From positions 1-48,160 of the forward strand of contig CALQBK020000013.1 in NCBI GenBank assembly GCA_943328795.2: a DNA stretch of 48,160 bases, written 5' to 3'. Both the position numbers and the translations under genes were made by a program. Each line of letters starts with the position of its first letter. Positions within the stretch are counted from its first letter, which is position 1. Source of the DNA: Bifidobacterium breve. Its GTDB lineage: Bacteria; Myxococcota_A; UBA796; SXON01. Under the pieces are notes generated by a model. That model did no database searches and was not told the DNA's origin. It saw nothing but the letters and a program-made list of their open reading frames with translations. This document shows positions 1 to 48,160 of the stretch, in pieces.

Positions 1-41
1 GCGGGACGCACGCTGGCCCCCTCCCGCGCCGTTCCCCGCAG

Positions 42-81
42 GGTCTGGCGGAGCCGACGTCTTCGGCGGTTCCGCCAGACC
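42..81. repeat. Perfect 11-bp inverted repeat (GGTCTGGCGGA / TCCGCCAGACC) with a nested GCCGA/TCGGC stem
   Basis: Left arm 42-52, right arm 71-81; inner GCCGA 53-57 and TCGGC 63-67. No T-tract on either side. Confidence 0.7.
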
Positions 82-99
82 GTGCCTTGGAACGGCGCA

Positions 100-149
100 A
101 AAGAACCGCCGATGCCGACGCGAGGTGTGCCGAGCGTCGGCATCGGCGG
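100..149 (-). terminator. Intrinsic-terminator-like hairpin downstream of the TSP3-repeat gene
   Basis: Perfect 15-bp arms CCGCCGATGCCGACG (106-120) / CGTCGGCATCGGCGG (135-149) with a 14-nt loop. On the minus strand it is followed by TTCTTTTGCG and lies 9 nt past the stop codon of the 159-1334 gene. Confidence 0.75.
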
Positions 150-158
150 CCGCAGCCT

Positions 159-1334
159 TCAGCGCCCCCGGCGTCGCGTCCGCGTGAGGCCCCAGCCCAC
201 TGCGGCCAGCAGCAGCGACTCGGACCCCGGCACGCCGCAGCGGGCCCCGCCCCCCCGCAGCTGCTCGGCGTCACAGGCGTCCCCGACACCGTCCGTGTCC
301 TGGGTGTTCGCTTGGCCGGGGTTCGACAGCTCTGGGCAGTTGTCGCACGGGTCGCCTACGCCGTCGTCGTCCCCGTCCAGCTGGTCAGGGTTGACGACGT
401 CCGGGCAGTTGTCGCAGTTGTCGCCCACCCCGTCCTGGTCGGCGTCGAGCTGCTCGGACGACGGATCCGTCGGGCAGCGGTCGCAGACGTCTCCGATCCC
501 GTCCTCGTCGCGGTCGGCGTTCTCCGGGTCGGCGTCGATGGGGCAAGTGTCGCAGTTGTCGCCGATGCCGTCGAGGTCGCTGTCGAGCTGGTCGCCGTTG
601 GCGGTGCTCGGGCAGTTGTCGCACGCGTCGCCGAGCCCGTCCTGGTCCAAGTCCTCCTGGTGGTCGTTGAACACGTCGGGGCAATTGTCGCAGCCGTCGC
701 CGTAGCCATCTGCGTCGGCGTCGACCTGGTCCGCGTTGGACACCGGCGGGCAGTTGTCGCAGTCGTCGCCGACCCCGTCGTAGTCGGCGTCCGCCTGGTC
801 GTTGTACAGCCCGAGGCAATTGTCGCAGGGGTCGCCAGCGCCGTCCCCGTCCTCGTCCGCCTGGTCGGGGTTCGCGTCGTAGTCGCAGTTGTCGCAGAGG
901 TCGCCCAGGCCGTCGCCGTCGCTCTCGGCCTGGTCGTTGTTCTCGATGTCGATGCAGTTGTCGCACAGGTCGCCGACGTCGTCGCAGTCGAGGTCCTCTT
1001 GCCCGGGGTTGTAGTCGTCGGGGCAGTTGTCGCACGCGAAGATCGCGGTCAGGTCCGGGAACTCGGCGCCCTCCGGGTAGGTGAGCCCGCCGTCCGAGAA
1101 GCCGTCTTCGTCGACGTCAAAGCTCTCGACCGGGAACATGCAGCCCCACGAGAAGTAGTCGTAGTAGTAGTCGCCGTTCGGCCACTCCGGGTGGTCGGCG
1201 CACAGCGGGTCGGTCATGTCGACCGGGGCCTCGACCGAGACATCCTTGGTGTTGCAGTTCAGGTCCTGCAGCAGGGACTCGTCGCACTCGCCCGCGAACG
1301 CGGGGAAGCACAGCGCGAGCAAGAGCAGGTTCAT
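159..1334 (-). CDS. Secreted thrombospondin type-3 repeat (calcium-binding) protein with a MYXO-CTERM-like tail
   Basis: 391 aa. N-terminal signal peptide [15 protein letters not shown]; about 11 DNCPxxxNxDQxDxDxDGxGDxC repeats; C-terminal [28 protein letters not shown] (Cys, hydrophobic stretch, Arg cluster). Confidence 0.9.
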
Positions 1335-2872
1335 TCGGACTCCTCGTCCAGCGGGTTCGCGTTCTTGGCCTTCTCTGGCTCGGGGGCGACGAGCGGCGGC
1401 GGGTTGGGCGGGACGGCCCGCTCATCGCCGGTCCACGGCACCTTCACGGTGGTCCCATAGTCCGGCCACGGCTCGCCCGGCTTGAGCTGGCGGACGATGT
1501 GGAAGATGACCCGGCGGTTCTGCGCGAGGGTCGCCTCGGCCTCCTCGGGCGTCATCGTGGCGGTCACCGCGGCGATCGGCTGCGTCTCGCCCATGCCTCG
1601 GCAGGAGAGCCGGGCGGGGTGCACCCCGACCTCGACCAGGCGCCTGTTGATCGCCAACGCGCGCGTGAGCGACAGGTTGTAGTTGTAGATGAAGCTGCCC
1701 TCTTCGCTCGCGTGGCCCTCGATCACGACGGACAGGATCTCGGGGCGGTTCTCGAGCACCTGGGCGATCGCCCGGAGCGTCGGCTCGCTCTCGGGCAGGA
1801 TGTGGTCGGTGCCGAGCTCGAATTGGATCGGGTCCCGGATGACGATCTGCTGGGCCTCGACGCGGGCGAGCTCCCCTGCTGCCCACTTCGGGGGCTCGGG
1901 CGGCTTCTCGGGCTCGGGCGCGAACTCGACGTCCTCGGGCAGGACCTCCGTGGGGGCCTTCTCCTCGACGACCGGGGCGGCCTTCAACTTTGGGCGGTGA
2001 ATGTACGTGACGGCGAGCGTCGCGCGGAGCTGGGGCGTGCCGTAGCCGGCGGTCAGGCCACGGCCGATGAGCGCGTCGACTTGCAGGTCCTTCCGCGGGA
2101 GGACCGTGAGGCCGGACATCCACGCGAAGGGGTTTTCGGCCGGTGAGTCCAGGAAGTGGTCGTAGCCGGCGCGGCCCAACAGCGCGGTGTGGAGCGAGGC
2201 GTGCCCGACCCACACGTCGTAGTGGTAGCCGAGGCTCGCTGCGAGCTCGCTGCCCAGCACGAAGTCGTATTGGCTGTCCACCGGCGGCCGAAGCAACGTG
2301 TGGAGCGAGAGGTCGAACCCTGAGCGCCCCGTCTTCGCCGCGACGACCCCGCCAATGTTCAGCCGTACGCTGCGCTCGCCGAAGTAGCCGTCGACGGTGC
2401 TCGTCGGCGCGTACAGGTCGGTGTCGGCCTCGACGTCGAAGTGCGCGCTGTCGACCAGCCGTACGCGCGCGCCGACGGACGCGTCTCCGACGCCTACGCC
2501 GTCCCCGGAGAGGGTCGGCACCTCGGACCCCCACTGGAACGCGCCAGGGAGCACCACGCGAAAGCCGATTCGGCGCGACGCTTGCCAGGCCACGCCAAGG
2601 TAGACGGTGTCGCGATTGGACACGACGGCGCCGATCTCGTCGCTGAACTTGAAGAGCAGGAGCGGGTCCCGGTCGTACTGAAACTGCAGCCCCGCGCGCC
2701 AGGTGCCGGTGCGGTTGAACGACGTGGACTCAAAGCCGGGCATCGCGTCGGGCGAGAACGTCGGTCGGGCGATCTCGATGTCGAGCGACTCCCCAGCCCA
2801 GGCGGGGGCGCTGAAGCCGGCCACGACGCTGGCGAGCAACGACGACCCGAGGGCGGCGACGGGGCGTTTCAC
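1331..2872 (-). CDS. OmpA-family outer membrane protein with C-terminal peptidoglycan-binding domain
   Basis: 513 aa. Signal peptide, beta-barrel-like body, and C-terminal OmpA-like segment ([26 protein letters not shown]...[11 protein letters not shown]...[14 protein letters not shown]). 4-nt overlap with the downstream gene. Confidence 0.88.
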
Positions 2873-3696
2873 TGGACCACCGGGGCCGGCTCGGCGTCGG
2901 GGATGGTGTCGACGGGCGGCAGCGCGGGGGCGTCTTCAGCGGGTGGGGGCGGAGCGGCGGGATCGGGCGGCGGGGCGGCGGCCTGGGGCGGGGCTACGAG
3001 CGGGCCGACTGGAGGGGGCACTGGGAGCGCCGGGAGGCCGAGCTTCGCGCGCAGCTGGGCGTTGTGGGCGGTGATCAGCTGGTCGGCCTCGTCGGCTGAG
3101 TAGTACAGCGCGGTCCAGCGCTCCCGATCGCGCACCGCCCGGGTCGGGAGCGTACACAAGGCGAGGGGGAACGCGCCGACCACCGCCACGTTGGTGCCCC
3201 GCCAGAGCCAGTCTTCACCCTGGTTCGTGTTGGTGTTGCCGCCCGCCAGGAACCCGATGGCCACCATCTCGAAGGTGGTGCCGATGCTCGCGAGCGTGAT
3301 GCCCTCCACCAGCGCCGCGCTGCGCTTGCGCCCGAGGCGCTCGGCCGACGTGGGGTCGCCCGCCACCCGGCCGAACTCGACCGCACCGAGCGCGTGGCCC
3401 GAGCCATCTCGGACCGCCCACTCGACGCCGGCGGGTGCGCCGTCCTTGCGCGCGATCGGGCCGCGCACCAGCGCCTCCGCGAGGTAAGCGGGCTCGTCAC
3501 CGAGCGCGACCGCGGGTGGGAGCTGCGGCGCGACGGCCCCGTTCGCGTCGACAGGGAGCGCGGCGGGCAGCGTCTCCAGGCCTGGGTCGGAGAGCGCCGC
3601 AGGCTCGGTGGCCGGCGGCGGACTCGCGCCGGCGGGCGCGGGCTCCGGCTCAGTGGCGTGAGCGAGCAGGGGAACGAGCAGGAGCGCAAACAGCAC
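2869..3696 (-). CDS. Secreted hypothetical protein, Pro-rich C-terminus
   Basis: ORF 2869-3762; the likely start is GTG at 3696 giving VLFALLLVPLLAHATEPEP signal peptide. Overlaps the OmpA start by 4 nt. Confidence 0.7.
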   Translation of the reverse strand: MLFALLLVPLLAHATEPEPAPAGASPPPATEPAALSDPGLETLPAALPVDANGAVAPQLPPAVALGDEPAYLAEALVRGPIARKDGAPAGVEWAVRDGSGHALGAVEFGRVAGDPTSAERLGRKRSAALVEGITLASIGTTFEMVAIGFLAGGNTNTNQGEDWLWRGTNVAVVGAFPLALCTLPTRAVRDRERWTALYYSADEADQLITAHNAQLRAKLGLPALPVPPPVGPLVAPPQAAAPPPDPAAPPPPAEDAPALPPVDTIPDAEPAPVVQ

Positions 3697-3771
3697 GGGG
3701 CATCGTATCCCCGACGCCCGTTCGCCGCGCGGATTCCTTCCTCGCGCCGCGGCCCGGACCACCGGCGCCTG

Positions 3772-4995
3772 TCACCGCGTGTCCTGGATCCCGACCTCGA
3801 GGATCGCCCGCTCGTTCGCGAGCGTCACCGTGAACACGAAGGTGCCCCACGTGATGCGCTCGCCCACCGCCGGCACGTGGCCGAAGCGGGTGAGCAAGAA
3901 CCCCGCGAGCGTCTCGTAGTCGCCCGACGGCGTCGAGAAGCCCGTCGCGGCCTGCAGTTGCTCGCCCTCGACGCGGCCGCTCGCCACCCACTCCTTCTCG
4001 CCGACCCGCCGCACCACCGGGCGCCGCCGGTCGAACTCGTCGTCGATGTCGCCCACGATCTCCTCGAGGATGTCCTCGATTGAGATCATGCCCACCGCCC
4101 CGCCGTACTCGTCCACCGCCACCGCGAGCCGCTTCCGCTTCCGTCGCAGGTCCAGGAACGTAGCGTCCACCGGCTTCGTCTCGGGGACGAACAGGATCTC
4201 CTGCATCACCGTGCCGACCGGCGCGTTGCCATCTGCGGCGAACAAGAGGTCGCTGTGGGTCACTTGCCCGACGATCCGGTCGATGCGCTTGCGGAACACC
4301 GGCATGCGCGAGAAGCCCGCCTCCACCATCAGCGCGGCCGCCTCGTCACACGTAGCGTTCTCGGGGATGCCGATCACCTCGATGAGCGGCACCATCGCGT
4401 CCTGCACCAGCGTCTCCGAGAAGTGGAAGACCCGCAGGATCATCTCCTTCTCGTCTGCGTGGATGTCGGTCTTCTCTGCGTTGTTGAGCAGCAGCCGGAT
4501 GTCCTCCCGACGGACCGTGTTGGGCTCGGTCTCGCCCGCGCCGATCGCGCGCATGATCCGCCGCGACAGCCACTCCACGGCGGTGAGCGCCGGCGAGAGG
4601 GCCACGGAGATCGCCGTGAGGATGGGCGCCACCACCGGCGCGATGCGCGTCGCGTTCGCCCGGTAGATGCTTTTTGGGAGCAGCTCGGCGAAGATGATGG
4701 TCACCGGCGTGAACAGCAGCACCACGACGATCTGCGGCATGTCGCCGATCTCGTGCAGCAGGTGGGCCGCGACCGTCGAGCCCGCGATCAGCGCCAGGTT
4801 CGTGCCGATGAGGCAGGTCCCAACGAGGCGCGCGGGGCGCGCGAGCAGCGCCAGGACGCGAACGGCGCCGGCGTCGCCTTCGTCCGCGCGGTTCTTCAGC
4901 ACGAGCCTGTCCGAGCTCACGATCGCGAGCTCCGAGCCGGAGAAGAAACCCTGGACGAGGATCAGCACGGCGATGAGGACGAGCTCGCCGGTCAT
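3772..4995 (-). CDS. Hemolysin/CorC family protein (CNNM/DUF21 + CBS pair + CorC_HlyC domain)
   Basis: 407 aa. Membrane N-terminus FFSGSELAIVSSDRL, CBS region (VQDAMVPLIEVIGIPENATCDEAAALMVEAGFSRMPVFRKRIDRIVGQVTHSDLL), VDEYGGAVGMISIEDILEEIVGDIDDEFD motif. Confidence 0.9.
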   Translation of the reverse strand: MTGELVLIAVLILVQGFFSGSELAIVSSDRLVLKNRADEGDAGAVRVLALLARPARLVGTCLIGTNLALIAGSTVAAHLLHEIGDMPQIVVVLLFTPVTIIFAELLPKSIYRANATRIAPVVAPILTAISVALSPALTAVEWLSRRIMRAIGAGETEPNTVRREDIRLLLNNAEKTDIHADEKEMILRVFHFSETLVQDAMVPLIEVIGIPENATCDEAAALMVEAGFSRMPVFRKRIDRIVGQVTHSDLLFAADGNAPVGTVMQEILFVPETKPVDATFLDLRRKRKRLAVAVDEYGGAVGMISIEDILEEIVGDIDDEFDRRRPVVRRVGEKEWVASGRVEGEQLQAATGFSTPSGDYETLAGFLLTRFGHVPAVGERITWGTFVFTVTLANERAILEVGIQDTR

Positions 4996-6335
4996 GCGCC
5001 GCCCTGCCCGCTGTCTTGCTCTTCGCCTTCGGGGACCGGGTCGGGCACGACCATGCGCCGGAGCGTCAGCTCGATGATCCGGCGGCCCTCGAGCTTCGCC
5101 ACGTGGAAGGTGAACCGGTTCGAGCGGTCGTCGTCGGTCCAGTCCACCTCGTCGGCCTTCTGCGGCGCCGAGCCGAGCAGCTGCAGCACGAAGCCGGCGA
5201 CGGTGGTGTACTCGCCCTCCGGGATCTCCAGGTCAAAGTGCTTGCCGAAGTCCTCGATGTCCATTCCGGCCCGGACGGTCCACACGCCGGGCTCGATCAC
5301 CGTGACGTCCCGCTCGTCGACGTCGTTCTCGTCCAGAACCTCGCCGACGAGCTCCGTGAGCAGGTCGTCCAGCGTGATGAGCCCGGTGATGGTGCCGTGC
5401 TCGTCCACCACCATCGCGATGTGGTTCTTCTTCGAGCGGAATTCGCGCAGCAGGTCCTGCGCGAGCTTGCCCGGCGGCACGTAGATCACGGGGTGCAGCA
5501 TCTTTTGGATCTGGCGCACGTTCGGCGTAGTCGGGCGGTCCTTGGCCGAGGCGCGAAGGCGGAGCAGGTCCTTCATCAGCAAGATGCCCACGACGTTGTC
5601 GGGGTTCGATTGCCAGATCGGCACGCGGCTGTACCGCTGGTCCTTGACCGCCGCGAGGATGTCCGGCCAGGGCGTCGTGATCGACAGCCCGAAGATGTCC
5701 GGCCGCGGGGTCATCAGCCGGGAGACGGCGATCTCGCCGAACTCGAACACGCGGTGGATGATCTCTTGCTCCATCGGCTGGATGGCGCCGACCTCGCGGC
5801 CCTGGTCGATGAGCGTGCGGAGCTGGTCCTCCTGGATCCCCTGGTCTTCGTCCAAGTGCGCGATGCCGAACAGGCGGAGGATCCCGTCGACGACGCCGGC
5901 CAGCACCCAGCGAACGGGGCTCACCATCTCCGCCCAGAAGTTCAGCGGGCGCACGATGACGCGGACGAGCGAGCGGTTGTACCGCAGGCCAAGGGTCTTC
6001 GGCAGCACGTCGCCGCAGAGGATCAGCACGGGGGCGACCGCCACGACGTTCAACCAGGGCAAGCTCGGCGCCAGCGTGAGCAGCACGGACGCGCTCAGCG
6101 TGGAGAGCCCGATGTTCGAGAGCTCGTTCCCGATCAGCAGCGCGGCGAGCACCTTTTGAGGGCGATGCAGCAGGTGCGTCACCAGCTCGCCAACGCGCCC
6201 GTCGTCCTTGAGGGCCTGGCGGTCCACCTTCTGCAACGAGAACAGCGCGCTCTCAGACCCAGCAAAGAACGCACACATCCCGAGCAACGCGAGGATGCCC
6301 AGCAGCGTAGACGGGATCTCGCTGGCGGACAGCAC
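4992..6335 (-). CDS. Hemolysin/CorC family protein (CNNM/DUF21 + CBS pair + CorC_HlyC domain), second paralogue
   Basis: 447 aa. FFAGSESALFSLQKV N-terminus, VSRLMTPRPDIFGL, VDEHGTITGLITLDDLLTELVGEVLDE. 4-nt overlap with the next gene. Confidence 0.9.
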   Translation of the reverse strand: MLSASEIPSTLLGILALLGMCAFFAGSESALFSLQKVDRQALKDDGRVGELVTHLLHRPQKVLAALLIGNELSNIGLSTLSASVLLTLAPSLPWLNVVAVAPVLILCGDVLPKTLGLRYNRSLVRVIVRPLNFWAEMVSPVRWVLAGVVDGILRLFGIAHLDEDQGIQEDQLRTLIDQGREVGAIQPMEQEIIHRVFEFGEIAVSRLMTPRPDIFGLSITTPWPDILAAVKDQRYSRVPIWQSNPDNVVGILLMKDLLRLRASAKDRPTTPNVRQIQKMLHPVIYVPPGKLAQDLLREFRSKKNHIAMVVDEHGTITGLITLDDLLTELVGEVLDENDVDERDVTVIEPGVWTVRAGMDIEDFGKHFDLEIPEGEYTTVAGFVLQLLGSAPQKADEVDWTDDDRSNRFTFHVAKLEGRRIIELTLRRMVVPDPVPEGEEQDSGQGGA

Positions 6336-6388
6336 GACCCCTTCGGAGCCGCTGGCCCAGGCGGGAGCGGCGAGCAGGAGCAGGGAGT

Positions 6389-7276
6389 TCAGCAGGAGGA
6401 TCGGGGGAAGTGGGTGAACAGGGGCTCGGGCCAGGGCGTGCCGATGAGCCGGGGCGACGCGCCGGGGACGACCTCCCCGATTCGGGTGGCGATGACCCCA
6501 GCGCTGGCTGAGAGAGACTCTACCGCACTCCGCGCCCCAGGGGGAGCCGTAAAGAGCAGTTGGTAGTCCTCGCCGAACGAAACGCGCCAGCCGAGGTCCG
6601 GCACGCCCGGGATCGCCTCGGGGCGGATGACCGCGCCGACGCCCGAGGCCCTGCAGAGCGTGCCGAGGTCACTCTGCAGGCCGTCGGACAGGTCCATCAT
6701 CGCGCTGGGGAGGCCGGCCTCGGCGAGCAGCACGCCGAACGTGGTCGGCGGGGTTGGGCGGCGGAGGGCCGCGAGGGCAGCCGGGGAGGGGTGGTGCGAG
6801 AGGAAGCCCTCTGCGGCGAGCCCGAGCGCCCCGGTGACGTAGACGTCGTCGCCAACGCGCGCGGTGCTGCGGAGGACGCCCCGAGCGGCGTAGCCACCGA
6901 CGGACAGCGTCAGCGTGCGCGTGGGGGCGGACACGGTGTCGCCGCCGACCAGCTCGAGGTCGAACGCCGCGAGGGCCTCGAACAGGCCGTCTCGGAATTG
7001 CGCGACCCACGCGAGATCCGGCGGGTCCGGGATCGCGATCGCGAGCATCGCCCACGCGGGCCGAGCGCCCATCGCGCCGAGGTCGCTGGCGTTCACGGCA
7101 ACGAGCTTCCAGCCAACGTCGGCGGGCGAGAGGGTGTCGTCCCAGTGCCGGCCCTCGACCATCGTGTCGGTCGTGAGCACTTGGCCATCGGGCATCACCG
7201 CGGCGTCGTCGCCGACGCCGACCCGGGCGCGCCGGGAAGGGCGGTTGAACAGGTCGATGATCGCGCGCTCGCTCAC
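6389..7276 (-). CDS. thiL: Thiamine-monophosphate kinase
   Basis: GTG start at 7276 (VSERAIIDLFNRPSRRARVGVGDDAAVM...TTDTMVEGRHWDDTLSPADVGWKLVAVNASDLGAMGARP...GGDTVSAP...MDLSDGL). 295 aa; typical ThiL/AIRS motifs. Confidence 0.9.
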   Translation of the reverse strand: MSERAIIDLFNRPSRRARVGVGDDAAVMPDGQVLTTDTMVEGRHWDDTLSPADVGWKLVAVNASDLGAMGARPAWAMLAIAIPDPPDLAWVAQFRDGLFEALAAFDLELVGGDTVSAPTRTLTLSVGGYAARGVLRSTARVGDDVYVTGALGLAAEGFLSHHPSPAALAALRRPTPPTTFGVLLAEAGLPSAMMDLSDGLQSDLGTLCRASGVGAVIRPEAIPGVPDLGWRVSFGEDYQLLFTAPPGARSAVESLSASAGVIATRIGEVVPGASPRLIGTPWPEPLFTHFPRSSC

Positions 7277-7310
7277 CGAGGTGAGGTGTGCCGAGCGTCG
7301 GCAGCGGGCG

Positions 7311-9119
7311 TCACTGCCCCTCGGTGGGGACCACGACGCTCGGGAGCGGCACCACGCCTGTCTTCGCGATGGTGAGGAGCCGCCAGCTCCGCCGCGCCTC
7401 GCGGTTCGCGTTGAAGCCGAGCGTGCCTGCGACGGCGCCCTTGATCTCGACCGTCGCGAGCGCCTCCGCAGGGTCTCCCCCCGCGGCGAGCGCGGCGCCG
7501 GCCAGCAGCACGGAGTCGTACCCGATCGCGTCCACCACGCTCGGGGCGGCCGCGCCCTTCCACCCTTCCACGAACTTCGCGACCGCGGGGTCCAGCGAGT
7601 GCGCGTCGAACGCGTCGACGAAGATGCCATCCTGCACGTAGGCGCCGCCCCGGCGCGCGATCTCGTCATTGTGCCAAGCGTTCAAGCCCAGCAACGGGAC
7701 GGCCGGCGGCCCGTCGGGCTTCTGGAACGCGCCGACAGAGATCTCCTGGTACGCGATGGCCGACGCGATCAGCGCGACGGTCTGGTAGGTGTCGGGGATG
7801 AAGATCGCCTCGAACGCCTTGCCCGGCAGCTGCTTGGCGACAGACCGGAAGTCCGCCGTCGCCGGGTCGTACCCGATGTCGATGGTGACCGATCCGCCGC
7901 CCGCCGCGACCTCGTTGACGAACGCCTTCGCGGCGTTCTCGCCGTACACCGTCTTTGGGTGGATGATCGCGTAGGTGTGCATGCTGCGGTGGCCGAGGGT
8001 CTCCCCGACGAGCGCGCGGACCTGCTCTTCACTGGTCGGGTAAGGCCGAAAAATCTGGTCGCCGGCCGCGAGCACGTCTGCGGAGGACGTCAACGTGAGC
8101 ATCGCCGTGTGGAGTGCCTGCGCGGCGGGGGCGCACTTCGCGGCCTCCTCTTTTGTGAGCGGCCCGATCACGATCGTGGCGCCCTCTTCGATCACCGCCT
8201 TCTGCAGCACCGTCGAGCACTGGTCGGGCGACCCCGCAGTGTCGTAGAACGCGAGCGTGTAGTCGCCGCCGAGCTGCGCGCCCGCTTGTTCGATGGCGCT
8301 CCGCAGCGAAGCGGCGGGCTGGGCGTACTTGCCCGTCAACGGCAGCAGCACCGCGATGCGGTGGAAGTCGGGCGGGCGGTTGGCGGCTGCGCGCGCGGCG
8401 GCGGTCGCGACCTCGGTGGTGTGCGGGGAGCTCGGGAAGCGGGACTGGAACGTGGACGCCTCCTGCTTGACCGTGTCCAGGTCCCCCGCGCGCAAGCTGG
8501 TCCGGATGCGGGCGAGCGCGGCGTCATCCGGGGATTGGTCCGGGTTTTCGGACGCCGGGGGCTTGTCGAGGTCGAGGGCTGCGACGGCGCGGGCGATGCG
8601 CTTTTGCGTCGGTCCGTCGGACTCGGAGGCCTGGATCGCCTTGTCGGCGGCCTCCCGCACCTTGTCGAGCGAGGCTCCGTCGCCGGCCCGGGCGAGCGCG
8701 ATCAAGAGCCACCTGTCCGCGTTCATCGTGTCCGGCACGCCGACGTCGTTGATGAGCTCCAGCGTCGACCGGGCGTTGCCCGACGCTGCGCCCTTCGCGT
8801 CGACCAGCGCCATCCCGAGCACCGCGGCGTTCTTGGCGCCTGAGGACGGGTACTCCCCAGCGACCTGCTCGAACGTGGCCCGCGCGGTGTCGTCGCCCGC
8901 GAGCCGCTTGAGCTCGGCGACGTAGAGCAGGTCGAACGCCTTCGCGGTGGAGTCCGTCTCCGCGGCGGCGGCCTCGATCAGCCGGCTGATGGCCTGCTTG
9001 CGGTTGGAGTTGCCGAGCGCGTCGAGCACCGCCGCGGGGAGCTTGGCGGCGTTCGCGGTGGGCGCGAGGCCCGCTGCGAGCACGAGCGTGACCAGGAGGC
9101 GAGCGCTGAGTGAGCTCAT
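7311..9119 (-). CDS. Periplasmic-binding-protein-like / LpoA-like protein
   Basis: 602 aa. Signal peptide; N-terminal helical/TPR-like half; C-terminal Peripla_BP_6-like half (IAVLLPLTGKYAQPAASLRSAIEQA...IGPLTKEEAAKCAPAAQALHTAMLTLTSSADV). Confidence 0.8.
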   Translation of the reverse strand: MSSLSARLLVTLVLAAGLAPTANAAKLPAAVLDALGNSNRKQAISRLIEAAAAETDSTAKAFDLLYVAELKRLAGDDTARATFEQVAGEYPSSGAKNAAVLGMALVDAKGAASGNARSTLELINDVGVPDTMNADRWLLIALARAGDGASLDKVREAADKAIQASESDGPTQKRIARAVAALDLDKPPASENPDQSPDDAALARIRTSLRAGDLDTVKQEASTFQSRFPSSPHTTEVATAAARAAANRPPDFHRIAVLLPLTGKYAQPAASLRSAIEQAGAQLGGDYTLAFYDTAGSPDQCSTVLQKAVIEEGATIVIGPLTKEEAAKCAPAAQALHTAMLTLTSSADVLAAGDQIFRPYPTSEEQVRALVGETLGHRSMHTYAIIHPKTVYGENAAKAFVNEVAAGGGSVTIDIGYDPATADFRSVAKQLPGKAFEAIFIPDTYQTVALIASAIAYQEISVGAFQKPDGPPAVPLLGLNAWHNDEIARRGGAYVQDGIFVDAFDAHSLDPAVAKFVEGWKGAAAPSVVDAIGYDSVLLAGAALAAGGDPAEALATVEIKGAVAGTLGFNANREARRSWRLLTIAKTGVVPLPSVVVPTEGQ

Positions 9120-10189
9120 CGGCGGCCCCGCACCGCGTCCTGGAACTCAGTGCGCTTGGGGTGGGACGCCCCCGCCGTTGCCGTCGCGAACGCCTGCAGC
9201 GCCGCGCGGGCATCGGCGGACAGCACGGTCGGGGTCTCGATGTCTACCTTCACGTGCAGGTCTCCTTTCCCGGAGTCCCCGGGCAGGCCGCGGCCGGGCA
9301 GCCGGAACGACTTCCCCGACGGTGTACCTGGCGGGATCCGGATGGTCGTCGTCCCTTCGAGCGTGGGGACCACGAGGTCTGCCCCGAGCGCGAGATCGGC
9401 GAAGCCGACGGGGACCTCGCAGAGCAGGTCGGGCCCACGGCGCCGAAACAGCGCGTGCTCCTCCACATTCACGAGCACGTAGAGGTCACCGGTAGCGCCC
9501 GGCGCCATGCCCGTGACCGGCAACGTGTCGTTGCCCTTCTGGCGGAGGCGCAGCTTGGATCCGGTAGCCACCCCTGGGGGAACCTTGACGCGGAGCGTCT
9601 CTTCCAACGGCACCCGCTTTTCTGCGTTGCAGCGGTCGCAGCGGTTGGTGGGCTTGTACCCTTTCCCGTCGCACGCCACGCACTCGCTACGGAACAGGCG
9701 CCGGGTCGCGGACTTGCCCGAGCCCCCGCAGGATGCACACGGGATGCGGTTCTCAGGGTGATCGCCGCTGCCGTCGCACCGCACGCAGCGCACTTGCCGC
9801 TGGATCACGAGCGTGCGCTCGATGCCCTTCGCGGCGTCCTCCAGGCTCACGGACAGCGTGTAGGTCAGGTCTTCCCCGACCTCCGCGCGACGCCGACGGA
9901 AGAGGTTCCCGAACGTCTCCCGGAGCATGTCGTTGACCTGGTCGGACGACGGAGGCCGCCCGCTGTCGGTGTACAGCGGCCCGAGCCGGTCGTACCTCGC
10001 CCGCTTCTCGGGGTCTCCGACCACGCTCCAGGCCTCGGCGACCTCGCGGAAGCTCCGCTCAGCGTCGGCGTCCCCCTGGTTCCTGTCGGGGTGGTAGCGC
10101 AGCGCCAGCGTACGAAACGCTCGCTTGATCTCGTCGGGGCCGGCGTTCTTCTTGACGCCGAGCACATCGTAGTAGTCGCGACGGGCCAA
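9116..10189 (-). CDS. dnaJ: Chaperone protein DnaJ
   Basis: 357 aa. J domain ARRDYYDVLGVKKNAGPDEIKRAFRTLALRYHPDRNQGD (HPD present); CxxC zinc-finger repeats CVRCDGSG/CASCGGSG/CVACDGKG/CDRCNAEK; C-terminal substrate-binding region. Confidence 0.93.
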   Translation of the reverse strand: MARRDYYDVLGVKKNAGPDEIKRAFRTLALRYHPDRNQGDADAERSFREVAEAWSVVGDPEKRARYDRLGPLYTDSGRPPSSDQVNDMLRETFGNLFRRRRAEVGEDLTYTLSVSLEDAAKGIERTLVIQRQVRCVRCDGSGDHPENRIPCASCGGSGKSATRRLFRSECVACDGKGYKPTNRCDRCNAEKRVPLEETLRVKVPPGVATGSKLRLRQKGNDTLPVTGMAPGATGDLYVLVNVEEHALFRRRGPDLLCEVPVGFADLALGADLVVPTLEGTTTIRIPPGTPSGKSFRLPGRGLPGDSGKGDLHVKVDIETPTVLSADARAALQAFATATAGASHPKRTEFQDAVRGRR

Positions 10190-10213
10190 TCAAAACTCCT
10201 CGGTCGGTCTATC

Positions 10214-10253
10214 CCAAACTGTGCGCGAGGCGCAGCCGAACGGCACGGTTTGG
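10214..10253. promoter_or_regulatory. Imperfect inverted repeat in the dnaJ / mqnD-like divergent intergenic region
   Basis: CCAAACTGTGC (10214-10224) / GCACGGTTTGG (10243-10253): 11-bp arms with one mismatch (G-U compatible in RNA); a nested TGCGC-GAG-GCGCA lies within it. Confidence 0.5.
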
Positions 10254-10296
10254 CGCTCGCGTCGACCGCCGACGCGGCGCTGGGTTAAGTCAAGGC

Positions 10297-11187
10297 ATGC
10301 GAATTCGCTGTGCGATCAGCCCCGACGCGGATGATCGGTTCATGTTCCGCGCGATCGAGCACCGCCTGATCGACCTCGAGGGGCTGGAGTTCGACCTCGT
10401 GGCCCGCGACACCGACGCGCTGAACCACGTCGCGTCGGCGTCGGATGCTCCCGACGTGACCGCCATCAGCATCGCGCACTACCCGGCGATCGCGCACCGG
10501 TACGTGCTCCTGGACCACGGCGGGTCTGTCGGGCGGGGCTACGGCCCCGTGGTCATCGCCGCCCCCGACCGCGTGGATGCGGTCCGTGCGGCCCTGCTCG
10601 GCGACGCGCCGGGGCCGGTCCCCCGCATCGCGGTCCCGGGCCTGACCACGACCGCGTGCCTGGTGCTGCGCCTGCTCACCGGCTCTGTGCCCAGCGCGTC
10701 CCGGTTCGAGCCGGTGGTGGTGCCGATCGACCCGCCGTCACGCACCTTCGACGCGCTGCGCGACCCCGCACAAGACCTCGACGCCGCGCTCGTCATCCAC
10801 GAGGGGCGGTTGACGTTCGCGGACGAGGGGTTCGCGCGGGTGATGGACATCGGTGAGGCCTGGGCCGCGCGCACCGGGCTGCCGCTCGCGCTCGGCGGCA
10901 ACGTGATTCGGCGTGACTTGCCCGCCCCCGTGCTCGAGGTCGCGAACCGCGTGCTCCGCGCGTCGATCGCACACGCGCTGGACGATCGCGAGGCCGCGAT
11001 CACGTGGCTGCTCACCCGCCCGGGGCCGCTGAAGCGCCGCGAGCAGGTCGACCACTACCTGTCGCTGTACGCGAACGCCGACACGCTCACCTACGGCGAC
11101 GACGGCCGGCAGGGCATCCGAGAGCTGCTCGCCGACGGCGCGGCTGCCGGCTGGCTCGCGCCGTGCGTCGTCGAGTTCGCGCCTTGA
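10297..11187 (+). CDS. MqnD/MqnA-like menaquinone (futalosine pathway) family protein
   Basis: 296 aa. MRIRCAISPDADDRFMFRAIEH...DVTAISIAHYPAIAHRYVLLDHGGSVGRGYGPVVIAA...VPGLTTTACLVLRLL resembles 1,4-dihydroxy-6-naphthoate synthase motifs (ISPCPNDTF..., TTA). Confidence 0.65.
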   Translation: MRIRCAISPDADDRFMFRAIEHRLIDLEGLEFDLVARDTDALNHVASASDAPDVTAISIAHYPAIAHRYVLLDHGGSVGRGYGPVVIAAPDRVDAVRAALLGDAPGPVPRIAVPGLTTTACLVLRLLTGSVPSASRFEPVVVPIDPPSRTFDALRDPAQDLDAALVIHEGRLTFADEGFARVMDIGEAWAARTGLPLALGGNVIRRDLPAPVLEVANRVLRASIAHALDDREAAITWLLTRPGPLKRREQVDHYLSLYANADTLTYGDDGRQGIRELLADGAAAGWLAPCVVEFAP

Positions 11188-11531
11188 GCACCATCCCCGG
11201 CACCATCATCGAGCTCCGGCGCCCGATCCCCGCGCTGCCCGACCTCCTGCCGACGATCATGCGCGAGGAGCTGCTCGCAGGGCCGGTCCCGATGCCGATC
11301 TTCTTCGCGCTGCGCGGGCGCAAGCTGACCCGCTGGGACCTGCACGGCGTCCCGGCGGACGACCGCGACGCCGTCGCGCGTGAGCTCGGCCGCAGCTCGG
11401 ACGGCGTCGCGATGATGGGCGGCATCGCCGGGCAGCCGGCGACCTGGGCGTTCAAGGTGGAGTCGGTGAAGGCCACCTGCACCGTGCTGGTGGTCTTGCG
11501 GGATGGCGAACTGTTGTCGCGCCGGGTTTGA
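11184..11531 (+). CDS. Small hypothetical protein
   Basis: In-frame TTG start at 11184 overlapping the preceding stop (TTGA); 115 aa STIPGTIIELRRPIPALPDLLPTIMREELL...VLRDGELLSRRV. Confidence 0.55.
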   Translation: MSTIPGTIIELRRPIPALPDLLPTIMREELLAGPVPMPIFFALRGRKLTRWDLHGVPADDRDAVARELGRSSDGVAMMGGIAGQPATWAFKVESVKATCTVLVVLRDGELLSRRV

Positions 11532-11558
11532 GCCGCGGCGCGAAGGGGTTCGCGACCG

Positions 11559-12773
11559 CTACCGCACGCCGCCCTGGACCACCGCGAGGCGCTCGTTCGC
11601 GCGCCGGAGGCGCTGGCCCATCACGTTCAGGAGCTTCCACAGCAGCGCGTTGCCGAGCACGGGCTCCTCGCGGCAGAAAGCCTCCAGCGCGTCCGCGCTC
11701 ACGCTGATCGCGCTGCCGAACGACGTCGCCCGGATGGTCGCCGCCCGCGGTCCGTGGTCGATCAGCGAGATCTCCCCGAAGTGATCGCCGGCCACCAGGC
11801 GCGCGAGCTCCAGCCCCTCGCGCTCCACCGAGACCTCCCCGTCGAGCATCACGTACATGCTGCGCTCGACGTCCCCGGCCCGCATGAGCTCGTCGCCCGG
11901 CGCGAAGTAGTGCTCCTTCATGATGCGCGAGACCTGCAGCCGCTGCGCGTATGGCATGTCGTTGAACAAGAACAGCGGCTCGATCAGCTTCGCGCGCGCG
12001 ACGGCCTCGTCTACGCGCTCACCGCTCGACGGGTCGACCAGGATGATCGTGATGTTGTCCGGGCCGCCCTTGTCGAGCGCGGCCTGCAGCAGGGCCTCGA
12101 CGCCCGACTCGAGGTTCGGGATCGAGCCGTGCTCGGCGATCAGGGCCTCGGGGACGACGTCCGAGAGCCCGTCTGAGCACAGGACGTAGCGGTCCCCGTT
12201 CGAGACGTCGACGGCCGCGAGCGACGGCTGCACGGTCGGGTACAGGCCGACGGCGCGCGTGATCACGTGGCGGTGGCGAGAAGCGCGGGCCTCGACCAGC
12301 GTCATCTTCCCGCTCCGCACGAGCTCGTTGACCATCGAGTGGTCTTCGGTGAGCTGGTGCACCTTGGCCTCGCGCACCAGGTACGCCCGCGAGTCACCGA
12401 CGTGGCACAGAAACGCGGTGCCGCTGCCGAACACGGCGGCCACCAGCGTGGTCGTCATCCCGGCCTTGGCCTCGAGCTCGGCGGTCTCGTAGATGCGCCG
12501 GCTCGCGGACTGGCAGGCGTCGTCCATCGCGAGGAGCACGGCGTTGCGCGTCTCCAGGCTCGGCGTCCCGTTGAAGCTCGACACCCGCTCGGCGATCACC
12601 GGGGCGGCGACGCGAAACGCGTCTACGCAGATCTCCGCGGCGACCTCCCCTGCTGCTCGCCCGCCGACGCCGTCGGCGACGACGTAGATGCCTTGCTCCG
12701 GCAGAGACGCCATCGCGTCTTCGTTGTGCTGGCGCTTCTTTCCGGGATCGGTGCGGGCGGCGACGCGTTGCAT
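11559..12773 (-). CDS. PP2C-family protein phosphatase with C-terminal cyclic-nucleotide-binding domain
   Basis: 404 aa. RTDPGKKRQHNEDAM...VVADGVGGRAAGEVAAE...CHVGDSRAYLVRE...LCSDGLSDVV...GGPDNITIILV; C-terminal cNMP fold (YFAPGDELMRAGDVERSMYVMLDGEVSVER...GDHFGEISLIDHGPRAATIRATS). Confidence 0.9.
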   Translation of the reverse strand: MQRVAARTDPGKKRQHNEDAMASLPEQGIYVVADGVGGRAAGEVAAEICVDAFRVAAPVIAERVSSFNGTPSLETRNAVLLAMDDACQSASRRIYETAELEAKAGMTTTLVAAVFGSGTAFLCHVGDSRAYLVREAKVHQLTEDHSMVNELVRSGKMTLVEARASRHRHVITRAVGLYPTVQPSLAAVDVSNGDRYVLCSDGLSDVVPEALIAEHGSIPNLESGVEALLQAALDKGGPDNITIILVDPSSGERVDEAVARAKLIEPLFLFNDMPYAQRLQVSRIMKEHYFAPGDELMRAGDVERSMYVMLDGEVSVEREGLELARLVAGDHFGEISLIDHGPRAATIRATSFGSAISVSADALEAFCREEPVLGNALLWKLLNVMGQRLRRANERLAVVQGGVR

Positions 12774-12857
12774 TCCACTTCTTCCTGTCTAAGGGCGGCG
12801 ACCTATAACGCCGGCCGACGTGGCACCGCACGCCAACCTGGGCCGGCGTCCCGCGGA

Positions 12858-13655
12858 CTACCGGGGCAGGCGCGAGGTGTGGTGGACGACGCGCGCGGCG
12901 AGCCGGTACGTCGGCGCGAACGCCCGCCACGCGCCCTGGTGAGTCAGCGCGGGGCCCGGTGGCCCGCGGACGGCCTCGACGACGACCAGGTGCGGGTCGT
13001 GGAACACCTGGCCGCCGGACCACGCGGTGGCGCCGCCCGCCAGGTGATCTCCGCCGGGGAGGGGGCCGGACGCGTTCGCGAACGCGACGGGGGCCCCGAG
13101 AGAGCGGGATGCGCGGGCGAGGAGGTCGTCGCGGTAGGCGTTGGAGTCCCGCCAGAGCCAGCCGAGCCCGGGGGGCGCGGGCGTTGCGTAGGCCGGCCAC
13201 GCGCCGGCGACCAGCACGGCCACGACCTGCGCAGCGGCGAGCTCGGCCCAGGTGGAGAGTTGAAGCACGTCGGCGCAGATCGCCAACCCGACCGGCCCGA
13301 ACGGCGTGGGCACGACGGCGGGGAAGGCGCCCGGGGCCCACGCTCGAGACTCCGCGGGGGAGGGGAAGCGCTTCTGGTACGCGGCCCAGGTCCCCGGCCC
13401 AGCGAGGCCAAGTGCGCACCCGTCGCCGTCCAAGAACCCGATGGCGACGTGAATGTCGAGGTCCCGGGCGAGCGCCCCCGCGAGCGAGCGCGCCGCGTCG
13501 GTGGCGTCGGTGCGCCGGTGGGCGTACCCGGGCAACGTCGCCTCGGGCAACACCACCAGGTCCGCTCCACCCGCTTTCGCGGCCCGGACGGCGTCGGTGA
13601 CCAAGGCTGTGCGGTCGCCCCCGCTGCCGGGCAAGCTCACCGCCGCTAACTTCAC
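12858..13655 (-). CDS. Carbon-nitrogen hydrolase (nitrilase superfamily)
   Basis: 265 aa. Candidate Glu-Lys-Cys triad in LVVLPEATLPGY, YQKRFPSPAESR, LAICADVLQLSTW. Confidence 0.82.
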   Translation of the reverse strand: MKLAAVSLPGSGGDRTALVTDAVRAAKAGGADLVVLPEATLPGYAHRRTDATDAARSLAGALARDLDIHVAIGFLDGDGCALGLAGPGTWAAYQKRFPSPAESRAWAPGAFPAVVPTPFGPVGLAICADVLQLSTWAELAAAQVVAVLVAGAWPAYATPAPPGLGWLWRDSNAYRDDLLARASRSLGAPVAFANASGPLPGGDHLAGGATAWSGGQVFHDPHLVVVEAVRGPPGPALTHQGAWRAFAPTYRLAARVVHHTSRLPR

Positions 13656-13668
13656 CGGTCGCCCGGCT

Positions 13669-15459
13669 TCACAGGTGGCCGGTGTCGGAGTCGCCCATCG
13701 CGATCTTCCCGCCGGGGAAGTACTCGCCCCAGCGCGCGCTCACGAGCTTGGCCGTATCGGGGTCGCAGAACAGCTCCTCCGGGTACCAGGGCTTCATCCG
13801 CGCGTCGAGCACCACGGTCCCGGTGAACGTGACGTGGTTGCGCACGATCCGCTGCTGGCCGTGGAGATCGCCGGCGGGCTCCATCCGCGTGAACGCGGTC
13901 CACAAAAAGCGCGCGTCCGAGCTCGCGGCCCGCTTCGCGTCGTCGACGAGCACCACCAGCGGCCACCCCGGAAACCCGCTGGCGAGGCGATCGCCGGCGC
14001 TTGGCTCGTCGGCGAACGCGGGCGCCTCCACCAACAGGCAGCCGCCACAGTACACCGCGACGCCGCGCACCCCGCTTGGAAGCGCGCCGTTGAAGGCACG
14101 CGGCAGCTCGCGCACGGGGTCGCCGACCCCCAGCATGACGCCCTTGCTGCCCTTGTTGACCTCGCCGTGCTCGAACGCCGCGTAGTCCAGCGTGTCCATC
14201 GACGTGTTGGCGAACACGTAGAGGTCCTGCTCCGGGCGGAACCGCGCGAGCACGTGCTCGAACACCCCGCGGAAGTCCCGCAGGTCCATCGGCTTGTCGA
14301 CGAGGATCAGGAACTTCGTGAGCGAGAGCTGGCCTTCGCCGAGGATGCGGAACGCGCTCCCCAGCGCCTCGCGGGAGTAGCGCTCGTGCACGACGGCGGC
14401 GGAGAGCGCGTGGTAGCCGGTCTCGCCGTACGACCAGAGGTCGCGCACCGAGGGCATCACGAGCGGGAAGAGCGGCGAGAGCAGCTCTTGCAGGAAGTCC
14501 CCGATGTAGAAGTCCTCCTGCCGCGGCTTGCCGACGACCGTCGCGGGCCAGATGGCGTCCTTGCGGTGGCAGACGGCGTCGACCTCGATCACCGGGTAGT
14601 CGTGCTCGAGCGAGTAGTAGCCGTAGTGGTCGCCGAACGGGCCCTCGGGGTGGCGACGGTGCGCGGGCACCTTGCCGACGATCGCGAACTCGGCGTCAGC
14701 GACCAGCTGCAGCGGGCCAACGGGGTTGTCGCACGTGCGGAGGCGCTCTCCGACGAGGAGCGAGGCCAGGAGCAGCTCGGGGACGTTCTCCGGCAGCGGC
14801 GCGATCGCCGAGCAGATGAGCCCCGGGGCGCCGCCGACGAGCAGGTTGACTGGCAGCGCCTCGTTGCGCTGCTCCGCGAGGTGGTGATGGAACCCGCCGC
14901 CCTTGCCGATCTGCCAGTGGATGCCGGTCAGGTTCGGGCCGTGCCTGTGGATTCGGTACATCCCGAGGTTGTGCGAGTGGTTCTCCGGGTGCTCGGTGTA
15001 GACGAGGGGGAGCGTGACGAACGCGCCGCCGTCCTTCTTCCAGCACGTCAGCATCGGGATCTTCGTGAGATCGCCCGGCCGGGACTGGACCTCGGTCACG
15101 GGGCCGCTCCCGCTGCGGTTCAAGCCGAGCGAGAGGCCCTGCCACGCCAGGTCGCGCTGCGCCCAGGCCTTCGAGAACGACGGTGGCATCAGCACGTGCG
15201 GCAGCTGCGCCACGCGGCGGACGAACTCGGCGGCGCGGGTGCCGAACGCGAGGTCCACCCGCTTCTTGGTGCCGAACAGGTTCGTCACCACCGGGAACGT
15301 CGAGCCCTTGACCCGCTTGAACAAGATCGCAGGCCCGTTGGCGGCGATCACCCTGCGGTGAACCTCGGCGAGCTCCAGGTAGGGGTCCACCTCAGCCTCG
15401 ACCTCGACCAGCTCGCCCTCTGCCCGCAGCGCGGCGAGGAATGTCCGGAGATCACGCAC
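13669..15459 (-). CDS. UbiD family decarboxylase
   Basis: 596 aa, GTG start. MRDLRTFLAALRAEGELVEVEAEVDPYLELAEVHRRVIAANGPAILFKRVKGSTFPVVTNLFGTKKR...GPFGDHYGYYS is UbiD-like. Confidence 0.87.
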   Translation of the reverse strand: MRDLRTFLAALRAEGELVEVEAEVDPYLELAEVHRRVIAANGPAILFKRVKGSTFPVVTNLFGTKKRVDLAFGTRAAEFVRRVAQLPHVLMPPSFSKAWAQRDLAWQGLSLGLNRSGSGPVTEVQSRPGDLTKIPMLTCWKKDGGAFVTLPLVYTEHPENHSHNLGMYRIHRHGPNLTGIHWQIGKGGGFHHHLAEQRNEALPVNLLVGGAPGLICSAIAPLPENVPELLLASLLVGERLRTCDNPVGPLQLVADAEFAIVGKVPAHRRHPEGPFGDHYGYYSLEHDYPVIEVDAVCHRKDAIWPATVVGKPRQEDFYIGDFLQELLSPLFPLVMPSVRDLWSYGETGYHALSAAVVHERYSREALGSAFRILGEGQLSLTKFLILVDKPMDLRDFRGVFEHVLARFRPEQDLYVFANTSMDTLDYAAFEHGEVNKGSKGVMLGVGDPVRELPRAFNGALPSGVRGVAVYCGGCLLVEAPAFADEPSAGDRLASGFPGWPLVVLVDDAKRAASSDARFLWTAFTRMEPAGDLHGQQRIVRNHVTFTGTVVLDARMKPWYPEELFCDPDTAKLVSARWGEYFPGGKIAMGDSDTGHL

Positions 15460-15462
15460 TGG

Positions 15463-17289
<1,827 letters not shown>

Positions 17290-17383
17290 TGGATCCGAGG
17301 TTCTCGGGCAGAGCGTAGTCACCCCGCGGGGCTGCGTCACACCGAAGCTGGCGGCTGGCGCCACTTCGCCTCGGGGCTGGCGG

Positions 17384-17827
17384 TCAGCGCGTGCGGATCC
17401 GGATCATGCACTCCGCGGGCAAGCCGTCTTCGCCGTCCCGCGGCTGCAGCCGCCAGTACGGGTACTCGGTGACGACGTCCGAGCCGCGCTCGTTGAGCAG
17501 GTTCTTCATCCGGTCGAACACGGTCCCGGGCCGCACGTCGAACACGCAGAAGAGCGCTACCTTCTTCTCGTCGAGCCCCTCGGTCTCCCGGATGAACGCG
17601 GCCACCTTCTCCGTCGGGCCCTTGTCCCGCAGCGAGAGACCCATCACCGGCGTCCCGATGATCACGCCCTGGTAGTCGTCGAGATCTGGGACCGCCGCGC
17701 CAATCTCCAGCTCGTCGACCTCGAACGCCCGCGCCTCCAGGAGCTCCTTCATCCGCTTGACCACGCGCCCGCAGCGATTTCCGGCGGCGTCATAGGCGAT
17801 CAACAGGCGCAGGGGCTTGAACGGCAC
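17384..17827 (-). CDS. Flavodoxin-like family protein
   Basis: 147 aa. [37 protein letters not shown]...[27 protein letters not shown]. Confidence 0.65.
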
Positions 17828-17909
17828 TCGGGCTCCTTCTCGGGGGGCGGAGAGATAGCCTTTCGGGCGCCGAACGTCACCCGTAAATGATCAGTAAACC
17901 CGGGGGTGG

Positions 17910-17930
17910 TTCCCTTGCTCCCAAGGGGAA
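17910..17930. promoter_or_regulatory. Imperfect inverted repeat upstream of the GYF/SH3-like gene
   Basis: TTCCCTTG-CTCC-CAAGGGGAA, arms matching with one bulge, between divergent genes (17827 minus start, 17970 plus start). Confidence 0.35.
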
Positions 17931-17969
17931 GCGCCGGTATTCGGGGCTCCCACCCTTGCAGGAGCCATC

Positions 17970-18989
17970 ATGTCTCGATGGATGATCAACGCCAGCGGAC
18001 ACCAGTTCAGCGCCGCCACCATCGATGAGCTCAAGAAGCTCGCGAAGGAAGGCAAGTTTTCGGCTGGCGACATCCTGCAGCCCCCGGGCGCCGCGGAGTG
18101 GATCTACGCCGTGGAGCTGCCGGAGCTGAAGACCGTGCTTCGCGAAGATGCCGACGTTGCGCCTGCATCTACCGAGCTCTCGCCGGTGATCCGTTGGGGC
18201 CTCGCCGGGGCGTTGGCGATCGCGGCAGTAGGCTGCTGGGTGTACGCCTACGGGCTCTCCCAGGACATGCCCCAGCCGGAAGACCTGGAGCTGATCGGCG
18301 GCAAGAGCGGCTTGTCGTACACTGAGGTGCTCGTCACGGCAGACCCCGCACCGCTCTACGCGAGCGAAGGCGGCGGGTCTCAAGTCGGGACGCTCCTGAA
18401 GAACTCGAAGGCCGACCTGCTCGGGAAGCGCGGGGATTGGTACCACCTCAAGGGCAACGGGGCCGAGGGCTACGCGCGGATCACCGACGTCATCCCGGCG
18501 TATTTCTTCGCCGACGGGCCGACGCAGCTGCAGTACAAGCCGCTGTATTACCCGGACCAGTTCGTCACCGTGGTGAACAGCTCGTGGAGCCTGGTCCCGG
18601 AGAACGGGAACAAGAACATCACGAACTTCATCTTCATGATCGGCAACAACTCGACGTTCGGGATGACCGACGTGAAGCTGAAGGCCACGATCAAGGACAA
18701 GGACGGGAAGCAGCTGGAGGAGAAGGAAGTCGCCGTCGAAGGTGTGCTCAAGCCCAACAGCTCGACGATGATCGGCACGCTGAAGGCCGAGCCGCGCGAC
18801 AAGGCGGCGGTCGACCGCATCCTCACCGAGCAGCTGTTCACCGAGATGATGGCGACGGACCCGAAGATCGTGGACCGTTGGGTCGAAGGCGTCGACATCC
18901 GGCTCGAGAGCGAGGGCTTCGACGGCGCGCAGATCAGCGTCGCCGAGGTCCGCGCGATCCCGCCGGACGCGATGCCGCCCGCGCAGTAG
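17970..18989 (+). CDS. Single-TM protein with N-terminal GYF_2-like domain and C-terminal SH3-like/extracytoplasmic region
   Basis: 339 aa. MSRWMINASGHQFSAATIDELKKLAKEGKFSAGDILQPPGAAEWIYAVELPEL; TM GLAGALAIAAVGCWVYAYG; SH3-like LYASEGGGSQVGTLLKNSKADLLGKRGDWYHLKGNGAEGYARITDV. Confidence 0.7.
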   Translation: MSRWMINASGHQFSAATIDELKKLAKEGKFSAGDILQPPGAAEWIYAVELPELKTVLREDADVAPASTELSPVIRWGLAGALAIAAVGCWVYAYGLSQDMPQPEDLELIGGKSGLSYTEVLVTADPAPLYASEGGGSQVGTLLKNSKADLLGKRGDWYHLKGNGAEGYARITDVIPAYFFADGPTQLQYKPLYYPDQFVTVVNSSWSLVPENGNKNITNFIFMIGNNSTFGMTDVKLKATIKDKDGKQLEEKEVAVEGVLKPNSSTMIGTLKAEPRDKAAVDRILTEQLFTEMMATDPKIVDRWVEGVDIRLESEGFDGAQISVAEVRAIPPDAMPPAQ

Positions 18990-19059
18990 GGACCGGGGTG
19001 CGCGACTTCCAGGTCGCCCCCGTCGGCTCGAATTGAGAAACTGTCGGCGTTGTACCATG

Positions 19060-19075
19060 TGGCATAGCGCTTGCT
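19060..19075 (+). promoter_or_regulatory. Predicted sigma-54 (-24/-12) promoter
   Basis: TGGCATAGCGCTTGCT: GG and GC separated by exactly 10 nt, matching TGGCAY-N6-TTGCW. Confidence 0.65.
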
Positions 19076-19085
19076 TTAGTCCAGT

Positions 19086-19180
19086 TCGCCCCCTCTCGAC
19101 GATGTCTCTCGTGCCCTGACCCGCCGGGAGAGGATGCCAGCGGTGGCCGGTAATTTTGCCGGCCACCGCTGTTTGTTTTT
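19086..19180 (+). ncRNA. Candidate sigma-54-dependent small RNA (about 95 nt)
   Basis: Non-coding segment between a -24/-12 promoter match and a perfect intrinsic terminator. Internal pairing CCTCTC...GAGAGG encloses ACGA-TGTCTC-TCGT. No plausible ORF. Confidence 0.5.
19138..19180 (+). terminator. Strong rho-independent terminator
   Basis: CAGCGGTGGCCGG (19138-19150)-TAATTTTG-CCGGCCACCGCTG (19159-19171), perfect 13-bp stem, followed by TTTGTTTTT. Confidence 0.92.
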
Positions 19181-19211
19181 GCCCCGGCACGCCTCGCCTC
19201 GGCCTCCCTGG

Positions 19212-20849
19212 CTACGCCCTCAGCGCCCGAATGGCTGCCGCGAGCTCCGCGGGCTCCGCCGTCGGGCGCGCGCAGGCAGACCCGGAGCAGGCCATCGCCT
19301 TCCCGTCGGGTACACCCTCGCGCACGCCCACCCAGGTGCACTCGGGGTGCGGCTCGCCGAGGCCTTGGAGCAACAGCGGAGGCAGGGGCCAGCCGGGGCT
19401 CGCCACCTTGATCACGACGCGTCGCGCGGCCCGGCGCTCGGCGGCCTGCGCGGCCGGCGCTGCGAAGAACCCCCAGTCGTCGCTCTCGGCGAGCGCGGCG
19501 GCGGCGGCTTCGTCGGCGCGCGCCGGCCACGGGCCCCCCACCAGGTCCCCCAGCGTGCCGGCCACCTTCGCGAACGCCGCGTTCCCGTGCACGTTTCGGC
19601 GCACGTGCCGCAGCCGTCCAGCCACGCCCGGCGCCCTGTCCCACAGCCCGCCGTCCTCGACCTTGAGCTGCGCCCACGCCCACCCGAGCACCCCCGCGGC
19701 CCGCTCGAACCACGCCGGCTCGGCGAGCGCGCGTCCGACCGCGACAAAGCCCTCCGCGACGTGCACCTGGTCCTCGAGCAGCCCCGCGACCCCGCCGACG
19801 TGGCGCGTCACCCGGCCGTCCGCGTCCACCAGGGTGCACAGGTGCTCGACGACGCCGCGGGCGACGCCCACCAGCCCTGGCCGGCCCAGCGCGCCCGCGG
19901 TCGCCACGAGCGCCGAGGCGGCGAGCCCGTTCCACCCGGCGTACACCGTGCGGTCGACGGCCGGGCCGTCTACGCCGCTGCCCCGGCCGCGGTGACCCCG
20001 GCCGAGCGCGTAGTACCCTTCGTCTGCGTCCTGGCTGCCGAAGAACGCGCCCGTAGCTGGGTCGTACAGCGTCGCGAGCAGCCACTGGATGGCCGTGTCC
20101 AGCGTCGCGAGGGCGGTCGCCGCCGCCGGCCCGCCGGGGCCCGCCGCGCGTGCGTAGACGGCCAGCAGGCGCGCGTGGTCCTCGAGCAGCTTCTCGTAGT
20201 GCGGCGCCGTCCAGTCGTCCTGGGTCGCATAGCGAAAAAAGCCCCCCTCCACCGGGTCGTACATGCCCTTCGTGGCCATCGCGACCAGCGTCTTCCCGAG
20301 CGCGTCGTGGCTCCACGTGTCCCCGCGGGCGGCGCGGTCCGCGAGCCACTCCAGCACGCCCGGGTGCGGGAACTTCTGCAGCTCGCCGAACCCCGCGTTG
20401 TACGGGTCCCACGCCTCTTGGACGCGCGCGAAGATATTGACCGGCACGATGGTCGACCGGGCGAGCTCAGGCGCTGGCTCCGGCGCGAGCGACCAGCGCG
20501 ACGTGGGGTCTGACGCGCTCCTGAGCAGCGCGTGCAGCTCGGGTCCGGGGACATAGGTCCGGCCGATCAGGACCTCCCCCGCGGCGTCGAGCACCGCGAA
20601 GGTGGGCCACCCGCCTTGGTTGTAGCGCTCGTTGAGGTCCGGTCGGCGGTCCGTGTCCACGCGGATGCACACAAACCGCTCGGCCATCAGCGCGCTCACG
20701 CCGCCCCAGGTGTAGCTGCCCTCGTCCATCACGTGGCACCAGTGGCACCAGGTCGCGCCGATGTGCAGCGCGATGGGCTTCCCCTCGGCGCGCGCGCGCT
20801 CGAACGCGGCGTCCGACCACTCCTCCCAGGGGATCTCGGCGCTAGACAA
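19212..20849 (-). CDS. Thioredoxin-domain-containing protein (DUF255 / YyaL / SPATA20-like)
   Basis: 545 aa. LHIGATWCHWCHVMDEGSYTWGGVSALMAERFVCIRVDTDRRPDLNERYNQGGWPTFAVLDAAGEVL, then a glycosidase-like helical domain. Confidence 0.85.
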   Translation of the reverse strand: MSSAEIPWEEWSDAAFERARAEGKPIALHIGATWCHWCHVMDEGSYTWGGVSALMAERFVCIRVDTDRRPDLNERYNQGGWPTFAVLDAAGEVLIGRTYVPGPELHALLRSASDPTSRWSLAPEPAPELARSTIVPVNIFARVQEAWDPYNAGFGELQKFPHPGVLEWLADRAARGDTWSHDALGKTLVAMATKGMYDPVEGGFFRYATQDDWTAPHYEKLLEDHARLLAVYARAAGPGGPAAATALATLDTAIQWLLATLYDPATGAFFGSQDADEGYYALGRGHRGRGSGVDGPAVDRTVYAGWNGLAASALVATAGALGRPGLVGVARGVVEHLCTLVDADGRVTRHVGGVAGLLEDQVHVAEGFVAVGRALAEPAWFERAAGVLGWAWAQLKVEDGGLWDRAPGVAGRLRHVRRNVHGNAAFAKVAGTLGDLVGGPWPARADEAAAAALAESDDWGFFAAPAAQAAERRAARRVVIKVASPGWPLPPLLLQGLGEPHPECTWVGVREGVPDGKAMACSGSACARPTAEPAELAAAIRALRA

Positions 20850-21222
20850 CGGCGAGCCCGCGCGGGATCCGGTAGGCGTACATGCGCGCGTGCCGCAGGT
20901 CTTGGATCACCCAGGCGGACACGGGGTCCCGTCGGAGCGAGAGCGTGACCCAGGCGGTGCCGAGCGTGATGGCGGGCCCTCGCCACATCAGGTCCAGCGC
21001 GGGGACCAGCGCCTCGGGCACGGTGAGCAGGAGCCCCGTGGCGACCTGCGGGGACGTGTTGCCGGGCGTAGGGGCGACGTTGACGAGCACGGCGTGGCCG
21101 CCCGTGTCCCGGACCCACGCGCCATCGGCGCGAGCGATGCGCGCGGCCCCGAGGCAGGGGGTGAGCAGCGGCGTCGCGGCCCGCTCGGGGTGCACGAAGA
21201 TCCGGCGGGTATCGGTCGTCAT
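20842..21222 (-). CDS. Conserved-looking hypothetical protein
   Basis: ATG at 21222 (MTTDTRRIFVHPERAATPLLTPCLG...RHARMYAYRIPRGLAVV), 126 aa; overlaps neighbours by 4-8 nt in operon arrangement. Confidence 0.65.
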   Translation of the reverse strand: MTTDTRRIFVHPERAATPLLTPCLGAARIARADGAWVRDTGGHAVLVNVAPTPGNTSPQVATGLLLTVPEALVPALDLMWRGPAITLGTAWVTLSLRRDPVSAWVIQDLRHARMYAYRIPRGLAVV

Positions 21223-22748
21223 TCCACTGCCCGCAGGCGCGTTGTGAGGCTCTCGGCGAGCGGCTGGAGGCTCTCGTAGATCCCGCGGTGCTCGGGGTCG
21301 GTCTGCAGCCGGTGGAAGAAGGTCTCGTCGAGGGTCAGGCGGTCCCCGACGGTGGTCAACAGACCTATCCCGTCGGCGAGCTCGGCGACCTCCGCCCAGC
21401 CGAGCCCCTGCGTGTAGTACCAGCCCCGGGCGTGCGCGAGCGTGCGGATCAGCAGGTCCATGCTCGCCCCGGTGCCCGGGCGCCGGCCGGGGGCCTCGAT
21501 GACGACGTCGTGGCCGTGGCTCCGGAGGCGCACACGCCCCCGGCGGTCGAGCAGGCCCAGCGCGGCGAGGAGGCCGAACGCAGGGGCGTTCTGCACGGCG
21601 CGGAGCCGCAAGGAGACGCCGTCGGGGATCGCGCGAGGGGGCTGCTCGCCGGGGCGGGTCAATCCGCCGTGGACGACGAGCTTGCGGTCGACGGGGGTCG
21701 GCACGCTCGACGCCTGGGTCGACTGGGCGCGGAGCGCGCGGTTCATCCCGGAGAGCCCGGTCGTGAGCTGACGAAGCGAGCTCGGCACCGCGACGGCGAG
21801 GCCGCGCCTCTCGTGCCCGTCCAAGAACGCGACGGGCTCGGGGTCGATCTCCGGGCCGGGGTCCGCCGCCACGGGGACGCTCGCGAGCGGCCGGTCGAAG
21901 AGCACGCGGGTGAGCCCCGTCGCGATGGTGGCCGCGCCGAACAGGCGGGTGAGCCAGGGGCGAAAGCGCGGCGCGACCGGCGTCCCGTCGGCCAGGTGCG
22001 CGAGGATCTGCACCCGCAGCTCGGGGTCCGACAGCGCGACGGTGACCGGTGAGTCGGCGACGTCCGCCCGGCGGATGGCGCCCGGCGTGACGACGAGCAC
22101 GTCCCCGAAGCGACGGGCATCCCCGCGGCGCACGGCCATGGCCAGGTATCCGCCGATCCCGCAGCGCTCGCCGCCGCAGCGGTCCAACATCGCGCGCACT
22201 TGGCCCGGCGACACCTCGCCGTGGTCGAGCAGAGCACGGAGCACGATCGCGTAAACATCGGGGTTGTCGTCGAGGCCGGCTCGCAGGTCCACCCCCGGCC
22301 GCGCCTCGGCGGCGCGCGCCGGGAACTCCATCACGAGCTGTCGCGGCTGCCTGGGCGGCGCCCGCCGGGCGACCCGGGCGATCCGGCCAAGCGCGAGCGC
22401 GTGGCGCCGGGCACGCGCGGGGACCGGCTCCTCTGCGGAGGCGATGGCGAGCAGCTCTTCCCCGGTGGCGTCGCGGTGCGCCACGAAGAACGGGTGATCG
22501 GCGACCACCTCGGCCCAGAGCGACCGCCGCCGGGTGCTCGCTGCGATCCGCACCCCGCGGGGGGTGAGCTGCACGTCGCCGTCCCAGGTCAGCACGCCGA
22601 GCCACTCGCCCGTGTCGAGCGAGGCGGTGACGCGCCGCACGTCTTCGTCCAGCACCTGGGCCATCGAGCGCGGGCGCCGCACGCCGCCGTAGACGAGCTC
22701 CAGGAGGCGCGTGAGGAAGCGGAGGTTTCCAGAGGCGGGGAGGGGCAC
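21219..22748 (-). CDS. Uncharacterised protein with possible winged-HTH segments
   Basis: 509 aa. N-terminal LTRLLELVYGGVRRPRSMAQVLDEDVRRVTASLDTGEWLGVLTWDGDVQLTPRGVRIAAS looks wHTH-like; the remainder was not recognised. Confidence 0.7.
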   Translation of the reverse strand: MPLPASGNLRFLTRLLELVYGGVRRPRSMAQVLDEDVRRVTASLDTGEWLGVLTWDGDVQLTPRGVRIAASTRRRSLWAEVVADHPFFVAHRDATGEELLAIASAEEPVPARARRHALALGRIARVARRAPPRQPRQLVMEFPARAAEARPGVDLRAGLDDNPDVYAIVLRALLDHGEVSPGQVRAMLDRCGGERCGIGGYLAMAVRRGDARRFGDVLVVTPGAIRRADVADSPVTVALSDPELRVQILAHLADGTPVAPRFRPWLTRLFGAATIATGLTRVLFDRPLASVPVAADPGPEIDPEPVAFLDGHERRGLAVAVPSSLRQLTTGLSGMNRALRAQSTQASSVPTPVDRKLVVHGGLTRPGEQPPRAIPDGVSLRLRAVQNAPAFGLLAALGLLDRRGRVRLRSHGHDVVIEAPGRRPGTGASMDLLIRTLAHARGWYYTQGLGWAEVAELADGIGLLTTVGDRLTLDETFFHRLQTDPEHRGIYESLQPLAESLTTRLRAVE

Positions 22749-23546
22749 CTACCCCTCCGGCGTCGCGGGCGCGCCCAGCTGCTTCATCGTCGCCCCGGCC
22801 GGGGGCGTGATGGTGAAGGCGGCATCCTTGGGCGTCGCGGGCCGCCACTCTCCGAAGTCGACCTGGACGGAGGTGTACAGCGTCGGCAGGTCCGCCGAGA
22901 GGCGCGTTGGGTAGCGCGACGTGAGGTCCGCGTGCGTCAGCTTCGCGCCGAGCAGGACCCGCCCCGCGGGGTCCTGGGCCGTGACGTCCAACAAGCGCGT
23001 GGTTCGCGTGTCCAGCCCCGTGGTCAGGCGCGACCCGTCCGGGGCGGTCCACCACCACTTCCACTCGTAAGGCGGCGCCGATGCCGAGCCGGCGGGCGTG
23101 CCGAGCGACGCCGAGACCTGGCCGACGAGCAGCGCCGTGACCACCTCGAGCCCCGCGGCCCCGCCCGTGATCGCGCGGAGCGTGGTGTCGGCGTCCGGGC
23201 CCGCGTAGAACGTCTGCTTCGGCGCCAGCCACGCGTTCACCGAGTGGCCGTCGCACGCGACGATCAGCACCGGCGGCCCGATCGGCCCCGCGACCTCGAT
23301 GCGGAACTGGTCCGGCGCCCGGATCACGAGCCCGCCCCAGGCGGTGACGTCCTGGTCCGGCGTGTGGATGTGGATGCTGAACCGGTTCGACACCGGCTCC
23401 GTCGCCGGGAGTGTGAGCGCCCGCTCGAGCAGCGAGGTGGGGTCCTGCGCAGTAGGCAACGGCGGCGGGTGCGGGCACCCGGTCAGCAACGTGGCCAGCA
23501 CGAGCCCGCGCATGCTCACCGTCGCGATCGCGGGGAATCGCATCAT
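22749..23546 (-). CDS. Lipoprotein, LolA/LolB or DUF4292-like
   Basis: 265 aa. Lipobox LATLLTGC; LolB-like phrase DQFRIEVAGPIGPPVLIVACDGHSVNAWLAPKQTFYAG. Confidence 0.65.
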   Translation of the reverse strand: MMRFPAIATVSMRGLVLATLLTGCPHPPPLPTAQDPTSLLERALTLPATEPVSNRFSIHIHTPDQDVTAWGGLVIRAPDQFRIEVAGPIGPPVLIVACDGHSVNAWLAPKQTFYAGPDADTTLRAITGGAAGLEVVTALLVGQVSASLGTPAGSASAPPYEWKWWWTAPDGSRLTTGLDTRTTRLLDVTAQDPAGRVLLGAKLTHADLTSRYPTRLSADLPTLYTSVQVDFGEWRPATPKDAAFTITPPAGATMKQLGAPATPEG

Positions 23547-23553
23547 CTGGGGT

Positions 23554-23856
23554 TCAGTAGGCCCAGGTGGTTTCGTCGTAGCAGGTGTCGGCCGCGATGT
23601 CTTCGCAGGTCTCGTCCCGCAGGCAGTCGAGCTCGGCTTGGAACGCGTCCTGCTTCTGCACGTCGCCCCAGCTGTCGTATAGCTCCGACTCTTGCTTGCA
23701 CGACTCTTCGCACTCGGCGCTGCTCATCCGCTGCGTCGGCAGCCCGTCGCAGTCGACCAGCTTGTCGCACACGTCGGCGCAGGAGGCCTTGCAGCCGCCC
23801 CCGAGGCTAGAGAGCAGGATCAGCCCGGCGACCGGGAGCCAGCGAGGTGCGTGCAC
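23554..23856 (-). CDS. Small cysteine-rich lipoprotein
   Basis: GTG start at 23856; 100 aa; signal/lipobox LILLSSLGGGC; CADVCDKLVDCDG...CEESCKQ...CLRDETCEDIAADTC. Confidence 0.7.
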   Translation of the reverse strand: MHAPRWLPVAGLILLSSLGGGCKASCADVCDKLVDCDGLPTQRMSSAECEESCKQESELYDSWGDVQKQDAFQAELDCLRDETCEDIAADTCYDETTWAY

Positions 23857-23861
23857 GTGAC

Positions 23862-24221
23862 CTACGGGAAGTTGGTGGTCGGCGCGCAGTAGTTCGACTT
23901 CAGGTCGTCGCACGCGGTCTCGTCGACGCACTGCATCCACAGCGCCGCTTGCGCGTCGTTCTCGAGCGCGACGTCCTCGTTACCGGACGTGCGCTCGTTC
24001 GGGTTGTAGTCACCCGCCTCGCCCGCCTGGCTCATCGCCTGCTCACAGTGGTCTTCGCACATCGTCAGCATCTCGTCGCCCGTGTGCCCGGGGATCGGGA
24101 TGTTGCACTCGCCGGCCTGCTGGCCGAAGAGCTTCTCGCAGGACTTGTTGCAGTCATGCGCGTCTGCGCACCCGGCGAGCAGGGACGACAAGCCGACGAA
24201 GGAGATGAGGATCAGGCGCAT
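23862..24221 (-). CDS. Small cysteine-rich lipoprotein
   Basis: ATG at 24221; 119 aa; MRLILISFVGLSSLLAGCADAHDCNKSCEKLFG...MCEDHCEQ...MQCVDETACDDLKSNYC. Confidence 0.7.
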   Translation of the reverse strand: MRLILISFVGLSSLLAGCADAHDCNKSCEKLFGQQAGECNIPIPGHTGDEMLTMCEDHCEQAMSQAGEAGDYNPNERTSGNEDVALENDAQAALWMQCVDETACDDLKSNYCAPTTNFP

Positions 24222-24322
24222 GCGAGCTCCGGCCGCCCAGCGTAACCGATCGGCGCGCCAAGCGGGGGCCACGGCGCCGGGCGCCCGCCACACGAGGAGC
24301 GTTTCTTGATACTCCGGCCGCA

Positions 24323-25441
24323 ATGCGGGTGCTCCACGTCACGCCTTACTACCCGCCGACGTGGGCCTATGGGGGCATCCCCCGCGTGGTGGTGGCCCTC
24401 GCGCGGTCCCAGGCGCGGGCCGGGCTGGACGTCCGGGTGTGGACGACCGACGCGTTCGACGCTGCCGGCCGCTCGAACGAGCCCGCCGCGCGCGTGGTGG
24501 ACGGCGTCGACGTGCGCGTGTCCCGGCTCGCGTCCAACCGCCTCGCGTGGCGGCACCAGCTGTTCGTGCCGACCACCGCGCCGCCGTTGGACGGCGTCGA
24601 CGTGGTACACCTGCACGGGCACCGCCACTTGCTGAACTTCCTCGCCTTCCGGGCCGCGGTGTCCAAGGGCGTGCCCGTGGTTCACACCCCGAACGGGACG
24701 CTCCCGCGCCACGAGTCGAAGCTGGGCGTGAAGGTGCTCTGGGACGCGCTGTTCGACGGTGACGTGCCGCTGCGCGCGCAGGCGGTGGTGGCCACCAGCC
24801 GGGCTGAGGTCCGCGACCTGCTGCTCGCTGGCGTCCCGGCGGCCCGCATTCGCCGCATCCCGAACGGCCTGGTGCTGCCCGAGTTCGACGACCTCCCGGA
24901 GCGCGGCGCGTTCCGGCGGGAGCAGGGCTGGGGTCCCGGGCCCCTCGTGGTGTACCTCGGGCAGGTGAGCCCCCGGAAGGGCGTCGAGCACCTGGTCGCG
25001 GCCTGCGCGCAGCTGCCGGGCGTGCGGCTCGCCGTGGCCGGCAGCGCCCGCGGGATGCCGCTACCGCCGGGGAACGCCCACTACCTCGGGACGCTGGAGG
25101 GTCGGGCGCGCCTCGGGCTGCTCGTCGACGCGGACGTACTCGTGTACGCGTCCGCGCGGGAGGTGTTCGGCCTCGTGCCGTTCGAGGGCCTGCTTTGCGG
25201 TGCGCCGGTGATCGTCGGCGGAGACTGCGGCTGCGGCGAGCTGGTCGCGGAGGCCGGCGCCGGCCTGCTGGTCGCTCACGGGGACGTCGACGCGCTGGCG
25301 GGCGCTATCCGGAGGGTGCTCGGGGACGCCGCGGGCTCCGCCGAGATGGTGCGCCGCGGCCGGGCTTGGATCGCCCAGAACGTGGACGCTGACGACGTCG
25401 CCGCGAGGTACACCGCGCTGTACCACGAGGTGCGGACGTGA
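24323..25441 (+). CDS. Glycosyltransferase family 4/1
   Basis: 372 aa. MRVLHVTPYYPPTWAYGGIPRVVVALARSQARAGLDVRVWT...VVYLGQVSPRKGVEHLVAAC...FGLVPFEGLLCGAPVIVGGDCGCGELV. Confidence 0.9.
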   Translation: MRVLHVTPYYPPTWAYGGIPRVVVALARSQARAGLDVRVWTTDAFDAAGRSNEPAARVVDGVDVRVSRLASNRLAWRHQLFVPTTAPPLDGVDVVHLHGHRHLLNFLAFRAAVSKGVPVVHTPNGTLPRHESKLGVKVLWDALFDGDVPLRAQAVVATSRAEVRDLLLAGVPAARIRRIPNGLVLPEFDDLPERGAFRREQGWGPGPLVVYLGQVSPRKGVEHLVAACAQLPGVRLAVAGSARGMPLPPGNAHYLGTLEGRARLGLLVDADVLVYASAREVFGLVPFEGLLCGAPVIVGGDCGCGELVAEAGAGLLVAHGDVDALAGAIRRVLGDAAGSAEMVRRGRAWIAQNVDADDVAARYTALYHEVRT

Positions 25442-27030
25442 AGGGCAAGCCCGCTGCGCTCCTCGCGCCGGTCGCGATGCTCGCGGTCGCCCTCACCTGG
25501 GCGGCGGGGCTGCACGCGCCGTTTCAGTACGACGACAAGGTGGAGGTCGTCGGCAACCCGACGATCCGCGTGTTCACAGAGCTCGGCGCCATCGCGCGGT
25601 ACAACGTCTCGCGCCCGCTGCTGATCGCGACGTACGCGGTGAACTGGGCGGTGGGGGGGCTCGACCCGGTGGGCTACCACGCGGTCTCCCTCGCGATTCA
25701 CGTGCTCAACGTCGGGCTCGCCGGCTGGCTGCTGCAGCGGATCCTGGCGCGTACGGCGCTGGCGAGCGAGCGCGCCGCCTGGGTCGCCTGGGCCGCGGCG
25801 GCGTGCTGGGGGCTGCACCCGATGGCGGTGCAGGGCGTGACCTACGTCACGGGGCGCTCGGACGCGCTCTGCGCGACCTGGTGGCTGGCGGCCTCGATCG
25901 CGTGGCTCGCTGGCCGGGATCGCTGGACGCTCGTGCTGGTGGCGTGCGCGCTGCTCACGAAGGAGGTCGCTGTGCTGTTGCCGGCGTGGCTCTGGATCCT
26001 GCGGCCACCGGCGCCAGGGAGCCGGCGCGCGGCGGTGGGGATGGCGTTGCTGGTGGCGGCGGGTGGTGTGCTGCGCGTCGGGGTGATGGGGTGGCCGCGG
26101 CCGGAGAGCGCGCGGGGGGCGCTTGACCAGGTGGCGTCCCAGGGCGACGCGTGGCTCGGCTACGTCGAGCTCTGGGCGGGCCTGTACTCGCAGTCGATCT
26201 TGCACGATCCGACGCCGAGCCGGGCAGTCGGGCTCGTGCTGGCGGTGGGGATGGTGGGTGTGATGGCGCTCGCGTTGGGGGTCCGACGGCGGGCGGCGGA
26301 GGGCTCGGGTCGGTGGCTGGGCGCGCTCGCGGTGGTGTTCGCGGCGTGCTGGCTCTTGCCGAGCTCCGCGTGGCCGCTGAAGGAGGGGATGGCCGAGCAC
26401 CGGGCCTACCTCGTGGGGCTGCCGATCCTGGCGGCCGCCTGCGTGGCCCTGGAGCGCCGCCGCGCGCTGCCGCTGGCTGGGCTGTTCGCCGCGTGGTGCG
26501 TCATCGAGGCGAGAGACCAGTGCCAGGTGTGGTCGAGCGAGGCGCGGGTCTGGCGGGCCGCGGTCGCCATGTACCCGCAGAGCCCGGACGCCGCGTATGG
26601 CGAGGCCGACGCGCTGCGGCTCGCGCGCCGGTGGGCGGATGCCGAGAAGGGCTACCGCCGCGTGCTCGTCCTGCGGCCGGGCGACGAGAACGCGCAGGTC
26701 GACCTCGGCATCGTGCTCGCCGAGCAGGGGCGGGAGGACGAGGCGAAGGCGACCTGGGACGCGCTCACCCGCACCAACCCGCGATCCTGCGCAGCGCACA
26801 ACAACTTGGCCGCGTGGGCGATCCAGCGCGGCGACCGGCGGCGCGCGATGGACGAGTACGCGAGCGCGTTTCGGTGGTGCCCGGACGACCCGGTGGCGCT
26901 GGCTGGGCTAGGTGACCTGTGCTGGGAGCGCGGGGATACGCGGCTCGCGGTGAAGTACTACCGTCGCTACCTCGAGGTGTTGCCAGACGGCGCAGAGGCC
27001 GCGCGCCTCGCCGCGCGGGTGGCGCCGTGA
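25438..27030 (+). CDS. TMTC/DUF1736-like multi-pass membrane protein with C-terminal TPRs
   Basis: 530 aa. HAPFQYDDKVEVVGNPTIR, SRPLLIATYAVNWAVGGLDPVGYHAVSLAIHVLN, HPMAVQGVTYVTGRSDAL; TPR tail. ATGA overlap with the GT gene. Confidence 0.82.
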   Translation: MKGKPAALLAPVAMLAVALTWAAGLHAPFQYDDKVEVVGNPTIRVFTELGAIARYNVSRPLLIATYAVNWAVGGLDPVGYHAVSLAIHVLNVGLAGWLLQRILARTALASERAAWVAWAAAACWGLHPMAVQGVTYVTGRSDALCATWWLAASIAWLAGRDRWTLVLVACALLTKEVAVLLPAWLWILRPPAPGSRRAAVGMALLVAAGGVLRVGVMGWPRPESARGALDQVASQGDAWLGYVELWAGLYSQSILHDPTPSRAVGLVLAVGMVGVMALALGVRRRAAEGSGRWLGALAVVFAACWLLPSSAWPLKEGMAEHRAYLVGLPILAAACVALERRRALPLAGLFAAWCVIEARDQCQVWSSEARVWRAAVAMYPQSPDAAYGEADALRLARRWADAEKGYRRVLVLRPGDENAQVDLGIVLAEQGREDEAKATWDALTRTNPRSCAAHNNLAAWAIQRGDRRRAMDEYASAFRWCPDDPVALAGLGDLCWERGDTRLAVKYYRRYLEVLPDGAEAARLAARVAP

Positions 27031-28193
27031 TGCGCGTCGCGGTGATTGGCGCGGGCACGGCCGGGCCGGCAGCGGCGCTGTACCTGGTGCGCCAGGGCCA
27101 CCACGTGGACATCTTCGAGCGTGTGCAGGACCCGCGACCGGTAGGCGCCGGGATCTTGCTCCAGCCGACAGGTCAGCGGGCGCTCGCCGAGCTCGGGCTG
27201 CTGAACGGTGTCGTCGGGCGTGCCGCGCGGATCGACGGGCTGTACGGCCAGAACCTGCGCGGTAGGCGCGTGATCGAGCTCGCGTACAAGGACCTGGATC
27301 CCAGGCTGTGCGGCTATGGGGTCCACCGCGGCTCGGTGTTCTCCGCGCTGTTCGGCGCGCTCTCGCCGGCCGGGGTGCACGTGCACCCCGGCGTCGAGGT
27401 CAGCCACGTAGATGCCGATGGCCACGTGACGATCGGCGGTGCGCGCCACCGCTATGACCTCGTGATCGTGGCCGACGGGGCCCGCTCCCACCTGCGCCCG
27501 CCCTGGTCCCGCGTGCGCCCGTACCCGTGGGGCGCCCTCTGGTACGTGACCGAGGACGCCGCGATGGCCAGCTCGAACCAGCTCTCCCAGGTGTACAAGG
27601 ACACGCGCAAGTTCATCGGCTTCTTGCCGTCCGGCGAGCGGGTGGGCCACCCGGGCGTGCGCACCACCAGCGTGTTTTGGAGCATCCGGGCGGACGCCGT
27701 GGACGCTTGGCGCGCCGCGGGCACGAGCGCGTGGGTGGACGACATGCGGCGGCTGAAGCCCGACCTGCCGGTGGACGGCGTGGAGGAGGCGGTGTTCGCG
27801 CCCTACTTCTCGGTCCGGACGCGTCCGGCGTGCCAGGGCCGGGTCGCGTGGCTGGGGGACAGCGCACACGCGATGAGCCCGCAGCTCGGGCAAGGGGCGA
27901 ACCTGGCCCTCTGGGATGCGTGGCTGCTCGCCGAGGGCCTGCGCGAGGGCGGGGCCGACGGCGTGCCCGGCGCGCTCGCGGCGTTCTCCCGATCGCGCCG
28001 GGCCCACGTGGATTTCTACCAGTTCTTCAGCTGGCTCCTCACGCCGTTCTTCCAGTCGTCCTTGCCGCTGCTCGCGCCGGTGCGCGACCTGGTCGCCGGC
28101 CCGTTCCACGCATGGGGGTGGTACCGGCGCCAGATGGCGGAGACGCTCTGCGGCGTCAAGACCGGCGTGTTCAGCCGGATCGAGCTGCCCTGA
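27030..28193 (+). CDS. FAD-dependent monooxygenase (aromatic hydroxylase-like)
   Basis: MRVAVIGAGTAGPAAALYLVRQGHHVDIFERVQDPRPVGAGILLQPTGQRALAELGLL...VIVADGARSHLR...RVAWLGDSAHAMSPQLGQGANLALWDAWLLAEGL. Confidence 0.88.
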   Translation: MRVAVIGAGTAGPAAALYLVRQGHHVDIFERVQDPRPVGAGILLQPTGQRALAELGLLNGVVGRAARIDGLYGQNLRGRRVIELAYKDLDPRLCGYGVHRGSVFSALFGALSPAGVHVHPGVEVSHVDADGHVTIGGARHRYDLVIVADGARSHLRPPWSRVRPYPWGALWYVTEDAAMASSNQLSQVYKDTRKFIGFLPSGERVGHPGVRTTSVFWSIRADAVDAWRAAGTSAWVDDMRRLKPDLPVDGVEEAVFAPYFSVRTRPACQGRVAWLGDSAHAMSPQLGQGANLALWDAWLLAEGLREGGADGVPGALAAFSRSRRAHVDFYQFFSWLLTPFFQSSLPLLAPVRDLVAGPFHAWGWYRRQMAETLCGVKTGVFSRIELP

Positions 28194-28210
28194 GGTCCCA
28201 CGGCGCGGAG

Positions 28211-29686
28211 CTACTCCATCCGGTAATTCGGGCTCTCTTTCGTGATGATCACGTCGTGGACGTGGCTCTCGCGCAGCCCCGCCGCCGTCATCCGAACGAA
28301 GCGCGCGTTCGCCTTCATCGTCGGGATGTCCTTCGACCCGGTGTACCCCATGCTCGCCTTCAGCCCGCCGACGAGCTGGTAGACCGTGTCCCCGACCGGG
28401 CCCTTCGCGGGCACACGGCCGACGATGCCCTCGGGGACGAGCTTTCGCGTCTCGGCCTCGGGGTCCCCAACGTCGTCCTGGAAGTAGCGGTCGGAGCTGC
28501 CGGCCTGCATCGCCTCCACCGAGCCCATCCCCCGGTAGTTCTTGTACGAGCGGCCCTGGTACAGCACGAGCTCGCCCGGCGCTTCGTCGGTGCCCGCGAA
28601 CAGCGACCCGATCATCACGGCGTCCGCGCCTGCCGCCACGGCTTTCGCGACGTCCCCGCTGAACTTGATGCCGCCGTCCGCGATCACCGGGATCCCGTGC
28701 TTCTGGGCGACCTTCGCGCACTCGGCGATCGCGGTGAGCTGCGGCACCCCTACGCCAGCGACCACCCGCGTCGTGCAGATCGAGCCCGGGCCGATACCGA
28801 CCTTCACGGCGTCTGCCCCCGCGTCGATCAACGCAGCGCACGCCGCCTGGGTGGCGATGTTGCCGACGATCAGCCGCAGGTCCGGCCAACGCGCGCGCAC
28901 CGCGCGCGTCGCCGCGAGCACGCCTTCGCTGTGCCCGTGCGCCGTGTCGATCACGATCACGTCTACGCCGGCCTCGATCAGCGCGGCCACGCGCTCGTCG
29001 CGGTCCCCGCCGACGCCGACAGCCGCCCCCGCGCGCAGCCGCCCGTTCGGATCGCGCGCGGCGTTCGGGTGCCGGGTGTGCGCTTCGACGTCCTTGAACG
29101 TGATCAAGCCGCGCAGCCGCCGGTCCCCGTCGACGACGAGCAGCTTCTCGACGCGGTGCTCCTGCATCAGGTCGCGGGCGGCCTCCAGGTCGGTGCCCGG
29201 GGCGCAGGTCACGAGGCCTTCGCGCGTCATCGCGTCGCCCACGGCCTTGTCCAAGTTGCGCTCGTACCGCAGGTCGCGGTTCGTCAGGATGCCGACGACC
29301 TTCTCGCCGTCCAGGATGGGCAAGCCGTTGATGCCGTGCTCCCGCATCAGGTTCCGGGCGACCCGGAGCGACTGGGTGGGAGAGAGCGTGATCGGGTCGA
29401 GGATCATCCCCGTCATCGCCTTCTTCACGCGGCGCACCTCGCGCGCCTGGGCGGCGACCGAGAGGTTCTTGTGCAGGATGCCGATGCCGCCGAGCCGCGC
29501 CATCGCGATGCCCATGCTCGACTCAGTCACCGTGTCCATCGCGGACGAGAGGAATGGCACGTTTAGCGCCAGGTCCCTGCACAGCCGCGTGCCAACGTTC
29601 GCGTCGCGCGGCAAGATGGTGGAATGTCCCGGTTGGAGCAGGACATCGTCGAACGTGAGGGCGAGGGGGACTTCGTCGAGCAGCAT
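28211..29686 (-). CDS. guaB: Inosine-5'-monophosphate dehydrogenase
   Basis: ATG at 29686; 491 aa; [22 protein letters not shown]...[14 protein letters not shown] pair; [20 protein letters not shown] catalytic Cys loop. Confidence 0.95.
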
Positions 29687-29745
29687 GGGTGGCCTTAACC
29701 GGCGGCCCGCGGACAGGCATGCGCTACAACGGCTCCAGGCGACGC

Positions 29746-30732
29746 CTACTCCACTGCGTAGATCAGCTCCTTGTCGTAGGTCCGCACGTAGAGCTTCCCT
29801 GCGCGCTCCACGATGTAGTCGGGACCGGTCGGGAGCGTGATCCGCGCGGCGACGGTGCCGTTGGCCGGCGAGAGCACGAACAGGTAGTCGGGCTCCTTGG
29901 TGAACCCGTAGCCGGCGACGATCCAGCCGGAGACGAACGCGAGGTCCTGGGCGTTCGCCACGAGCGGGGCGCTGCGCCACCGGAGCGCGCCGGTGGCGGC
30001 GTCGTAGGCGGTGACGTACGCGTTCTGGCCGCCCGACGAGGCCGCGTAGGTGCGGTGGGCGGTGACCACGAAGAGCACGCCGTCGCGGACGTCTGCGAAC
30101 TGCACCCCCTGGGCGACGTAGGCCTCGTCGCCGGGGACGACGACGGGCGCGCGCACCAGCGCGGCGGGGTCGAACACGCGGGTCACCCCGCCGTCCGCGC
30201 CGAGCACCGCGACGAGCTGCGAGTCGTCATCCCCGCGGTACACGGCCACCCGGCCGTCTTGGACCCAGGCGAGCCCGCGCCCGTGCAAGAACGGCGGGGC
30301 GTCCCCGGTGCGCCCGAGCGAGAGCTCGTTTCGCGCGAGCCAGTCGGCGTCGTCGTCGAACCCGTGGACCCGCGTCGAGAGCAAACGCAGCTTGGGCGCC
30401 GGGAGCGTAGGCGCTGGGAGAGGGCGTGGTGCTGCCGCCGACCAGGGGGCGACGAGCGGGAAGGGGTCGAGGGCCGAGTCCAGCTCCGCGTGGCGGACCC
30501 CGGCGAGGGTGACCTCGGGGAGCTCGGGGTGGTCGGACCACCGCGCAAGGAAGGCGTCGACCGCGGCGAGCGAGGAGGGGGTTGTGACGCCGTTGGCGGC
30601 CGCGACGTCCGCCCAGTCGGCGGCGATCTCGGCGGGCAGCGGGTCGACCTGCGCAGCCGGTGGCGGCGGCGCGGGCGGGGCCTTGGGCTTGCGGCCGGCC
30701 GCGAACGCGAGGGTGAACAGCGCGAGGATCAT
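29746..30732 (-). CDS. Secreted PQQ-like beta-propeller hypothetical protein
   Basis: 328 aa. Signal peptide [13 protein letters not shown]; Pro-rich linker; [22 protein letters not shown] propeller-like repeats. Confidence 0.65.
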
Positions 30733-30739
30733 CCGCTGC

Positions 30740-31327
30740 TCACCCCAGGTCCCCGACCAGCGCCCCGCGGGTGACCGGCGCCAACCGCGCGGTGGCGGGC
30801 AGCGCCGGGTGGGTGCAGACCAGCGCGGCGGGCGTGCCCAGGTCGCCCAGGGCGCGGCGCCCGGCGGCCGAGATCGGGAACCGGACGAACTGCACGGCGC
30901 TCACGCGCGCGGCGTTGAACTGCTCGCCGTCGAACGTAGCGGCGTAGCGCTCGCCGCCGAGCTCGATGAACACGTGATCCTGGAGCCCGACGAGCTGGCG
31001 CAGCGCCACGTCGCGCTCCCGCTCGTCGGTGTACTCGATCAAGAGCGTGGCCGAGAGCTGCGCGCTCCCGTCAGGGTGCACCGAGGGCAACAGCGCGTTG
31101 TAGGTGTCCAGCTCGTGCTGCACCGCCGCGGGGCTGACGATGTTCTCGACGCGGCACATCTCCTGCACCTGCCAGCGCACCGTGTGGTCGTTCTCGAACA
31201 GGAACGTCAGGTGGTCCCCGGCGCGCGCGCGGCGAACCGACGCGTTCTCGATCGCCTCGCGCTCGAGGCGAGGGCGGTGCCGGGTGAACTCGGCGTTGGG
31301 CAGCAGGTCGGCGGGGGTGACGGTCAT
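30740..31327 (-). CDS. DUF3501 family protein
   Basis: 195 aa. RPRLEREAIENASVRRARAGDHLTFLFENDHTVRWQVQEMCRVENI; adjacent to HdrD-like and rubrerythrin genes, the usual DUF3501 neighbourhood. Confidence 0.8.
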   Translation of the reverse strand: MTVTPADLLPNAEFTRHRPRLEREAIENASVRRARAGDHLTFLFENDHTVRWQVQEMCRVENIVSPAAVQHELDTYNALLPSVHPDGSAQLSATLLIEYTDERERDVALRQLVGLQDHVFIELGGERYAATFDGEQFNAARVSAVQFVRFPISAAGRRALGDLGTPAALVCTHPALPATARLAPVTRGALVGDLG

Positions 31328-31339
31328 GTACTACCTCAA

Positions 31340-32761
31340 CTACTTGCGGGTGAGCGCGGTGGTCTGCAGCCCGAGGGCCTTGTGCACGACCTCGATGGGA
31401 TGGACGACCTTTTGGCCCGTGCCCTCCTCGATCTGCAGCTTGGCGATCAGGCAGTCGGACGACAACGTGGTTGGCTTGTCCTTCGTGAGCCCCTCCAACA
31501 GCGGTGCTGCGCCCTTCTTCGACAGGTCGTACCACTCCGTCTTCATGCCCCAGGTGCCGTCCATGCACGAACACTTGTCGACCAGCGTGACCTTCGCCTC
31601 TGGCAGGGTCTTCATCATGTCACGGCTTCGGAAGCCGATCTTCTGCACCTTCAGGTGACACGGCACGTGGTAGCCGATCGACCCCACCGGCGTCGTGTAG
31701 TCCTCCTTGAGGCCGCCCTCCTTCCGCACCTTGTTCAGGTACTCCATGAGGTCGAACGCGCGCGCCGCCACGGCCTCGGCGGCATCGCTGCCAACGTAGT
31801 CCTTCCACTCCTTCTTCATCATGAACGAGCACGTTGGGCCCGGCGAGACGATGTCGCAGCCGGCGTCCACGAACGGCTTGAGGATGTCGATGTTGTGCGT
31901 CGCCCACGACGTCGCGCGGGGCACGTCTCCGCCGTCCAGCGCCGGCATGCCGCAGCACTTGAACTCCTCGACGAACACGGTGATGCCCGAGTGTTCGAGC
32001 ACCTCCACCGCGGCGCGGCCCACCTGGGGCTCGTTCCACTGCACCGAGCACGTGTAGAACAGCACGACCTTCCGCCCCTCGACCGTCTTCGGATCCGCCT
32101 GCTTCGGGTGACCCTTGCGGAACCACTCCAAGAACGTCTCGCTCGCGAAGGTCGGCAGCTGGCGATCCCGGTGGATCCCGGCGACCTTCTCCATCACCAC
32201 CCGGTTGACCTTCAAGCTGTTCGCGAAGTTCGCGATCGCGGGCATCAGCGTGCCGACGGTCCCTACCAGGTCGGGGTCCCCCAGCAGCCTGTCTTGCAGC
32301 TTGACGCCGTGCTCGCGCGCGTCGATCGCCCGGTGGCGGAGCATCAGCTTCGGGAAGTCGACGGCAAACTCGTGCGGCGGGACGTAGGGGCAGATCGGGT
32401 CACACAGCTTGCACTGGTAGCACTCGTCGACGACCTTTTGGTGCACCGAGAGCGGCAGCTTCGTGAGCGCGTCCGCCTGCCCGTGGATGTCGGCCCGAGC
32501 GGGTGCTGCGTGATCTCCCGAGGTTGCGTGGGCGTGGTTGCCGTCGGCGTCGACCTCCGCGTACTGGGTGGGCGCCGCGAGGGCCGGCGAGGTGTCCAGC
32601 GCGTCGATCGCGTCGAAGAGCGACGGGAAGCTCGGGCAGAGGTTGAAGCAGAGCCTGCAGCCGTTGCAGATCTCAAAAATCCGCTTCTCCTCAGCCACAA
32701 GGGCGTCACGGCTCCAGTAGATGTCTTCGCGGGGACCGGGAACGTGACGTTGCATCTGCAT
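31340..32761 (-). CDS. Fe-S oxidoreductase, heterodisulfide reductase / GlpC-like (two 4Fe-4S motifs + CCG domains)
   Basis: CNGCRLCFNLCPSFP and CYQCKLCDPICPYVPP ferredoxin motifs; CCG-type KCCGMPALDGGD, GYHVPCHLKVQ. Start at 32761 or 32755. Confidence 0.88.
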   Translation of the reverse strand: MQMQRHVPGPREDIYWSRDALVAEEKRIFEICNGCRLCFNLCPSFPSLFDAIDALDTSPALAAPTQYAEVDADGNHAHATSGDHAAPARADIHGQADALTKLPLSVHQKVVDECYQCKLCDPICPYVPPHEFAVDFPKLMLRHRAIDAREHGVKLQDRLLGDPDLVGTVGTLMPAIANFANSLKVNRVVMEKVAGIHRDRQLPTFASETFLEWFRKGHPKQADPKTVEGRKVVLFYTCSVQWNEPQVGRAAVEVLEHSGITVFVEEFKCCGMPALDGGDVPRATSWATHNIDILKPFVDAGCDIVSPGPTCSFMMKKEWKDYVGSDAAEAVAARAFDLMEYLNKVRKEGGLKEDYTTPVGSIGYHVPCHLKVQKIGFRSRDMMKTLPEAKVTLVDKCSCMDGTWGMKTEWYDLSKKGAAPLLEGLTKDKPTTLSSDCLIAKLQIEEGTGQKVVHPIEVVHKALGLQTTALTRK

Positions 32762-32788
32762 CCTCCTACTGAAAATACAAAAGACGGA

Positions 32789-32863
32789 TCTCGCACAGAG
32801 GCACAGAGACACAGAGTGGGAAGATCCAGATCTTCCTCTGTGCCCCTGTGTCTCTGTGCGAGA
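32789..32863. repeat. Long near-perfect inverted repeat within the rubrerythrin operon
   Basis: TCTCGCACAGAGGCACAGAGACACAGAGTGGGAAGATC (32789-32826)-CA-GATCTTCCTCTGTGCCCCTGTGTCTCTGTGCGAGA (32829-32863); about 32 paired positions of 35, 2-nt loop. Confidence 0.9.
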
Positions 32864-32888
32864 CCTCTTGATTTCGTAGCTTCGACGC

Positions 32889-33305
<417 letters not shown>

Positions 33306-33347
33306 GTGGCAAACTCCGTGAGGGAGGGCGGGGGATTCCGCGCCGCG

Positions 33348-33375
33348 AAGATAGCCGGCTGGGTGAAACCGTCAA
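33348..33375 (-). promoter_or_regulatory. Candidate sigma-70 promoter for the rubrerythrin operon
   Basis: On the minus strand: TTGACG-16 nt-TATCTT, ending about 43 nt before the rubrerythrin ATG. Confidence 0.4.
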
Positions 33376-33466
33376 GACACAGTCTAAATCTTTATGTAAC
33401 TATAGGTTTAACCTGAATGTATCGGTAGCCCCTGGGGACGCCCGGGTCCTTGGGTTACGGGGCGCT

Positions 33467-34921
33467 GTGCTCGCTCGGTCTAAACTCGCCTCGTGCCTCG
33501 CGCTCCTCGTCGCGATCCCCGCGTGCAAGGTGCGAGACATCGAGGTGATCCAGGGGCGCGACGCCCCCGTGACCATCACGCTCGTGAACCCGACGACCTG
33601 CTCGGACTGCGACCCGTTCGAGGGGGTCGACAGCTTGCGGCTCGACGTCGTTCGCCCCGAGACCGGCGAGGTGATCTACTCGGACACGTTCGCTTCGCCG
33701 GGCAGCGCCGCCGTGCTGCCCGACTTGCAGGGCTTCGGCGTCGTCCGCGTCGAGCTCTACGGGTTGGAGGGCAACCAAGTCCGCAGCGCCGGGCGGACCG
33801 CCCCGTTCGCAGTGCCGCCGAGCGGCGAGCTCGCGCTCTCCATGCTGTTCCTGCCGGCGAACCGCGCCATCCCGCTCACAGCGACCCTCGACGCAGAGCG
33901 CTCCGGCCACGTAGGGTTCTCGCGCCTAGATGGGCTCGTCGCGCTGATCGGCGGGGTGGACCCTGCTGGCAGCTCGCGCTTCGGCTCCGTCGAGATCTTC
34001 GACCCGGCGACGTTCGAGTTCACCGCCGAGTCGAGCGCGTCGGACTTCGCGCTCTACCCGGCGGTCACGACAGAGTCCGATGGCGACCTGCTCTTGATCG
34101 GCGGGGAGTCCGCGGGCGGCAGCAGGCAACAGGCGGCGCTCGCGTACACGGTCTCCGGGGAGGGAGCGACCGGCGCAGTCGAGCCGCAGGGCGACTTGCC
34201 CGAGCCCCGCTCGCAGGGGTGCGTCGCGCTCGGCGAGGAGAACAAGGGGGTGGTGATGGGCGGGGCCTCGGGGGACGCCGCGTTCGACACGATGAAGCGC
34301 GGGGACAGCGGCTGGGAGTTCAGCCGCGCCCAGGTCGACGGGCTCGACGACGCCTCGGTCGTGGGCTGCATCGCGCTCGGTGACGGCCGCGTGTTCGTGC
34401 TCGGCGACGAAGGCTCGCAGACGGGGTTCTTCCAGTACAACGGCGACGAGACGCTGGGCTTCAGCCCCGTCGCGAGCGGCCACGGCGAGCAGTTTGTCCC
34501 GGGGGCGACGCTCGCGCTGCTGGAGAACGGCCACGTGTGGGTGGTCGGCGGCGCGGACGACGGCGGGGATGCGCTCTCGAGGACGTGGGAGTTCCGGGCG
34601 GACGAGGCCTCGTTCGCGCCATCGGTAGACCTGCGCACGCCGCGCGTCCGACCGAGCGTAGTCCCCTGGCTCTTGCCCGAGACCGAGGCCGTGGGCTGCG
34701 GGTGGACGAACGATGGGCTCGGCGAGGGCGCTGGCACCGTCGAGATCGTGCGGTTCGACGGCACCACGGGCCTGGTCGTCGCGCTGGATCGGGAGCGGCC
34801 GGGGTGCGCGATGAACATGCTGCCGGATGGGTCGCTGCTCGTCAGCGGCGGGTTCGGCGTGAACGACGCGGGGCAGCTGGGCGCTGTCTTGGTGGTTCCG
34901 GTCATCGATTCGGGCGGGTAG
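33467..34921 (+). CDS. Kelch-like beta-propeller lipoprotein
   Basis: 484 aa, GTG start. Lipobox ALLVAIPAC; repeated GGxxxxG...VEIFDPATFEFT / VWVVGGADDGGDALSRTWEF / LLVSGGFGVND blocks. Confidence 0.75.
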   Translation: MLARSKLASCLALLVAIPACKVRDIEVIQGRDAPVTITLVNPTTCSDCDPFEGVDSLRLDVVRPETGEVIYSDTFASPGSAAVLPDLQGFGVVRVELYGLEGNQVRSAGRTAPFAVPPSGELALSMLFLPANRAIPLTATLDAERSGHVGFSRLDGLVALIGGVDPAGSSRFGSVEIFDPATFEFTAESSASDFALYPAVTTESDGDLLLIGGESAGGSRQQAALAYTVSGEGATGAVEPQGDLPEPRSQGCVALGEENKGVVMGGASGDAAFDTMKRGDSGWEFSRAQVDGLDDASVVGCIALGDGRVFVLGDEGSQTGFFQYNGDETLGFSPVASGHGEQFVPGATLALLENGHVWVVGGADDGGDALSRTWEFRADEASFAPSVDLRTPRVRPSVVPWLLPETEAVGCGWTNDGLGEGAGTVEIVRFDGTTGLVVALDRERPGCAMNMLPDGSLLVSGGFGVNDAGQLGAVLVVPVIDSGG

Positions 34922-34979
34922 TACATTCCGGTGACACTCGGGGCCTTTTCAGACCTGCCGACGCGAGGTACCGGCCGCC

Positions 34980-35939
34980 GTGCTCGTCTTCGCCGCGTTC
35001 TCCTTGCTCGCTACGCCGTTCGGCTGCCAGGAGCCGTTCGCCGAGGATCGCCACGACCTTGCTACCTTCCGTGTCGCCGGGGTGTCCGCCGCCACCGACG
35101 AGGACGGGAACACCACGCTCAGCGCGTCGGTTTGGTCGGGGCTCGGCCCGTACCACGACACGCTCCCCCAGCTCGCGTGGTCCACGTCGGGCGACCTGGC
35201 GACTGGCGAGGGCGCGACGATGCCCGTGGACTTTCCCGGCTCCGTCGGCCTGACCGCGACGTCGGGCGACGCGTCCGAGAGCGCGCGGCTGGACCTTGAC
35301 CACGCGGTCACGCCCCCGGCGGTGGCCGGCTTCACCCGCCAGGCCGTCGACTTGGACATCACCCAGCTCGCTGACCCGGTGGACGCTCGCCTCGCCGTCG
35401 AGCCGGGCGACGACGTGCCGATCGCCGTCGGCAGCGCCGCGCGGCTGCACCTCGACGCGCCGGACGGCACGACGGTGCGGTGGATGTCCACCGGCGGGCA
35501 GCTCTCCGAGCTCGACCGGGACACCACCGACTGGTTCGCCGGCACCGCGGTGCTCGACAACAACGAGGTCGACACCACCGCGCCGATCGACCCCGGGATC
35601 TACACCATCCTCGCGCTCGTGTACGACCAGGCCGGCGCCAACTCCTGGTACTGGCTCGACGTCGCGGTAGAGGTCGACTCGTCGTTGCTGTACACCCGCG
35701 GCCGGCTGTTCCCGGTGGACGCGGAGCCCGCCGCCGGGGCGTGGTTCGCCGACGTCGTCGAGTCGGACGACCCGGCCGGCCTCGCGCTGTCGAACCTGCG
35801 TGAGCCCGGCGACAACGAGGTCGCCGTCTGCGCGAGCTTTCCCGGCGAGGGGTTCGACTTCGGGCCGCTGGCAGATGGCTGGTGCACCCGGGCCGACGTG
35901 GCCGGGCAGACGATCCGCGTCGAGGGGACCATCCAGTGA
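34980..35939 (+). CDS. Lipoprotein, Ig-like-fold hypothetical
   Basis: 319 aa. LVFAAFSLLATPFGCQEPF lipobox-like; beta-rich body, co-directional with a TonB receptor. Confidence 0.7.
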   Translation: MLVFAAFSLLATPFGCQEPFAEDRHDLATFRVAGVSAATDEDGNTTLSASVWSGLGPYHDTLPQLAWSTSGDLATGEGATMPVDFPGSVGLTATSGDASESARLDLDHAVTPPAVAGFTRQAVDLDITQLADPVDARLAVEPGDDVPIAVGSAARLHLDAPDGTTVRWMSTGGQLSELDRDTTDWFAGTAVLDNNEVDTTAPIDPGIYTILALVYDQAGANSWYWLDVAVEVDSSLLYTRGRLFPVDAEPAAGAWFADVVESDDPAGLALSNLREPGDNEVAVCASFPGEGFDFGPLADGWCTRADVAGQTIRVEGTIQ

Positions 35940-38128
35940 TCCTGCTCGCGCTGCTCGGCACGCTCTCGACGGCCCTCGCGCGGCCGAAGCCCGTGGAGGC
36001 GCCCGCGGCGGACGGCGCCGCGGTCGTGGTGGAGGGGCGGGTCACGGAGCAGGGCAGGGGGGTCGGCGTGGCGGCTACGCTGGTGCTCCTGGACGGCACC
36101 GTGGTGGAGACCCAGCCGGACGGGCGCTTCTCCGTCAGCGCGGTGCCCGGCACGCTTGTCACCGTGTCTGCGCCGGGGTTCTCGTCGATCTCGTTGCCGA
36201 TCGCCGGCGACGGGCCGATGCACGTCTACCTGCGGCGCGGCGCCGGCCAGGGCGACGTCGTCGTCGAAGCCCGCCGGGATGACCCCGTGGTGGCCGAGGT
36301 GCGGCTCGACCGCGAGCGCGTCAACGAGACCCCCGGCACCTACGACGACGCCATGCGGATCGTGCAGTCCTTGGCGGGCGTCACCCAGACGCCAGAGTAC
36401 TCCCCGCGCTCGGGCGACATCGCCGTGCGCGGGTCGTTCCCCGGCGACAACAAGTACTACCTCGACGGGATCGAGCTCCCGTACCTGTTCCACTACAACA
36501 ACTACGCGTCCGTGTTGCCGACGAGCACCGTGGACTCGCTCACGCTGTTCCCGTCGACCTTCACGTCCAGGTTTGGCGACGCGACCGGCGCGATCATCGA
36601 CGCAGAGAGCGTGTGGGCGGCTCCGGACAGGGTGAAGGGCACGGTCAACCTCTCCGTGATCATGGCCGCGGGCGGCGTCGAGGTGCCGGTCGGGACCTGG
36701 ACCTTGCGCGCAAATGCCCGCCGCAGCTACGTCGACCTGGTCAGCCCTTCTAGCCTGCAGTACACGAGCTTCCCGGCGTTCTCCGACTGGTTCGCCCGCG
36801 CGGAGCACATCGACCAGCGGGGGCGCCACTGGTCGATCCTCGGGTTCGGCGCGGCAGACGACTACGTTCGCTACGCGGGTGAGCCGACGCTGCTCGACCC
36901 GGCGGAGCAAGCGTCCAACCCCGAGTTCGCTTACGGCCGCCAGTTCCAGGTCGCCGGGTTCCAGCACGCCGGCGCCCGGGATCGCGACCACGTCCGCGGC
37001 AGCTTGGCGTTCACGCGGTACCAGCTCTCCGGCGTGCTCCCGGACGCGTCGAGCGTGCAGCGCGACCTGTCGCTCACGCTGCGGGAGGACGCCGAGGTGC
37101 GTGTCCAGGAGCACGTCTGGCTCGGGGTGGGCGGCGAGCTCGCTGGCGTCCAGCACGACATCAACGTCCAGACGAGCGCTGCGTGGCCCGAGGTAGCGCG
37201 GGAGTCCGATCTCCTCGCCCGCGGCCTCACCGACCGGGAGGACCTCTACCGGCTCAAGGGCGCGCTCTACGTCGAGCCCCGGTGGGAGCCCGGGATCGTC
37301 CGCGTGCAGCCCGGTGTGCGGATCGTCGGCGACTCCCTGTCGGGCTCGGTGCTCGCCGACCCTCGCCTGGCGCTCCGGCTGCACCCCGCGGGCGACACGT
37401 ACGTCCGCGCGGCTACGGGCGTCTACACGCAGTTCCCCACCGCCGTGCAGCTCTCCCCCGTGCTCGGCGACCCGACGTTGGCGCCCACGCGCTCCGCCCA
37501 GCTGGCCGGGGGCGTCGACCAGGCGATCGCCGGGCGCTGGGAGCTCTCCCTCGACGGGTGGGCGAAGTGGGGGCACGAGGTGGTCGTCAGCGCGGTTGGC
37601 GAGGCGCCCGAGGGGGGCCACAAGACGCAGGCGGTAGGCGGGTCGTTCAGCACCCGCTACCGGCTGCGGGAGCGCTTCTTCGCGTGGGCGTCCGTCGACG
37701 TTTCGCAGGCGCGCGTGGACGAGGGCGATGGCTGGGTGCCGACCGACTACGACCAGCCGTTCGCCGTCAACCTCGTCGCGAGCTGGACGTTCCGCCCAAC
37801 GTGGAACGTCGGGCTCCGCTACCGGATCTCGGCGGGCTTGCCGTACACCCCGATCACCGACGGGCTCTACCTGGCGGCGTCCGACAGCTACGAGCCCGTG
37901 TACGGGGCCACGAACAGCCAGCGGCTGCCCGCCTACCAAAAGGTGGACCTGCACTTCGAGAAGCGCTTCGACTTCCACGCGTTCAACCTCACGCCTTACC
38001 TCGAGGCCTGGTACGTGCCAAAGCCGGGGAACGTCATGTACCTCGCGTGGAGCTACGACTACGATCAGGTCGAGCAGGTGCATGGCCCAGGGTTCATCCC
38101 GCTGATGGGCATCCGCGGCGAGCTGTAG
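35936..38128 (+). CDS. TonB-dependent receptor with N-terminal carboxypeptidase-regulatory-like domain
   Basis: GTG start at 35936 (GTGA overlap). VVVEGRVTEQGRGVGVAATLVLLDGTVVETQPDGRFSVSAVPGTLVTVSAPGF; plug ARRDDPVVAEVRLDRERVNETPGTYDDAMRIVQSLAGVTQ...GDIAVRGSFPGDNKYYLDGIELP; barrel to the end. Confidence 0.87.
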   Translation: MILLALLGTLSTALARPKPVEAPAADGAAVVVEGRVTEQGRGVGVAATLVLLDGTVVETQPDGRFSVSAVPGTLVTVSAPGFSSISLPIAGDGPMHVYLRRGAGQGDVVVEARRDDPVVAEVRLDRERVNETPGTYDDAMRIVQSLAGVTQTPEYSPRSGDIAVRGSFPGDNKYYLDGIELPYLFHYNNYASVLPTSTVDSLTLFPSTFTSRFGDATGAIIDAESVWAAPDRVKGTVNLSVIMAAGGVEVPVGTWTLRANARRSYVDLVSPSSLQYTSFPAFSDWFARAEHIDQRGRHWSILGFGAADDYVRYAGEPTLLDPAEQASNPEFAYGRQFQVAGFQHAGARDRDHVRGSLAFTRYQLSGVLPDASSVQRDLSLTLREDAEVRVQEHVWLGVGGELAGVQHDINVQTSAAWPEVARESDLLARGLTDREDLYRLKGALYVEPRWEPGIVRVQPGVRIVGDSLSGSVLADPRLALRLHPAGDTYVRAATGVYTQFPTAVQLSPVLGDPTLAPTRSAQLAGGVDQAIAGRWELSLDGWAKWGHEVVVSAVGEAPEGGHKTQAVGGSFSTRYRLRERFFAWASVDVSQARVDEGDGWVPTDYDQPFAVNLVASWTFRPTWNVGLRYRISAGLPYTPITDGLYLAASDSYEPVYGATNSQRLPAYQKVDLHFEKRFDFHAFNLTPYLEAWYVPKPGNVMYLAWSYDYDQVEQVHGPGFIPLMGIRGEL

Positions 38129-38215
38129 GTTACTCCCGGGCCCGGAGAGTGCTCGCTGTCGCTGCTGTCCCGCCTCCCGTTCGGCCTCGGGCGCCGCTCG
38201 CGCTGGTCGCCGCGG

Positions 38216-39679
38216 GTGATGGCGTGGACGCGCGGAGACTGGCTCGGCGTCGGCATCGTCCTGCTCGGGACCTGGGCGCTGTGGTGCACGCTCGCGGCGA
38301 AGGCGCAGGACCGGATCGTGACGCTCAAGCCCGTCGAGGCGTACGCGCTCGCCGTGTACGACCAGCTCGTCTGGAACTACGCGTTCACCGGGACCTGGCG
38401 GCAGACGATCCACTTCGGCTACGACGACACGTGGAACTGGTCCGGCCACTTGGCGCTCTGGATCTTTCCGGTTTCGTGGATCTACCGGCTGTACCCGGGC
38501 CCGGTCACCCTCGTGTGGATCCAGACCGGCGCGGTCGCGCTCGGCGCGGTGCCGATGTATTTCCTCGGTCGCCGGGCGTTCGGGCTCCGCGTGGCGGGCG
38601 TGGTGGCCGGGCTCGCGTACCTCTGCTGGCCCGCGCTCTGGGCGGTAGCGCTCGCGGACTACCAGGACCTCGTGCTCGGCGTGCCGTTCTTGATCGCGGC
38701 CTACGCGGCGAGCCACTCGGGTCGGCGCGTCGCGATGGTGGTGTTTGCGCTGCTGGCCTGCGCGGCCCGCGAGGAGTGGCTGTTCCTCGTGCCGTTCATC
38801 CCGCTCGCGGCGCCCGGCGGGGTGCGTGAAAAGGTCCGCCAGGGGCTGTTCGTCGCCGCGGGGCTGGTCCCGTACGCGGCGTTCCTGGCCGACGTCCGGA
38901 TGCACGCGAGCGCGATGCACCACCACGACACGCCGCTCGTGCAGCAGCTCAACATGTTCTTGCACTGGCCGCCGCCCTTCACGCGGACCTACACTGACGT
39001 GCGCTGGTTCTACGCGCACTTCCTCGAGCCGTTCGGCTGGCTCGCGATCTTCAGCCCGTTCACGGTGCTGCCGACGGCGCTGTCCGTGTTCACGCACGCG
39101 TGCTCCCCCCCGGAAGGCGGCGTGGACACGCGCTGGCTCGGGCACATCCACCACCTCGCGCCGATCAGCGCGATGTTGGCCGTGGGCGCGACGCTCGGCG
39201 CGGCGCAGCTCTGGCGGTTGGCCGAGGCCGGGTGGGGGCGGGTGCCCTTCGGCGCCCGGCTGACCGCGAAGCACGCCGCGCTGCGGGTCGGCGTGGTGAT
39301 CGGCCTCGCCCTGGTCCTCGCCGGGTCGTCCTGGGGCGCGCTGGACAGCCGGCGCCTGTTGCCGTGGCTCAAGCTCACGCCGCAGCTCTCGCCCGCCGGT
39401 CACGCGACCCCCGCGCCCGAGTGGGCGCTGCTCGCGGCGAATGTCCCGAAGGACGCCACCATCGCGACGGACACCTACGGGTCGATCCTGGTCTCCGCGC
39501 GCGCGACCTCGTACACCTACACCGAGAGCCTCGCGGACAAGTCCAGGGCGGGCCTCGGGGCCGTGAAGTACGCGTTGGTGCGCAAGCAGGACGTCGAGTG
39601 GCTCGGCCGCGTCAAGGCGTGGCCGGGGGCGAAGAAGCTCGGGGAGACCGCGACCTACGAGCTCTACGAGCTCGGATGA
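38216..39679 (+). CDS. DUF2079 family multi-pass membrane protein
   Basis: 487 aa. YDQLVWNYAFTGTWRQTIHFGYDDTWNWSGHLALWIFPVSWIYRLYPGPVTLVWIQTGAVALGAVPMYFLGRR...ALADYQDLVLGVPFLIAAYAASHSGRR...AAREEWLFL. Confidence 0.8.
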   Translation: MMAWTRGDWLGVGIVLLGTWALWCTLAAKAQDRIVTLKPVEAYALAVYDQLVWNYAFTGTWRQTIHFGYDDTWNWSGHLALWIFPVSWIYRLYPGPVTLVWIQTGAVALGAVPMYFLGRRAFGLRVAGVVAGLAYLCWPALWAVALADYQDLVLGVPFLIAAYAASHSGRRVAMVVFALLACAAREEWLFLVPFIPLAAPGGVREKVRQGLFVAAGLVPYAAFLADVRMHASAMHHHDTPLVQQLNMFLHWPPPFTRTYTDVRWFYAHFLEPFGWLAIFSPFTVLPTALSVFTHACSPPEGGVDTRWLGHIHHLAPISAMLAVGATLGAAQLWRLAEAGWGRVPFGARLTAKHAALRVGVVIGLALVLAGSSWGALDSRRLLPWLKLTPQLSPAGHATPAPEWALLAANVPKDATIATDTYGSILVSARATSYTYTESLADKSRAGLGAVKYALVRKQDVEWLGRVKAWPGAKKLGETATYELYELG

Positions 39680-40482
39680 TCCTGTTCGTCCGCACCGGGG
39701 CGCTCGGGGACTTCTGCTTGACCCTGCCGGTGCTGGCTGGGCTCTTCGCGACCGGGCGCCGCGTCGATGTCATGTGTCAGCCGCGCTTCGTCGCGCTGTT
39801 GGACGGCGTGGGCGAGCCTGGGCGCACCTGGGACTGCGAGGCCACGGCGTCCACCTGGCTGTTCGGGGCTGGCCCCCCGCCGGTCGAGTACCGCACCGCG
39901 GTCGCGTTCTCGCGCCCTCACGCCGACGCCCTGCGTGCGCTCGGGATCCCCGAGGTGTACGCGGTCGCGAGCCGGCCGCCCCCGGGGGTGCGCGCGGCGG
40001 ACCATTTCCAGGCTGCGTGGCCGTTCCCGCTGCCCGTCGTTCAGCGCCCCAGCGGCCCGCGCGGACGGGACGTGGTGCTGGCTCCCGGGGCGAGCGACCC
40101 CGCGAGGCGCTGGCCGATGGAGCGGTGGGCCGAGGTGGCCGCGGTGCTCGAGCGCCGCGGGTGGGGTGTTCGCTGGGTTGGCGGGCCGCAGGAGCCGTGG
40201 GCGACCGACCGGCCGGACTTGCCGGCGCTCCTCGCGCTCGCGCGCTCGTGCCGGGCGTGGATCGGCGCGGACAGCGGCCCGGCGCACGTCGCGGCGTGGG
40301 CCGGCGCAAGCGTCGGCGTGGTGGTGCGGCCCGAGAGCGTGCCGTGGACGCCGCGCGGGACCCGCTGGTTCGCGTGGGACATCGCGCCCGCGGACCTGGT
40401 CGCCGCCGTGCTTGACGAGGGGGGCCAGCCCGGGCTCAGCGCGCCGGGACGCGGTGGGGGCTCGAAGCCCCACCATCCGTGA
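39676..40482 (+). CDS. Glycosyltransferase family 9-like protein
   Basis: MILFVRTGALGDFCLTLPVLAGL...DVVLAPGASDPARRWPMERWAEVAAVLERRGWGVRWVGGPQE...SCRAWIGADSGPAHVAAWAGA. Confidence 0.85.
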   Translation: MILFVRTGALGDFCLTLPVLAGLFATGRRVDVMCQPRFVALLDGVGEPGRTWDCEATASTWLFGAGPPPVEYRTAVAFSRPHADALRALGIPEVYAVASRPPPGVRAADHFQAAWPFPLPVVQRPSGPRGRDVVLAPGASDPARRWPMERWAEVAAVLERRGWGVRWVGGPQEPWATDRPDLPALLALARSCRAWIGADSGPAHVAAWAGASVGVVVRPESVPWTPRGTRWFAWDIAPADLVAAVLDEGGQPGLSAPGRGGGSKPHHP

Positions 40483-42193
40483 GCGTGCCGCCGGGCGTCG
40501 TCGCTTTCAGGAAGTACTCGGCGCCGTCGACCAGCGCGGCGTCCTTGAGCGAGAGGGTGTAGTGCGTCCCGGAGGCGGCCATCAGCTTGTCGTTGTACTG
40601 CCCGCCGGAGAGCGGTCGGTAGTACACGCGGATGGACCAGCCCGCGCCGCCGTCGGCGGCCAACACCAGCGGCCCCCCGGCGGACATCGAGCTCGGCGGG
40701 GTGTGCGTGAGCGTCGTCGCGGTGACGCGAACGTCGGCGTCAGCCGGCGCGGCGGGTGGGGCGACGGGGGCGACCGGCGGGGCGGTGACCGGAGCGGTGC
40801 CCGGGGTGGCCGGGTCGGTGTGCGGCGCGTGGGCGCCCTTGTCGGGCGGCTTCGTCGTGACGGGGGGGGCCGACGGCGGCGGCTGGCTCGGAGCGGCGGG
40901 CTCGACGGGTGCCGGGGGGGCCGAGGCGACGGGCGGCTCCACGGGCGCGGGGGCGGCGACGGGGGCGGTGGGAGGGGGGGCGTCGGCCGGCGGCGTCGCG
41001 GTCTGCATCACCGCGAAGCCGATGCCCACGACCGCGGTGAACCCGACGACGGCGACGAGGGCGGCGCCGATCCACGGCCAAGGCTTGGCAGCCGGCGGCG
41101 CCTCCGCCGCGGGAGCCGCGATCTTGACGGACGGGCGGGGATCCCGCGGAGGCGGCTCCTTCGCGGGGCCAGGGGCGGAGAGCGCCCGGGTCGGGACGTC
41201 TGCGAGGACGGTGGGCTCGTCGTTGCTGGGCGCGCGGCGCAGCTGCAGCGAGGGGTCCGGCCCATGGTCGGGCACGATGGTGCTCGGGCGCACCTCGGTC
41301 TCGCCGTCGTTGGGGTCGAGCGTACCGGTGTCCGGCGCTGCGATGGTCGGCGACGAGCGGGCCAACACCAACGGCGGGACGAACTCGGGGTCGGCCGGGA
41401 GGAAGGTGAGCACCTCGCGGAGCGCGTCGGCGAGGGCCTGCGCGGACGCGTACCGATCCTCGCGCCGGTAGCGGGTAGCGCGCCGCAGCACCTCGACGAG
41501 GGCCTCCGGCAGGTCGTCGAACGCGTCCTCCTCGGCGTACAGCTCGGGCGGGGTGCTCGCCTTCATCAGCGCCCACAAGGTCGCCCCGGTGCTGAACACG
41601 TCCGCCCGCGCGTCCACGCCCTTCGCGTTGCTCCGCTGCTCGGGGGCCATGAAGCCCCAGGTGCCCATCACCGCGCCTGTGCGGGTGAGCCCGTCGCTGG
41701 CGTCGCTCTGGACCTGCGCGATCCCGAAGTCTGTGATCCGGATGTCGCCGCTGCGCGTGAGCAGGATGTTGTGCGGCTTGATGTCGCGGTGGATGACCCC
41801 TGCGACGTGCGCCACGTGCAAGCTCTCGGCGATCTGGATGGCCACCTGCGTCGCGAGCTGCGGGGGCAGCGGGCCCGCCGCGTTCACGCGGTCCACCAGG
41901 GACCCGCCCTCGACGAGCTCCATCACGATGTAGACCCGCCCCTCGTCCTCCCCCATGTCGAACACGCGGACGACCCGGCTCTCCTCCAGGGTCGCCATGG
42001 TCTGGGCCTCGGCGAGGAACCGCTTCCGCAAGCTCTCACGCTCGGCGAGCGCCGGGGACAGGATCTTGATCGCGCGGTAGCGCTGCAGCCGGCGATCGAA
42101 GGCCCGGTACACCGTCGCCATGCCCCCGCTGCCCAGCACGTCCAGCAGCTGGAAGCGGCCGCCGGCCAAGGAGTCGGTCTGGGGGGTGTTCAT
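40436..42193 (-). CDS. Serine/threonine protein kinase
   Basis: 585 aa. FQLLDVLGSGGMATVYRAFDRRLQRYRAIKIL; VIHRDIKPHNILLTRSGDIRITDFGIA; GTWGFMAPEQ; later TM PWPWIGAALVAVVGFTAVVGIGFAVM and Pro/Ala-rich linker. Confidence 0.93.
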   Translation of the reverse strand: MNTPQTDSLAGGRFQLLDVLGSGGMATVYRAFDRRLQRYRAIKILSPALAERESLRKRFLAEAQTMATLEESRVVRVFDMGEDEGRVYIVMELVEGGSLVDRVNAAGPLPPQLATQVAIQIAESLHVAHVAGVIHRDIKPHNILLTRSGDIRITDFGIAQVQSDASDGLTRTGAVMGTWGFMAPEQRSNAKGVDARADVFSTGATLWALMKASTPPELYAEEDAFDDLPEALVEVLRRATRYRREDRYASAQALADALREVLTFLPADPEFVPPLVLARSSPTIAAPDTGTLDPNDGETEVRPSTIVPDHGPDPSLQLRRAPSNDEPTVLADVPTRALSAPGPAKEPPPRDPRPSVKIAAPAAEAPPAAKPWPWIGAALVAVVGFTAVVGIGFAVMQTATPPADAPPPTAPVAAPAPVEPPVASAPPAPVEPAAPSQPPPSAPPVTTKPPDKGAHAPHTDPATPGTAPVTAPPVAPVAPPAAPADADVRVTATTLTHTPPSSMSAGGPLVLAADGGAGWSIRVYYRPLSGGQYNDKLMAASGTHYTLSLKDAALVDGAEYFLKATTPGGTLTDGGASSPHRVPAR

Positions 42194-42282
42194 GGCCGGT
42201 CAACGTAGCATGGCGAGGGAGGACGGTCTTTCTGGCCGCCGATGCCGACGCTCGGCACACTCGCCCTGGGCAGTCGCCCAAA

Positions 42283-44985
42283 GTGTCCGCGAGGATAGGA
42301 CGCGGGGCGCGGAGATCCCCTGTGCGTCCTGGTCCGGTAGGCTGGTTTTGTCTCCTCCTCGCTGGCTGCGCCGCGAGCGCCGCCACGACGCCGGCTTCCC
42401 CCTCGCGGCCCGTCGAGATCGACACCCTCTCCCTCTGCGCCGTGGCCGTGCCCCTCGAGAAGGACACCGACCTGGTGGGGTTGCCCGGCTCGGCGCCCGG
42501 CGCCCACGTGCAGCTCGCGATGTTCACCCCCCTGCACTTGCCGTCCGACTTCGCGGGCGCCGTCGCGTTCGACCCCGCGACCAACCCCGACAGCCTCGCG
42601 ATCCCCGCGGGCGCGACGGTCCGGATCCCGCTCCCGTCGAACCCGAGCCCCTGCTACGCGCTCCACTTGCTGACCGCCGCGGGCGGCCGCGCGGACGCTC
42701 GCGGGATCGCCGCCGAGGGCACGATCACCTATGCGGACGGCTCGCTGCAGACCTTCTCGCTCCGCGCTGGCGAGCAGGTGTGGCCCGTCGGCGCGGGTGC
42801 CACCGGGCGCGCCGCCGTGCCCGTGAGCCTCGGCACCGACAGCCGCGGCAGCGCGCTCACGGCGTCGTTGGTCAGCGTGCCGCTGGCCCCGCCAGATGGG
42901 CGGTCCGCGCCGGTGAGCCTCGCGCTGCGGGGCGGTGACGCGCTCGACCTCGTGCTGCTCGCCGCGGGTATGACCGTCCCGACCGAGCCCCCGCCCGGGA
43001 CCCGCTACACGACGGACTCGCTCACGTCGTTCTCGTGGTCGAGCTGGCTCAAGACCTCGCTGCTGCCGCCGCTCCCAGAGGAGCGAGGCCCGGTTGGCTT
43101 GGCGCCGCCCGGGGCCGACTGGACGTCCGGGCACCTCGTGTGGGCCGGCGGCACCGCGGCCCGCTTTTGGGGGGTGAGCCTGGTCGGGGACGCCGCGCTG
43201 CCCCCGTTGGACGTCGCGGAGCCGTTCGCCGGGCACCTCGCCGCGCTCGGGTTCAACATGGTGCGCTTGAACGGTCTCGGCGCTGACAGCGCGCTCGCGA
43301 ACCCGGCGCGCGGTCACGCAAAAGAGCCGCTCGCCCGGGCGGACGCCCTCGATCGCCTCGACAAGTTCACCTCTGAGCTCTCGCGGGCCGGGGTGTTCCA
43401 GTACCTTGAGCTCGGCGGTGGCCATGCGCTCACCGACGGCGATGGCGTGGGTCACCCCGCGCCCGACGCCGCGCTCGCCGTCTCGTTCGAGGCCGACTGG
43501 GAGCGCGCCGAGGAGGCGTGGGCCCGCGCCGTGTGGGGCCGGGTAAACCCTTACTCGGGCCACACCTACGGCTCGGACGCGCACGTCGCGCTGATCGAGC
43601 TCGAGAGCGACGGCGGGCTGCTGGGCGCGTGGGCAGACGGGAGCCTCGACGGGCTGCCGGCGTTCCACCGAGAGGAGCTCGACCGGCTGTGGGCGGCCTG
43701 GCTGCAGAAGCGCTACGGGTCCGACGACGCCGTGCGCGCAGCCTGGTCGGGCTCGGTCCGCCCGGGGCTGGAGCGCGGGGCTTCGCTGGCGGCTGGGGTC
43801 GTCGCAAGGGAGCCCGCGAGCCGGGCTCGGGCGCCGCAGTGGCCGGTGCAGCGCGGCGCCGACCTGGTCCAGTTCTACGGGGAGCTCGAGCTGCGCCACC
43901 AGGCGGCGCTCGCTGCGTTCGTGCGAAAGGAGATCGGGTTCCAGGGCCCGCTCGTCTGCAACGTGGCGACGAATGTACCGCACGCGGACGCCGTCCTCGC
44001 GGCCTGCGACGTCGTCGCGTTGCACCTCGCGTGGGACCCGCCGTCGGACGCGACCGCGTTCCTGGACGCTTCGCTGCTCCGCGGGCCGGGCCGCTTCCTG
44101 GAGGCGCTCGGGGCGTGCCAAGATGGCAAGCCGTGCGTGATCTCCGACCTCCGGCACGCCTTCCCGAACCGGCACGGCCAAGAGGCGCCGCTCTTGTGGG
44201 CCTCGCTCGCGTCTCGCCAGGGCATCGACGCCGTCGTGTGGTCCGACTGGAAGCAGGCGGTGCCGGCGCCGACGGGCCCGCTCGACGAGTCGGACCTCGC
44301 AGGGCGGTGGGGCGCGTTGATGCAGATGCCGGCGGCCGCCTGGCTGTACCGCTCGGGGTTGATCGAGCAGGCGGGCCAGCAGTTCACGCGGTGGTGGGGG
44401 CCCGGCGGGCTCGTGCGCGACCTCGCCGAGGTGCCGGGGCCCTGGCTCGCGGACCTGGTGGACCCGGTCAGCCTGATGCGCCAGCGCGTGCGGACCGCGT
44501 TCACCCCGATGCCGCCGTCTGGTCCGCCGGAGCGCCGCTCTTGGACCCGCGCGGCGTGGTCACCGGCGTCCGACGGCGCCCCGTTGAAGATCGACACGAA
44601 CCCAGGTTTTAGCCTCGGGCTTGACGCCGTGGTCGGCGGGAGCGGGTCGTTCAGCAAGGAGCTGAAGGTGGACGTGCTTGACGGCGTACCGGACCCCGCC
44701 GTGTCGATGCTCTACCTGCCGGGCGGCACCGCCCGACTCGTGATCGTAGGGCCAACGATCCGCGCAGGGACGGTGTTTCGCTCCGACGGCTGCGGGCTGG
44801 CCGTCGCGGGGCAGGGGCCTGCGGGCCTCGCGCCCGTGCACGTGCGGGTGGGGTTCAGCTGGCCGACGAAGCCTACGCTCACGCCGCTCGTCGGCACGAT
44901 CAGCGTGCCGAAGCTGAAGGCCGGGAAGGAGCTGGGGACCTGGATCCTGGAGACCAGCGCGCCCGGCTGGTGGACGGTCAAGTGA
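42283..44985 (+). CDS. Large glycoside-hydrolase-like lipoprotein
   Basis: 900 aa. GWFCLLLAGCAAS lipobox; TIM-barrel-like text (GFNMVRLNGLGADSAL..., LIELESDGGLLGAW..., IDAVVWSDWKQAVPAPTGPLDES...). Confidence 0.7.
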   Translation: MSARIGRGARRSPVRPGPVGWFCLLLAGCAASAATTPASPSRPVEIDTLSLCAVAVPLEKDTDLVGLPGSAPGAHVQLAMFTPLHLPSDFAGAVAFDPATNPDSLAIPAGATVRIPLPSNPSPCYALHLLTAAGGRADARGIAAEGTITYADGSLQTFSLRAGEQVWPVGAGATGRAAVPVSLGTDSRGSALTASLVSVPLAPPDGRSAPVSLALRGGDALDLVLLAAGMTVPTEPPPGTRYTTDSLTSFSWSSWLKTSLLPPLPEERGPVGLAPPGADWTSGHLVWAGGTAARFWGVSLVGDAALPPLDVAEPFAGHLAALGFNMVRLNGLGADSALANPARGHAKEPLARADALDRLDKFTSELSRAGVFQYLELGGGHALTDGDGVGHPAPDAALAVSFEADWERAEEAWARAVWGRVNPYSGHTYGSDAHVALIELESDGGLLGAWADGSLDGLPAFHREELDRLWAAWLQKRYGSDDAVRAAWSGSVRPGLERGASLAAGVVAREPASRARAPQWPVQRGADLVQFYGELELRHQAALAAFVRKEIGFQGPLVCNVATNVPHADAVLAACDVVALHLAWDPPSDATAFLDASLLRGPGRFLEALGACQDGKPCVISDLRHAFPNRHGQEAPLLWASLASRQGIDAVVWSDWKQAVPAPTGPLDESDLAGRWGALMQMPAAAWLYRSGLIEQAGQQFTRWWGPGGLVRDLAEVPGPWLADLVDPVSLMRQRVRTAFTPMPPSGPPERRSWTRAAWSPASDGAPLKIDTNPGFSLGLDAVVGGSGSFSKELKVDVLDGVPDPAVSMLYLPGGTARLVIVGPTIRAGTVFRSDGCGLAVAGQGPAGLAPVHVRVGFSWPTKPTLTPLVGTISVPKLKAGKELGTWILETSAPGWWTVK

Positions 44986-45115
44986 CGGCGTGACCGTCGT
45001 GCGGCAGCGCCATCGCGGCCGCCACCCCGCCCGCGACCAGCGCGACGCCGGCGAGCAGCAGATCGAGCCGGGGACTGGTCCGACCGTCCGGCCGGCCCTG
45101 CGCCCGCTCGTCCAC
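44978..45115 (-). CDS. Small predicted single-TM protein (45 aa), not in the supplied ORF track
   Basis: Read from sequence: GTG at 45115 to TGA at 44978: VDERAQGRPDGRTSPRLDLLLAGVALVAGGVAAAMALPHDGHAVT; starts 1 nt after the glnS stop. Confidence 0.45.
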   Translation of the reverse strand: MDERAQGRPDGRTSPRLDLLLAGVALVAGGVAAAMALPHDGHAVT

Positions 45116-45116
45116 G

Positions 45117-47435
<2,319 letters not shown>

Positions 47436-47528
47436 CAGGGGCCTCGACGGGGGAGTGGCTATCCACTCGCCGGGGGCCGGGCACGCGGCCACCCTGGGTT
47501 CGGACCGATCCCGCTGGACAGCCGGTTG

Positions 47529-47548
47529 ATAACTGATTAGTCAGTTAT
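47529..47548. promoter_or_regulatory. Palindromic TetR-type operator
   Basis: ATAACTGA-TTAG-TCAGTTAT, perfect 8-bp arms, ends 1 nt before the tetR-family ATG. Confidence 0.75.
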
Positions 47549-47549
47549 T

Positions 47550-48128
47550 ATGGCGCGGCCGAAGTCGATAACCGACGCAGAGCTCCTCGCGGTAGCACGC
47601 GCGGCGTTCCTCGAACACGGCTACGGCGTGCCTGTCAGCACGATCGCGCGGCTCGCGGGGGTGTCGTCCGCCGCGGTGTTCTTGCGCTTCCCGACGAAGG
47701 AGGCGCTCTTCCAGCGCGTGATCCTCGGGGCGTTCGAAGCGCAGGTCTTGGCGGTGCTCCCCGAGGTCGACAGCGAGCCGATCCCCGCGCGGGCGTTGAC
47801 CGTGCTGGCGCGCGCGCTGCTGGCGTTCTTCCGGCAACACGCCGGACTCGTGCTCTTGCGGGCCGCGGCCGGGTCCAACCGCATGTGCGCGCTCGGCGAA
47901 GGCGGCCAAGGCCCCGCGCCGGTCATCTCCGGCTGGTTCCAGCGGCAAGTGGACGCGGGGCGCTTCGTCGAGGTCGACCCCGCGCTGACCGCGCGCGTGT
48001 TCTGCGCGACGCTCGGTGACTACGCCATGGTCGAGGCCGCCGGGCTGCACCCCCCGCCGGCCGTCGACCCCGAGCTCTACATCGCGGCCGTCGTCCAGCT
48101 CACGCTCAACGGCCTGCTCCCACGCTGA
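47550..48128 (+). CDS. TetR/AcrR family transcriptional regulator
   Basis: 192 aa. MARPKSITDAELLAVARAAFLEHGYGVPVSTIARLAGVSSAAVFLRFPTKEALFQRVI. Confidence 0.92.
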   Translation: MARPKSITDAELLAVARAAFLEHGYGVPVSTIARLAGVSSAAVFLRFPTKEALFQRVILGAFEAQVLAVLPEVDSEPIPARALTVLARALLAFFRQHAGLVLLRAAAGSNRMCALGEGGQGPAPVISGWFQRQVDAGRFVEVDPALTARVFCATLGDYAMVEAAGLHPPPAVDPELYIAAVVQLTLNGLLPR

Positions 48129-48160
48129 TCTCCCCTCCGGACGCACCATGCACACCTCGA

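Follow-up and report, generated by a model that had tools for sequence, protein, structure and literature searches.

The stretch at 19002-19180 of the window (the whole 48,160 nt of DNA analysed here) lies between two convergent protein genes, and the question that it raises is whether it holds a small RNA (sRNA) gene of its own. An earlier reading of the letters alone (the sequence-only reading) had proposed a sigma-54-dependent sRNA gene with its own terminator, either a distant relative of Pxr of Myxococcus xanthus or a new family. There is now strong support for the first part of this claim: 5 of 5 congeners, and members across the order, share promoter, upstream site, loop core and terminator as a set, and the unit relocates and inverts as a whole. 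There is little doubt, in our view, that this is a conserved sigma-54 sRNA gene. We also consider it probable that the gene is autonomous, belongs to a new, clade-restricted family, is activated through sigma-54 and acts in trans as an antisense RNA.

Architecture of the sRNA unit

The unit joins a palindromic enhancer-like site, a -24/-12 element, a hairpin that displays GUGCCCUGACCC and, at its end, a 15-bp terminator within 19002-19180 (Table 1). The sigma-54 promoter had been recognised from the start and is confirmed in the sequence: on both strands of the 48-kb window, the stretch at 19060-19077 is the sole match to the consensus GGCAY-N5-TTGC, with GG-N10-GC spacing. The start (+1) expected near 19086 agrees with the position of the -12 element; both this start and the length of about 95 nt are predictions from the promoter spacing and the T-tract. 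Two components had gone unnoticed, namely that the unit starts further upstream, with the palindrome GCGACTTCCAGGTCGC, and that conservation within the RNA is highest at GTGCCCTGACCC.

The terminator stem (CAGCGGTGGCCGG/CCGGCCACCGCTG, 19138-19171) forms the perfect 13 bp described before and can be extended to 15 bp, the loop then being 4 nt, with TTTGTTTTT after it. It is by far the top one of three terminator-like matches in 10 kb. Folding of the 97-nt RNA gave -47.9 kcal/mol versus -30.6 +/- 3.1 for shuffled sequences (z = -5.6, much of it due to the terminator), and the suggested pairing of CCTCTC with GAGAGG is borne out by the minimum-energy fold. Tested alone in single members, the window among them, the 5' stem does not differ significantly from shuffles. 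The C-run that had been pointed out near the 5' end is indeed present, but its conservation does not extend outside the genus. A short ATG frame in the window (ATGTCTCTCGTGCCCTGA) was considered as a leader peptide and rejected; it is missing from the congeners G003 and G004.

Table 1. Coordinates of the sRNA unit and of its flanking genes in the window.
Feature	Position	Strand	Basis
Palindromic enhancer-like site GCGACTTCCAGGTCGC (CGAC-N6-GTCG), putative sigma-54 activator site	19002..19017	+	
Sigma-54 -24/-12 promoter TGGCATAGCGCTTGCTTT	19060..19077	+	Consensus match; same in all aligned members
Predicted sRNA, ~95 nt, both ends predicted	19086..19180	+	Promoter spacing and T-tract; covariance model R1 match 19084-19180
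5' hairpin; outer arms ~19091-19098 / 19126-19134	19091..19134	+	Fold; stems of relatives complementary despite unrelated stem sequence
Core GTGCCCTGACCC, candidate seed, shown in the hairpin loop	19111..19122	+	Conservation
Intrinsic terminator, 15-bp stem then TTTGTTTTT	19138..19180	+	Terminator search; compensatory stem changes within the genus
Upstream protein gene, weak SH3_3 domain (GYF/SH3-type), unrelated neighbour, synteny anchor	17970..18989	+	
Downstream convergent gene, DUF255/thioredoxin-domain protein	19212..20849	-	

Conservation and rearrangement within the genus

Of 98 relatives, 71 have an orthologue of the upstream gene. In three congeners (G001, G003 and G004) the sRNA element again follows the stop codon of this gene, but on the opposite strand, and in a fourth (G002) it is missing from this place, the same contig having it at a distance of about 43 kb. 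An element that changes strand or place in this way is not the 3'UTR of the neighbouring gene, and its occurrence on the opposite strand at the same place in three congeners indicates that the unit is independent of that gene. When the window (19002-19180) is compared with the corresponding loci L004, L006 and L007, the unit appears inverted in place, with a short CCGGGG/CCCCGG as a possible flanking repeat. As to G002, the ~43 kb between the upstream gene and the sRNA (G002:C31, L005 and L095) contain flagellar-type genes, which by eye we take to be FliA-like and hook-like. Gene and sRNA adjoin in the other congeners, which suggests that a flagellar cluster was gained or lost between them.

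The blocks kept in the genus alignment are the upstream palindrome, a second block AACT-CCGGCGTT, the -24/-12 element, the core GTGCCCTGACCCGGCGG, GGCCAGCG and the terminator loop, while the paired positions of the terminator stem show compensatory changes. A covariance model (R1) built from the RNA alone, with the promoter left out, matched 5/5 congeners with E values of 6e-9 to 7e-17. The sequence-only reading had proposed to compare the corresponding regions of relatives and held that a lack of conservation would speak against the gene; the regions are conserved.

Distribution across the order

The same RNA-only model produced weak matches in G015 and G018, members of another genus, both preceded by textbook sigma-54 promoters. 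Weak matches in G062, G096 and G017 had no promoter and were rejected. Patterns combining promoter and core were found in 14 of 67 genomes in one search and 14 of 66 in another, with none for the reversed-pattern controls. Altogether, the sRNA is present in 21 of about 66 genomes of the order, from families f1, f2, f4 and f6 (G000-G004, G006, G011, G013, G015, G016, G018-G021, G023, G029, G032, G038, G040, G051 and G055), a count made of the pattern matches plus G020 and minus a chance match in G053 (L074), rejected as apparently coding and devoid of a terminator. Variant cores appeared in four further genomes (G010, G012, G027 and G036), and two genomes of family f5 (G030 and G039) have an inverted unit in which promoter, hairpin and terminator are all present. 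No sRNA was seen in family f3, and the order does include genomes that lack it.

Outside the order there were zero matches among 386 genomes of the phylum. A scan of 85,488 species returned 19 matches, ten of them in metagenome-assembled genomes (MAGs) of the clade of the window; the other nine, in unrelated bacteria, all fell within long ORFs and had no T-run, and were discarded as chance matches. Rfam 15 recognised no family in the window at gathering score, and lax scans none in ten relatives, the top lax match of the window (E = 0.05) being dominated by the terminator. The hosts are probably an order of myxobacterial lake bacteria; the isolate names of several named relatives point to lakes as their source. 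One public MAG (MaH-04nov19-8) titled Klebsiella pneumoniae includes a contig (CAMAWH010000062.1, L089) identical to G006:C62, with a dnaK-sRNA-groESL locus. This contig is a member of the window's own family, and the title of the MAG is apparently wrong.

A variable stem with an invariant loop

The 5' hairpin stem is unrelated in sequence between genera, with its complementarity kept and up to 16 consecutive pairs (G015, G016). The 5' and 3' arms of the same member pair better than arms swapped among members: 0 of 20,000 permutations reach the observed value, a figure that relatedness can inflate, and the fairer comparison with about one member per genus gives 36 of 20,000. The core CCGTGCCCTGAC, which was also used in the pattern searches, does not vary among seven aligned members from other genera. 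An invariant exposed loop carried by a freely varying stem is what would be expected of an antisense seed, or of a loop bound by a protein.

The dnaK-groESL gap

In other genera the sRNA is located between the divergent dnaK-dnaJ and groES-groEL genes, on the groESL strand (GroES and DnaJ were identified by Pfam, while the neighbours that we take to be DnaK and GroEL were recognised from their sequence). A TTGAC-type promoter-like sequence is conserved between the sRNA terminator and groES, and it is still found before groESL in the genus of the window, where groESL has another location and no sRNA beside it. Since this arrangement is spread over families, we infer that the gap is the ancestral position of the sRNA. 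Inversion of the unit has taken place on at least two occasions: one is seen when the window is set against its congeners, the other, independent of it, in f5, in the dnaK-groES gap of genus g15 (L189, L190).

Putative enhancer site and sigma-54 regulon

The palindrome CGAC-N6-GTCG is the putative binding site of a sigma-54 activator. It occurs, with at least 7 of 8 positions matching, some 60 bp ahead of the -24 GG in 17 of 21 aligned members versus 3% of shuffles, and in G040 it sits about 20 bp further upstream, a displacement of two helical turns. A search of 66 genomes for the palindrome suitably spaced before -24/-12 elements gave 93 matches, versus 8 for the reversed pattern. The tightest of these sites have the sequence CGACAnnnnTGTCGCGATC; in most cases an ORF encoding an exported protein begins some 10-60 nt further on. 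A simple regular expression detected a lipobox-like motif in 33 of 46 ORFs behind the enhancer site, and one such ORF contains a VWA domain (Pfam). Examples of this regulon (L139, L204, L219, L229 and L243) are exported proteins or lipoproteins, mostly without an annotated function, some of them VWA or beta-propeller-like. The genome has 14 strong matches to PF00158, the domain of sigma-54 activators, 12 of which carry a GAFTGA-type motif. A heat-shock (HsfA-like) activator was considered and rejected, as the genes behind the enhancer site are mainly those of exported lipoproteins and not heat-shock genes.

Search for targets

The exact complement of the 12-nt core occurs only once in the G001 genome outside the sRNA, and it ends 20 nt before the start of groES (L171, G001:C186:20750-20761). 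Its position is suggestive of a target site. It could also be a remnant of an inverted sRNA, because the other strand has GTGCCCTGACCCG...GGCCAGCG at this place. The exact site is missing from the groES leaders of the four other congeners, which have at most the bulged GGGTCCAGGGG. No core complement was detected in dnaK leaders or in lipoprotein leaders, and the duplex energies of the whole 5' region with groES leaders did not stand out from background.

Mode of action and alternatives

In the model that we favour, a sigma-54 enhancer-binding protein would bind the palindrome and activate RNA polymerase-sigma-54 at the -24/-12 element, and the transcript would stop at its own terminator. The RNA would then consist of the 5' hairpin, whose loop displays GUGCCCUGACCC, and after it the terminator hairpin with a U-tail, and would most likely act by pairing of the loop core with target mRNAs in trans. 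It would be induced jointly with the exported-lipoprotein regulon that has the same enhancer site.

An unlikely alternative is that the RNA is real and driven by sigma-54 and acts by binding a protein, as a decoy or sponge in the manner of CrcZ and GlmY, the invariant loop being the protein site. The combination of invariant loop and freely varying stem would fit this as well, and so would the failure to find a conserved mRNA complement in the groES, dnaK and lipoprotein leaders. However, the core is one long non-repetitive sequence, and known sponge RNAs carry repeated motifs. If pairing with mRNA is retained as the mode of action, a more specific proposal can be made, which we regard as rather improbable: throughout the order the sRNA might link a sigma-54 envelope response involving lipoproteins to chaperone supply by pairing with groESL mRNA, and in the genus of the window it might now be a free-standing trans regulator of the operon that it formerly adjoined.

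The arrangement in most genera, with the unit directly upstream of groES on the same strand and a terminator at its end, would also suit a sigma-54-dependent leader or attenuator of groESL at the ancestral locus, with no separate sRNA. This is very unlikely, and already contradicted in the genus of the window, where the whole unit is far from groESL and still conserved. The inversion in G030 and G039 and the TTGAC-type sequence separating the terminator from groES argue in the same direction.

A kinship with Pxr is harder still to sustain. Pxr is a 108-nt RNA encoded downstream of nla19/pxrR and activated by the response regulator PxrR (PMC5568312, PMC10217877). Both RNAs are about 100 nt long and have a predicted sigma-54 promoter, stem-loops and a terminator; a C-rich 5' region and the probably myxobacterial host of the window could be added in favour of a distant relationship. 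Their sequences differ, though, and Pxr has three hairpins versus two in the window sRNA. The published Pxr probe CCCCACCCCTTCAGCACTTCCGG, which the window sRNA does not resemble in sequence, was found, allowing 2 mismatches, in 0 of 386 phylum genomes, the order included, a result that is weak for the sample (no positive control matched) and valid for this genome. Rfam offered no match either. Pxr is placed between nla19/pxrR and an NADH dehydrogenase gene (PMC5568312), while the new family is found between dnaK and groESL or free-standing, as in the window with its GYF/SH3-type and DUF255 neighbours. Of the two options in the sequence-only reading, a new family is thus the better one. The least credible reading is a 3'UTR and terminator of the 17970-18989 gene with a sigma-54 match by chance, as the position in the window directly past that stop codon and on the same strand might suggest, given that the promoter is conserved and that the element lies on the opposite strand to that gene in three congeners and elsewhere in other genera.

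Relation to known sRNAs

The preferred reading, a trans-acting sRNA under sigma-54, describes a new family of a known kind, without a match to any described RNA family. Like it, the Qrr sRNAs of Vibrio have a transcription unit of their own and a sigma-54 promoter that is preceded by palindromic sites for an activator (LuxO, SypG; PMC10162802); there is no sequence relation, and activator and targets are known for Qrr. GlmY of enterobacteria is likewise a sigma-54 sRNA, whose two-component enhancer-binding protein is tied to the cell envelope (PMC7073468). It is unlike the window sRNA in sequence, and its role is that of a RapZ decoy. The envelope sRNAs MicA, RybB and MicL depend on sigma-E and are co-regulated with envelope genes; the window sRNA resembles them in its apparent co-regulation with an envelope regulon and differs in the sigma factor. 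CrcZ and CrcY of Pseudomonas are sigma-54-dependent sRNAs, as the window sRNA appears to be. CrcZ acts through repeated A-rich motifs, none of which was seen in the window sRNA. It sequesters Hfq (PMC4063720). By analogy, the gene would work like the sigma-54 sRNA genes Pxr, Qrr and GlmY, with no common sequence or locus detected.

Characterised sRNAs are few in myxobacteria and their relatives, and the present one has been kept through much of an order. That the intact unit was repeatedly inverted and moved is a natural demonstration of the autonomy of the gene. With a promoter, an enhancer and a candidate seed that can be tested exactly, a home among chaperone genes and an enhancer in common with a lipoprotein regulon, it makes RNA-based control in uncultured lake bacteria experimentally approachable.
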